Source of the DNA: Gemmatimonadota bacterium | GTDB taxonomy: Bacteria > Gemmatimonadota > Gemmatimonadetes > Gemmatimonadales > Gemmatimonadaceae | Assembly: GCA_016871895.1 (NCBI GenBank) | Contig: VHBO01000014.1 | Location: 1-44,698 of the forward strand | Direction of reading: 5' to 3' | DNA length: 44,698 nucleotides | In this document: piece by piece, positions 1-44,698 of the stretch | How positions within the stretch are numbered: the stretch's first letter is position 1 | How the letters are laid out: each line of letters opens with the position of its first letter | Program-made: the position numbers and the translations under genes | The notes under the pieces: model-generated | Databases searched by the model: none | What the model saw: the letters and a program-made list of their open reading frames with translations, nothing else | Told to the model about the DNA's origin: nothing

Positions 1-1584
1 GAGCGCCCAGCCGATGACACCGGTGTACTTCTCCGCCATCCGATCGAACCAGGCGTTGAAGGTCACGAGCTTCCGCGAGATCCAGCTCCGGTGCTCGTGC
101 GCCTCGATCTCCGGGTCGGGCCAGTAGGCCGAGAGCATCGGATCGAGCGAGAAGCTGACGAAGAGCGAGACGAGCACCGCGCAGGCGATGGTCAGCGCGA
201 GCGGCTTGAACCACTGCCCCGAGAGGCCGTACATGAAACCGATCGGCACGAAGACCGCGACGATCGAGAAGGTCGTCGCCGCCACGGCGAGCCCGATCTC
301 ATCAGTCCCCTCGTGCGCGGCGCGGAAATGGTCTTTCCCCATTTCCACGTGTCGCACGATGTTCTCGCGCACCACGATGGCGTCGTCGATCAGGATGCCG
401 ATCGCAAGCGAGAGCCCGAGCAGCGACATCGTGTTGAGCGTGAACCCGAACGCCCAGACCGCGATGAAGCTCGCGAGCACCGAGATCGGGAGCGCGAGCC
501 CGGTGATGACCGTCGAACGCCAGGAGTTCAAGAAGAGGAAGACGACGAGCACCGTCAGGAGCGCCCCCTCGATGAGCGTGCGCTGCACGTTCGCCACCGA
601 GGCGACGACGCGGTCGCCGGCGTTCTGTACGACGTCGATCGCCGTCCCCGCCGGCAGCGTCGCGCGGAGCGCCTCGACCTCGGTGATGACCTTCTCCGCC
701 ACCTGCGTGGTGGAATAGCCCTTCGCCTTCTTCACCAAGAGGCCGACGGCCTCGCGGCCGTTGTAGAGAGCCGCGGTGCGCGGCTCGGCGGTGCCGTCGC
801 GCACATCCGCGAGCTCGGCGAGACGGATCGCGCGCCCGCCGCGCTCCGCCACCACGAGCTGCAGGAAGTCCGCCGGCGTCTCAAGCTTCCCCTTGAGCCG
901 GATGGCGCGCTCGTCGAGCGCGCCGGTCAGACGGCCCACCGGCGCGGCCAGGTTCTGCGTCTGGAGCGCCCCGAGCACCTGCGCCACGCTGATCCCCGCG
1001 GCTTGGAGCGCGGCCGGCCGGAGCTCGACCGTGAGCTCACGCTCCACGCCGCCCACCACCACGGCCTCGGCGACGCCCGGAATCGAGCGCAGCACCCGCG
1101 TGATCCCGGGGTCCGCGATGCGCGTCAGCGCCGGCGCGTCGAGCGCGGTCGAGTTGAGCGAGAGCTGGACGATCGGCTGGTCCGCGGGATCGAAGCGCGT
1201 CAGCACCGGCTCCTTCATCTCGACCGGGAGCTCGCTGCGGATCGACGAGATCTTGTCGCGGATGTCCTGCGACGCCTGCTGGAGGTCCTTCTCGAAGACG
1301 AAGAAGACCGTGACGTTGGCGAAGCCGTCCTGCGCCGCGCCGCTGATGCGGTCGACGCCGGAGATCCCGCTCACTGCCTCCTCCACCCGGTCGAGCACCT
1401 CGCGCTCGACCACGTCGGGCGAGGCACCGGGGTACGGGATGGCGACGTTGATGATCGGCTGCTGCACGTCGGGGAACTCGTCGGTCTCGAGGCGCCAGAG
1501 CGCGAAGAACCCGAAGACGACCAGTGCCACCATCGAGACGACGGTGATCAGTGGCCGCTTGATCGCGAAATCAGAGATGAACAT
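1..1584 (-). CDS. RND-family efflux pump inner-membrane subunit, N-terminal half (runs off left edge)
   Basis: 528 codons are visible from the ATG at 1584 to the window edge; a whole RND pump is about 1000-1060 residues, so roughly the first half is present. The start FAIKRPLITVVSM is the usual first membrane helix of AcrB/MexB-like proteins, followed by the FPDVQQP and YPGASPDVVE segments of the porter domain. The helix around residue 400 has GILIDDAIVVREN, holding the paired aspartates of the proton relay. A GGGAG ribosome site lies 9 bases before the ATG. The gene follows the adaptor by 13 bases and is third in an efflux operon. It would export hydrophobic or toxic compounds using the proton gradient; the substrate cannot be read from sequence. 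Confidence 0.93.
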   Translation of the reverse strand, partial: MFISDFAIKRPLITVVSMVALVVFGFFALWRLETDEFPDVQQPIINVAIPYPGASPDVVEREVLDRVEEAVSGISGVDRISGAAQDGFANVTVFFVFEKDLQQASQDIRDKISSIRSELPVEMKEPVLTRFDPADQPIVQLSLNSTALDAPALTRIADPGITRVLRSIPGVAEAVVVGGVERELTVELRPAALQAAGISVAQVLGALQTQNLAAPVGRLTGALDERAIRLKGKLETPADFLQLVVAERGGRAIRLAELADVRDGTAEPRTAALYNGREAVGLLVKKAKGYSTTQVAEKVITEVEALRATLPAGTAIDVVQNAGDRVVASVANVQRTLIEGALLTVLVVFLFLNSWRSTVITGLALPISVLASFIAVWAFGFTLNTMSLLGLSLAIGILIDDAIVVRENIVRHVEMGKDHFRAAHEGTDEIGLAVAATTFSIVAVFVPIGFMYGLSGQWFKPLALTIACAVLVSLFVSFSLDPMLSAYWPDPEIEAHEHRSWISRKLVTFNAWFDRMAEKYTGVIGWAL

Positions 1585-1597
1585 GTGGGGCTCCCAG

Positions 1598-2779
1598 TCA
1601 GTTGGCGGTCGCAGCCGGCGCCGGCGGGGTCGCCGGGGCCGCGGGCGCGGTGGCCGGCTTCACCACGAGCGGCGTCCCCGCCGCCGTGCCGAGCGCGCCA
1701 CCGACGAGCACGGTGTCGCCGACGGCGATCCCCGCGGTGATCTCGAACCGCTCCGTCGCCTTGTCGAAGGTGCCGAGCGTGACCTCCACCTTCTCCGTCT
1801 TCCCCCCTTTCAGGCGGAGCACGGCGGGGCGGAGCCCACGCTGATCGACCGCCGTCTCCGGCACCGTGAGCACCGTGCGCGCGTCGGCCGCGACCCGTCC
1901 CTCCGCGAAGAGGCCGGCGACGAGCCGGTTCCCCGCGTTCGGAATCCGCACGAAGAGCCGCACCTGCCGCGTCTGCGGATCGGCCGACGGATTCACCGCG
2001 CTGATCCGCCCTTGGAAGGTGCGCCCCGGATACCCGGTGACGGTGAACGTCACCGTCGCGCCGATCCGCACCTGCCCGAGCTGTTCCGCCGGCACCGCGG
2101 CCTCGAGCCGCATCGTCGCCGGATCCACCACCGTGAACAGCGGCGCCCCAGGCGTCACGACGTCCCCCGGGTTCACGAACCGCTCGCTCACCACGCCGGC
2201 GTACGGCGCGAGGACGCCCGCGGCGTCCTTCTGCTTGCTCGCAGCGGCGAAGCGCGCCTGTGCGTCATCGAACGCGGTGCGCGCGAGCAGGTCGCCGCGC
2301 TTGGCGTTCTCGAGATCGCGGTCGGCGATCGCTCCCGCCTGCGCGAGCCGCTCAGCGCGCGTCAGCTCGCGCGTCGCGAGCTCCCGACCCGCCTCCGCGG
2401 CGGCGAGCGCCGAGCGCGCGGAGAGGAAGGCGTCACTGATGGCGCGATCGTCGATGCGAGCGAGCGAGGCGCCCTTCGCGACGGGGCTCCCCTCGTCGAC
2501 GAGGACCTGCACCACGGACCCCGGCACCTCGGCGCGGATCTGCGCCGTGCGGTCGGCGACGAGCGTCCCCGACAGGAGGGGACCGGACGAGATCACGGCG
2601 GTCTCCGCGAGGGCGATGGCGTCCGCGCCGATCTCGACGGTGACGGGCGCGGCGGCGGCGGCCGCATCCGTCTCCGTACCCTGACAGGCGGTCAGCGACA
2701 GGACGGCGACGAGCAGGGACGGAACGACGAGACGACGGGACATCGACGACTTCCTCGAGAGGATGGATGGACGGGTCAT
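1598..2779 (-). CDS. RND efflux periplasmic adaptor (membrane fusion protein), lipoprotein
   Basis: 393 residues. It bridges the inner-membrane pump and the TolC-type channel. The N-terminus has a lipoprotein signal ending in LSLTAC, best read from the Met at residue 13 (position 2743), although the first ATG at 2779 lies only 3 bases after the upstream stop. The two halves of the lipoyl-like barrel-sandwich are visible as AEVPGSVVQVLVDEGSPV near residue 85 and APYAGVVSERFVNPGDVV near residue 195, with an Ala/Arg/Glu-rich coiled-coil hairpin between them. The C-terminal part, including the QTRQVRLFVRIPN strand, is typical of the HlyD/MFP family. It lies between the channel fusion and the pump, so all three tripartite parts are in one operon. 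Confidence 0.93.
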   Translation of the reverse strand: MTRPSILSRKSSMSRRLVVPSLLVAVLSLTACQGTETDAAAAAAPVTVEIGADAIALAETAVISSGPLLSGTLVADRTAQIRAEVPGSVVQVLVDEGSPVAKGASLARIDDRAISDAFLSARSALAAAEAGRELATRELTRAERLAQAGAIADRDLENAKRGDLLARTAFDDAQARFAAASKQKDAAGVLAPYAGVVSERFVNPGDVVTPGAPLFTVVDPATMRLEAAVPAEQLGQVRIGATVTFTVTGYPGRTFQGRISAVNPSADPQTRQVRLFVRIPNAGNRLVAGLFAEGRVAADARTVLTVPETAVDQRGLRPAVLRLKGGKTEKVEVTLGTFDKATERFEITAGIAVGDTVLVGGALGTAAGTPLVVKPATAPAAPATPPAPAATAN

Positions 2780-2782
2780 GGG

Positions 2783-4807
2783 TCAGCGCCCTCCCTGCAG
2801 CGGGAGGGGAAGGTCCTTCAGGAGCGCGAGCCGGAGCCGCGCGACTTCGAGGTCGCGCGCCGCCGTCACCCGCTGCAGGCGTGCCTGCTCCAGCTGCACA
2901 CGCACCTGCGTGAGCTCGAGGCTCGTCGAGAGCCCCTCGCGGAACCGCACCTCGGCGATCGCGTACGCGCGCTGCGCCTGCGTGTCGGTGCCAACGCTCG
3001 CGGCGTACGCCGCCTGCGCCTGCTCGTACTGGCTGATCGTGAGCAGCGCATCCACCGACGCGCCCTCGCGGCTCTGCTGCAGCCGCTCCCGCGCCTCGGT
3101 CAGATTGGCCTCGGCCACCAGCCGCTCACCACGGAGCCGGCCCCCGGTGAGCACCGGGACCGAGAGGCCGAGCGTGACGTTCCAGTTCGGGAAGTAGAGG
3201 TCGAGCGCCGACGGGAGGAACGTCCCCTCCGGCGGATAGGCGAAGCGCTGGTAGGTGCTGCTCAGCTGGAGCGCTGGGAGCCGCGCGAGCTTCGCCGCTC
3301 GTAGCGCCCCCTCCTGCGCACGCACCTGCGCCTCCGCCTGCCGCACCGTCGCGCGCGCGCTCACCGCCGTATCGGGCTGCACCGTGCGTGCGTCGGCGAG
3401 CACGATCGGCGCCGTCGGCGACGCCGCAGCGGCCACTTCGTCGCGGATCGGCGTCGTCAACGTGAGCGGCCCCGTCAGCGGGAGATCGAGCAGCTGCTTC
3501 AGCCGCAGATACGCCGCCGTGCGCGCCCCCGCCGCCTGGATCACGAGGGGACGCTGGTTGTCCCGCGCCACCTGTGCCCGGATGAGGTCGAACTCCGCCG
3601 CCGTGCCGACCTCACGCGCCAGCGTCACCTGCGCGAGCGCGCGGTCGGTGAGGACGAGCGAGCTCTCGGCGATGGCGACGAACTGGTCGGCTGCGACCGC
3701 GTCGAAATAGGCCTGGGCGACCTCGAGCACCGCCTGCGCCTTCGCCGCGTCGTAGGCGATCTCGGCGGCGGTGCGCCCCGCCGCTGCGCCCGCACGCGCC
3801 GCCGGGATGCGGCCGGCGGAGTAGAGCGTCTGCGAGACGTTCAGCGAGAAGATCGCCGTGTTCGGCGCCGCGAAGATCCGCGCGATCGGGGAATCGGTGA
3901 AGCCGCCGCCGGAGGTAGTGTCGTTCGGATCGCTGAACCGCTCGCTGATCGACGCGAACTGGTTCTGGATCGCGCGCTGATACGCGATGCTGCCGTTCGC
4001 CTGCGGGAGCCGCGCGCTGTTGGCCTGCTGCTGCACCCCCTTCGCGCGCGTCACGCCGGCCGCGGCGATCGCGACCCCCTCGCTCTTCTGCTCGGCGCGG
4101 CGAAGCGCGTCGAGGAGGGAGAGGGTGGCGGGCGCGGAGGTGGCCGTCGGGGCCGTCGCCGTGGGTGCGACGCCCCCCTGCGCGGCGAGCCTCATCGGCG
4201 CCGCGGCGATGAGGAGGATCGCGAGGCCGACCGCGGCGGTCGCGCCAAGGGCGCGGAGGAAGAGGCGCACATAGGTGCGCGGGGCGTCAGGAGCGGGCGG
4301 GAACATGGAAGGCATCACATCGCGGTGGAGGGCGTCGGAGAAGAGTGTGCCGAGAAGCATCGTGCAGGCGGCGTTCGCGTTCGCGACATCGGGAATCGCC
4401 CCCGTTCGGTGCACGCGGTCCACGTAGGCGCGCAGCTCGCGGAAGGAGACCGTCGGGTGGTCCGCGACCTCGTTCGAGTGCTCCGGGTGCTCGTGGAGCT
4501 CCGCGACGGCAGATCGGATGAGCCCGCGGCGGTCGAGCATGAACCGATGGGTCTCGGCGACCCAGCGGGTCAGCTCGGCTTCTGGCTCCGCGGGCTCCGC
4601 CGGGAGGCTAGCCGCGTCGGGGTCCCGGTGGCAGGAGCGGATGACCTCGTCGATCAGGTTCGCCTTGGAACCGAAGGTCCGGAAGAGTGTAACTTCATTG
4701 ACGCCAGCGACTTCGGCGATTCTGCGGGTCGTCGCGCCGCGGAATCCGAGCTCTGCGTAGACCTTGGCCGCCGCGTCGAGGATCTGTTGTCTGGTGGGTT
4801 CAGTCAT
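2783..4807 (-). CDS. Fusion of a TetR/AcrR repressor and a TolC-type outer-membrane efflux channel
   Basis: 674 residues in one uninterrupted frame. Residues 1-175 are a TetR repressor: the N-terminal helix-turn-helix is visible (TTRRIAEVAGVNEVTLFRTF), followed by an all-helical ligand domain. Residues 180-209 look like a Sec signal peptide: charged VRLFLR, a hydrophobic core at about 186-204, then MRLAAQG with a cleavage-like AA-Q site. From about 220 on the protein is TolC-like: SLLDALRRAEQ, LNVSQTLYSAGR, long helical hairpins and the second repeat with LGLSVPVLTGGR. I chose the ATG at 4807; a TTG at 4819 is in frame but poor. Internal starts that could yield the channel alone are ATG 4315, ATG 4306 and GTG 4270, none with a clear ribosome site. 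The gene heads the efflux operon. The domains are certain; how a repressor and an exported channel share one chain is unknown. Confidence 0.9.
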   Translation of the reverse strand: MTEPTRQQILDAAAKVYAELGFRGATTRRIAEVAGVNEVTLFRTFGSKANLIDEVIRSCHRDPDAASLPAEPAEPEAELTRWVAETHRFMLDRRGLIRSAVAELHEHPEHSNEVADHPTVSFRELRAYVDRVHRTGAIPDVANANAACTMLLGTLFSDALHRDVMPSMFPPAPDAPRTYVRLFLRALGATAAVGLAILLIAAAPMRLAAQGGVAPTATAPTATSAPATLSLLDALRRAEQKSEGVAIAAAGVTRAKGVQQQANSARLPQANGSIAYQRAIQNQFASISERFSDPNDTTSGGGFTDSPIARIFAAPNTAIFSLNVSQTLYSAGRIPAARAGAAAGRTAAEIAYDAAKAQAVLEVAQAYFDAVAADQFVAIAESSLVLTDRALAQVTLAREVGTAAEFDLIRAQVARDNQRPLVIQAAGARTAAYLRLKQLLDLPLTGPLTLTTPIRDEVAAAASPTAPIVLADARTVQPDTAVSARATVRQAEAQVRAQEGALRAAKLARLPALQLSSTYQRFAYPPEGTFLPSALDLYFPNWNVTLGLSVPVLTGGRLRGERLVAEANLTEARERLQQSREGASVDALLTISQYEQAQAAYAASVGTDTQAQRAYAIAEVRFREGLSTSLELTQVRVQLEQARLQRVTAARDLEVARLRLALLKDLPLPLQGGR

Positions 4808-4817
4808 AGTGCGATGC

Positions 4818-4852
4818 AAGTGGTTGCTTGCAATGAAAGCAAGCGACTACTT
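4818..4852. promoter_or_regulatory. Probable TetR operator upstream of the efflux operon
   Basis: An imperfect inverted repeat has arms at 4818-4831 and 4839-4852 that match at 12 of 14 positions, with a 7-base spacer. The core half-site is GCTTGC. It begins 10 bases upstream of the ATG at 4807 and lies between the efflux operon and divergent msrB. Dyads of this size next to a tetR start are the normal autoregulatory operator of the family; binding by the fused TetR domain is inferred. Confidence 0.7.
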
Positions 4853-4926
4853 ACATCAAACTCAAGCGGCAGGGAAAGGTTCCAGCGCCACTTGCCCAGC
4901 CACCGCTCCGCCCGCTCCTTCCTTCT

Positions 4927-5376
4927 ATGGCCAAGCAGAAGCCCGACGATCCCGCCCTCGCCGCCCAGCTCACCCCCCTGCAGTACCAGGTGACGCAGTG
5001 CAGCGCGACCGAGCCGCCCTTCCGCAACGAGTTCTGGGACCACAAGGCCCCCGGGCTCTACGTCGACATCGTCTCCGGCGAGCCGCTCTTCACCTCGCTC
5101 GACAAGTTCGACTCGGGGACCGGGTGGCCGTCGTTCACGCGCCCCGCGGTCGCCGCGAACGTCACCGAGCACGTCGATCGGTCGATCCCGTTCATGCCGC
5201 GTACCGAGGTGCGCTCCGCGCAGGGGGATTCCCACCTCGGCCACGTCTTCGACGACGGCCCGGGCCCCGCCGGGCTCCGCTACTGCATCAACTCGGCCGC
5301 GCTCCGGTTCATTCCAGTGGAACGGCTGGAGGCTGAAGGGTATGGAGCATTTCGACCGCTGTTCGACACCCCGTGA
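4927..5376 (+). CDS. msrB: Peptide-methionine (R)-S-oxide reductase MsrB
   Basis: 149 residues. It reduces the R-epimer of oxidised methionine in proteins. Family motifs are present: [20 protein letters not shown] (61-70), [12 protein letters not shown] and [11 protein letters not shown] with catalytic Cys120. The usual zinc-binding CxxC pairs are absent. The classical resolving Cys of GCGWPSF is Thr65 here. The only other cysteine is Cys25, so it probably resolves the disulphide, as known for some MsrBs with an N-terminal resolving Cys. No signal peptide is seen, so it is cytoplasmic. The stop overlaps the msrA start, so both epimer-specific enzymes are made together. Confidence 0.95.
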
Positions 5377-5933
5377 ACACCTCCTCCCAGACCCCTGACC
5401 CCTCCCACCTGTCCTCCGCCACCCTCGGCGGCGGCTGCTTCTGGTGCCTCGAGGCGGTCTATCTGATGCTCCGCGGCGTCCACGGGGTGAAAAGCGGGTA
5501 TGCAGGTGGCCACGTCCCGCACCCGACCTACGAGCAGGTCTGCGGGAAGCAGACGGGCCACGCCGAAGTGGTGCAGGTCATCTTCGACCCGCAGGTGATC
5601 ACCTACCGCGATCTCCTCGACGTCTTCTTCACGATCCACGACCCGACCACGCGCGACCGTCAGGGCCACGACGTCGGTCCACAGTATCGCTCGGCCATCT
5701 TCACCCACGACGACGCGCAGGCAGCGGAGGCGCACACCGCCCTGGCCGCGGCGCAGGCGTATTGGCCCGACCCGATCGTCACCGAGATCCGCCCGCTCGA
5801 CACCTTCTGGCCGGCGGAGGCGTACCACGACGACTACTTCGCGCGGAACCCGCAGAACCCCTACTGCGCCGCCGTCGTGGCGCCGAAGGTGGCGAAGGCG
5901 CGAAAGGCGTTCGTGGACCGGCTCGCGCGATGA
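5373..5933 (+). CDS. msrA: Peptide-methionine (S)-S-oxide reductase MsrA
   Basis: 186 residues, starting at a GTG that overlaps the msrB stop (GTGA, 5373-5376), so translation is probably coupled. The active-site motif [11 protein letters not shown] has catalytic Cys22, with Cys25 close by. The family segments [34 protein letters not shown] and GPQYRSAIF follow. A further conserved Cys is in the late [11 protein letters not shown] motif. There is no signal peptide. It complements msrB by reducing the S-epimer. Its stop codon overlaps the first ATG of the next gene (ATGA at 5930-5933). Confidence 0.96.
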
Positions 5934-6001
5934 GCGGCGCGATGAGCGGCGCGATGAGCGGCGCGATGAGCGGCGCGATGAGCGGCTCGATGCGCGGCGT
6001 G
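5930..6001 (+). repeat. 12-bp tandem repeat of start codons
   Basis: The unit ATGAGCGGCGCG occurs four times exactly (5930-5977), then once as ATGAGCGGCTCG (5978-5989) and once decayed as ATGCGCGGCGTG (5990-6001). Each unit begins with ATG in the frame of the downstream gene, giving six consecutive in-frame start codons and a repeated Met-Ser-Gly-Ala. The first ATG overlaps the msrA stop. Unit length is a multiple of three, so copy-number change would not shift the frame. Confidence 0.95.
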
Positions 6002-6757
6002 GTCCTCGCAATCGTCGCGCTCCTCGGCCTCGCCCCGACGCGCGGCCTCGCGCAGGAGGGGGTCCTCCGCGGGACCGTCACCGACACGACCGGCCGGCCC
6101 CTCGCCGGCGTCGAGGTGCTCTCCGTCAACGGCAAGCGCAGCACCCGCACCGACCGCGAGGGGCGCTTCGCGCTCGCGCGACTCCCGTTCGGCCAGCAGC
6201 TCATCATGGCGCGGTATCCCGGATACCAACCGGCGGACCGGGCGATCAACATGCTCGATGCGAACGTGCCGGAGCTCACCTTCCGGCTCCGCCGCATCGT
6301 CCAACTCATCGATACCGTGCGGATCGTCTCGCACGATGGCTGCGCCGCGTACGACTTCACCGGCTTCGAGTGTCGTCGCCGCGCCGGCGTCGGACAGTTC
6401 CGCGGCCTCGAGGAGATCGGCGCGCTCCGCCCGCACTTCTGGGCCGATATGTTCGAGGGGATGCCGGGGTTCCGGAACGTGCAGGTGCCGGACCCGATGC
6501 TCGGGATGGATTGGGACGTGGAGAGCACCACCGGCTGGCGCTGCCTCGAGTCGGGCTGGAACGGCCGTGAGCGCACGGCGAATCTCGAGAACGTGCGCCC
6601 CGCCGACATCGTCGCGATCGAACACTACGACGTCTACGAGAAAGTGCCGGCGGCGTACAAGCGGCTCGCCTGGCCGACGTCACAGCCGAAGCCGTGCGCG
6701 CTCGTGATCTATTGGACGAAGGACTTCATCGAACGGCAGCGCACGGGTCGGCGCTGA
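5930..6757 (+). CDS. Secreted protein with a carboxypeptidase-regulatory-like domain
   Basis: 275 residues from the first possible ATG; 255 if translation starts at 5990, which gives the cleanest signal peptide (MRGVVLAIVALLGLAP, then GLAQ). After it comes a carboxypeptidase-regulatory-like beta-sandwich: LRGTVTDTTGRPLAGVEVLS, TDREGRFALARLPFG, with the usual T-D-x-x-G-R-F turn. The C-terminal 150 residues are Trp- and Cys-bearing and I do not recognise them. In this type of bacterium such domains often stand in front of surface or TonB-linked proteins. The six in-frame starts are discussed as a separate repeat feature. The gene is the third member of the msrB-msrA operon, so it may be co-expressed under oxidative stress (inference). 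Confidence 0.8.
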   Translation: MSGAMSGAMSGAMSGAMSGSMRGVVLAIVALLGLAPTRGLAQEGVLRGTVTDTTGRPLAGVEVLSVNGKRSTRTDREGRFALARLPFGQQLIMARYPGYQPADRAINMLDANVPELTFRLRRIVQLIDTVRIVSHDGCAAYDFTGFECRRRAGVGQFRGLEEIGALRPHFWADMFEGMPGFRNVQVPDPMLGMDWDVESTTGWRCLESGWNGRERTANLENVRPADIVAIEHYDVYEKVPAAYKRLAWPTSQPKPCALVIYWTKDFIERQRTGRR

Positions 6758-6767
6758 CGCGGACGCT

Positions 6768-8372
6768 TCACCGCCCGCGTCGCAGCACCCGCCCAGGCCG
6801 CGCCGCCGTGACCCGCCCGCCATCGACCGTCGCCACACCGTTCACGAACACGTACGGGATCCCCGTCGCGTACTGATGCGGCTGCGTGAAGGTCGCAGGA
6901 CTCCCGACAGTCGCGGCATCGAAGACCACCAGATCCGCGGCACACCCGACGGCAAGACACCCACGACGCCCCGTGAGCCCGAGCCGCGCTGCCGGCATCC
7001 CCGTCATCTTGTGCACCGCGGTCTCGAGCGTCAGCACCCGCTGCGTCCGCACATACTCGCCGAGCACACGCGGAAAGGTTCCATACGCGCGCGGATGCGG
7101 CACCCCCTCGCCCGGGTCGGTGAGCCGCCCATCGGAGGCGATCATCGTCTGCGGATGCACCATGATGCGCCGCACGTCACCCTCGTCGATGATGTGATAC
7201 ACCATCGAGGCGCCCCCCTGCAGTTCCCCCTCGAGCACGAGCGCGGCGGCGGCCTCCATCGTATGCCCGACCCCGCGCTGCTCGGCCCAATCCCAGAGCG
7301 TACGTCCCTCGAGTGACCGGTCCCAACTCACCTCGCCGAACTGCACCCGCCGTGTGTCACCGCCACCCCGGTCGGTCTGCAGCAACGCCACGATCCCCCG
7401 CAGGATGCTGTCACGGAGCGCGGGGTCAGCGACGCGCGTGCGAAGGGCCGCACGGCCGCCGGCGAGCGCCCAGGGCGGCAGCAACACCGCGAGACTCGTC
7501 TGACTCGCGGTGTACGGATATTGATCGATCATCACATCGAGCCCACGCGCCCGCGCGGAATCGACCATCGCGAGCGTTACGACGCTCTTCCCCCACATCG
7601 GCTGGCCCACCGCCTTGTGGTGCGTGAGCACCACGGGGATCCGCGCGTCCCGCGCGATGGTGATCGCCTCTGCCACCCCCTCGAGGAGCCCGAGCCCCTC
7701 CTCACGCAGATGTGACGTGTAGATGCCACCCGATTCCGCCGCCGCGCGCGAGAGCGCCACGACCTCGCTCGTGGTGGAGTAGTACCCGGGCACGTACCGC
7801 AACCCGGTGCTCATCCCATACGCCCCTTCGGCCATCCCCTGCCGGACGAGCGTGACCATCCGCGCGAGCTCGTCAGCGGTCGGAGCGCGGTTCTCCGTAC
7901 CCATCACGCGCGTGCGGACGGTGTTATGCCCCACGAGATACGCGACGTTGATGCCGAGGCCGACCCGGTCGGCGCTGTCGGCGTAGGCGGCGAGCGGGAA
8001 GGGCCCGCTCCCGTCGGGCCCGCCCAGGGCGAGCGTGACCCCCTGCGTGACCGCGCTCGTCGCGCCGGGCTTCTGCAGGAGCGGCTCGAGGTGCGCGTGC
8101 AGGTCGATAAACCCCGGTGCGACGATCAGCCCCGTGGCGTCGATCACCCGTGCCGCACGGCGCGGATCGAGCGGGGTGCGGCTCACCGCGACGATGCGGT
8201 CCCCTTGGAACGCGACGTCGGCGCGATAGCCCGGCGCGCCGGTGCCGTCGACGACCGTCCCGCCGCGCACGAGCACCGACCAGGTCGTCGGCGCGGCGGA
8301 CGGCTGAGCGAACAGCGGTGCCGCGAGGAGCCACAGCACGACCGGGAGCATCTCCCTCATCCGTTGACGCAT
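6768..8372 (-). CDS. N-acyl-D-amino-acid deacylase-like amidohydrolase, secreted
   Basis: 534 residues from the ATG at 8372; a GTG at 8381 and an ATG at 8360 are alternatives. A signal peptide (MLPVVLWLLAAPLFAQ) predicts export. This is a metal-dependent amidohydrolase of the D-aminoacylase type: VIDATGLIVAPGFIDLHAH gives the first metal histidines, followed by YTSHLREEG, VLTHHK, IDQYPYTASQT and IASDG (the late catalytic Asp). The C-terminal RLGLTGRRGCLAVGCAADL strand closes the small beta domain. Such enzymes remove the acyl group from N-acyl-D-amino acids; the substrate is not certain. It lies 10 bases downstream of the PepSY-serine hydrolase gene, so the two are probably co-transcribed and may act on D-amino-acid-containing peptides. 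Confidence 0.88.
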   Translation of the reverse strand: MRQRMREMLPVVLWLLAAPLFAQPSAAPTTWSVLVRGGTVVDGTGAPGYRADVAFQGDRIVAVSRTPLDPRRAARVIDATGLIVAPGFIDLHAHLEPLLQKPGATSAVTQGVTLALGGPDGSGPFPLAAYADSADRVGLGINVAYLVGHNTVRTRVMGTENRAPTADELARMVTLVRQGMAEGAYGMSTGLRYVPGYYSTTSEVVALSRAAAESGGIYTSHLREEGLGLLEGVAEAITIARDARIPVVLTHHKAVGQPMWGKSVVTLAMVDSARARGLDVMIDQYPYTASQTSLAVLLPPWALAGGRAALRTRVADPALRDSILRGIVALLQTDRGGGDTRRVQFGEVSWDRSLEGRTLWDWAEQRGVGHTMEAAAALVLEGELQGGASMVYHIIDEGDVRRIMVHPQTMIASDGRLTDPGEGVPHPRAYGTFPRVLGEYVRTQRVLTLETAVHKMTGMPAARLGLTGRRGCLAVGCAADLVVFDAATVGSPATFTQPHQYATGIPYVFVNGVATVDGGRVTAARPGRVLRRGR

Positions 8373-8382
8373 CGCGTTCACC

Positions 8383-10140
8383 TCACCGGCTGTTGAGGGC
8401 GCCGAGGACCTTCCCGAGGAAGGCGTCGATCGCCGCGTTCTCGATCCACCGCACTACAATCACGAGATCCTGTTCCGGCGCCACGAAGACGAGGTTCGTG
8501 CCGTTCCCGACGTGCCCGAACGCGCTCGCCGGCGCGCTCGGCATCCACTTCCGCTCGGTGTTGAGGAACCAGTTCATATAGCCGTAGGTGGGCTGCGGCC
8601 CCGTCGGCGTGAGCGCCTGCGCGACCCACGCGTCGGAGAGGATGCGCCGCGTCCCCCACATCCCGCGCCGCTGCGTGAGGAGCCCGAAGCGCGCGAGGTC
8701 CCACGCGTTGATGAACATCCCGCCACCCCAATGGCCACCGCCGCTCACCACCTGCACCGGGCGCCCATCGAGGGTGATCCACGCATTGTCGTACCCATTC
8801 CAGCGCCAGCTGCGCGAGGCACCGATGGGATCCATCACCTCGTCACGCAACACCTCGGGGAGGGGCCGACGCCAGACGTTCGTCGCCGCGAGCGCCAGCA
8901 CGTTCACCCGCACATCGTTGTACTCGTACGTCGTCCCCGGCCGGGCGCGCGGACGCGTGCGCCATTCGGCGGGGTTCGCCGACGGCCGGTCGGCCCAATC
9001 GGGCTTCCCCCAGAGCGTCCCCTCCCAATCGCTCGTCTGCCGGAGGAGATCGTCCCAGCGGATCGTACGGTTGTGCGGCGTGCTCCACGGATCGAGGAGC
9101 ATCGACTCCCCTGTCGTCGTGCCGGGCTCGGCCGGCGCCGTGAGCCGAAGTCGATAGGTCGGTGCCTGCGAGCGCCACACCATGTCGCGCACCGAGCCGA
9201 TCAGGCCACGGTCGACGGCGAGGCCGACGGTCGTCGAGAGGAAGCTCTTCGTGACGCTGTGCGTCATATCGACCCGGTCCGGCTCCCCCCAGCTCGCGAT
9301 GATGAACCCGCCCCGCAGGATCACCCCCGTCGGCTCGCCACGCGGTGCGAACGGACCGATCCCCTGCCCGAACGGCTCACGACCGAAAGTGCGGTAGTGG
9401 TTCTCCTCCATATCACGCGGCGCCTTCGCCTCGTTCTCGACGGCGAACGCGATCGCGGCCGCGAGCGTCGCGCTGTCCACCCCCATCGCCGCTGGGGACC
9501 TCCGCTCCCAGGTGGCATCGGGCACATAGGGCGCGGCGACCGGACGCGCCCGCCCGAGCCCGGCCTGTGCCTCCGCGACCGTCGGTGACGTGGCGGCCGC
9601 CATCCCCGAGACGAGCACCAGCCCCGCCGCGGTGAGACGCGCCCGCTTCCGCTTCGTGAGATAGGGCAAGAGCCAGAGATAGGCACCCGTCAACCAGAGG
9701 CCGAAGAGCACGATCCCCGAGGGGAGGAAAATCCCGAGCTTCGCCGCATCACCGAAGAAGGAACCATCGTGCAACTGCTCGATGAGGTCCGACCGCCGAT
9801 ACGCCGTCTGCAGGACCGCACCGTCGGCGAGCGCGAGCTGCGCTTCCCACCGCGAATGCGTGATGACCTTCAGGATCCCCTTCCCGGGGCGCACATCCAC
9901 CCGCTCGATGTCCTCCCAGCCGCGCACCCCGGCCTCCGGCATCGCGCGGGCGGCGGCGAGGATCACGTCCCACGCGACGGTCGGCACCGACACGGGCGTG
10001 CGCCGCTCCGCAGGCTGCACCCAGGTGACCTGCTTCTTCACCTGCAGCAGGAGCCCCGACCCGACGACACAGAGCAGGGGGAGGAAGACGGCGACGGAGC
10101 CCCACCGATGGAGCCGGCGGGAGAGGATCGAGAGGCGCAT
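8383..10140 (-). CDS. PepSY membrane domain fused to a periplasmic class-C beta-lactamase-like serine hydrolase
   Basis: 585 residues from the ATG at 10140. Residues 1-160 are a PepSY-associated membrane module: helix 1 near 14-33, an exported loop with a PepSY-like fold, helix 2 near 138-160. A basic KRKRAR patch then precedes a third hydrophobic stretch (about 169-185) ending in AEAQA, which looks like an embedded signal peptide or anchor. From about 200 on it is a serine hydrolase of the penicillin-binding/NylB type: SVTK at 295-298 is the SxxK catalytic motif, with a later EYND tyrosine motif and GHVGNG near the end. The predicted topology (N-in, three helices) puts the hydrolase in the periplasm. 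The substrate is unknown. It is the first gene of a pair with the amidohydrolase. Confidence 0.85.
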   Translation of the reverse strand: MRLSILSRRLHRWGSVAVFLPLLCVVGSGLLLQVKKQVTWVQPAERRTPVSVPTVAWDVILAAARAMPEAGVRGWEDIERVDVRPGKGILKVITHSRWEAQLALADGAVLQTAYRRSDLIEQLHDGSFFGDAAKLGIFLPSGIVLFGLWLTGAYLWLLPYLTKRKRARLTAAGLVLVSGMAAATSPTVAEAQAGLGRARPVAAPYVPDATWERRSPAAMGVDSATLAAAIAFAVENEAKAPRDMEENHYRTFGREPFGQGIGPFAPRGEPTGVILRGGFIIASWGEPDRVDMTHSVTKSFLSTTVGLAVDRGLIGSVRDMVWRSQAPTYRLRLTAPAEPGTTTGESMLLDPWSTPHNRTIRWDDLLRQTSDWEGTLWGKPDWADRPSANPAEWRTRPRARPGTTYEYNDVRVNVLALAATNVWRRPLPEVLRDEVMDPIGASRSWRWNGYDNAWITLDGRPVQVVSGGGHWGGGMFINAWDLARFGLLTQRRGMWGTRRILSDAWVAQALTPTGPQPTYGYMNWFLNTERKWMPSAPASAFGHVGNGTNLVFVAPEQDLVIVVRWIENAAIDAFLGKVLGALNSR

Positions 10141-10240
10141 AGGGCGACGGGCGTGGGGGACGTTGCGCGAACCTCCAGAAGATGGTCGCTTTCCCCCCGA
10201 GCCCGGAATGCCTGCCGGCCTCGTCCGTCCGCCCCCCTTC

Positions 10241-10245
10241 GGAGG
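10241..10245 (+). promoter_or_regulatory. Shine-Dalgarno site that sets the M20D start
   Basis: GGAGG lies 10 bases before the ATG at 10256. The open frame continues far upstream but lacks a signal peptide there, so this site supports the shorter, secreted form. Confidence 0.7.
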
Positions 10246-10255
10246 AACCGCCTCG

Positions 10256-11908
10256 ATGTCCCTGTGGTCCCGTCCCATCCGTCTCGCCCTCGTCGGCCTC
10301 GCCGCCCTCACCCTCCCGGTGACGGCGTCGGCGCAGCTGAGTGCCGCCGACTCCGCTCGTCTCGAGCGCCTCAAGGCCGAGGCGCTCACGAAGGTCGACC
10401 CGAAGCTCGTCCAGGAGATCGTCGACCAGCTCTTCTCCTACTCCGAACTCGGGATGCAGGAGTTCGAGACCCAGCGCTACATCACCCGCCTCCTCCGCTC
10501 CAAGGGCTTCACGGTCGACTCCGGCTACGCCGGGATGCCGAGCGCCTGGGTCGCGCGGTGGGTGAGCCCCGCCGGCCCGAAGCCCGAGATCTCCCTCGGC
10601 TCCGACGTCGACGGCATCCCGCAGGCGAGCAACCGCCCGGCGGTCGCCTTCCGCGACCCGCAGGTGGAGGGCGCGCCCGGACACGGCGAAGGCCATAACT
10701 CCGGTCAGGCGGTGAACATCGCGGCGGCGCTCGTCGTGAAGGAGCTCATGATCCGCGAGCGGATCCCGGGCACAATCGTCCTCTGGCCCGGCATCGCCGA
10801 GGAGCAGATGGCGGGGAAGGCCTTCCTCGTGCGCGCAGGACTCCTCAAGAACACCGACGTCGCGCTCTTCACGCACGTGGGCAGCGACCTCGGCGTGCAG
10901 TGGGGCGCCTCCGGCTCGACGGCGCTGATCTCCGCGATCTTCAAGTTCCGCGGCACCAGCGCGCACGCCGCCGGCGCCCCGTGGCGCGGCCGCTCCGCGC
11001 TCGACGCCGCGATGCTGATGGGCACCGGGTGGGAATACCAGCGCGAGCACAACGAGCTCCCGACGCGCTCGCACTACGTGATCCGCGACGGCGGCGACCA
11101 GCCGAACGTCGTGCCGAGCACCGCGAGCATCTGGTTCTACTTCCGCGAGCGCGACTACGAGCGCACCAAGGCGCTCTTCGAGCGCGGTCGGCAGATCGCG
11201 CAGGGCGCGGCGATGATGGCAAACGTCAGCCTCGACACCGTGATGATGGTCGGCTCCGGCTGGAGCGCGCATTTCAACAAGACCATCGCCGAGGTGACGC
11301 ACAGCAACATCCGGCGCGTCGGGATGCCGCAGTGGGATTCCGCCGACGTCGCGATGGCCCGCGCGCTGCAGCGTGAGCTCGGCGTCCGCGAGGGCGGCCT
11401 CGGCACCGAGACCGCGCTCAACGTCGGTCTGCCCGTCCCCGCCAGCCAGCAGATGGGCGGCGGCTCCGACGACATCGGCGACGTCTCGTGGAATGTGCCC
11501 ACCGTCACGCTCCGCTTCCCGTCGAACATCCCCGGCCCGCCGGGCCACAACTGGGCGAACGCCATCGTGATGGCGACGCCGATCGCCCACAAGGGCGCCT
11601 ACGCGGGCGCCAAGGTGCAGGCGCTCACGATGCTCGACATCCTCCTCCGCAAGGAAGTGGTGGATTCGGCCTGGGCGTACTTCCGCGACGTGCAGACGAA
11701 GGAAATCAAGTACACCCCCTTCATCGCGCCGACCGATCAGCCGCCGATCTACCTGAATCAGGAGATCATGGCGAAATACAAGCCGCTCCTGCAGCCGTAC
11801 TACTACGATCCGAAGAAGTTCAAGACGTATCTCGAGCAACTCGGGATCGCGTACCCGACGACGCGCGAGATGCTCCGCCCGCGGATGGACGGCCAGCCGC
11901 AGCCCTGA
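10256..11908 (+). CDS. Secreted M20D amidohydrolase, AbgB-like
   Basis: 550 residues with a signal peptide (LALVGLAALTLPVTASAQ). It belongs to the M20D metallopeptidase/amidohydrolase group that includes p-aminobenzoyl-glutamate hydrolase subunit B: ELGMQEFETQRYI, SLGSDVDGIPQ, GHGEGHNSGQAVNIAA, GIAEEQMAGKAF, GTSAHAAGAPWRGRSALDA (dimerisation domain), and GGGSDDIGDVSW with PPGHNWAN near the end. In most members the metal motif is GHxCGHD; here the Cys is Glu. The long C-terminal tail with YYYDPKKFKTYLEQLG is typical of the larger periplasmic forms. It probably cleaves an amide bond of an N-acyl amino acid or peptide; the exact substrate is open. A strong hairpin lies 20 bases after the stop. 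Confidence 0.88.
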   Translation: MSLWSRPIRLALVGLAALTLPVTASAQLSAADSARLERLKAEALTKVDPKLVQEIVDQLFSYSELGMQEFETQRYITRLLRSKGFTVDSGYAGMPSAWVARWVSPAGPKPEISLGSDVDGIPQASNRPAVAFRDPQVEGAPGHGEGHNSGQAVNIAAALVVKELMIRERIPGTIVLWPGIAEEQMAGKAFLVRAGLLKNTDVALFTHVGSDLGVQWGASGSTALISAIFKFRGTSAHAAGAPWRGRSALDAAMLMGTGWEYQREHNELPTRSHYVIRDGGDQPNVVPSTASIWFYFRERDYERTKALFERGRQIAQGAAMMANVSLDTVMMVGSGWSAHFNKTIAEVTHSNIRRVGMPQWDSADVAMARALQRELGVREGGLGTETALNVGLPVPASQQMGGGSDDIGDVSWNVPTVTLRFPSNIPGPPGHNWANAIVMATPIAHKGAYAGAKVQALTMLDILLRKEVVDSAWAYFRDVQTKEIKYTPFIAPTDQPPIYLNQEIMAKYKPLLQPYYYDPKKFKTYLEQLGIAYPTTREMLRPRMDGQPQP

Positions 11909-11927
11909 CGGGCGGCGCACTGATGGG

Positions 11928-11965
11928 ACAGCGGCCCGACCCGGGTGACCGGGTCGGGCCGCTGT
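11928..11965. terminator. 17-bp perfect hairpin after the M20D gene
   Basis: Arms at 11928-11944 and 11949-11965 pair over 17 bases with a GTGA loop. It begins 20 bases after the stop codon. The stem is extremely GC-rich, but no T-run follows, so it may stop transcription poorly by itself and act as a 3' end stabiliser. Confidence 0.65.
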
Positions 11966-12074
11966 GCGTTCGGGGGTCCGGCACGAGCGGTCTGCCGCTC
12001 ACGAGGGTCGTCCCGATGCAGCGGCGCCCGTCAGGGGGTAGGATTCAGACACCACCGACGCCCGGAGGGCGCTT

Positions 12075-12251
12075 ATGGCCAGCCTCGACGACAAGTCGAT
12101 CCAGAACCTTGTGAAGAAGATGCAGAAGCAGGCGAAGCCCCGGAATCTCGAGGCGAAGACCTACGACGCGACCGCGCCGAAGCGCGTCACCGATGCGCAG
12201 GACGAGGAACGGGAGCGGATGTTCAAGGAGATGAAGCGCCGCGAGTTCTGA
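12075..12251 (+). CDS. 58-residue charged protein of unknown function
   Basis: ATG at 12075 with a GGAGGG ribosome site 5 bases upstream; the stop is TGA at 12249-12251. The peptide is rich in Lys, Glu, Arg and Gln and is predicted to be helical (KSIQNLVKKMQKQAKP near the N-terminus; DEERERMFKEMKRREF at the C-terminus). It has no signal peptide or membrane segment. Clear upstream ribosome site, isolated position between two hairpins and coding-like codon use make it a probable real gene. I do not recognise the family. Confidence 0.7.
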   Translation: MASLDDKSIQNLVKKMQKQAKPRNLEAKTYDATAPKRVTDAQDEERERMFKEMKRREF

Positions 12252-12257
12252 CGGTGC

Positions 12258-12281
12258 CGGGGCCGCCCACGAGCGGCCCCG
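12258..12281. terminator. GC-rich hairpin between convergent genes
   Basis: A 9-bp stem (12258-12266 with 12273-12281) and 6-base loop start 7 bases after the stop of the 58-residue gene and about 30 bases before the stop of the convergent phosphodiesterase gene. It could serve both directions. No T-run is seen. Confidence 0.5.
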
Positions 12282-12312
12282 TCGAGCGCGGCCCCATCGG
12301 GACCGGACCGCC

Positions 12313-13617
12313 TCAGTCCGGCGGCCGCAGCGCCGCCCGCACGCTGTCGATCGACCCGTCGGTCCGCGCGGGTCGCACGCCGAGGAGCGCCGCCACGAAC
12401 GGATAGACGTGGACGTTCGAGAAGGCGGGGATCGTGAGCCCGGAGGCTGAGACCCCCGGCCCCGCCGCGACGAAGAGCGTCCCCATCGAGGGCAGCGCCG
12501 GATCGTATCCGTGCGCGCCCCCCCAACTCGTCTTCCGGGCGAGCTCCGCACGCGTCGCGATCGTCCACCCGTCATCCGCCACCGCGACGATCGGCGTGAT
12601 GCGCGGGTTCCCGGCGAACCGATACGATGCCGGCACGGCCTCGCGACGATACGCCTGCAGGTGCGGGTGCGCCCCCGCGAGCCGCGCCATCACACGGGCC
12701 ACGTCGCCGTCGCGCGGCACGATCATCGCCACGGGATTCTGATCGAGGATCTCCACGGTCGAGAGATCCAGGTAGTCGTCGAGCACGATGACGCGTTCCG
12801 CCGCCACCGGCGCCATTCCGTGGTCACCGACGATCACGATGTTCACCACGTCGGTGAGGCCGAGCCGCGCGATGCCATCGACGATCGCGCCGACGGCGGA
12901 ATCCACCCGCGCGATCGCGGAGTCCACCTGCGGCGCGGCGGGGCCGAAGGAGTGGCCCGCATCATCGGTGTCGGAGAAGTAGGCGGCGATCAGCGCCGGC
13001 GCCTCCGCCGGCGGCATCGCGAGCCACTCGAGGATCCGCGCGACGCGCACCGCGTTCGGCCGCGTGTGCTCGTACGGGTACCACCAGGTCGGCCGCACGC
13101 CGCCGACGGCGGCCTCGGAACCGGGCCAGAAATACGCCGCGGCACGACGCCCCTGCCGCTCCACCGTCACCCAGATCGGCTCGCCCCCCCACCACGCTGG
13201 ATTCCGGACCGCGGCGGTGTCGCTCATCCGGAAGAGCCCGAGCGTCGGCTCACGCATCACATTCGCGACGATCCCGTGGTGCGCCGGGGTGAGCCCCGTG
13301 ACCAGCGTGTAGTGGTTCGGGAAGGTCTTCGACGGGAACGACGGCACGAGACGCTCCGCGCGCACCCCGCGCGCGGCGAGGGCGCGGAGCCGCACCGCCG
13401 TGGGCCGCGTGAGATAGTCGGTGCGGAAGCCGTCGAGCGAGATCATCACCACCCGCGGCCACTGCGCGACGGCGGGCACCGACGCGGGACGTGACGGCGT
13501 ACCGCTGCACCCGAGGAGCGTGAGCGCCAGGCATCCCGCGGAGCACACGCTGGTGGCCGAGCGCCGACGCGGCACGACCATCCCGACCATGCCGAGCATC
13601 CGCCGCCGCGCGCTCAC
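12313..13617 (-). CDS. Ectonucleotide pyrophosphatase/phosphodiesterase-family lipoprotein
   Basis: 434 residues if the GTG at 13617 is used, which overlaps the ligase stop (GTGA); ATGs at 13599 and 13587 also fit. The N-terminus ends in a lipobox (LTLLGC). The alkaline-phosphatase fold of the NPP group is clear: VVMISLDGFRTDYL gives the first metal Asp, FPSKTFPNHYTLVTG the nucleophilic Thr, YFSDTDDAGHSFGP the second metal ligands, VGDHGM the conserved Asp-His, and WGGAHGYDP the last metal His. These enzymes cleave nucleotide or phospholipid phosphodiesters outside the cytoplasm. It lies directly after the acyl-CoA ligase and is probably translated by coupling. Confidence 0.9.
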   Translation of the reverse strand: MSARRRMLGMVGMVVPRRRSATSVCSAGCLALTLLGCSGTPSRPASVPAVAQWPRVVMISLDGFRTDYLTRPTAVRLRALAARGVRAERLVPSFPSKTFPNHYTLVTGLTPAHHGIVANVMREPTLGLFRMSDTAAVRNPAWWGGEPIWVTVERQGRRAAAYFWPGSEAAVGGVRPTWWYPYEHTRPNAVRVARILEWLAMPPAEAPALIAAYFSDTDDAGHSFGPAAPQVDSAIARVDSAVGAIVDGIARLGLTDVVNIVIVGDHGMAPVAAERVIVLDDYLDLSTVEILDQNPVAMIVPRDGDVARVMARLAGAHPHLQAYRREAVPASYRFAGNPRITPIVAVADDGWTIATRAELARKTSWGGAHGYDPALPSMGTLFVAAGPGVSASGLTIPAFSNVHVYPFVAALLGVRPARTDGSIDSVRAALRPPD

Positions 13618-15314
13618 GGCGCCACCGGCTCTTCCGTGAGGAACCGCCGCAGCACCTTCCCGATCATCGACTTCGGCAACTCCGTCTTGAAGACGACGCG
13701 CGCTGGCACCTTGAACGGCGCGAGATGCTGCTTGCACCAGTCACGCAGCTCACCCTCCGTGACCGTCTTCCCCGCCCGCGGCACCACGAAGGCGACGGCG
13801 ACCTCCCCGCGTGCCGCATCGGGGAACCCGCGCACCCCCGCCTCCTGCACGTGGGGATGCTTCGCGAGCGCCTCCTCGATCTCGCGCGGCCAGACCTGCA
13901 TCCCATTCATCTTGATGAGGTCCTTCTTCCGGTCCACGATGAACAGGAAGTGGTCCTCGTCGAGATAGCCGAGGTCGGCGGTGTGCAACCAGGTCCGCCC
14001 GTCCGCGTGCACGTGCAGCATCTGGTCCGCGTCGGGCGCGGGGTTGTAGTAACCCTTCATCAGCTGCGGTCCGTGCAGGAGGATCTCCCCCACCTCGCCC
14101 GGCGGCAACTCGCGCGTGGGATCGTCGGCGTCGACGACCTTCACACGGCAGTCCGGGATCGGGATGCCCACCGAACCCTGCTTCTCGGGGCCCTTCAGGG
14201 GCCAGACCACGGAGACGAGGTTCGACTCCGTCATCGCGTACCCCTCGACGATGCGGGCGCCGGTGAGGTCGGTGAACCGCTTCCGCGTCTCCGCGAGGAG
14301 CGGCGCCGCGCCGGAGACGCAGGCCCGCATCGACGCGAAGTCGGCCTTCCGCGACGCGACGCGCGGATGGTTGAGCAACGCATTGTAGAGTGTCGGCACG
14401 CCACAGAAGATCGCCGGCTTCGCCCACTCGATCGTCTTCACGAGGTCGTTCAGGTCCCGCGGGTTCGGGATCAGCACCACCGGATTGTGCCCGATCGCGC
14501 ACGCCGACTGCACGCCGGTCGCGCCGTACGTGTGAAAGAGGGGCAGTGGGAGGCAGTAGCTCCCCTCCCACTCGGGGAGCACGTCGCGCATCCAAGCGCG
14601 GAACTGGAGCCCAGTCATCACGAGCGCGTGATGATGCACCCGGACCGCCTTCGGCGTCCCCGTCGTCCCGCCGCTCATCAGCAGCAGCGCGTCGTCATCG
14701 GTGCCGGGCCGCGCCACCGTCGGGCGCTGCCCGCGATACGCCGCCACGAGCGACGGCAGGGTGCGGTCCCCATCCCGCAACGTCGGCCGATGCCCACCCT
14801 TCTTTTCAAGCACGAGAGTGAACACCGCGCGCAGCATCGGCGGGAGCCACTCCTTGATGCTCGTCGAGACCACGTGCGCGACCCCAGGGACCCGTCGCTG
14901 CGCCCCCTTCACCCGATCGTAGAAGGTCGAGAGGGTGACGATGACCTTCGGGCGGCTCGTCGTCATCGGCCCGACGAGCTCATCCTCGCTGTAGATCGGA
15001 TTCAGAGGAACGAGGGTGGCACCGAGCTTCCAGACGGCCCATTCCACGACGAAGAACTGCGGGCAGTTCGGGAGGAGCACCGCGACCCGGTCCCCCCGCG
15101 TGACGCCCATCGCCGCCAATGCGCAGGCGAAGGCATCGCTCTGGTCCGCGAGCGCGCGCCACCCGATGCGCCGCCCCTTGAAGAGCACCGCCGGCGCGTC
15201 GGGCCGCTCGCGCAACGCGTCGTCGATGTAATCGAGCAGGGTCCGCTGCGGGTACGTGCCGATCGTCGCGGGGACGCCGGGGTCGTAATGGCGGAGCCAG
15301 GGAAGCGGGTCCAT
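13614..15314 (-). CDS. Long-chain fatty-acid-CoA ligase (FadD-like AMP-forming ligase)
   Basis: 566 residues, complete for the family. It activates a carboxylic acid as acyl-AMP and passes it to CoA. Motifs in order: P-loop LMSGGTTGTPKA at about 212-222, EGYAMTES, LHTADLGYLDEDHFLFIVDR (ATP-binding Asp and hinge), KDLIKMNGMQVWPREIEEAL, and the C-terminal LPKSMIGKVLRR with catalytic Lys553. No signal peptide is present. The substrate is probably a medium- or long-chain fatty acid, judging by similarity to FadD. It is divergent from the M20 gene, only 29 bases apart, and its stop overlaps the start of the phosphodiesterase gene. Confidence 0.9.
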   Translation of the reverse strand: MDPLPWLRHYDPGVPATIGTYPQRTLLDYIDDALRERPDAPAVLFKGRRIGWRALADQSDAFACALAAMGVTRGDRVAVLLPNCPQFFVVEWAVWKLGATLVPLNPIYSEDELVGPMTTSRPKVIVTLSTFYDRVKGAQRRVPGVAHVVSTSIKEWLPPMLRAVFTLVLEKKGGHRPTLRDGDRTLPSLVAAYRGQRPTVARPGTDDDALLLMSGGTTGTPKAVRVHHHALVMTGLQFRAWMRDVLPEWEGSYCLPLPLFHTYGATGVQSACAIGHNPVVLIPNPRDLNDLVKTIEWAKPAIFCGVPTLYNALLNHPRVASRKADFASMRACVSGAAPLLAETRKRFTDLTGARIVEGYAMTESNLVSVVWPLKGPEKQGSVGIPIPDCRVKVVDADDPTRELPPGEVGEILLHGPQLMKGYYNPAPDADQMLHVHADGRTWLHTADLGYLDEDHFLFIVDRKKDLIKMNGMQVWPREIEEALAKHPHVQEAGVRGFPDAARGEVAVAFVVPRAGKTVTEGELRDWCKQHLAPFKVPARVVFKTELPKSMIGKVLRRFLTEEPVAP

Positions 15315-15331
15315 CGGTTTGGGGCTGAGGG

Positions 15332-15337
15332 TACATT
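15332..15337 (+). promoter_or_regulatory. Possible -10 element of a leaderless transcript
   Basis: TACATT ends 6 bases before the ATG at 15344. At that distance the transcript would begin at or next to the start codon. There is no ribosome site in front of the gene. No good -35 is seen. Confidence 0.4.
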
Positions 15338-15343
15338 CCGAAT

Positions 15344-16618
15344 ATGCACACCCTCGTCCCGCACCACATCCGCGCCCGCGCCGCGGCCGCGCTCCTGACC
15401 CTTGCGCCCGCCGCCCTCTCGGCGCAGACCCCCGCGCTTCTCACCGCCGATCCTGTCATCCAGCGCGCGATGGCGGCGATGCCTACGCTCCAATCGTGGA
15501 CGCTCGCGCAGCAGGTCGCGATCTGCGAGATCCCGGCCCCGCCATTCAAGGAGCAGGCGCGCGCCGAGGCGTTCCGGAGCCGATTGATCGCCCTCGGCTA
15601 CGCCGACGCTCGCATCGACGCCGAGGGGAACGTCATCGTGCGGATCGGGCGCGGACGCGGACCCGTCGTGATGATCGCCGGCCACCTCGACACCGTCTTC
15701 CCCGAGGGGACCGATGTCCGCACCACGCGGACCGGCGCCCGGATCGCCGGCCCCGGGATGGGCGATGATTGCCGCGGCCTCGCAGTGCTGCTCACCCTCG
15801 CGCGCGTGATCAAGGAGCAGCGCGTCGAGCCGGCCGGGACACTCTACCTCGTCGGCAACGTCGGCGAGGAGGGGCCCGGCAACCTCCGCGGCGTCCGACA
15901 TCTCTTCACGAAGGAATTCCCCGGCCAGATCCAGTACTTCATCTCCGTAGACGGCGCGGGCGGCGGCGCGATCACCTCGCGGGCCGTCGGCAGCCACCGC
16001 TACACCGTCTCCTTCGAGGGGCCGGGCGGGCACAGCTACGGCGCCTTCGGGATGGCGAACCCGATGCACGCGATGGGCCGCGCGATCGCGAACATCGCCG
16101 ACCTCCGCGTCCCGACGACACCGAAGGTGACCTACAACGTCGGCAGCGTGCGCGGCGGGACGAGCGTGAACACCATCACGCCACTCGCCCAGATGGAAGT
16201 CGATATGCGCTCCGAATCGCCCGAAGCGCTGGCCACGGTCGACGCGCAGATCCGCGCCGCAATCGAGGCCGGGGCCGCCGCCGAGCGGGCGCGGTGGCCG
16301 AACTCGCGGGCCGGCATCACCGTGAAGTTCGACACCATCGGCATCCGCCCGACCGGTGCACAGTCTGACGACACCCCACTCGTTCGTGTCGCCTGGGCCG
16401 CGGTCGAATCGCTCGGCTGGATCCCCGCCACGACGGCCTCGAGCACCGACGCGAACCTCCCTATCGCCCTCGGCATCCCCGCCATCACCATCAACGGCGG
16501 CGGACGCAGCAGCGGCGCGCACGGCACGGAGGAGGTGTATGAGGAACTCCCCGATTCGTACAAGGGGCCGCAGCTCGCGCTGCTGATCGTCACCGCGCTC
16601 ACGGGCATCGCCCGCTAG
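15344..16618 (+). CDS. Secreted M20 family metallopeptidase
   Basis: 424 residues with a signal sequence ending LAPAALSAQ. The di-zinc aminoacylase/carboxypeptidase fold is shown by VVMIAGHLDTVFP (metal His and catalytic Asp), GPGMGDDCRGLA (bridging Asp), GNVGEEGPGNL (catalytic Glu pair), FISVDGAG and the late SSGAHGTEEVYE with the final His. The lid domain starts at GSHRYTVSFEGPGGHSYGAFG. It probably acts as a periplasmic dipeptidase or aminopeptidase (peptidase T or ArgE/DapE-like); the specificity is not clear. It is followed 8 bases later by the DUF411 gene, so the two share a transcript. Confidence 0.9.
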   Translation: MHTLVPHHIRARAAAALLTLAPAALSAQTPALLTADPVIQRAMAAMPTLQSWTLAQQVAICEIPAPPFKEQARAEAFRSRLIALGYADARIDAEGNVIVRIGRGRGPVVMIAGHLDTVFPEGTDVRTTRTGARIAGPGMGDDCRGLAVLLTLARVIKEQRVEPAGTLYLVGNVGEEGPGNLRGVRHLFTKEFPGQIQYFISVDGAGGGAITSRAVGSHRYTVSFEGPGGHSYGAFGMANPMHAMGRAIANIADLRVPTTPKVTYNVGSVRGGTSVNTITPLAQMEVDMRSESPEALATVDAQIRAAIEAGAAAERARWPNSRAGITVKFDTIGIRPTGAQSDDTPLVRVAWAAVESLGWIPATTASSTDANLPIALGIPAITINGGGRSSGAHGTEEVYEELPDSYKGPQLALLIVTALTGIAR

Positions 16619-16626
16619 AAGGATCG

Positions 16627-17139
16627 ATGGACCGCCGCCACTTCCTGTCGCAGACGCTCCTCGCGGGCGTCGTCGTCTCCCTCCCCACCGTGCTGCGCGC
16701 ACAGGGCGCCGCACAGGGCACCACACCACGCACCGCGCAGGGTCGCACCGCCGCCGCGCCCCTCCCGCCGCTCACGGTCTACAAGAGCGCGACCTGCGGG
16801 TGCTGCCGCGCCTGGGTGGACCATATGCGCGGCGCCGGCTTCACCGTGCGCACCGTCGACACCGAGGACCTCGGCCGCGTGAAGGGGGAGCTCGGCGTGC
16901 CGGGCGCGCTGCAGTCGTGCCACACCGCGGTGATCGGGGCGTTCCTCGTCGAGGGGCACGTCCCCGCCGCCGATGTGAAGCGACTCCTCGCGCAGAAGCC
17001 CGCCGTGCGCGGCCTCGCGGTACCCGGCATGCCGGTCGGCTCACCGGGGATGGAACAGGGCGACCCGCGCGAGTATGACCGCTACGAGGTGATGGCGTTC
17101 ACAGCGCAGGGACGGACGTCGGTCTTCGCGCGGCACTGA
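16627..17139 (+). CDS. DUF411 metal-binding protein, exported
   Basis: 170 residues. The N-terminus MDRRHFLSQTLLAGVVV is Tat-like (twin Arg, hydrophobic core) and ends near VLRAQ. The DUF411 domain is recognised by VYKSATCGCCRAWVDHM (a CxCC metal-binding start), LQSCHTAVIGAFLVEGHVPAADV and AVPGMPVGSPGME. Family members are found next to copper-resistance genes and are thought to bind copper; here no other copper gene is nearby, so copper binding is family knowledge, not context. It lies 8 bases after the M20 peptidase gene. Confidence 0.88.
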   Translation: MDRRHFLSQTLLAGVVVSLPTVLRAQGAAQGTTPRTAQGRTAAAPLPPLTVYKSATCGCCRAWVDHMRGAGFTVRTVDTEDLGRVKGELGVPGALQSCHTAVIGAFLVEGHVPAADVKRLLAQKPAVRGLAVPGMPVGSPGMEQGDPREYDRYEVMAFTAQGRTSVFARH

Positions 17140-17193
17140 GCGCGAGCGACGCAGAACCGGCGCGAGCGCTGATCGCCCGCACCAGCAGCACCA

Positions 17194-18981
17194 TCACCGC
17201 ACCGAGCGGTCCCGGCGCACCTGTACCCGCTTCCCCTTGATCGTCGTCGCCGAGAGCGTCGCGATCACCTCGTCCGCCACCGCGTCCGGCACCTCGACGA
17301 TGCTGTGCCGGTCCCAGATCTGGATCGCGCCGATCGCGCTGGCGTCCATCCCCATCTCATTGGTGATCGCGCCGACGATGTCGCCGGGCCGGATCTTCAG
17401 CTTGCGCCCCGCGCCGAGGTAGAGCTTCGCCATCGCCCCGGCCGGACCGGCGCCCTTGCGCTTCGCGGTCGTGCGCGGCGTCTTGGCCGCGGGCCCGCGG
17501 GCGGGACGCGCCGCCGTCGGCCGCGTCGCCGACATCCCCGCCGTCTCCGATGACGTCGCCTCGCGGCGTGCCTTGCGCACCGCCTCGCGCTCACGCGCCG
17601 GATGCCGCTCCCGCGCGTCGGGAATCTCTTCTTCCGCCGCCGCGCCCGTCTCCCCCATCGCCTGGCGCACCGCCGCGGCCGCGATGTCGCGCGGATCGAA
17701 CTCCGCCGCGAGGGCGTCGACGATCCTCCGCCACGGCTCGAGCCCGCCCGCGACGATCACCGCGCGCAACGCCGCCTGCGTCGCCGCCGCGCGGCTCGCC
17801 TGCAGGTCCGCGACGCTCGGGATCGGCTGCACCGTGATCGGTTGCCCCGTCGCACGCTCGAAGCTGCGGAGCCACCGCTGCTCCCGTGGCTCCATCAGCG
17901 TGATCGCCAGCCCCGCCCGTCCCGCCCGCCCCGTCCGCCCGATCCGATGCACGTACGCCTCGGTCGCGTTCGGGACGTCGAAGTTCACCACGTGCGAGAC
18001 GTGCTGCACGTCGAGGCCGCGCGCGGCGACGTCGGTCGCCACGAGCAGCGTCGAGGTCTTGGCACGGAACCGCTTCATCACGCGGTCGCGCTGCTCCTGC
18101 GAGAGGCCACCGTGCAACGCCTCCGCCGGGAGCCCGCGCCCGGTGAGCGTCTCCGTGAGCGCGTCGACCTCGGTGCGCGTGCGGCAGAAGACGATCGCGC
18201 TCGTCGGCCGCTCGATGTCGAGGATGCGCGCGAGCGCGGGCATCTTGTACGGGCGCCCCACGAGATACGCGACCTGGCGGATCGTCGCGGTCCGCGCCGC
18301 CTTCACCGCGGCGGTGTCGACCTCGATCACCTCGGGGTCGCGCAGATGCGTCTTCGCGATTGCCGCGATGCGCGGCGCGAGGGTCGCCGAGAAGAGCGCG
18401 ACCTGCTTCTCTGCCGGCGTCGCGGCGAGGATCGCCTCGAGGTCCTCGGCGAAGCCCATATCGAGCATCTCGTCGGCCTCGTCGAGCACCACGGTGCGCA
18501 ACGTGCCGAGGAAGATCGTCTTCCGGCGGATGTGATCAAGCGCACGCCCGGGCGTCGCGATCACCACGTCGGCGCCGCGCTTGAGCGTGCGGATCTGGCT
18601 CTCCATCGGGGTGCCACCGTAGATCGGCACGGCGACCGCCCCGAGCCCGGCGCCGTATTTCCGGATCGCCTCGGCCACCTGCATCGCGAGCTCACGCGTC
18701 GGGACGAGCACGAGCGCGGCGGTCCGCTCGCGCGGCGGCGCCTCGGGTGTCAGACGGTGCAGCAGCGGGAGCGCGAAGGCGGCGGTCTTCCCGGTGCCAG
18801 TTGCCGCCTGCGCGAGCACGTCGCGGCCGGCGAGGAGCGTCGGAATCGCCGCGCGTTGGATCGGGGTCGGTTCCTCGTAGCCGAGGGCCGTCAGCACCGC
18901 CGCGACACGCGGCTCGAGGCCGAGCGCGTCGAAGCCGCTCGGCGTGGCGGGGGTCGGTGGGACGATCGTCGGGGCGTTCAG
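17194..18981 (-). CDS. DEAD-box RNA helicase with C-terminal DbpA-type RNA-binding domain
   Basis: 595 residues if started at the CTG at 18981, which overlaps the desaturase stop (CTGA). Between that stop and a GTG at 18897 the frame has no ATG, GTG or TTG, yet it already encodes the conserved Phe of the Q motif (SGFDALGLEPRVAAVL), so the GTG would cut off part of the family domain. Then follow EPTPIQRAAIP, the Walker A AATGTGKTAAFALPLL, PTRELAMQV, DEADEMLDMGF, SATL, VATDVAARGLDVQHV and HRIGRTGRAGR. After a basic linker the last 80 residues (KLYLGAGRKLKIRPGDIVGA) form the DbpA/CsdA RNA-binding domain. Likely role: cold-induced or ribosome-assembly RNA unwinding. It is last in the minus-strand operon. 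Confidence 0.9.
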   Translation of the reverse strand: MNAPTIVPPTPATPSGFDALGLEPRVAAVLTALGYEEPTPIQRAAIPTLLAGRDVLAQAATGTGKTAAFALPLLHRLTPEAPPRERTAALVLVPTRELAMQVAEAIRKYGAGLGAVAVPIYGGTPMESQIRTLKRGADVVIATPGRALDHIRRKTIFLGTLRTVVLDEADEMLDMGFAEDLEAILAATPAEKQVALFSATLAPRIAAIAKTHLRDPEVIEVDTAAVKAARTATIRQVAYLVGRPYKMPALARILDIERPTSAIVFCRTRTEVDALTETLTGRGLPAEALHGGLSQEQRDRVMKRFRAKTSTLLVATDVAARGLDVQHVSHVVNFDVPNATEAYVHRIGRTGRAGRAGLAITLMEPREQRWLRSFERATGQPITVQPIPSVADLQASRAAATQAALRAVIVAGGLEPWRRIVDALAAEFDPRDIAAAAVRQAMGETGAAAEEEIPDARERHPAREREAVRKARREATSSETAGMSATRPTAARPARGPAAKTPRTTAKRKGAGPAGAMAKLYLGAGRKLKIRPGDIVGAITNEMGMDASAIGAIQIWDRHSIVEVPDAVADEVIATLSATTIKGKRVQVRRDRSVR

Positions 18982-19988
18982 CGCGCCGCCCGGCGCGCGC
19001 GGAGGTCACGGAAGGAGACCAGCTTCCCCTGCGCCTCGTCCCACAGCGCGAGCCGCAGCGTCTTCACCGCCGTGCCGAGCGTCAGCACCGGCGCCGCCTC
19101 GAAGATCGTGTTCTCAGCGTGCGCCTGCGGGAGCCGGTAGTTCGGGATCTTCGGCCCGAGATGGTGCACGTGGTGGAACCCGATGTTCCCCGTGAACCAG
19201 TTCAGCACCGGCGGTAACTGCAGGAAGGAGCTTCCGGTGATCGCGGCGGTGGCATAGTCCCACTGCTGGCCGCGCTCCCAGTACGCCTCCTCGAACTGAT
19301 GCTGCACGTAGAAGAGGAAGATGCCGCCCGCGGCCGCGAGGTACATCGCCGGCACGTAGAGCAGCACCACCGACTCCCACCCGACGGTCAGGATGAAGAT
19401 CGTCGCCGTCGCGGCGATCGCGAGGTTGGTCATCCAGACGTTCCAGAGCTGCGTCGGTCCCGTCGAGGCGCTGAAGGTGCGCCACCGTGAGAGAACCATC
19501 ATATGAATCGGCCCGAGCCCGAAGAGGACGATCGGATGCCGATAAAGGCGGTACTTCAGCTTCCCGACGCGCGAGAGCGCCTCGTACTCCGCCACCGTCA
19601 ACGTCGAGACGTCCCCCGTGCCGCGCCGCTCGAGGTCACCCGAGGAGGCGTGATGGATCGCGTGATCGCGGCGCCACTGCAGGAACGGGGTGAACGTCAG
19701 CACTCCGGTGATGAACCCGACAGCGTCGTTCACCTCCGGCCACGGGAGGAAGCTCCCGTGCGCGCAGTCGTGCATGATGATGAAGGTCCGGACGAGCAGG
19801 CCGGCGATGACGAGCATCACGAGCGCCGTCGCCCACGGCGCCACCGGCATCAGCTTATAGCCGACGACCAGCGTGACGACGAGGAGCCCGATGGTGCTCA
19901 CGACCTGCCAGAGGGAACGGGCCCAGTCGGCCCCGGCATAGCGCGCGACGACAGCGCGCCACTGGAAACGATCGAAGCGGCCGGCCAT
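18978..19988 (-). CDS. Membrane fatty-acid desaturase
   Basis: 336 residues with about five or six membrane segments. The three histidine boxes of the di-iron desaturases are present: HDCAH at 73-77, HAIHH at 109-113 and HHVHH near residue 270. The middle insert SSGDLERRGTGDVSTLT is typical of omega-6/delta-12 type enzymes. It introduces double bonds into acyl chains and so tunes membrane fluidity. The start ATG shares one base with the FKBP stop, and its own stop overlaps the helicase start. The pairing of a desaturase with a DEAD-box helicase suggests a cold-adaptation unit (inference). Confidence 0.92.
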   Translation of the reverse strand: MAGRFDRFQWRAVVARYAGADWARSLWQVVSTIGLLVVTLVVGYKLMPVAPWATALVMLVIAGLLVRTFIIMHDCAHGSFLPWPEVNDAVGFITGVLTFTPFLQWRRDHAIHHASSGDLERRGTGDVSTLTVAEYEALSRVGKLKYRLYRHPIVLFGLGPIHMMVLSRWRTFSASTGPTQLWNVWMTNLAIAATATIFILTVGWESVVLLYVPAMYLAAAGGIFLFYVQHQFEEAYWERGQQWDYATAAITGSSFLQLPPVLNWFTGNIGFHHVHHLGPKIPNYRLPQAHAENTIFEAAPVLTLGTAVKTLRLALWDEAQGKLVSFRDLRARRAAR

Positions 19989-20476
19989 CAGTTGATCCGG
20001 TTGAGGTCGACGACGAACACCAGGATGGAGTTCGACGGGATGGACCCGACGCGCTCACCACCGTAACCGAGCGCCGGGGGGATGATCAGCTGCCGACGCC
20101 CACCGACTTTCATCCCGCGAATCCCCTGATCGAAGCCCGGGATGACGGCGCCGGTACCGAGGGTGAAGGGACCGAGCGTTCCGGCATCGAACTGCGTGCC
20201 GTTGCGCAGGTAGCCGGCGTAACCGACGGTGACCGACTTGTTCGTATCGGCGGGGACCGTCGCCCCGGTGCCGACGATGAGGTCGCGGTAGTAGAGCCCG
20301 CTCGCCGTCTTGGTGGAGGCGGCGAGGTTCACATCGAGGGCAGCGGCGAAGTTCGTCTCCTCGATCTCCGGGATGAAGACCGAGTCACCGCCACAGGCGG
20401 CCGCGGCGAGGAGGAGCAGGAGCGCCGCGGCGCGACGCCGGAGGCCGAAGGCGGACCGAAGAGAGGCGTGAGACAT
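19988..20476 (-). CDS. FKBP-type peptidyl-prolyl isomerase lipoprotein
   Basis: 162 residues. The signal peptide ends at a lipobox with Cys28, so it is membrane-anchored in the periplasm. The FKBP fold follows: GYAGYLRNGTQFDAG, TLGTGAVIPGFDQGIRGMK, GGRRQLIIPPALGYGGE and IPSNSILVFVVDL, which carry the usual active-site Asp, Phe, Trp-position and Tyr residues. It should help fold exported proteins. A TACCTT hexamer 5 bases upstream suggests its own promoter. Its stop shares a base with the desaturase ATG. Confidence 0.93.
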   Translation of the reverse strand: MSHASLRSAFGLRRRAAALLLLLAAAACGGDSVFIPEIEETNFAAALDVNLAASTKTASGLYYRDLIVGTGATVPADTNKSVTVGYAGYLRNGTQFDAGTLGPFTLGTGAVIPGFDQGIRGMKVGGRRQLIIPPALGYGGERVGSIPSNSILVFVVDLNRIN

Positions 20477-20481
20477 CCCAT

Positions 20482-20487
20482 AAGGTA
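20482..20487 (-). promoter_or_regulatory. Possible -10 element in front of the FKBP gene
   Basis: On the minus strand TACCTT ends 5 bases before the ATG at 20476. The 46-base gap after the ThrE stop leaves room for an internal promoter with a leaderless start. No clear -35. Confidence 0.35.
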
Positions 20488-20522
20488 ACGCCCCACCGGT
20501 CCGTCGGCGTTCCGCCGTTCCC

Positions 20523-21803
20523 CTACAGATGGCGACGCGGCGGCACCAGGAGCGCGCCGAAGAGGAGTCCCGCCGTCAGGGCGAGCAGCGCGCTCAGCAC
20601 CGCGATCAGCGTCTCCAGCCCCATCGTGTAGTCGCGGGCCATCACCATCCCGAGCGCCCGGAACCCGACGCTCCCGGGCACGAGGAGCATGATCCCCGGC
20701 AACCGCACCAACGACCCGGGCCGGCCACTCCAACGGCCGTACAGGTTGGCGAGCGCCGCCATCGCGAGACTCGCGAAGAAGACGCCCCCCGCGAAGACCG
20801 CCGAGCCATCCGCGAACCACGCGCCGGTCACCCGCGTGATCACATACCCCGCGAGCGCGCTCGCCATCACCAACGGCACATCGCGCCGCGCGGCCTGGAA
20901 GAGCGTCGCGAAGCTCGCGGCCGCGAGCACCGCCGCCACCCACTCCACCGCGACCGGCAGCGTCGAGGGCACCGGCGTCGGCACAGTCCATCCGATCGCG
21001 CCAAGGACCTGCGTCGCAGCGATGCTCCCAAAGGTGAGCTTGAGGAGCACCGTGAGCGCCCCCGCCGCACGCGCCGAGCCCGAGGAGAGTTGCTGCGTCG
21101 CGAGCTCCGTCATCGCCGTGGTCAGCATCAATCCCGGCATCAGCACGATCAGCGCGGAGACCACCACCGTCTGCACCGCGATCGGGGCGACGAAGTGCCC
21201 GAAGAGCGTCGCGAGCGTCGTCGCGACGAGCGCGCTCACCGCTTCATTCGCGGCGTCGAGGTCGGGGTGTTCCCCGCTGCGGACCGAGATCCACCCGATC
21301 ACGAGCCCGATCACGCAGGCGACCGCGAGATCGAGCCACGACGTGCCCAAGAGCCCCGCGACCGCCGTCGACGCCACACCGAACGCGGTGATCGTGCGCA
21401 GCCGACGCGCGCGGGTCATCGGGCGGTCGAGCGCCAACATCGCGGCCCACGCCCCGTCGATGTCGAGCCGGCCGGCGAGCACCTCCTCCCCGATCCGGTC
21501 GAGCGCCGCGAGCGCGCCGAGATCCACGTGGCCCGGCTCGAGCCGGAGCACCCGCGTCTGCTGGCTCCCGAGGAGTGCGTCGGTGTCAGTTAGCGAGAGT
21601 AGCAGACCCGTCGGGGTCGACCACGCCTCGCATTCGAGCCGCAGCGCGCGCGCCGTTGCCCGGATCGCGCCCTCGAGTCGCTGCGAGCTCACCCCGGCGT
21701 TGTGCAGCCGCCTCGCGAACTCCGTGAGGAACCGCACCCGCGCGTCGAGCGCGTGTGCGTTCCCCATCCCCGCTCCGACCGACACGCCTCGGTCCGGCGT
21801 CAC
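20523..21803 (-). CDS. Threonine/serine exporter, ThrE family
   Basis: 426 residues from the GTG at 21803, which overlaps the preceding stop (GTGA); the ATG at 21767 is another possible start. The N-terminal 140 residues are the soluble DUF1212-type domain (FTEFARRLHNAGVSSQRLE-like start, then LLLSLTDTDALL). About ten hydrophobic helices follow, including LMPGLMLTTAMTELA, the conserved PG motif of the first half, and LPGIMLLVPGSVGFRALGM of the second half. Both halves, which are separate genes in many bacteria, are in one chain here. It would export threonine or serine, or small peptide products, matching its position next to a secreted double peptidase. Confidence 0.87.
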   Translation of the reverse strand: MTPDRGVSVGAGMGNAHALDARVRFLTEFARRLHNAGVSSQRLEGAIRATARALRLECEAWSTPTGLLLSLTDTDALLGSQQTRVLRLEPGHVDLGALAALDRIGEEVLAGRLDIDGAWAAMLALDRPMTRARRLRTITAFGVASTAVAGLLGTSWLDLAVACVIGLVIGWISVRSGEHPDLDAANEAVSALVATTLATLFGHFVAPIAVQTVVVSALIVLMPGLMLTTAMTELATQQLSSGSARAAGALTVLLKLTFGSIAATQVLGAIGWTVPTPVPSTLPVAVEWVAAVLAAASFATLFQAARRDVPLVMASALAGYVITRVTGAWFADGSAVFAGGVFFASLAMAALANLYGRWSGRPGSLVRLPGIMLLVPGSVGFRALGMVMARDYTMGLETLIAVLSALLALTAGLLFGALLVPPRRHL

Positions 21804-24136
21804 GTCGTCGGACCGCGGCGCGTCGGGATCAGGATCAACTGCTCCTGCGGCGGCGTCAGGAACTCGGCCCCATCCCGCGTGATCACTGTCATCTCCTCCA
21901 CGGAGATCGTCTTCGTCCCCTCACCCCACGTTTTCCCATCGCTCCCGGGGAGCGCCCACGCCATGAAGCCGTCGAAGGCGAAGGTCATCCCGGGGCGCAG
22001 CGCGCGACGCTCGGTACGGTTCAAACGCGGCCCCGCGTCGTGCGCCCAGTAGCCGACCCCGTGCCCCGTCCCCCACGGCACCGTCGTCGACCCCTCACGC
22101 GCCATCACCACCCGCTGCGCGGAATCCACCTGCGCCCCCGTCGCGCCCGGCCGCATCGCCGCGAACGCCGCGCGCGAGCCCGCCCGGCCGATCTCCCACC
22201 GCCGCTGCACCTCCGCCGGCGGCGCGGTCTCACCGGGCCGCAGCACGTACGCGAAGCGCTGGATGTCGGTGCCCCAGACGCCGTAGACCTTGATGCCGAA
22301 GTCCGTCTGGATCACATCACCCGGCTGGATCACGCGGTCGCTCGCGTGCGAGTGCCCGCGGTCGGGACCCGAGTTCACACTCGGGTTCTGCGACGGGTTC
22401 CACCCGTCGTCCACGCCGAGCTCCCGCATCCGCCGCTTCAGGTAGCGCGCGATATCGGAGTCCTTCGTGATTCCCGGCACCACCTGCGCGTACGCCTCCA
22501 CCTCCAAGCGCGCCGTGAGTGCCGCCGCGCGCTTCATGATGTCGACCTCCGCGGGGAGCTTCACCGCGAGCCAGCTCTGCACGAGGTCGTGCGACGAGAC
22601 GAGGCGACGCGCCCACGTGGGGCCGAGCGCCTGCTCGAGGCCGCGACGCTGGGTGGCCGAGAGGCCGTCGGCGATCCCACTCCCCTCGCCGCTGTTGATG
22701 GCGATGCGCTGCGCGCCCGAGGCGCGGAGCCGCTCCGCGATCGCGCGATAGAGCGCGGCCGTCGTCCCGTCGTAGACGACCACCGAGTCGTGCGTGCCGA
22801 GTTCGCGGAGCGCGATCGCCTCCCCGAACCCCGAGAGCATCACCGTGCGCACCGTGTCGCCGCGCCGCGTCACGATCACCGCCGACGGGGCGCCCGCGTT
22901 CTCGCCCCCCAGATGCAGGGCGAGCGGATCGTTCGCGTTCTCCCGGAAGAGGCTCACCCAGGCGTCGATGTTCGTCTCGCGCATCGCGGCGGGGAGCAGC
23001 CGCGCGATCCGCTCCTTTCGGATCGCCGGCCAGGGATTCGGCCCGGTGAAGTCGTCGGCGCGCGGTGGGGGCGCATCTCCCGCGACGGCGCGCGGCGCCA
23101 GATGGCGCGCGAAGAACTCCCAGGTGAGGTCCCACGAGTCGATCTGATCCGGCGAGTCATCGCGGAGGAGCGTCTCGCGGTTCACGCGGCGACTGAAGGT
23201 GTGCCCCCCACTCGCCGGTCCCGGAGCCGGATCCACATAGATCTTCGTCTCGGCGAGGTGCGGCTTGCGGGCACGCAGCGCGTCGACGAGCTGCTGGTCC
23301 TCGACGAAATCGACGTCGGTGTCGTTCGTCGCGACGTGTACGAGGAGCGGGCGCTCGAGTGCGTCGACGTGATAGAGCGGGGAGCGGCGGATGTATTCCG
23401 CACGCTGTTCGAAGGGGAGCCCCGAGAGCTCGCGCTGCGTCGAGAAGCTCCGCGCATACGACGGGCCCTTGTACGAGAGGCGGAAGACGAGGTTCGTCAC
23501 CGGGACGATCGCCGCACCCGCCACGAAGCGCGCGCGGTCGCCACGCATCATCAAGAGGGCCGTGATGTAGCCGCCGTGGCTCCATCCCATCAGCCCGATG
23601 CGAGCCGGGTCCACCTCGGGACGCGTCCGCAGGAAGTCCACCGCATCCTCGACGTCATCGAGTTCCTTGCCGCCGTAATCGATGGCCCGGTGGTGCGCCT
23701 CACCATACCCGGTGGAGCCGCGGTAGTCGGGCGCGACGATCACATACCCGCGCTGCGTCGCCTCGATGATGAAGGGGAGGTAGTTCTGGTCCCAGTTCCC
23801 GTGCACGCCGCCGTGCACCCAGACGAGGGCCGCGTGCGCGCGCGCGCCGCGCGTGGCGAGCGGCGAGAACACATAGACCGGGATGTCGAGGTCGTTGTGG
23901 CGGCTCCGGTACGTCGTCTTCTCGTACCGCATCACGCCAGCGCTCCGCGCGGCGAAGAGGCTGTCGGTCCGGGCCTTCGCCGCGAGGTCGCGGGCGTAGT
24001 CGGCGGCCGGATGGTCCTCGTGCCGGTCGCTCACGTAGAGCTTGGCGGCGCGCTCAGGGTCCATCGCGACGGCGGGACGCGCCGGGGCCTGGGCGAGGAG
24101 GGGGAGGGCGAGACAGCAGGCGAGGAGGAGGCGCAT
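21800..24136 (-). CDS. Secreted bifunctional peptidase: S9 prolyl-oligopeptidase domain fused to an M24 Xaa-Pro peptidase domain
   Basis: 778 residues with a signal peptide (MRLLLACCLALPLLAQ). Residues 65-345 are an S9-type alpha/beta hydrolase without a beta-propeller: VHGGVHGNW, DYRGSTGYGE, nucleophile Ser186 in GWSHGGY, an acid in NDTDVDF (271-277) and His312 in GGHTF. From about 370 on it is M24: a creatinase-like N-domain, then the pita-bread domain with Asp612, Asp624, His692 and Glu747/Glu748 as metal ligands. The usual fourth ligand Glu appears as Asp722 (AFDGF). Both domains look complete. Both families are often proline-specific, so the protein may process Pro-rich peptides in two steps. 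It leads the operon with the ThrE exporter. Confidence 0.88.
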   Translation of the reverse strand: MRLLLACCLALPLLAQAPARPAVAMDPERAAKLYVSDRHEDHPAADYARDLAAKARTDSLFAARSAGVMRYEKTTYRSRHNDLDIPVYVFSPLATRGARAHAALVWVHGGVHGNWDQNYLPFIIEATQRGYVIVAPDYRGSTGYGEAHHRAIDYGGKELDDVEDAVDFLRTRPEVDPARIGLMGWSHGGYITALLMMRGDRARFVAGAAIVPVTNLVFRLSYKGPSYARSFSTQRELSGLPFEQRAEYIRRSPLYHVDALERPLLVHVATNDTDVDFVEDQQLVDALRARKPHLAETKIYVDPAPGPASGGHTFSRRVNRETLLRDDSPDQIDSWDLTWEFFARHLAPRAVAGDAPPPRADDFTGPNPWPAIRKERIARLLPAAMRETNIDAWVSLFRENANDPLALHLGGENAGAPSAVIVTRRGDTVRTVMLSGFGEAIALRELGTHDSVVVYDGTTAALYRAIAERLRASGAQRIAINSGEGSGIADGLSATQRRGLEQALGPTWARRLVSSHDLVQSWLAVKLPAEVDIMKRAAALTARLEVEAYAQVVPGITKDSDIARYLKRRMRELGVDDGWNPSQNPSVNSGPDRGHSHASDRVIQPGDVIQTDFGIKVYGVWGTDIQRFAYVLRPGETAPPAEVQRRWEIGRAGSRAAFAAMRPGATGAQVDSAQRVVMAREGSTTVPWGTGHGVGYWAHDAGPRLNRTERRALRPGMTFAFDGFMAWALPGSDGKTWGEGTKTISVEEMTVITRDGAEFLTPPQEQLILIPTRRGPTT

Positions 24137-24249
24137 GCGGGGGCTCGGACGAGGGGGAGGACGCTTCAGAGACTTAACACCGGGGATGACGCGGACGTAG
24201 GTTCGTGGAGATGAGAAGGGTCACCCTCCCCACCCGCCCCGGTAATCCT

Positions 24250-24816
24250 ATGCGCTCCCTCCTCGCCCTCGCGACCGCCGCGACCCTCACCGCCTGTGCC
24301 GCGTCGACGTCCTCGCCCGACCCGGACATCGCCCCGACGCCGACCGTCGCGACCGCCCGCATCGTCACCACCGAAGGGGGGACGGTGACCGCCGGCGCGA
24401 TGAACATCGACCTCGACGTCCGCCTCCTCGTCACCGGCACGCCGGATCAGGCTTGGACCGCGCTCTCCGGCGTCTACCAGGAGCTCGGAATCCCGCTCTC
24501 GGTGAACGACGCCGCGACCAAGACCCTCGGCAACACCGGCTGGCGCGTCCGCCGCTCTATCGGCCGCGTGCCGGCGCAACGCTACCTCGACTGCGGTTCG
24601 TCGGGCACCATCCAGAACGCCGAGACCTATCAGCTCACGCTGTCGATCGTCTCCAACGTGAAGCCCAACCCGCGCGGCGGCTCGATCGTCACCACCGCGC
24701 TCTCCGGCACCGGTCGCAACCCCATCACGTCGTCGAGCGCGGATGTCCGCTGCGTTAGCACCGGCGACCTCGAGCTGCGCATCCGGGAGATGGTCGAGCG
24801 CGGCATCGTGCGCTGA
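24250..24816 (+). CDS. Lipoprotein of unknown function
   Basis: 188 residues from the ATG at 24250; an ATG at 24205 is in frame but puts 15 residues before the signal. The signal peptide ends in a lipobox (LTAC, Cys16), so the protein is probably membrane-anchored. The mature part has a polar linker, then a mixed alpha/beta domain with GTPDQAWTALSGVYQELGIPL and two cysteines (LDCGSSG, DVRCVS) that could form a disulphide. I do not recognise the family. It stands alone, divergent from the S9-M24 gene and convergent with the peroxidase. Confidence 0.7.
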   Translation: MRSLLALATAATLTACAASTSSPDPDIAPTPTVATARIVTTEGGTVTAGAMNIDLDVRLLVTGTPDQAWTALSGVYQELGIPLSVNDAATKTLGNTGWRVRRSIGRVPAQRYLDCGSSGTIQNAETYQLTLSIVSNVKPNPRGGSIVTTALSGTGRNPITSSSADVRCVSTGDLELRIREMVERGIVR

Positions 24817-24839
24817 CGACCGCGCGGCCGAGCGCGGCG

Positions 24840-25325
24840 CTACAGCAGCGCGGCGATGTCCGCGGCGATCGCCGACGGCGTCACCTGCGGCCCATAACGA
24901 CGCACCACCCGTCCGTCCCGCGCGACGAGGAACTTCGTGAAGTTCCACTTGATCGCCTCGGTCCCCAACAGACCGGGGCGTTCGCGTTTCAGGTGCGTCC
25001 AGAGCGGATGCGCGGCCGGGCCGTTCACGTCGACCTTCGCGAACATCGGGAAGGTCACGTCATACGTCGTCGAGCAGAACGTCGCGATCTCGTCGGCGCT
25101 CCCCGGCTCCTGCCCGCCGAACTGGTTGCAGGGGAAGCCGAGCACCGCGAAGCCACGCGGTCCGAACTCGCGATGGAGCCGCTCGAGCCCCGCGTACTGC
25201 GGCGTCATCCCGCACCCGCTCGCGACATTCACGAGCAGCAGCACCTGTCCCTTCCACGGCGCGAGCGTCGTCGGTGCGTCACCGAGGAGTGGCTGCACGG
25301 GGATCGAATAGAGATCGTCGGTCAC
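24840..25325 (-). CDS. Glutathione peroxidase-family thiol peroxidase
   Basis: 161 residues from a GTG at 25325 that overlaps the upstream stop (GTGA). The family motifs are NVASGCGMTPQY with peroxidatic Cys38 (Cys, not selenocysteine), LGFPCNQFGGQEPG with Cys66 and Gln72, and KWNFTKFLV with Trp127 and Asn128. A third Cys in ATFCSTTYDV (Cys84) is a possible resolving residue. No signal peptide, so cytoplasmic. It reduces hydrogen or lipid peroxides, with thioredoxin or glutathione as donor (family knowledge). It is co-transcribed with the SGNH hydrolase. Confidence 0.94.
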   Translation of the reverse strand: MTDDLYSIPVQPLLGDAPTTLAPWKGQVLLLVNVASGCGMTPQYAGLERLHREFGPRGFAVLGFPCNQFGGQEPGSADEIATFCSTTYDVTFPMFAKVDVNGPAAHPLWTHLKRERPGLLGTEAIKWNFTKFLVARDGRVVRRYGPQVTPSAIAADIAALL

Positions 25326-26134
25326 CTGTCACCCTCGAGCGCCACCGGTGTGAGCTGTGGTCGCTTCGCCACGACTCGGTCCCCCGACGAACGACCCCGC
25401 GCGTGCCGCCAGAGCCAGGGCAGCAGATGCCCGCACACCCAACCCAGATCCCCGAGCGCACGCGCCATCGGGGAGGGCACGGGACGCGTCGGTAGCGGAT
25501 CCGACCACGCCGCCGTGCTCCCCGGCACACCCAGCCGCGCCGCCAACGCCTCCGCGATCCGGCGATGCCCCTCGTGGTTCGCGTGCAGCCGATCCGCGCT
25601 CCAGAGCCGTGGGTCCGTCACCCACGGATGCGCCGCGAGGTCGACCACCAACGTCCCCGTCTCCGCCCCCAGCGCACGCACGCCCGCATTGAACTCGGCG
25701 AGCCGCGCGCTCACACGCCCCGCGAAGGGGATCAGATCGGAGAGGTCCGGCATCGTGATGGTGAGGACCGTCGCCCCCTGCGCGCGCAGCGCGCGCTGCA
25801 TCGTGCCGAGGTCGGCGAGCACACCGTTGAGGTCAAATCCGGATTGGATCACGTCATTCGTCCCCGCGAAGACCGTCGCGAGGTCGGGGCGCATCGCGAG
25901 GGCGGGTGCGAGCTGCGTCTCGAGCACCTGCCGCGTGCGGCGGCCGCGGATCGCGAGGTTCGCGTACGCCAGCCGCGGCGCGTCGGGATGGTGGAGTGTC
26001 TGCGCCGCCGCCACCTGCGTCGCGAGACGGTCGGCCCAGCCGCGGTATCGGCCTGGTGCGCTCGGCGATGGATCATCGAGCCCCTCGGTGGAGGAGTCAC
26101 CGAGCGCGACGTAGCGGGCGAAGGGGAATGGCAT
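25322..26134 (-). CDS. SGNH/GDSL-type hydrolase
   Basis: 270 residues. Blocks of the SGNH esterase fold are clear: LGDSSTEG with nucleophile Ser14, NLAIRGRR, GTND at 91-94, and DRLHANHEGH with Asp181 and His184. No signal peptide is visible. The C-terminal 60 residues beyond the catalytic core are rich in Trp, Arg and Pro. It likely hydrolyses an ester of a small molecule, lipid or acylated sugar; the substrate is not known. Start ATG at 26134; its stop overlaps the peroxidase GTG start. Confidence 0.9.
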   Translation of the reverse strand: MPFPFARYVALGDSSTEGLDDPSPSAPGRYRGWADRLATQVAAAQTLHHPDAPRLAYANLAIRGRRTRQVLETQLAPALAMRPDLATVFAGTNDVIQSGFDLNGVLADLGTMQRALRAQGATVLTITMPDLSDLIPFAGRVSARLAEFNAGVRALGAETGTLVVDLAAHPWVTDPRLWSADRLHANHEGHRRIAEALAARLGVPGSTAAWSDPLPTRPVPSPMARALGDLGWVCGHLLPWLWRHARGRSSGDRVVAKRPQLTPVALEGDR

Positions 26135-26140
26135 CGATGA

Positions 26141-26146
26141 AAGTTA
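26141..26146 (-). promoter_or_regulatory. Possible -10 element in front of the SGNH hydrolase
   Basis: Minus-strand TAACTT ends 6 bases before the ATG at 26134, at leaderless distance. No clear -35 and no ribosome site. Confidence 0.35.
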
Positions 26147-26198
26147 TCGACGAAGCGATGACAGGCCGATCTGTGCCGCCGGGCACCGTCAGCCTCCG

Positions 26199-26204
26199 TA
26201 GATT
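26199..26204 (+). promoter_or_regulatory. Possible -10 element in front of the DUF3293 gene
   Basis: TAGATT ends 8 bases before the ATG at 26213. It is one of five similar hexamers at almost the same distance from a start codon in this window. Confidence 0.35.
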
Positions 26205-26212
26205 CGATCCCG

Positions 26213-26611
26213 ATGCCGCTCCACCCCGCGTACTTCGAAACCCGCTTCCGCTGCGAGAGCCCAGCACCCGACTGGCCGGCGCGCTTCGCGATCATAAGTG
26301 CCAGCGCCACCACGGGTGAGCGCTGGGATCCAGCGCGCGAGGCGGCTGCGGATGCACGACTCCTCGCGACGATCCGCGCGCACGAGGTCTGGTACGCGAG
26401 GGTGACCGGGTACTCGCCGACCACCGCCCACGCCGAGCCGAGCTGGGCGGTGGCGCTCGCGCGCGCGACGGCGTGCGAGTTGGGCGCGACCTTCGCGCAG
26501 GACGCCATCTATTGGGTCGACGGCGACGCGCTGGTCGTCGGTCGCTGCACCGGCGATCCGGCGTGGGAACCGGTGGGCGCCTTCCGCGCGCGGGTCGACG
26601 CACCCGGCTGA
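26213..26611 (+). CDS. DUF3293 domain protein
   Basis: 132 residues. The pattern FAIISASATTGERW, a long helix, VTGYSPTTAHAEPSWAV, then LGATFAQDAIYWVDGDALVVGRC fits the DUF3293 family of small cytoplasmic proteins with no known function. No signal peptide or membrane segment. It is divergent from the SGNH hydrolase, 78 bases apart, and followed by a 95-base gap before the dehydrogenase. No operon partner is visible. Confidence 0.75.
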   Translation: MPLHPAYFETRFRCESPAPDWPARFAIISASATTGERWDPAREAAADARLLATIRAHEVWYARVTGYSPTTAHAEPSWAVALARATACELGATFAQDAIYWVDGDALVVGRCTGDPAWEPVGAFRARVDAPG

Positions 26612-26706
26612 GCGCACCGCGCGCCATACCGGGCGATGGCGAGGGTCCGGTACGCTCCATACATTCGCCCCCGTTCGCGTTCCCTCTTCCCTCCAGCGGA
26701 TCTCGC

Positions 26707-29190
26707 GTGTCCCATCCCGCGCTCCCCTCGCACGCCCGAATCGTCGTGATCGGCGGCGGCGTCATCGGTTGCTCCGTCGCCTATCACCTCGCGCAGATGG
26801 GGTGTCGCGACGTCGTAATGCTTGAGCGCCATCAACTGACCGCCGGCACCACCTGGCACTCGGCGGGGTTGATGGTGACGTTCGGCTCCACCTCCGAGAC
26901 CTCCACCGCCTTCCGGCGATACACGCGCGACCTCTACGCACGCCTGGAGGCGGAGACGGGCGTCTCCACCGGCTTCCGGCCTGTCGGCTTCATCGAGCTC
27001 GCCACCGACGCCGGACGCCTCGAGGAATACCGCCGTGTGTCGACCTTCAACCGCTACTGCGGCGTCGACGTGCAGGAGATCTCCGCCGCCGAGGTGCGCG
27101 ACCTCTTCCCCATCGCGCGCACCGACGACGTCCTCGCCGGCTTCTACGTCAAGGACGACGGCCGCGTGAATCCCGTCGACGTGACGATGGCGCTCGCCGC
27201 GGGCGCGCGGCTCGGCGGGGTGGCGATCCACGAGGGCGTCGCCGTCACCGACATCCTCCAGGCGCGGGGTGCCGTCACCGGCGTGCGCACCACCGCTGGG
27301 GACATCGCCTGTGAGATGGTCATCAACTGCGGCGGTGCGTGGGGCCGCGAGCTCGGCCGCCTCGCCGGTGTCACCGTCCCCCTGCAGGCCGCCGAACACT
27401 ACTACCTCCTCACCGAGGAGATCCCCGGCATCTCGAAGGCGTGGCCCGTCCTCGAGGATCCCGCGTCGTACGGCTATTTCCGAGAGGAAGGGGGCGGTCT
27501 GATGATCGGGCTCTTCGAGTCGGTCTGCGCCCCCTGGCACGTCGACGCGATGCCCGCCGACTTCGCCTTCGGGGAGATCCCCCCCGACTGGGACCGCGTC
27601 GGTCCCTACCTCGAGACCGCGATGCGGCGCGTCCCCGTCTCGATGACCACCGGGGTGCGCAAGCTCTTCTGCGGCCCCGAGTCCTTCACCCCCGACCTGC
27701 GGCCCTGCCTCGGCGAGTCCCCCGAGCTCCGCGGCTGCTTCGTCGCTGCCGGCCTCAACTCCATCGGGATCCTCACGGGCGGCGGCGTCGGACGCGCGAT
27801 GGCGCACTGGATGCTGCATGGCCGGCCCGACTGCGACATGACGGGCTTCCATGTCGATCGCCTCCATCCCTACCAGGCCACCCCCGAGTACCGGCGCACG
27901 CGGACGGTCGAATCCCTGGGCCTCGTCTACCAGGCGCACTATCCGAATCGCGCGATGACCACCGCCCGCGGCGCCCGCCGCGGACCGCTGCACGACCGAC
28001 TCACCGCGCGCGGCGCCTACTTCCGCGACGTGAGTGGCTGGGAGAGCCCGGGGTGGTACACCCCCGACGGGAGCATCCCGGGAGCGGAACCCCTCACCTG
28101 GGGACGCCCCGATTCCTGGGACGCTTGGCAGGCGGAGCATCAGGCCTGCCGCACCGGCGTGATCCTGATGGACATATCGTTCATGGCGAAGTTCCTCGTG
28201 CAGGGCCGCGACGCCGGCACGCTCCTTGACCGCCTCTCGGCCAATCACGTCGACGGCGCCGCCGGTCGCGTGACCTACACCCAGTGGCTCAACGAGGGTG
28301 GCACCATCGAGGCCGATCTCACGGTCACCAAGCTCGAGCTCGGCTTCACCGGGACCGCCGGCGACCAGGCGTATCTCGTCGTCGCCTCCGACACCGCACA
28401 CCGCCATGTGCGCACCTGGTTGCGACGGCAGACGCCCGACGACGCGCACGCGACCATCACCGACGTCACCGGCGCCTACGCCCAACTCAACATCCAAGGG
28501 CCGCGCTCGCGCGAACTCCTACAGCGCCTGACCACCACCGACCTCTCGAACACGGCTTTCCCCTTCCGCGCGGCCCGCGAGATCGAGATCGGCTTTGCGC
28601 TCGTGCTGCTCGTGCGTCTCACCTACCTCGGGGAACTCGGCTACGAGCTCTACATCCCGACCGAGCAGGCGGTGCACGTCTACGACCTCCTTGTAGCGGT
28701 GGGCGCCGACGTCGGACTGCGGCATGCAGGCCTCAAGGCCCTCGCCAGCTTGCGGATGGAGAAGGGCTACCGCGACTACGGGCACGACATCGACAACACC
28801 GACGCCCCGCACGAGGTCGGGCTCGACTTCGCCGTCGATCTGCGAAAGCCCGGCGGTTTCATCGGCCGCGACGCCGTGCTCGCCGCCCGCGCGGCGGGCG
28901 CGCAGCGACGGCTCGTGCAGGTCCTCCTCACCGATTCGACGCCGCTCCTGCACCACGCCGAGGTCGTCCGGCGCAACGACGTGCCGATGGGATACATCCG
29001 CGCCGCCTCGTATGGCCACACGCTCGGCGGCGCCGTCGGACTCGCCATGATCGAACGGGCCGACGAACCAATCGACCAGCGTTGGATCGACGCCGGCCGG
29101 TGGGACGTCGAAATCGCCGGCGCCCGCCATCCGGCCCGCTGCTCGCTCGCCCCTCTCTACGACCCCACCAACGCCCGCATCAGGGCCTGA
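26707..29190 (+). CDS. FAD-dependent dimethylglycine/sarcosine dehydrogenase-like enzyme with folate-binding domain
   Basis: 827 residues from a GTG at 26707; the open frame reaches further back without family similarity. The N-terminal oxidase domain has the dinucleotide motif GGGVIG (16-21), LERHQLTAGTTWHSAGL in which His51 is at the position where dimethylglycine dehydrogenases attach FAD covalently, and GGGVGRAMAHWM. From about residue 440 the aminomethyltransferase-like part follows: GWYTPDG, FLVQGRDAGTLLDRL, NIQGPRSRELLQRL, MEKGYRDYGHDIDNTD and the C-terminal barrel. It would oxidise an N-methylated amine and pass formaldehyde to tetrahydrofolate. No signal peptide, so cytoplasmic. It stands alone; whether dimethylglycine or sarcosine is the substrate is open. 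Confidence 0.92.
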   Translation: MSHPALPSHARIVVIGGGVIGCSVAYHLAQMGCRDVVMLERHQLTAGTTWHSAGLMVTFGSTSETSTAFRRYTRDLYARLEAETGVSTGFRPVGFIELATDAGRLEEYRRVSTFNRYCGVDVQEISAAEVRDLFPIARTDDVLAGFYVKDDGRVNPVDVTMALAAGARLGGVAIHEGVAVTDILQARGAVTGVRTTAGDIACEMVINCGGAWGRELGRLAGVTVPLQAAEHYYLLTEEIPGISKAWPVLEDPASYGYFREEGGGLMIGLFESVCAPWHVDAMPADFAFGEIPPDWDRVGPYLETAMRRVPVSMTTGVRKLFCGPESFTPDLRPCLGESPELRGCFVAAGLNSIGILTGGGVGRAMAHWMLHGRPDCDMTGFHVDRLHPYQATPEYRRTRTVESLGLVYQAHYPNRAMTTARGARRGPLHDRLTARGAYFRDVSGWESPGWYTPDGSIPGAEPLTWGRPDSWDAWQAEHQACRTGVILMDISFMAKFLVQGRDAGTLLDRLSANHVDGAAGRVTYTQWLNEGGTIEADLTVTKLELGFTGTAGDQAYLVVASDTAHRHVRTWLRRQTPDDAHATITDVTGAYAQLNIQGPRSRELLQRLTTTDLSNTAFPFRAAREIEIGFALVLLVRLTYLGELGYELYIPTEQAVHVYDLLVAVGADVGLRHAGLKALASLRMEKGYRDYGHDIDNTDAPHEVGLDFAVDLRKPGGFIGRDAVLAARAAGAQRRLVQVLLTDSTPLLHHAEVVRRNDVPMGYIRAASYGHTLGGAVGLAMIERADEPIDQRWIDAGRWDVEIAGARHPARCSLAPLYDPTNARIRA

Positions 29191-29203
29191 ACCAGGCCGA
29201 CCG

Positions 29204-29233
29204 CTAGGCCCGGCCCCACGGCCGCTGGCCTAG
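29204..29233. terminator. Imperfect hairpin between convergent genes
   Basis: CTAGGCC at 29204-29210 pairs with GGCCTAG at 29227-29233, with inner GGCC/GGCC pairing and a bulge. It lies between the dehydrogenase stop (29190) and includes the TAG stop of the convergent esterase-like gene. A shared terminator is plausible. Confidence 0.45.
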
Positions 29234-31035
29234 TACCGCCAGCTTCGCAGATCCGCCCCCGGCGGTGCCGACAGCAGCATCCGCTCCACCGCCCACGGGA
29301 AGACCATCTGCGGATACCGCAACCGCGAGTACGCGTTCGCGCGCGTGTGGTCCCCGTTCCAGCAGTGCTCGTCGCGGTCCCCATAATCGACCACCGCCTC
29401 ACTCGGCGGATTCGCGGCGCGCAGGAACTTCTCCACCTCGTAGACCGCGTTGTTGAGGTAGTAGTTATCCATATCGCCCACATAGATCCGCAGCTTCCCA
29501 CGGAGCTTCGGACCGAGCGTCGCCCAGTCGCGCTTGAGGATGTACGAGAGGTCGTAGTGCTCGCGCCAATACGCCGCGACCGTCGTGTCGATCACCCCGG
29601 TGCGCCGATCCCAGATGGGCTGCGGATATCCGTCCGCCCCCACCGGCGAGTAGACACTCTCCCAGACGTCGTACTGATCCCCGGAGCGCGACTTCGTCCC
29701 GAGCGCGAGCTCGCGATGGTTCATCTGTTCGAGCGTCGTCGCCACGTGCCCCAGATAATTCCGCGTCCCGGGTCGCGGCGTCCGCTTGAACGGGCCCTCC
29801 GTGTAGTACGCATTACGATCCTTGTAGATGTCGACGACGGTGTAGTGCCGGAAGTCGATCGGGTCCGGGCACGCCACCCAGGCGCCGTTGAATTCGTCCG
29901 GGTAGAACATCTGCACCGCGAGGGACTCCCATCCGCCCGTCGAGCCGCCATACACGAACCGCGCCCACCCCGCACCGAGCCCGCGGAACCGCCGCTCGAT
30001 CTCCGGGATCAGCTCGTACATGATCGCGTCGCCATACGGGCCGTTGTTCTCGGAGTTCACCGCGTACGAGTCGTCGTAATACGGCGTCGGATGCTGGATC
30101 TCCACGAGCAGCATCCGCGGGAAGCCCGGCCCCGTCCACGTCTTAAAGAGGTCGTAACCGAGCTCCTGCTGGATGCGGTTGTACCCGCTCAGGTTGAAGC
30201 GCGCGGAATAATCGGGCGCGAGGTTCGCGTCGGGCGGCGTCTCCCGCCAACCACTCGGCGCGCTCGGGAAATGACCGTGATTGATCACGAGCGGGTAGCG
30301 CGCCTGCGGATGCGTCTCGAACCCCTCGGGCAGCGTCACCCACGCCGCGAGGTGCATCTCCCGTCCCCAGAAGCGGCTCAGCCGCTCGGAGCGGATCTTC
30401 ACGTACTTGATGTACGTCGTCTCAAGCCGCGTCGGATCGGGGAGCGGAGCGATCTCCTCCGTGAGCGCGAGCTGCAGTCGGCTCGACGGCGTGACGGTGA
30501 CCGTCATCGGCGCCGAGAAGAGATTCCCCGGCTTCGCGTTCATCTGCTGCCCTTCGCCGCGGTCCGGCGGGAGGAGCACCGTGTGCCCGTCGCTGCGCGT
30601 GAAGCGCTCGTAGCGGTTGAGCAGCGCCTGCACCCGATAGCGCCCCGGTGCCAGGTCGCGAAGGGAGACGAGGGGATACCCGAACGCGTCGGCGTCCACC
30701 CCGCGCGTCGCCCCCGGCGTCCAGTCGGTCACGTCGACGCCGTAGACCTGGGCCGTCGCGACGTTGTCGGACACCTGCGTCCGCGGCGTCCCGGTGGTAT
30801 CGCGCGAGACGTACAGGAGGAGTCGGCCGTGCACCGGCGCCGACACGCGGCCGGTGGGCAGGGTGACCGTCGCGCGGGGTTGGGCCGTGAGCGCGACGGG
30901 GAGGGCGAGCAGCGCAGGGACCAGCCGCGCGATGCGGGCGCCGAGCGTCCAGCGTGCGGCAGGATGGGGGCGGTCGGCGGACCGCGTATGAGCGTGGGGC
31001 ACGGGCGGGCTCCGATGGAGGATGCGCCGGAACAT
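29230..31035 (-). CDS. Secreted alpha/beta-hydrolase (putative esterase)
   Basis: 601 residues. The first 50 residues have a basic stretch and then a hydrophobic segment (ALLALPVALTAQ) consistent with an unusually long signal sequence; a later start could shorten it. Residues 60-200 form a beta-rich domain that I do not recognise (VSRDTTGTPRTQVSDN, LRDLAPGRYRVQALLNRYE). The C-terminal half is an esterase-like fold with YPLVINHGHFP, the nucleophile motif YGGSTGGWESLAVQ, and late acid and histidine candidates in YVGDMDNYYLNN and DRDEHCWNGDH. It resembles the putative esterase (esterase D-like) group. Substrate unknown. It is alone on the minus strand after vapBC. Confidence 0.75.
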   Translation of the reverse strand: MFRRILHRSPPVPHAHTRSADRPHPAARWTLGARIARLVPALLALPVALTAQPRATVTLPTGRVSAPVHGRLLLYVSRDTTGTPRTQVSDNVATAQVYGVDVTDWTPGATRGVDADAFGYPLVSLRDLAPGRYRVQALLNRYERFTRSDGHTVLLPPDRGEGQQMNAKPGNLFSAPMTVTVTPSSRLQLALTEEIAPLPDPTRLETTYIKYVKIRSERLSRFWGREMHLAAWVTLPEGFETHPQARYPLVINHGHFPSAPSGWRETPPDANLAPDYSARFNLSGYNRIQQELGYDLFKTWTGPGFPRMLLVEIQHPTPYYDDSYAVNSENNGPYGDAIMYELIPEIERRFRGLGAGWARFVYGGSTGGWESLAVQMFYPDEFNGAWVACPDPIDFRHYTVVDIYKDRNAYYTEGPFKRTPRPGTRNYLGHVATTLEQMNHRELALGTKSRSGDQYDVWESVYSPVGADGYPQPIWDRRTGVIDTTVAAYWREHYDLSYILKRDWATLGPKLRGKLRIYVGDMDNYYLNNAVYEVEKFLRAANPPSEAVVDYGDRDEHCWNGDHTRANAYSRLRYPQMVFPWAVERMLLSAPPGADLRSWRY

Positions 31036-31055
31036 AGGGCGCGGCCGCCGCGGCG

Positions 31056-31457
31056 CTACGGGGCGATCACCTCGAGCCCAATCACCCGCTCGAAGTCGCG
31101 GACATCCAGCGTGAGCACGCCATAGCCGCGCGCGATTGCCGTCGCGGCGATCTCCAGATCGTGCGCTCCGATCATCCGTCCGCTGCGCACGAGATGCGCG
31201 CGAAGTGCCGCATACCGACGTGCCTCCGCGATACCGAACGGGAGGACGGGGAGCGTGTCACAGACCCAGTCGGCGAAGGCAGCGCGCCGCATCCCGATCG
31301 CGGGGGTCGGTGCACGCTCCACGCCGAAGAGGAGTTCTCCGATCGTGATCGCGGCGACGGCGACCCCGGTGCCCGGACGCTGGTGCAGCACGGTCCCGAG
31401 ATCGAGTGCCCCGCGCTGCACCGCGATCAGGATGGAGGTGTCGAGGATCAGGTCCAC
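31056..31457 (-). CDS. vapC: PIN-domain toxin, VapC-like
   Basis: 133 residues. The acidic residues of the PIN ribonuclease are in place: LDTSILI with Asp6, TIGELLFG with Glu41, GAHDLEIAATA with Asp100 and LTLDVRDFERV with Asp118/Asp121. The predicted activity is cleavage of tRNA or other RNA, held in check by the antitoxin. It overlaps the antitoxin gene by 10 bases, the usual antitoxin-first order. Confidence 0.93.
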   Translation of the reverse strand: MDLILDTSILIAVQRGALDLGTVLHQRPGTGVAVAAITIGELLFGVERAPTPAIGMRRAAFADWVCDTLPVLPFGIAEARRYAALRAHLVRSGRMIGAHDLEIAATAIARGYGVLTLDVRDFERVIGLEVIAP

Positions 31458-31735
31458 GGATCGTCGAGCGGCGGAAGTGCGGCGCGTGCCTCGCGAAGGT
31501 CGGCCTCGTAGGCAGCGGCCTCGTCCGCGGAGAGCCGCGGTGCCGTGGCGAGGGCGGCAAGGAATGCCGCGAGCGGCATCGCAGCGACCGGCGCCGGCGC
31601 GGGTCGGGTCGTCAGGTAGGCGGCGACCGCCTCACGGACCATCACGGACCGCCCGACCCCTCGCTCAGCGGCGCGGTGGTCGATGGCATCGGCGAGTTCC
31701 GCTGGAATGCGGACCGAGAGGAGCGAATCCTTCAT
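31448..31735 (-). CDS. vapB: Ribbon-helix-helix antitoxin, VapB-like
   Basis: 95 residues. The N-terminal 45 residues form a ribbon-helix-helix DNA-binding domain (LSVRIPAELADAIDHRAA, then GVGRSVMVREAVAAYL). The C-terminal half has an Ala-rich helix and an acidic stretch (LSADEAAAYEADLREA) suited to wrapping the toxin. It would bind the promoter just upstream and repress the pair. Start ATG at 31735, only 7 bases after the -10 element. Confidence 0.9.
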   Translation of the reverse strand: MKDSLLSVRIPAELADAIDHRAAERGVGRSVMVREAVAAYLTTRPAPAPVAAMPLAAFLAALATAPRLSADEAAAYEADLREARAALPPLDDPWT

Positions 31736-31742
31736 ATACAGA

Positions 31743-31770
31743 AATGTACGACAACGTATGATATTGTCAA
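31743..31770 (-). promoter_or_regulatory. vapBC promoter and operator
   Basis: On the minus strand a perfect -35 (TTGACA, 31770-31765) and a -10 (TACATT, 31748-31743) are 16 bases apart. The dyad GACAA-N9-TTGTC (31750-31754 and 31764-31768) lies between them, so VapB binding would block polymerase. The -10 ends 7 bases before the vapB ATG, predicting a leaderless mRNA. The segment is markedly AT-rich for this genome. Confidence 0.7.
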
Positions 31771-31850
31771 CTGACGATTTTACTGGCGTTTAGCGTGCCA
31801 CCCAGGGTGCCCGGTCATCCGTCGATGCCGGCACACCCCGGGCGCACTCG

Positions 31851-31868
31851 CGGTCGGCGCGCCGACCG
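31851..31868. promoter_or_regulatory. 18-bp perfect palindrome
   Basis: CGGTCGGCG followed directly by its reverse complement, in the gap between vapB and phhB (31736-31994). With no loop it is more like a dimeric regulator site than a terminator. The rest of that gap shows nothing I can name. Confidence 0.4.
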
Positions 31869-31994
31869 TTCCGCTCCGCTCACCTCACGTGCGCTGCTGG
31901 AGGAGAGAATCACCTTATCCCCCGATCGGGCCATCATCTTTCCACCGCGCGCCGCACCATCAAACCGCGTACCGTCCCACCACCGGAGTCCCGG

Positions 31995-32285
31995 ATGACC
32001 AGACCCACCCTGCTCACCGACGCCGAGCTCGAGGCGCGGCTCATCGCGCTCCCGGCTTGGCGGCGAACCGGCAACACAATCACGCGCACCATCACCTTTG
32101 CTGGCTTCCCCGAGGCGGTCGCCTTCGTGACGCGGCTCGTCGAGCCCGCGGAGGCGATGCAGCATCATCCGGATATCGACGTTCGCTACAATCGCGTCGT
32201 GATCACGCTCAGCACGCACGATGCCGGCGGGCTCACGGCAAGCGACGTCACGCTCGCGGCGCGGATCGACGCACTGGTGGGGTGA
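31995..32285 (+). CDS. phhB: Pterin-4a-carbinolamine dehydratase
   Basis: 96 residues. The family core is HHPDIDVRYNRVVITLSTHD, with the catalytic His pair, followed by AGGLTASDVTLAARID. It dehydrates 4a-hydroxytetrahydrobiopterin to recycle the cofactor of aromatic amino-acid hydroxylases. No hydroxylase gene is in the window. It has its own gap upstream and is convergent with the broken DUF1569 gene. Confidence 0.93.
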   Translation: MTRPTLLTDAELEARLIALPAWRRTGNTITRTITFAGFPEAVAFVTRLVEPAEAMQHHPDIDVRYNRVVITLSTHDAGGLTASDVTLAARIDALVG

Positions 32286-32291
32286 GTGTCA

Positions 32292-32753
32292 CTACGCCCC
32301 GAACTGCTCCAGGTGATGCGCCAGATGCTTCGCGAGCATCGTGTTCCATTGTTCGGCGGTGAGCGGTCCGAAGTTCGGTGACGGGCGACATTCGAAGTGG
32401 GCGCGCCCACGGGCGCAGACGGCGCGCAGATCGGCGATGAGCCCATCACGCTCGCGGACGAAATCCTACTCCGGCGAGACGAGAAAGACCGGCGCCGTGC
32501 GCAGGTTCCGGCGGTAGGGCGCCTGACCGGTGACGAATCCCTTCACCACGAGGCGGAGGAAGAAACGGAGGACCGGATTCGGGCGCGGAAAGTCATCCTG
32601 CAGTGCCATCGCGTACGCGACGCGGCAATGCGCCAACATCTGCCCGACGTTCATCTTCCCCCAGCGTGGTGCGCGGTCGGGGGTGAGTGTCTGCAGCCGG
32701 GCGATGGTCGCGTCGACCGCCCGCGGGTCGAAGAGGTCAGCGATCGGAGTCAT
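32292..32753 (-). pseudogene. DUF1569 (DinB-like) protein gene interrupted by an in-frame TAG
   Basis: The frame opens at ATG 32753 (overlapping the creatininase end) and encodes MTPIADLFDPRAV, then RWGKMNVGQMLAHCRVAYAMAL, the N-terminal DUF1569 pattern. After 95 codons a TAG (32466-32468) stops it. Directly after the TAG, in the same frame, 57 codons continue as DFVRERDGLIADLRAV and PNFGPLTAEQWNTML, ending AKHLAHHLEQFGA and a natural TAG at 32292-32294. This tail matches the usual end of the family, and the sum (about 153 residues) is normal family length. So it is a nonsense change, not a frameshift. It could be a real pseudogene, a sequencing error, or a read-through product. Confidence 0.85.
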
Positions 32754-33507
32754 CGGTGGATCGGTAGAGGTCATTGAGGTCCGCCGCCTGTAACTCCACC
32801 AGATACCCCGCCACCTTCGCGCACACCGCGTCAAAGAACCGCGCCCCCTTCTCCGCCGTCGCGGCCTTCGGGTCGCCGATCCCCGTATCGTCCGTCACCT
32901 GCGTCCAGCGGCGCGGCGCCCACGCCCACCCCTCACGCAGCGCCGCCATCCGCCACGGGCGCGCGCGTCCGGGCCCCGCCTCGTCCAACGATCGCACGAG
33001 CTCCGGCGCGATCGCCATCATCACGCTTGTCTCGAGCTCACCGGCGTGGTCACCCGGCGCATCGAAGAACAAGGTGGGATCGACGACCTGCCACCAGTTG
33101 ATTGTGCTGAGGAAGACAGGCGTCCTCGGCTGCAGCTCGCGGATCATCCACTTGAAGTCATTCCCGCCGTGGGCGTTGAGGATGACCAGCTTCTTCACCC
33201 TCTGCCCCGCGAGCGAATCGACGAGGTCGCGCAGCAGCGCGAGCTGTGTCGTTGGCATCACGTTCAACGTGCCCGGGATGTCGAGCTGCGTCGTGTTCAC
33301 CCCGAACGGCACCGCCGGGAGCACGGCCACCCGCACCCCCTGCTGCTCCGCGCGACGCGCGGCCTCCACCGCAACAGTTTCCGCGAGGATGGTGTCGGTG
33401 CCGTACGGGAGATGGCGATTGTGCGCCTCCGTCGCCCCCCAAGGAAGGACCGCCACTTCATATGAAGCGGCGCGGACGGCGGGGAGCGGGAGATCGGCGA
33501 GGGACAT
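32737..33507 (-). CDS. Creatininase-family metal-dependent amidohydrolase
   Basis: 256 residues from the ATG at 33507; the frame is open further back but without similarity. The metal-binding motif is PWGATEAHNRHLPYGTDT (Glu27, His29, Asp38), followed by VILNAHGGND and DHAGELETSVMM, the remaining ligands and catalytic residues. Members hydrolyse cyclic amides such as creatinine or act in cofactor pathways; the substrate cannot be told. No signal peptide. Its 3' end overlaps the DUF1569 start by 17 bases. Confidence 0.9.
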   Translation of the reverse strand: MSLADLPLPAVRAASYEVAVLPWGATEAHNRHLPYGTDTILAETVAVEAARRAEQQGVRVAVLPAVPFGVNTTQLDIPGTLNVMPTTQLALLRDLVDSLAGQRVKKLVILNAHGGNDFKWMIRELQPRTPVFLSTINWWQVVDPTLFFDAPGDHAGELETSVMMAIAPELVRSLDEAGPGRARPWRMAALREGWAWAPRRWTQVTDDTGIGDPKAATAEKGARFFDAVCAKVAGYLVELQAADLNDLYRSTDDSDR

Positions 33508-33623
33508 AGCCCTCAAGATGCCCCCGAGCCGCCCCACCCCGTCAACCGATGCCCGCGTCCGGTCCCGTCCCCCCACCCGACCCGATCCGCATTACCTTAT
33601 CGATCCATCCGTTCCACCGTCCC

Positions 33624-36068
33624 GTGAGACCCCACCGCCTCCTCGTCCTCTGCCTCGCCCTCGTCCTCGCCGGCGCCGGTTGCGCAGGTGACGGATCCAC
33701 GGGGCTCATCGCATCGGACGGTCCCGGCGCCCTCGACGGCGAACTCCGGGTCCGCCGCTGGTCGGACGCCCGCGCCTGGCCCACGGGCCGAGTCCCCGCC
33801 GCCGGCGATACGGTCGTCATCCCCGCCGGCACCCTGATGCGGCTCGATGTCTCGCCGCCCGCGCTGGCCGGCCTCGACATCCAGGGCGTCGTCGAGTTCA
33901 ACCGCGACGAGGACCTCTCGCTCAGCACCGGCTTCATCCGCATCGAGGGCGCCCTCCGCATCGGCACCCTGCAGGCCCCATACACCAAGCGCGCCACCAT
34001 CACCCTCACCGGCCCGACCACCGGCGATGCCATCCCGGGGATGGGCACCCGCGTGATCGGTGTCTTCCCCGGCGGCGAGCTCACGATCATCGGCGAGACG
34101 CGCACCGCCTGGACTCGGCTCGATGCGTCTGCCCTCCCCGGGGCGCGCACCCTCACGATGCGCGACGACATCGACTGGCGTGCCGGGGACCGCATCGTCA
34201 TCGCCCCGTCGGGATTTGAACCGACGCAAGCCGAGCAGCGGCGCATCGGTGCCGTGAGCGGCCGCACCATCACGCTGGAAACCGGCCTGCAGCATCCGCA
34301 CTACGGCGACCTGCAGCAGATCGCGGGACGCACGGTCGACGAACGCGCCGAGGTCGGACTCCTGACGCGGAACATCCGCATCCAGGGGGCCGGCACCGGG
34401 GTCGTCGACGGCGTTCCCGTCTCCCCCGACGGGATCGGCGGGCACATCATGATCCTCGCGGGGGCCACCGCGTCCGTGCAGGGCGTCGAGCTCGCGAACA
34501 TGGGGCAACGCGGCAAGCTCGGGCACTACCCGATCCATTGGCATCTGGCCGGCGCCGTGCCGACGCAGTTCATCCGGAACAGCGCGATCTGGCGGAGCAA
34601 CAACCGCTGCGTCACCGTGCACGGCACCAAGCAGCTCGAGGTGCGTGACAACGTCTGCTACGACCACCTCGGCCACGGCTACTTCCTCGAGGACGGCGGC
34701 GAGACGCAGAACGCGCTCCACCGCAACCTCGGTGTCCTCTCGCGGCGTCCCGCCGTCGCCGATCGGCTCCTCCCGAGCGACGATCGCCCCGCCACCTTCT
34801 GGGTGACCAACCCCGACAACAGCCTCATCGGGAACGTCGCCGCCGGCTCTGACGCCTTCGGCTTCTGGTATGCGCTCCCCGACAATCCGCGCGGATTCTC
34901 CGCCGGGCAGCCCGACCGCCCGAACCGCACGCCACTCCTCGCCTTCACGAACAACGTCGCGCACTCCAATCGGCAGACCGGGCTCCACGTCGATGACGGT
35001 CCGCTCGCCGACGGCACCACCGCCACGACATCATATCAACCGCGCGCCGTCCCCTCGCAGATCGGCTCCGCCGCCGTCCCCGCATACTTCATGGGGTTCA
35101 CCGCGTACAAGAACAGTGGGCGCGGCGTCTGGCTCCGCGGCCGCGATCACTTCCTGAGTGAGGCCGTACTCGCCGACAACGGCATCGGCGCCACCTTCGC
35201 GAGCGCGATGAGCTACCTCACGAGCTCCCTCGTCGTCGGGCGCACCGCGAACAACGTCACCACGCGCGACCTCTACCGCGGCTTCGAGTTCTACGACGGC
35301 CCAGTCGGTGCGCGCGATGTCACCTTCGCCGGCTTCAGCGGGAGCGGGATCATCCCGTGGAGCGCGCTCGGCTTCAACCGGAACGGTGGCGGCGGCAACG
35401 CCTTCGCGCTGAGTACTCTCAACGGCGCGCAGAATCTCACGTTCATCGAGTCGAACGTCGTCTACATTGAGACCCCGGTCCGCACGAAGGACGGCGATAA
35501 GGCGGCGGTCTTCCAGGATCTCACCGGCTCCGTCACCGGGACCACCGGCCGCTGGGTCACCGCCAACACCCCCTTCCTGACGACCAGCGAGTGCACTCTG
35601 CGCGGCGCCTGGAACGCGCAGATCTGCCCCGGCCCGTACCTGCGCGCCGCCGTCGAGGGAAGCGGTACCTCTATGCCGATCGTCCCCGTCGACATCGTGC
35701 GCGACGGCGGCGCGACGGAGCGCTTCGTCGGTTCCGGGACGTCGACGAGCCTCGTGATCTTCGCGGCGATGCCGAGCCGGCGCTATGACCTGACGCTCGG
35801 ACAGTTCCCGACGACGCTCACCCTCCGCCTGCAGGAGGCGCGGGCCGGGGAGTGGCTCCTCTTCTCGGTCGGGTTACCCGGGCGGCCTGTCTCGGTGCTG
35901 AGCGGGAGCACCGCCGTCCCCGAGGTCGCGACCGCCGCGCTCGTCGCGACGGAGAGCACGATGGCGTTCGCGTGGGATCCGGGGCAGCAACGGCTCCACG
36001 TGAAGGTCCTCGTCACGTCGCCCACCTCCACCACGCAGGGACAGGTCACCATCCGCATCCGCCCCTGA
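33624..36068 (+). CDS. G8-domain, beta-helix surface lipoprotein resembling CEMIP-type hyaluronidases
   Basis: 814 residues from the GTG at 33624, which gives a compact lipoprotein signal with lipobox LAGAGC (Cys20); an ATG at 33549 gives a 25-residue extension. Residues about 45-165 are a G8 domain: WSDARAWPTGRVPAAGDTVV, LDVSPPALAGLDIQG, LRIGTLQAPYTKRATITL. Then EVGLLTRNIRIQG and a right-handed beta-helix with LGHYPIHWHLAGAV, NRCVTVHGTKQLEVRDNV and YDHLGHGYFLEDGGE. This order is the one seen in animal CEMIP/TMEM2 hyaluronan-degrading proteins. The C-terminal 150 residues are beta-rich and unassigned. Probably surface-exposed polysaccharide binding or cleavage; the enzyme activity is inferred from resemblance only. 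Confidence 0.8.
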   Translation: MRPHRLLVLCLALVLAGAGCAGDGSTGLIASDGPGALDGELRVRRWSDARAWPTGRVPAAGDTVVIPAGTLMRLDVSPPALAGLDIQGVVEFNRDEDLSLSTGFIRIEGALRIGTLQAPYTKRATITLTGPTTGDAIPGMGTRVIGVFPGGELTIIGETRTAWTRLDASALPGARTLTMRDDIDWRAGDRIVIAPSGFEPTQAEQRRIGAVSGRTITLETGLQHPHYGDLQQIAGRTVDERAEVGLLTRNIRIQGAGTGVVDGVPVSPDGIGGHIMILAGATASVQGVELANMGQRGKLGHYPIHWHLAGAVPTQFIRNSAIWRSNNRCVTVHGTKQLEVRDNVCYDHLGHGYFLEDGGETQNALHRNLGVLSRRPAVADRLLPSDDRPATFWVTNPDNSLIGNVAAGSDAFGFWYALPDNPRGFSAGQPDRPNRTPLLAFTNNVAHSNRQTGLHVDDGPLADGTTATTSYQPRAVPSQIGSAAVPAYFMGFTAYKNSGRGVWLRGRDHFLSEAVLADNGIGATFASAMSYLTSSLVVGRTANNVTTRDLYRGFEFYDGPVGARDVTFAGFSGSGIIPWSALGFNRNGGGGNAFALSTLNGAQNLTFIESNVVYIETPVRTKDGDKAAVFQDLTGSVTGTTGRWVTANTPFLTTSECTLRGAWNAQICPGPYLRAAVEGSGTSMPIVPVDIVRDGGATERFVGSGTSTSLVIFAAMPSRRYDLTLGQFPTTLTLRLQEARAGEWLLFSVGLPGRPVSVLSGSTAVPEVATAALVATESTMAFAWDPGQQRLHVKVLVTSPTSTTQGQVTIRIRP

Positions 36069-36086
36069 CGGCGGAAGGCGATTCCG

Positions 36087-36770
36087 TCAGCGACGACGGG
36101 CGCTCAGGTCCGCCTGATACGCCTCGATCTTCCGGACGTAGCCCAACGTCTCTCGGTAGCGCCAACGCGGCACGGTCGGCGCGATCCCTTCAATATGCCC
36201 CCATCGTGGCATCCCGTCGACCATCCCCTGCGCCATCTTCACGGCACGACCGATCGTACCTTCTCCCGCGTTGTACGACCCAAACATGAAGGCGAAGCGG
36301 TCCTCGACGACCCCCTGGCGTTCCCAGAGCCGCCAGAGATGGCGGTCGTGCATGATGCCAGCCGCGATGTTCCACTCCGGATCGTCGATCGTGCCGAATC
36401 CGCTCTGCCGGCTGCGGATGGCCTGATAGGTCGCGGGCATCAGCTGCATGATGCCGCGCGCCCCGACGTAGCTCGTCGCCGCACTGTCGAGGTTGCTCTC
36501 TGCCAGCCCCTGCGCCTTGAACCAACGCCAGTCGAACGCGGCACCGAAGAAGCGCTTGGAGTACCGACGGAAGGTCTCGTCGTAGCGACTGGTGACACGC
36601 CGGGTCTGCCGGACACGCGCCGCGGAGGGGGCCGTCGATGGGGATGTCGATGGGACAGCGGCGGATGCCACCGCGGTCGCCGCCGTCCCGGCGGAACCAC
36701 CCACCACCGGCTGCGCCATCGGCACCTCCGCGAGGAGCAACGCCAGTGCGACGGCACGCAGGAGGCGCAT
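36087..36770 (-). CDS. Lytic transglycosylase, SLT domain, exported
   Basis: 227 residues from the ATG at 36770. A signal peptide (LLRAVALALLLAEVPMAQ) and a Ser/Thr/Ala-rich linker precede the lysozyme-like domain: WFKAQGLAESNLD with the catalytic Glu of the ES motif, YVGARGIMQLMPATY, IAAGIMHDRHLWRL and FGSYNAGEGTIGRAV (the YNAG motif). It cleaves the glycan strand of peptidoglycan with anhydro-MurNAc formation. It resembles the MltF catalytic module without its solute-binding part. It lies 2 bases after the DUF350 gene. Confidence 0.92.
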   Translation of the reverse strand: MRLLRAVALALLLAEVPMAQPVVGGSAGTAATAVASAAVPSTSPSTAPSAARVRQTRRVTSRYDETFRRYSKRFFGAAFDWRWFKAQGLAESNLDSAATSYVGARGIMQLMPATYQAIRSRQSGFGTIDDPEWNIAAGIMHDRHLWRLWERQGVVEDRFAFMFGSYNAGEGTIGRAVKMAQGMVDGMPRWGHIEGIAPTVPRWRYRETLGYVRKIEAYQADLSARRR

Positions 36771-36772
36771 CG

Positions 36773-36976
36773 TCAGTTCAGGGCCTGTCCGACGACGAGC
36801 GCGATGGCGATGAACAACGCGCCGATGAAGATCGCCACCGCGATGTTGCCACGCCGGAGCTCCTCCGGAAAATCCACCTGCGGCGTCAGGTGGTCGAAGA
36901 CGCGATACGTCACCCACATCAGGACGACACCGAGGATCGCATAGGCGAAATTGAGGCTGAGGATGCTCATCTCCAT
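36773..36976 (-). CDS. Small DUF350 membrane protein
   Basis: 67 residues from the ATG at 36976; 36970 is an alternative. Two membrane helices (NFAYAILGVVLMWVTYRVFD and NIAVAIFIGALFIAIALVVG) separated by an acidic TPQVDFPEELRRG loop match one DUF350 unit; many members have two. The function is unknown. The ATG follows the stop of the upstream serine hydrolase by one base, so the two are probably translated together. Confidence 0.85.
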   Translation of the reverse strand: MEMSILSLNFAYAILGVVLMWVTYRVFDHLTPQVDFPEELRRGNIAVAIFIGALFIAIALVVGQALN

Positions 36977-36977
36977 T

Positions 36978-38222
36978 TTAACGCTCCGTCGAGGAAGGTG
37001 AAGTCGTCCGGGATGGCTGGGCATCATCCGTGGCCGCCTGCTCCGCATCAATCAGCGCCCGCACCTGCGCATAGAACTGCTCGCGCCGATCCGGCTCCGG
37101 CCCCAACGACGCACGCGTCCAATTGGAGTTCGTCGCGATCACGAGTCTCCGCGCCGGGTCGATATAAATCCCCTGCCCATAGATCCCCTGCGCCGCGACC
37201 GGCCCATCGTCGTACGTCCACCACTGGTACCCGTACCCGCGCCCGGGCTCGCCGATCTCTTGGTGCTTCACCGTCGCCTGCGCGAACCAGTCCGCCGGCA
37301 CGATCTGCCGCCCACCGACGTTCCCGTTCGCTAGGACGAAGAGCCCCATCCGCGCATAGTCACGCGTCGTGGCCTGAAGGCAGCACCCGGCGATCTCGTG
37401 TCCCGTCTTCCCCAACAGCCACGTCGCCTCGGCTTCCATCCCCGCCGGATGCCAGAGCTTCTCCTCGAGGTACTGCGCGAGCGGCTTCCGGGTGGCCGAT
37501 GACACCAGCACGCCGATGAGGTTCGTCTCGCCCGTGTTGTAGTGCCACACCGTGCCCGGCGGATGTGCGCGCGGGAGGGTGCGCATATAGCTCACCGTCG
37601 CGTCCATCCCGGGCGTCGGCTTCGCATTGTTGAACTTCGCGACGTCCGCCTCGGGGTCTTCGTAGTCCTCGTTCCAGCGCACGCCCGAGGTCATCGTGAG
37701 GAGCTGGCGGATGGTGACGTCGTCGTACGCCGAGCCGCGGAGATCGGGGATGTACCGGCTGACCGTGTCGTCGAGACTCTTGATGAAGCCGTCTTGGATC
37801 GCCGCGCCCACCAGCGTCGACGTGAACGACTTGGCAACTGAGAAACTCGTCCAGCGCCCGGTGGCACTGAAGCCGAGCCCGTAGCGCTCCACGCGGACCT
37901 TCCCGTCCTGCACGATCACGAGGCCGGTGGTGTTCTGCACCTTCATATAGTCGTCGAGCCCCGGGATCTCGAGCGGCGCCCCCGCGGGGAGCGCGAGCGG
38001 CGTGGGCGACGGCGAGATGCGGGACGCCTTGGCGAGGATCGGCAGGCGGTCGAGCGCACGGAAGGCGGCCTCGCGCTGCGATTGGCTCCAGCTCAGGACA
38101 TCCCGGTCGGTGGGGAACGTCGCGAGGAGTCCGCGGGTCTCGGCGTCAAGGGTGCCGTACCAGAGGCCGCCGCCCACAAGGAGGCAACCGGCGGAGGCGA
38201 GGGCGAGGGCGCGGAGGCGCAT
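36978..38222 (-). CDS. Class-C beta-lactamase-like serine hydrolase
   Basis: 414 residues. The N-terminal helix (ALALASAGCLLVGGGLWYG) is a signal or anchor. The catalytic motif SVAK is at 128-131, followed by the TMTSGVRWNEDYEDPEAD segment, WHYNTGETN with the second-motif Tyr, and RGYGYQWWTYDDGPVA with YGQG in place of the usual KTG/HxG. This pattern resembles 6-aminohexanoate-dimer hydrolase (NylB)-like esterases and amidases. Substrate unknown. It leads the group with DUF350 and the transglycosylase, so an envelope role is likely (inference). Confidence 0.87.
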   Translation of the reverse strand: MRLRALALASAGCLLVGGGLWYGTLDAETRGLLATFPTDRDVLSWSQSQREAAFRALDRLPILAKASRISPSPTPLALPAGAPLEIPGLDDYMKVQNTTGLVIVQDGKVRVERYGLGFSATGRWTSFSVAKSFTSTLVGAAIQDGFIKSLDDTVSRYIPDLRGSAYDDVTIRQLLTMTSGVRWNEDYEDPEADVAKFNNAKPTPGMDATVSYMRTLPRAHPPGTVWHYNTGETNLIGVLVSSATRKPLAQYLEEKLWHPAGMEAEATWLLGKTGHEIAGCCLQATTRDYARMGLFVLANGNVGGRQIVPADWFAQATVKHQEIGEPGRGYGYQWWTYDDGPVAAQGIYGQGIYIDPARRLVIATNSNWTRASLGPEPDRREQFYAQVRALIDAEQAATDDAQPSRTTSPSSTER

Positions 38223-38225
38223 CGG

Positions 38226-38285
38226 TCAGTGCGCTCCGAAATACACGATGTTCGGCGCGTCCGAGCGCGCCACGATGAGACCCAT
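38226..38285 (-). CDS. Possible 19-residue leader peptide
   Basis: ATG at 38285 with a GAGGA site 7 bases upstream and a stop at 38226-38228, four bases before the serine hydrolase ATG. The peptide is MGLIVARSDAPNIVYFGAH. Good ribosome site and placement suggest translation, but such short frames also arise by chance. Confidence 0.3.
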   Translation of the reverse strand: MGLIVARSDAPNIVYFGAH

Positions 38286-38319
38286 CAGTCAGTCCTCGTT
38301 CAGATCTGCGATGGTGGTG

Positions 38320-39054
38320 TCATAATACCCTGCCGGGAGATTCCACTGCACCGTCGATCGCCCACGCCACCACCGCCTCGAGGGACTCGAAAGGCCGCCA
38401 TGCCGGATCGTCCGGACGATGGATGATAATCGAACTGTCTCGATGCCGATCGATCACCGGCCACTGTACGTCGAGGATGGCACGCGCGATGTCGAGATGA
38501 AAACCGGCTTGGTCATCCGCTTGGAATTCGAAGATCGGGATGAGCTCCCGCCCGTCACGATGCGAGAACTGCCAGCGTCGCCAACGCGGATTCGGCTCTC
38601 CGGTGAGAGTCTGAACCAATGTTCCATCAGGCACCCAGGCTTCCTCGCGCAGACCGGGAATATCTTCCACGGTATCGATGTCGATCAACAATTGGAACAT
38701 CGCGTCGTCGTCAGCGATGCTCAGCCCTTGAAGCTCGACGCACATCGGACCGCTCATGAAATTGCCGAGAACCACCCACGGTACATACCAGCACACCTTC
38801 TTCCATTTATGAAACGGCTCGAAGACCGTCTCGATTTCGGGTGGTCGCCACACCGGAACGATGCGATCTTGCCGGATACGAGCACAGATCGCATCGCATA
38901 CCGCTCGGGTCAGGACGGGATGTGGGAGCCCGTCCACGACAGAAGAGTCCAGCCGCTGGCTCCTGATGAGCGAAGCGAACGTTGCGAGGCGCGCGCAACT
39001 GCGCATCGCGGCGGTCTCCCACTCCTCCGGCAGTCGTGGTCCGCTGACAATCAT
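38320..39054 (-). CDS. Protein of unknown function, accessory region
   Basis: 244 residues from ATG 39054, preceded by a strong ribosome site (GGGAGG at about 39062-39067). No signal peptide or clear membrane helix. It is rich in Trp and acidic residues; the middle is WKKVCWYVPWVVLGNFMSG, and the C-terminal part has PRWRRWQFSHRDGRELIPIF and ends with a helix (FESLEAVVAWAIDG). I do not recognise a family. Local GC is clearly lower than in the housekeeping genes. It lies downstream of a YbjN-like gene, with a hairpin between them. Confidence 0.7.
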   Translation of the reverse strand: MIVSGPRLPEEWETAAMRSCARLATFASLIRSQRLDSSVVDGLPHPVLTRAVCDAICARIRQDRIVPVWRPPEIETVFEPFHKWKKVCWYVPWVVLGNFMSGPMCVELQGLSIADDDAMFQLLIDIDTVEDIPGLREEAWVPDGTLVQTLTGEPNPRWRRWQFSHRDGRELIPIFEFQADDQAGFHLDIARAILDVQWPVIDRHRDSSIIIHRPDDPAWRPFESLEAVVAWAIDGAVESPGRVL

Positions 39055-39076
39055 CGATGCTCCCTCCCGTTGACAT

Positions 39077-39110
39077 CCGCGGGGGAGCGGCTGACGCCAC
39101 TCCCCCGCGG
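39077..39110. terminator. 11-bp perfect stem-loop between two accessory genes
   Basis: CCGCGGGGGAG at 39077-39087 pairs exactly with 39100-39110; the loop is 12 bases. It lies after the stop of the YbjN-like gene (minus strand) and just before the ribosome site of the next gene. No T-run. It may be a partial terminator or RNA processing site. Confidence 0.55.
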
Positions 39111-39148
39111 TCTCCCCACCGGTCGTCACAGCACCGGCGTGACTTATC

Positions 39149-39565
39149 TCAGAAGCGATCCTTCTGGCCGTTCGGTTCGACGATCTTCTCGAGTTCATCC
39201 GCTTCCTTCGCGACGAGATTCACGAGAGCGAAGAACAGCCGCGGGCTCACGCCGTTCGGGTTGAGATCATAACTCACCGTCACCATGCCGCGCTGGATCC
39301 TCACGGCACCGGCCTTCCTGCCCGCCATTCCCTGCAGCAGCTTGAGAGCCTTCCCCGCATCGAGCTCGGTCTCGAAGCAGATCGGCGACGAGATGTCGAA
39401 ATCAATGTAATCGGTCCCCTCGAACGTGTCCGGATCCGCATCAATGAAAACCAGTTGCGTGCGGCCGTCTGCGAACGAAAACACGACCTTGATCAATCCT
39501 CCGTCCTCGGTGATGGAGTACTTCAGCCCGCTCTGCTCCACCAGCGTCTTGATCTTTTGATGCAT
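39149..39565 (-). CDS. YbjN/type III chaperone-like fold protein
   Basis: 138 residues. The alternating helix-strand pattern (MHQKIKTLVEQSGLKY, GGLIKVVFSFADGRTQLVF, ETELDAGKALKLLQGMAG, GMVTVSYDLNPNGVS and a C-terminal helix FALVNLVAKEADELEKI) matches the YbjN/Tir-chaperone fold, which binds partner proteins. The role is unknown. GAGGA lies 10 bases upstream of the ATG. A 25-codon open frame ends 3 bases before the start. Lower GC than the window average. Confidence 0.6.
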   Translation of the reverse strand: MHQKIKTLVEQSGLKYSITEDGGLIKVVFSFADGRTQLVFIDADPDTFEGTDYIDFDISSPICFETELDAGKALKLLQGMAGRKAGAVRIQRGMVTVSYDLNPNGVSPRLFFALVNLVAKEADELEKIVEPNGQKDRF

Positions 39566-39568
39566 AGT

Positions 39569-39646
39569 TCAGAATCCTCGTTGAAGAAGGGGGTGGCAGT
39601 TAATCATTGCAGTGATCGGCCCGTCCTGCAAGGCAACGAACAGCAT
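39569..39646 (-). CDS. Possible 25-residue upstream peptide
   Basis: ATG at 39646 with GGGAG about 8 bases upstream; stop at 39569-39571, three bases before the YbjN-like gene. The peptide begins MLFVALQDGPITAM. Placement allows coupled translation. The rest of the 182-base gap (39566-39747) holds a CGTTATT direct repeat near 39670 and no other gene that I can see. Confidence 0.3.
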   Translation of the reverse strand: MLFVALQDGPITAMINCHPLLQRGF

Positions 39647-39747
39647 CACCAGCTCCCGAGTTGTGAGAAATAACGCTCAATAACGGCTCGGGTGCTCACG
39701 CCACTCGGCCTCGATAGCGGTTTGACATGTGGGGCGCGCCGTGGCGC

Positions 39748-40809
39748 TCACGTGATCGCTCCTTTGTTGAACAGGGATGCATCGAGGGATGCATCGAAGA
39801 CCTGCTGATCCGTGGTGACGACAGCGTTAGGGGCGGCGCTGACGGCACCGAGGATTCCGTCCGCCCGCTCGGGATCCCACGCACCGATCGGCGGATGACC
39901 GAGGGACTCCTTGCCGAGATCACGACAGACTACGGGAATCACACGACGGAGGACGGCGTCGGCGAAGGCGATCGAGACGGCAGACCAAGGAGGGCGTGCT
40001 GCCCCGTGCGAGAGACGCACCTCCTCCCGACCGCCCAGCAACACCACCACCGACATCTCCACCCCAGCGCCATCGCGCTCCTGCTCGAGCCGGTGTCCGG
40101 CCCACTGGTCCCAGGGGCGGAAGGCATATGACAACGGTTCGGCGGACGGCGTCCAGTCCGGCGCCCACCATCCGTCGCGGCAGAAGACGACGGCGCCCAC
40201 AGCGATCGCGGACCCACTACGGAGGGTCACGGGCGAGCTGTACCAGAGCGGTCCTCGCCCGTCCCAGTCGTAGACCGATGCCGTCGCGGCCTCGAATCGC
40301 GGCCACGTCATCGTCGTGCCATCAGCCGAGATCACGAGCGCATCGGTGCCGCGGCAATCGGCCGTCACCTCGATCCATTCCGGCGCCCCATCCACCTCGG
40401 CGACCAGCCGGTCGGCCGCGGATGGGTCCCGTTCGACCCCGAGCAGGTGTGCCACCAGATCACCGGCGGGCGGGGATGCCTGCGGGGATGCCGCTGGCGA
40501 TGCACCCGTGCGGTCCGACTCCCGCAGCGCCGGTATGCCTGCCAGTCGCTCATATTCATCCGGCGCCGCACGGACCACCTCGGCGTCCGTGTCGAGTCTG
40601 AAGCGGAGCACATCGTCACTGTCGGCGTCGACTAACGCATCGCCGATTCGGAGGCCGGCCTCAGCCATCGCCGTCCGGATGCGGTCGACCACCTTGACGC
40701 CGCGCCGCTTGGCGCCGAACCACTCCAACAATTCGCGCAACGGGACCTCGACCGCCTCTTCAGACTCCAGTCGGCGCCGCAACGCCGTGAGATGCGATAC
40801 CGCGGTCAT
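39748..40809 (-). CDS. 353-residue partner protein of the large helicase
   Basis: The ATG at 40809 overlaps the helicase stop (ATGA at 40806-40809). The first 65 residues (VEVPLRELLEWFGAKRRG, VVDRIRTAMAEAGL, DVLRFRL) resemble a short helix-rich module that I recall at the N-terminus of other restriction- or defence-type proteins, possibly DNA-binding. A linker with a repeated Ala-Ser-Pro (ASPAASPQASPP) follows, then a domain of about 220 residues with VYDWDGRGPLWYSS, GWWAPDWTPSAEPLSYAF and VVVLLGGREEVRLSHG, which I cannot assign. No signal peptide or membrane helix. Tight coupling to the helicase suggests that the two act together. Confidence 0.75.
   Translation of the reverse strand: MTAVSHLTALRRRLESEEAVEVPLRELLEWFGAKRRGVKVVDRIRTAMAEAGLRIGDALVDADSDDVLRFRLDTDAEVVRAAPDEYERLAGIPALRESDRTGASPAASPQASPPAGDLVAHLLGVERDPSAADRLVAEVDGAPEWIEVTADCRGTDALVISADGTTMTWPRFEAATASVYDWDGRGPLWYSSPVTLRSGSAIAVGAVVFCRDGWWAPDWTPSAEPLSYAFRPWDQWAGHRLEQERDGAGVEMSVVVLLGGREEVRLSHGAARPPWSAVSIAFADAVLRRVIPVVCRDLGKESLGHPPIGAWDPERADGILGAVSAAPNAVVTTDQQVFDASLDASLFNKGAIT
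39774..39797. repeat. 12-bp tandem repeat at the 3' end of the partner gene
   Basis: GGGATGCATCGA twice in a row. On the minus strand it encodes a doubled Leu-Asp-Ala-Ser near the C-terminus, in frame. Confidence 0.85.
40471..40506. repeat. Degenerate 12-bp tandem repeat in the partner gene linker
   Basis: Three 12-base units sharing a GATGC core (40471, 40483, 40495). On the minus strand they encode the repeated Ala-Ser-Pro linker between the two domains. Confidence 0.65.
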
Positions 40810-43800
40810 CGGGCGACCTCATAGCGATCACCGACCTGTCGGAGCACGCCATCGGCGACGGCGGACCGGAGGTGCGTGAGGAGCTCGCCGCGGATGGCGG
40901 TGGTGACCCGAAGGATGCCGAAGAGCTCAGCGAGTGCATCGACGATGTCGCCATCCGCGACGCTCAGACCCTTGGTCGCGATCTCGAGGAGCGCGTTCCG
41001 TACCTCCTCCGGTGCGATGCATTCGAGGGGGCGGTCACAGCCCGGCGGCGTCCGGCGGAACCCGCGCCACGTGCTCGGGGTAAAGTCGGGCGGCCAGACG
41101 AAGGTCCGCTCGCCGGCGGTACGGAGCCGCTCGCGTGGCAGCACCGCGGCGATCGCGGCGATGCGATCGCCGCGGACGCGCTCGAGACCGAAGCGACGAC
41201 CGAGGAGTCGACCGAGCCGCGTCAACTCGGTCGGCCCCTCGACCGCGAGGATCTCATCCGCCGCGCGGATGAGCACCCCGGCACCGGGACGCGCGATCGC
41301 CGCCTCCAGCGCCGCCGTGTCCCCGAGATCGCCGAGCCGGACCTCGTACGGCCGGAACTCCGGCGCGGCGAGGCGGACATCCGCGGCGGGCGTCAGCACG
41401 ACGCGCCCGGCGAGGGTCTTGCGACTCCCCACGGCCGAGACCCCCTCGGCCGGCGTCGCGGGCGCGGCGACCGTCGTCGCCTTCGCGTGCAGCCGATCCA
41501 CGAGCGCGCGCGCGTCCGCGATCACGCGCTCGGGTTCCACGAGCCATTGCGGGAGCCAGATCCGGAAGGTCGTCTCCCACTTCATCAGACGCTCGAGCAC
41601 GCTCACCGGGAGCCCCTCGCGGTCCTGCACCGTGCGCCGTCGCGCATAGGTCGGGCCGTCGAGGAGCACGGCGACGAGATGACGGTCCGGCGCCTCGGGA
41701 TGCGCGAGTGCGAGGTCCACCTTGAAGCTCGAGAGGCCGATGTCCGTGTCGACCTGCAGCCCCGCGGCGCGAAGCGCCTCCGCGAGGGCCTCCCGATGAG
41801 CATCGGGCCCGTGCTGCCCGAGGGCAGCGACATCCCCCAATCGCGAGACGCCGTCCCGGGCGAGCTCCATATACGCCCGCAGGTGACGGACGCCGTCGGC
41901 GCCGGCGCCCACGCGCGCGAGATCGATCTCCTCGGGTTCGACCGACGAGAAGAGCATCACCTCCTGCCGCGCTCGCGTGACCGCCACATTCCAGCGGCGT
42001 TCGCCGCCGGCGCGGTTGAGCGGACCGAAGTTCATCGGGAACTCGCCGTCTTGGTCGCGGCCGAACCCGATGCTGATCAGGATGACGTCCCGCTCGTCGC
42101 CCTGCACGTTCTCCAGGTTCTTGACGAAGAGCCGCTGCTCGGGATCCTCCTCCTTGAGCACGGCGTCAAGCCGCGTGTCGCCGAGTGCGGCCGCCTCCAG
42201 ACGCTCGGAGATCAGGTCCGCCTGATTGATATTGAAGGTGACGACGCCCACACTCGCCGCCCGGTCGCCGGCGTGCCGGAGCCGCGCCTGGATCTCCGCG
42301 ACGACGGCGTCCGCCTCCTTCGGATTCGTCGCGGTCCGGCCACGATCGAAGACGGCATCCGGCACCTTGCACCACCGGACCCCGGCGGCACCGCCGACCA
42401 CGCGCGGCGGTGGGAACGACGCGAGCCGACCCTCATAGTACTTGGCGTTGGAGAAGGCGATGAGTGATTCCGCCTGACTCCGATAATGCCACGACAGCCA
42501 GATCCGATCGATGTTCGCGCCGACGCACTCGGAGAGGATGCTCTCGAGGTCCTCGGGCACCGCCGTCTCGACCCCATCGATCGGTGCCGGCGCGTCCTCT
42601 TCCTCCGCTCCGCCGGAGCCGAAGAACGCGGTGGGAGGCATCTGCCGACTGTCGCCGACCACGACCAGCGACCGCCCGCGGGCGATCGCACCGATCGCAT
42701 CGGGGACACTGACCTGTGACGCCTCGTCGAAGATCACGAGATCGAAGTCGAGCACACCGGGCTCGATGAACTGCGCGACGGAATCCGGGCTCATCAGGAA
42801 GCAGGGCGTCAACTCGCCGATCGCCTTGCAATACTGTTTGAGGAGCTGGCGGATGGTGAGCTTCACCTTGCGTGCGTCGAGCACATTGCGTTTGAGGTTC
42901 CCGACCTCACCGAACGCCTCGCCGGGTTTGAACCGCCGGCTGCGCAGCAGGCGGTCGGGGATGATCTCACGCAGCATCTGCGCATCGGTCGTATGCAGCA
43001 CCTGATAGTTCGTCAGCTGGCGCTGGTGTTCCATTCCATCGAACCTGTCGAGCCGGGAGGCCCGCATCCGTTCGTCGAATGCGGTCCGCGCATTCCCCCG
43101 CTCGACCGCCGAAGCGAGTTCCGCGGCCGTGAGTCGACCGGCCTGTAACGCGCCGCGCGCGTCGATCCCGTGTGCCGTGAGCCGATCTAAGGCCGTGGCG
43201 ACCACGCTCCAGCGCCGGAGCTGTAGGAACCCGCGCTCGGCGTCCCCCTGCCACTTCGGGAGCCGATCGCCGATGGTGCCGATGGCGCCGCCCTCGCGCA
43301 GCAGGGCGGCGAACGCCGCATCAGAGACGCCGAGCCGGGTGCGGAACGCCACCAACCGCTCGAGCAGCGTTTCGATGGCGTGCCCGACCTCGACGGTCGG
43401 TGGCAACACGCGGAGCAACCGGTCGAGCGCCGGGCCTGCCGGGCCCTGCGCCGCCTCGATGAGGGCACGCCGCGCGCGCACGATGCGCTCGATGATCACC
43501 ACCGGCTCCGGCGCGAGGGCCGTCCAGTCGGGTGGCAGCGTCTCACCGAACCACGCCCGTGCCTGCGTGGTGACCTCGGCGACTCGGGTCGCGAGGTCGG
43601 CCGCCTCCCCGAGGGCCCGAATCACCTCGGCCTCGGTCGCTCCGCTCTTCCGGAGATGCGGCGCGATGGCGGCCATCGCCACGCGGACCCGACCGCCTCG
43701 TCCGAGGAGGAAGGACGTGCTCGCCGTTTCGAGCGCAGCGCGAAGTTTCGCCGGGTCTGCCGTGTGGATGGACGGATGGAACCACTGCGCCACGGCGGTC

Positions 43801-44698
43801 ACCGAGCGGTTTACCGTCTGCAGCGTCTCGAGCAGGCGGGCCCGATCGGCGTCGGCGTTCGCGGAGAGGGCAAGGATCCGGAGACGCTGTTCGCCGGAGC
43901 AGTCCGCGAGTGCACGCTGGAGCGTGCCGACGGCCGCAAGCGCGGCCGGATCGAGCGGGCGCAGGACGTCGACCACCGAGGCATCTAGCGCGGTGAGTGC
44001 GGACCGCAGAGCGTCCACGGCCTCCCGCAGCGTGTCGGAGTCGATCTGATCGGCGACGGCGCCGTCCTCCACGAAGCTCCATGGATTGCCGCCCGGACCG
44101 GCGGTGGCCGTCGCATATCGATCCGCGAAGTCGGAGAGCAGCTTCCGGACCTCGGTGAACGCCTCCGGTGTCAGGGCGCCGCCCGCCGGGCGCAGTTCCG
44201 ACCCATCGCCGAGGCTCGCGAGTCGCTGGCGCGCCGTCCATACGGAGAAGCCGTGCACCCCCGCCTCGTGCAAGACCTTCGCGTAGGTCCGCAACGTCCC
44301 CATCCGTTCGGTGAGATCGCGTCGCGTACCTTCCCAGTCCGCCGGATCACCGTTGGCGATGCGGGTGAAGGAGCTCGCCAGCTGTGTCTTCAGCGACTCG
44401 AGGTCGGTGCCCTTCCCGTGGACGTCGAGACAGAAGGGACCGAGCCCGACGGCGGCGAGTCGGTTCTTCACGACGGTCAGTGCCGCCCGCTTCTCCGCGA
44501 CAAAGAGGACGCGTTTCCCGGCGGCGAGGGCGTTGGCGATCATATTGGTAATCGTCTGCGACTTCCCGGTGCCCGGCGGTCCCTCGAGCACGAACGAAGC
44601 GCCCTTGGCGGCGGCCACGATGGCCTCGAGCTGGGTGCCGTCGCAGGGGATCGGACAGAAGACTGGTTCATCGTCGAGCGTCGCGAGGTCGGGGAGCG
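40806..44698 (-). CDS. Very large SF1 (DNA2/Upf1-like) helicase with MTES_1575-type nuclease-like and DUF3320 domains (5' end off the window)
   Basis: 1296 residues are visible; the N-terminus, probably a DUF4011-type region, lies beyond the right edge. Walker A is EGPPGTGKSQTITNM at about 44585-44540. A long helical insertion follows, then Walker B VIFDEASQVSVPDA near 42740, VVGDSRQMPPTAFF, LSWHYRSQAESLIAF, LENVQGDERDVILISIGF and NVAVTRARQEVMLFSS: all superfamily 1 motifs. Next comes a restriction-endonuclease-like domain (KVDLALAHPEAPDRHL, AVLLDGPTYARRRTVQDREG, IWLPQWL) in which the usual ECDG is LLDG. The last 150 residues resemble DUF3320 (LECIAPEEVRNALLEIATKG). Such proteins occur in bacterial defence regions. 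It overlaps the 353-residue gene by 4 bases. Confidence 0.9.
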   Translation of the reverse strand, partial: LPDLATLDDEPVFCPIPCDGTQLEAIVAAAKGASFVLEGPPGTGKSQTITNMIANALAAGKRVLFVAEKRAALTVVKNRLAAVGLGPFCLDVHGKGTDLESLKTQLASSFTRIANGDPADWEGTRRDLTERMGTLRTYAKVLHEAGVHGFSVWTARQRLASLGDGSELRPAGGALTPEAFTEVRKLLSDFADRYATATAGPGGNPWSFVEDGAVADQIDSDTLREAVDALRSALTALDASVVDVLRPLDPAALAAVGTLQRALADCSGEQRLRILALSANADADRARLLETLQTVNRSVTAVAQWFHPSIHTADPAKLRAALETASTSFLLGRGGRVRVAMAAIAPHLRKSGATEAEVIRALGEAADLATRVAEVTTQARAWFGETLPPDWTALAPEPVVIIERIVRARRALIEAAQGPAGPALDRLLRVLPPTVEVGHAIETLLERLVAFRTRLGVSDAAFAALLREGGAIGTIGDRLPKWQGDAERGFLQLRRWSVVATALDRLTAHGIDARGALQAGRLTAAELASAVERGNARTAFDERMRASRLDRFDGMEHQRQLTNYQVLHTTDAQMLREIIPDRLLRSRRFKPGEAFGEVGNLKRNVLDARKVKLTIRQLLKQYCKAIGELTPCFLMSPDSVAQFIEPGVLDFDLVIFDEASQVSVPDAIGAIARGRSLVVVGDSRQMPPTAFFGSGGAEEEDAPAPIDGVETAVPEDLESILSECVGANIDRIWLSWHYRSQAESLIAFSNAKYYEGRLASFPPPRVVGGAAGVRWCKVPDAVFDRGRTATNPKEADAVVAEIQARLRHAGDRAASVGVVTFNINQADLISERLEAAALGDTRLDAVLKEEDPEQRLFVKNLENVQGDERDVILISIGFGRDQDGEFPMNFGPLNRAGGERRWNVAVTRARQEVMLFSSVEPEEIDLARVGAGADGVRHLRAYMELARDGVSRLGDVAALGQHGPDAHREALAEALRAAGLQVDTDIGLSSFKVDLALAHPEAPDRHLVAVLLDGPTYARRRTVQDREGLPVSVLERLMKWETTFRIWLPQWLVEPERVIADARALVDRLHAKATTVAAPATPAEGVSAVGSRKTLAGRVVLTPAADVRLAAPEFRPYEVRLGDLGDTAALEAAIARPGAGVLIRAADEILAVEGPTELTRLGRLLGRRFGLERVRGDRIAAIAAVLPRERLRTAGERTFVWPPDFTPSTWRGFRRTPPGCDRPLECIAPEEVRNALLEIATKGLSVADGDIVDALAELFGILRVTTAIRGELLTHLRSAVADGVLRQVGDRYEVAR

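Follow-up and report, generated by a model that had tools for sequence, protein, structure and literature searches.

A putative TetR-TolC polyprotein with an internal signal peptide in Gemmatimonadota

Background

Bacterial polyproteins parted at an internal signal peptide have a precedent in the cytochrome b/c1 precursor encoded by fbcH of Bradyrhizobium. ToxR and CadC are membrane-bound one-component regulators in which a cytoplasmic DNA-binding domain is combined with one membrane segment, in an N-in orientation. The local TetR repressors of tripartite efflux pumps are, according to PMC8277102, normally separate proteins and often divergently coded. In hepatitis C virus, as PMC5402940 describes, the signal peptide of E1 forms the C-terminal end of the cytosolic core protein; signal peptidase makes the cut at this core-E1 junction, and core retains the signal peptide as a tail until released by an intramembrane protease. 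We found no relevant description of a TetR-TolC fusion or of a membrane-bound TetR in the open-licence library searched.

The window analysed here is the whole stretch of 44,698 nucleotides of contig VHBO01000014.1 (assembly GCA_016871895.1), from a Gemmatimonadota genome of 2.28 Mb in 129 contigs. The nearby genomes among those publicly available are Gemmatimonadota MAGs, several of which, by title, come from lakes.

Results and discussion

One frame with a repressor, a signal peptide and a channel

A preliminary description, made from the window alone, had proposed an unbroken frame of 674 codons. Its length and coordinates proved exact, the frame running from ATG 4807 to TGA 2783. The full TetR domain, mid-frame Sec-like signal peptide and full TolC-type channel that it placed there were likewise recovered by Pfam, structure match and composition. 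The features of the locus, by position in the window, are as follows.

1..1584, minus strand: AcrB-type RND pump gene, truncated at the contig end
1598..2779, minus strand: RND periplasmic adaptor (MFP) gene, the next gene of the operon; Pfam match, strong Shine-Dalgarno sequence
2783..4807, minus strand: TetR-TolC fusion gene, 674 codons plus stop
2786..4180, minus strand: mature TolC/OEP outer-membrane channel, residues 210-674 (PF02321, two stretches)
4178..4183, minus strand: predicted signal peptidase I cut between A209 and Q210, invariant in the aligned fusions (n=15)
4181..4267, minus strand: predicted internal Sec-type signal peptide, about residues 181-209 (composition and motif)
4244..4807, minus strand: TetR/AcrR-type repressor domain, residues 1-188, nine-helix fold complete (TetR_N match, AlphaFold2 helices, structure alignment)
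4268..4315, minus strand: region of the proposed internal starts; ordinary TetR codons, unsupported as starts
4643..4783, minus strand: helix-turn-helix DNA-binding part (TetR_N), residues 9-55 (Pfam)
4816..4831: predicted operator GCAAGCAACCACTTGC, the sole perfect GCAAGN6CTTGC copy in the 2.28 Mb genome
4839..4854: second, upstream operator copy with one mismatch, spaced 23 bp from the first

TetR_N (PF00440) matched residues 9-55 with 47.2 bits (E 1.9e-12), the cut-off being 24 bits. An AlphaFold2 model placed nine helices within residues 6-187 (from 6-24 to 175-187), with pLDDT mostly 70-87, and model residues 2-189 gave a full-domain alignment to TetR-family crystal structures (best Z 16.2, 184 residues). 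Because the alignment extends across residues 2-189 and all nine helices, the repressor domain can be taken as complete; model and structure match agree on the nine-helix family fold with dimerisation helices 8-9. In the C-terminal part, OEP (PF02321) matched in two stretches reaching residue 663 (139 bits, E 1.5e-40), and two such repeats characterise the TolC/OEP family. The channel half of the model, for which seven sequences were used, was poor (pLDDT mostly <50).

A TetR repressor is expected to be soluble and to stand alone, its chain terminating after helix 9 or 10, whereas this frame runs on into a signal peptide and a channel. A TolC precursor is expected to have an N-terminal signal peptide with its own start, yet here the signal peptide is internal and that start has been lost. 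The gene has the layout of a polyprotein, with one open frame, an internal signal peptide and a conserved cut site. The junction peptide is ALGATAAVGLAILLIAAAPMR, and in the model helix 9 (175-187) directly precedes the signal-peptide helix (189-201).

One chain or an internal start

Two routes to a free channel had been envisaged for this locus, a single chain cut at the internal signal peptide, or initiation at ATG 4315, ATG 4306 or GTG 4270. These three are in fact codons 165, 168 and 180 of the fusion. If ribosomes also, or only, began at one of them, TolC would be an ordinary precursor of its own with an extended n-region, and TetR would either be made as the long fusion or not be made. 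In favour of such a start, ATG165 is present in all genus members, the ancestral TolC owned its start, and a moderate, GGG-type Shine-Dalgarno-like sequence precedes codon 165 in 11 of 14 genomes (-2.6 to -5.9 kcal/mol). However, the remaining three, which are the window and its two nearest relatives, score +0.3 to +0.5 kcal/mol, and the same position in 20 separate TetRs has a mean of -2.87, so that the fusions do no better there than separate TetRs. The adaptor gene just downstream, used as a control, scores -6.6 to -11.4 in 14 of 14 genomes.

The candidate codons themselves lie in the TetR motifs DAMGRDMMPEMFPP and YVRLF, both common to separate TetRs. Codon 180 is GTC or GTT, and thus no start codon, in three genus members (L011-L013), while in three fusions of a second genus (L059, L062 and L064) no ATG, GTG or TTG is placed so as to yield a signal peptide of 16-45 aa. 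Synonymous variation over codons 161-175 stands at the 99.8th percentile, and sites this much freer than elsewhere argue that no hidden start signal lies there. We therefore regard an internal start as unlikely: it lacks synonymous constraint and a conserved Shine-Dalgarno sequence, and the fused genomes with no usable start speak against it. From the lost starts, weak Shine-Dalgarno sequences and free synonymous sites, the simplest reading is that TolC would be reached only by translating TetR first. The single-chain route of the preliminary description thus gains support from the lost start codons, and also from the conserved cut site and repeated fusion described below.

The internal signal peptide

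By composition and motif, on which the prediction is based, the signal peptide takes its basic residues R181 and R185 from TetR helix 9 and continues with a hydrophobic core (about 189-204) and a c-region to A209. Segment 189-210 is fast-evolving, with 53% mean identity within the genus, and despite this A209 and Q210 are invariant in the 15 aligned fusions. The -AQ end is common to the fusions and most separate TolC signal peptides. Mean core hydrophobicity was 2.37 in fused and 1.87 in separate TolC sequences (p = 4e-6 without correction for relatedness), and the values per fusion event (2.41, 2.18, 2.54 and 2.21) all exceed the separate mean. Fused cores match or exceed those of normal TolCs in strength, as would suit co-translational targeting of a chain whose N-terminal domain is folded. 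The arrangement is consistent with a topology of TetR N-in and TolC out, and judged by these features the fusion's signal peptide probably still works as such.

The slightly stronger core would also be in keeping with an uncut chain, in which the hydrophobic segment is a permanent anchor and a bitopic TetR-TolC stays in the inner membrane with TolC unreleased. This we consider very unlikely, since Ala -1 and Gln +1 are invariant, as in separate TolCs, and since such a chain could not build a trimeric outer-membrane channel. Signal peptidase I and site-2 protease are each encoded by two genes in the window's genome. In Escherichia coli the site-2 protease RseP clears signal peptides from the membrane (PMC8144685), and on that precedent the tail left on TetR may be trimmed.

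The repressor half and its operator

Residues 26-48 of the helix-turn-helix are 91% identical within the fused genus, and fused TetRs equal separate TetRs in conservation of both the helix-turn-helix and the whole domain. Identities of TetR and channel stand in a like relation in fused clades (0.660/0.728 and 0.840/0.883) and in separate ones (0.768/0.823 and 0.606/0.695). The palindrome GCAAGY-N4-RCTTGC occurs no more than 120 nt upstream in 20 of the 23 fused loci and 27 of the 34 separate ones (47/57 together) and is absent from 187 kb of following sequence that served as control. It is often doubled, usually at a spacing of 22-23 bp. A palindromic site at its own promoter, as expected of a TetR operator, is thus predicted from the DNA. 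The operator and pump genes that had been reported as adjacent are borne out by these palindromes upstream and the RND adaptor and pump genes downstream, and with the latter adjoining the fusion the whole has the composition of a tripartite RND efflux operon. As the window's genome has a single perfect operator copy, the fusion TetR most likely acts solely on its own operon.

The fusion might instead have survived because the channel is needed, leaving the repressor half as an inactive relic. Nothing specific speaks for this, although the operator of one genus member (L009) has diverged; the equal conservation of fused and separate TetRs and the operator kept in most fused loci make it highly improbable. 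By sequence criteria the repressor half looks functional.

The fusion's own start, at 4807 and in relatives L001-L014, has no Shine-Dalgarno sequence (+2.2 to -2.9 kcal/mol). Since the operator also ends 8 nt before the start codon in the window, the transcript may be nearly leaderless. A scan of 4700-5000 for a sigma-70 consensus promoter found none.

Conservation of the junction

The fusion gene was found in 16 of 17 genus genomes, the one genome without it being 71% complete. Where the gene is complete, the fusions share 62-93% protein identity, and in all 16 genomes that have the locus the junction is open and the frame unbroken across it. The genomes with an open junction include G011, a single contig, and G004, in three contigs. 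In two drafts, G003 (L015/L037) and G013 (L017/L039), the half of the gene that encodes the channel is frameshifted, probably through assembly or sequencing errors.

That such an error erased a stop codon between two ordinary genes is scarcely credible and was rejected, for although the frame of those two drafts does break beyond the junction, within the channel, independent genomes, the single-contig and three-contig ones among them, keep the frame, and an open junction retained across the genus is no artefact. The comparative evidence points to a genuine TetR-TolC fusion that has evolved repeatedly and still works.

Separate pairs and repeated fusion

The search was extended beyond the window's genus to 179 genomes of the family, where tetR and tolC are usually two separate neighbouring genes. 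The separate tetR has a C-terminal tail, often basic, followed by its own stop, and the separate tolC has its own ATG or GTG at -11 to +35 nt relative to the tetR stop, often in another frame. In G099 (4,636,964 bp), which has the separate form, the tolC start overlaps the tetR stop by four bases. Within the window's genus the TetR tail, stop, TolC start and signal-peptide n-region are all gone, and helix 9 leads directly to the hydrophobic core.

Besides the window's genus, in-frame fusions occur in G018 and in two subclades of a second genus, one comprising G035, G078, G082 and G086 and the other G087 and G093. The junction differs from group to group. Junctions of the second genus retain a tail, for example HKSRSNGRRR or SDRKRTITRV, and that of G018 reads KPKARARKRV. 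A quick tree of the channel part, which alone cannot separate gain from loss, requires four changes by parsimony, and well-supported branches force three of the four. This count and the differing junctions together disfavour a single ancient fusion that later came apart, and from them we infer that in-frame fusion arose at least three and probably four times. Among the matches listed for a 395-genome sample of the phylum (E to ~1e-116) there was no further full-length unbroken fusion, and a plasmid search with the fusion as query returned matches to the TetR part only.

Neighbouring features of the window

Divergent from the pump operon lie overlapping msrB and msrA genes for methionine sulfoxide reductases (4927-5933, plus strand). 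Upstream DNA resembling this msr region was seen only in a few close relatives (L003, L015 and L017); in other genus members the sequence upstream of the fusion differs. Right at the end of msrA is a 12-bp tandem repeat of 6.2 copies, GCGCGATGAGCG (5925-5999, plus strand), which supplies successive in-frame ATGs where the following protein, apparently an exported one, begins. The copy number of the repeat could shift the start of that protein.

A second fusion of like design is found at 8383-10389 (minus strand), where a PepSY-type membrane protein and a beta-lactamase-fold serine hydrolase share one frame. The PepSY-type protein starts near MRLSILSRRLHRWG and is followed by a basic stretch and a signal-peptide-like segment, LTKRKRARLTAAGLVLVSGMAAATSPTVAEAQA, and then by the hydrolase. 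The fusion is in-frame in several genus genomes (L106-L111), including the single-contig G011; G002, G006, G009 and G016 apparently have it divided into two pieces.

Proposed mechanism and significance

We consider it probable that the fusion is a polyprotein resolved by signal peptidase, which would free the channel and leave an autorepressor with a membrane tail. Ribosomes would translate TetR before TolC in a single precursor made up of cytoplasmic TetR, internal signal peptide and TolC. The hydrophobic segment after the last TetR helix would route the remainder via Sec while the TetR end stays cytoplasmic. Signal peptidase I would cut between A209 and Q210 and TolC would proceed to the outer membrane, with TetR keeping a short C-terminal membrane tail that a site-2 protease may trim later. 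The TetR part would bind the palindrome just upstream of its own start and repress the fusion-adaptor-pump operon until a ligand frees it from the DNA, as with local TetR repressors of pumps.

A tethered TetR could repress if the locus lies near the membrane during expression, by transertion (reviewed in PMC4464175). A possible consequence of the cut is that repressor release is linked to channel export. More tentatively, and we hold this further step to be doubtful, the tethered TetR would repress the operon in cis at the membrane site where nascent channels are exported, and either its release by site-2 protease or export-dependent repression would then make a feedback that reads channel export.

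Here a bacterial regulator and the product of its target gene appear to be synthesised as a single chain that signal peptidase separates, an arrangement that appears to have evolved repeatedly within one family. Such a fusion would position the repressor at the membrane and fix its ratio to the channel, at one to one if translation yields a single chain, as the preliminary description had supposed. It would also be a simple route from operon to polyprotein, open to any protein with a cytoplasmic C-terminus joined to an exported one. With the PepSY-hydrolase frame as a second case in the window, such fusions may be habitual in the lineage and may be overlooked by gene annotation.

Comparison with known systems

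The locus resembles the AcrR-AcrAB-TolC type in its TetR domain, in the palindromic operator beside the pump genes and in being a predicted autoregulated pump operon. However, an AcrR-type regulator is normally separate and soluble, whereas the TetR of the fusion is the N-terminal half of a channel precursor. With TolC/OprM factors (PF02321) the channel half shares the two OEP repeats, the signal peptide, the -AQ cut and the RND adaptor and pump downstream. It differs from them by an N-terminal extension of about 209 residues that comprises a complete repressor and the signal peptide, which is internal and without its own start codon.

Among proteins parted, or predicted to be parted, at an internal signal peptide, both halves of the fbcH product belong to one membrane enzyme, whereas the present gene couples a DNA-binding protein of the cytoplasm to an outer-membrane channel. 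The hepatitis C core-E1 junction differs in belonging to a eukaryotic virus, in being processed at the ER and in joining proteins unrelated to TetR and TolC. In ToxR and CadC the periplasmic sensor stays attached to the regulator, while the exported part of the fusion is a channel and is predicted to be cut off.

Follow-up and report, generated by a model that had tools for sequence, protein, structure and literature searches.

A ProA-type giant helicase with an overlapping partner gene in a Gemmatimonadota contig: a candidate defence variant with a proposed, separately encoded effector

At one end of a contig from a Gemmatimonadota bacterium, a very large helicase gene overlaps the start of a gene for a 353-aa protein, and the question is whether the two work together in defence and whether such a system has already been described. 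The window, that is, the whole stretch of DNA analysed (44,698 nucleotides), is the whole contig, and the helicase gene is therefore cut by the contig end. The assembly is incomplete (96% complete), and a search of the same genome with the N-terminus of the closest relative as query did not find the N-terminal half of the helicase elsewhere. The features considered here are as follows.

40806..44696, minus strand: helicase ORF, the C-terminal 1296 aa of a ProA/PDC-S37-type giant SF1 helicase, 5′ end open
41514..41792, minus strand: MTES_1575 (Vsr-like) REase-fold domain, helicase residues 969-1061, with a non-canonical site (Pfam match, alignment, model)
41160..41279, minus strand: DUF3320-like winged-helix stretch, helicase residues 1140-1179 (under the Pfam cut-off)
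40806..40809, minus strand: ATGA overlap of the helicase stop and the partner start (sequence)
39748..40809, minus strand: 353-aa partner protein (no Pfam or PADLOC match)
40570..40809, minus strand: putative portable, winged-helix-like module at the N-terminus of the partner, about residues 1-80, LRELLEWFGAKRRG
39748..40467, minus strand: C-terminal region of the partner, about residues 115-353 (no family, no relative)
39149..39565, minus strand: 138-aa gene, 57.8% GC (homologue beside the closest related helicase)
38320..39198, minus strand: gene of up to 292 aa, about 60% GC, start ATG at 39198 or about 39054

A helicase of the ProA/PDC-S37 family with an altered nuclease site

The sequence-only reading had described an SF1 helicase with nuclease-like and DUF3320 domains. 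The helicase and nuclease parts were recovered above the Pfam cut-offs (AAA_11, 57.9 bits; AAA_12, 54.9 bits; MTES_1575 REase, 52 bits), whereas the DUF3320 match stayed below its own (19.2 bits vs 25). Against the NCBIfam profile ProA (NF058533, 'anti-phage protein ProA') the helicase scored 1063.9 bits, residues 7-1263 aligning with profile positions 639-1903 of 1903, up to the C-terminus of the profile; this score lies under the curated whole-protein cut-off of 1500 bits, as the contig does not reach the first 638 profile positions. The PADLOC profile PDC-S37 matched with 808 bits (residues 18-1292 to profile positions 294-1544 of 1550). Helicase matches at E ≤ 1e-20 occurred in 31 of 395 genomes of the phylum, whose ProA-like full-length proteins scored at most 1396.8 bits, under the ProA cut-off. 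Judged by these profile matches, the helicase is a member of an already described defence family, so that the proposal of an undescribed system stands for the defence-type character of the helicase and falls for its novelty. That the helicase itself is of a defence type is held much more firmly than the overall reading given below. A literature search on ProA returned no paper recognisable as its source.

The closest relative among the matches listed, hereafter the sister, was found on a contig titled 'uncultured proteobacterium isolate ErkenSummer_bin-6785' (locus L152, also retrieved as L241). Its full-length helicase of 2077 aa, in which DUF4011 is present, scored 1720.7 bits against ProA, over the cut-off of 1500, and is 48.5% identical to the window helicase over 1096 aligned residues. 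A tree (128 tips, 447 columns), from which tips covering fewer than 380 columns and duplicate loci were omitted, pairs the two with a support of 0.994 and places both within a larger branch (88 tips, 0.998), which includes 86 of the pattern-fetched loci listed (see below); the window helicase is closer to this branch than to the helicases of its own phylum. The two genomes seem to come from different phyla, since the genomes listed for the sister's phylum (a partial list) include none from the phylum of the window. In the sister's class, 13 of 274 genomes matched and the sister's own (G403) was the only close one, no second close helicase being found there; the motif shared by the window and the sister was found in 0 viral contigs.

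Alignment with relatives from the phylum revealed three substitutions in the REase-fold domain of the window, namely E968R (helix E), E1011L and H1018A, with D994 and D1013 kept, and thus the canonical acidic/His site of an active Vsr/PD-(D/E)XK nuclease is not kept. The five positions compared (helix E, D, E, D, H; loci without all five columns were dropped) are read by us as the likely catalytic residues. They spell EDEDH in 25 of the 27 scorable loci of phylum relatives, and EDEDH (8), FDEDH (4) or KDLDE (1) in 13 loci of the sister's class; both the window and the sister have RDLDA. A pattern made from the altered site, which the window shares with a Microbacterium plasmid, retrieved at least 117 stretches from genome contigs, and L occupied the third position in 104/104 scorable loci among the pattern matches listed, a set selected for LLDG.

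An alignment-based model of the domain (mean pLDDT 81.1) has the alpha-beta-beta-beta-alpha-beta order, and its best Foldseek matches were mostly restriction-endonuclease-like, which is suggestive only, since the top E value was 0.022, of a nuclease-like domain that keeps the restriction-endonuclease fold. Within the altered-site branch 17 columns are invariant across 73 sequences, and this conservation argues for a domain that is altered rather than decaying. A large branch, Microbacterium testaceum StLB037 included, would then keep the nuclease fold while differing at three of the five canonical positions, which calls its mode of DNA action into question. The locus of that strain (L170), from which we take the Pfam family MTES_1575 to have been named, has an altered site (LLDG, no canonical His) and a HEPN motif, RNKHAH, that looks intact.

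A partner with a portable N-terminal module

The ATGA overlap and both ORFs were confirmed from the sequence. The partner is plausibly a real gene: its GC by codon position is 0.73/0.54/0.77, and the two remaining frames of the strand contain 8 and 10 stops. The region had been noted to lie by other accessory genes of atypical composition; such a composition does not hold for the helicase (70% GC) or the partner (68.1%), both normal for the window (69.7%), and does hold for the next two genes, of 57.8% and about 60% GC.

The N-terminal module (residues 1-80) was modelled with a pLDDT of about 79-90 in the order helix-strand-helix-helix-strand-strand. Its structural neighbours include Stn1, PurR, GntR-type regulators and ScpB-like proteins, the matched domains of which we take to be winged helices; because Z is at most 4.5 this likeness is weak, and the module may be called winged-helix-like only in that sense. 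Searched with an iterated profile, the loci collected, in part fetched by similarity to the module, yielded 14 distinct proteins that carry it: besides the window and L241, the carriers are DS-11-type CBS proteins, GmrSD_N proteins, a DnaQ-type exonuclease with a BRCT-like end and short stand-alone ORFs. The earlier remark that this part of the partner recalls restriction-type proteins was thus borne out by its GmrSD_N, DS-11-type and DnaQ-type carriers.

From about residue 81 onwards the partner has no assignment. The C-terminal region proved as unassignable as it had first appeared, with no family or credible relative and a predicted structure mostly under a pLDDT of 50. Foldseek gave nothing at E ≤ 0.001 for the whole partner model, and the best match of the partner in the PDB had an E value of 0.93. 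Among the genomes searched, the full-length partner occurs in its own genome only; no relative was detected in 64 pattern stretches from genome contigs, nor in viral contigs, plasmids or phages. The partner query matched 28 of 395 phylum genomes at E ≤ 0.01, and in the matches inspected the similarity is confined to the N-terminal module or to short stretches; a DUF1963 protein (match to residues 69-155, E 3.3e-4) was taken as a chance match. The query gave a single match in its own genome. In the sister's phylum 7 of 398 genomes matched, and the one match of the sister is the gene after its helicase.

The sister locus and the surroundings of related helicases

In L241 a 1503-aa ORF starts 103 bases after the helicase on the same strand and combines TIR, module, ankyrin, WD40 and SWIB parts. 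Its TIR_2 domain (residues 2-121, 79.7 bits), of a kind linked to cell suicide, resembles PADLOC TIR effectors. In a database of the five L241 proteins, the module of the partner matched residues 456-527 of this ORF (41.7% identity, E 2e-9), the 138-aa gene matched one of 139 aa (L241:11300-11719; 32%, E 9e-10), which lies to the other side and on the opposite strand, and the 292-aa gene resembled residues 1228-1393 of the 1503-aa protein (23.5% over 187, E 6e-9). Searched against the whole sister genome, the module had its only match at E ≤ 0.001 there (E 1.3e-6), the 138-aa gene its only match (E 1.9e-6) and the 292-aa gene the better of two (E 4.5e-5), all at the helicase locus. All three rare elements have their best or sole copy at the helicase in both genomes. 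Among 99 relatives of the window, own genome included, the 138-aa gene occurs in 4 and the 292-aa gene in 2, the other match of the latter being weak; two congeneric relatives of the 138-aa gene sit among housekeeping genes, and neither gene had a plasmid match. No noteworthy match links the C-terminal region of the partner with the 1503-aa protein. The idea that this region derives from a diverged 292-aa domain found no support (BLAST E 2.2 at best; hhalign probability 0.4%). An exchange of HEPN for TIR was also considered; HEPN is present in 8 of 40 branch ORFs with their own start inside the listed locus, and since its lack is usual in the branch this idea is weakened. A protein with TrkA_N and RyR domains (L241:11765-13459) adjoins the sister cassette; RyR domains occur in other bacterial conflict systems. 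In the window, an 839-aa ORF (33549-36068, plus strand), by eye secreted and beta-helix-like, adjoins the accessory region.

Beyond this pair, the helicase loci compared lacked the module. Neither it nor an ATGA partner was seen in the other 30 loci from the phylum, several of them cut by contig or locus ends (in L105 the helicase overlaps an unrelated ORF by 29 bases), and the pattern loci listed (at least 117) lack the module in every case other than L152. The association therefore holds for the closest pair and for no other locus compared, and ProA-type helicases would normally work without the module. In its full length the partner was found in no other genome searched, which taken literally refutes the earlier suggestion of a conserved pair; the N-terminal module, however, comes after the helicase in the one closest locus, where two further genes of the window also have relatives. 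A dead nuclease as the general explanation of the partner found no support, the altered-site loci listed being without the module, except L152.

A helicase is encoded in 107 of the 117 pattern loci listed, most from Actinomycetota by their titles; the 10 without one were dropped. Of 93 helicase 3′ ends among them, 50 are followed by a gene of the same strand and 37 by one of the opposite strand, 2 have no further gene and 4 reach the edge; gene calling relied on a simple GC-position script, and short neighbours are therefore uncertain. An overlap of 4 bases with the next gene was seen at 5 of the 93 ends, the genes being HIRAN-like, DnaQ-type, DUF726, alcohol-dehydrogenase and one unassigned, and an ATGA-type overlap alone is weak evidence for pairing. 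A DnaQ-type exonuclease gene follows the ProA-type helicase in a few listed loci, mostly Microbacterium (L167:2826-4109, L170:6930-8000, L153:2307-3617 and L200:4448-5668; L193:5514-6728 on the opposite strand); those of L153 and L167, which were scanned whole, have a BRCT-like end, and that of L167 is a PADLOC candidate, PDC-S48. In the phylum of the window, a module-bearing DnaQ-BRCT protein is encoded at L059:10001-11188. A 3041-aa ORF (L103:5446-14571) has the ProA-type helicase at its C-terminus, preceded by about 1700 residues.

Interpretation and relation to known systems

We somewhat favour the reading that the pair and its neighbours constitute a rare ProA-type variant, in which a helicase sensor and motor is served by a swappable effector or adaptor encoded in trans; it is drawn from two loci, and this number, with the presence of the 138-aa family also in housekeeping surroundings, counts against it. 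The helicase (DUF4011, seen only in the sister, then SF1 helicase, REase fold and winged helix) would engage invading DNA, recognising it as has been proposed for the MTES_1575-type giants (PMC3710099). The partner would act in trans as effector or adaptor, docking through its winged-helix-like module, and the business end would be changeable: TIR with ankyrin, WD40 and SWIB in the sister, the unassigned domain in the window. The same cassette probably includes the 138-aa and 292-aa genes as accessory parts, and we infer phage restriction or abortive infection as the outcome. A more specific form, in which the LRELL-WFG-RRG module is a plug-in adaptor coupling ProA-type helicases to interchangeable trans effectors (TIR in the sister, a putative effector domain of another kind in the window) in a modular two-to-four-gene version of what is listed as a one-protein system, we regard as rather doubtful. 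Should the effector variant hold, a branch of a helicase defence listed as a single protein would have its killing part as a separate, swappable gene, and the last 240 residues of the partner would be a new effector domain.

The helicase could instead be a complete one-gene ProA defence, to which an unrelated accessory gene has become translationally coupled by chance. The presence of the module in 0/30 phylum loci and 0/116 other pattern loci listed, the varied genes that follow the 93 listed 3′ ends (37 on the opposite strand) and the unrelated genes in the five 4-base overlaps all count for this explanation, but in a second genome the sister helicase is again accompanied by the three rare elements, and we consider chance coupling a less probable account, one that still carries real weight. 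A partner that serves as a regulator or as an immunity/antitoxin-like brake, its winged helix repressing the operon or restraining the helicase, would fit the fold of the module and the small second gene of an overlapping pair. However, in the sister the module forms one protein with TIR, ankyrin, WD40 and SWIB, and elsewhere it stands with GmrSD_N, DnaQ-type exonuclease and CBS, company of the effector rather than the regulator type, and the partner is encoded after the helicase, not before it; we therefore think a brake quite improbable.

Several known systems offer points of comparison. In Hachiman HamAB and other helicase-plus-effector systems the helicase is the DNA sensor and the second protein the effector (PMC12278908); the likeness to the window is one of working model alone, and no sequence relation is claimed. 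DS-11, a tested anti-phage system made of one protein with CBS and HEPN domains (PMC13092281), has the N-terminal module in common with the partner (residues 25-78 to DS-11 profile 1-54, E 1.5e-4), whereas the partner has no CBS or HEPN family and reaches 21 bits against a cut-off of 260. Hhe (NF042953), the second-best match of the window helicase, has the DUF4011-type helicase core in common, but the 525.7 bits of the window helicase, whose N-terminus is missing, are far below the curated cut-off of 2000, as are the 621.5 bits of the full-length sister, and the ProA score of the window is twice its Hhe score.

The MTES_1575-type giants (HEPN-transglutaminase-SF1 helicase-Vsr-wHTH; Anantharaman 2013, PMC3710099) are proposed to recognise invading DNA directly via the C-terminal wHTH, without modification genes. 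Like the window, they have an SF1 helicase, a Vsr-type REase fold and a C-terminal wHTH and no methylase; the window carries this core with AAA_11, AAA_12 and MTES_1575 over their cut-offs, and the M. testaceum StLB037 locus falls in the same branch. HEPN belongs to the type as described, whereas the sister has no match to the HEPN profile, and that paper regards the Vsr domain as a DNase, whereas the branch of the window has changes at the canonical positions. The closest known systems are ProA and PDC-S37, which the helicase matches throughout the part present; their models consist of one protein and do not include the partner, whereas in the window a module-bearing partner follows the helicase.
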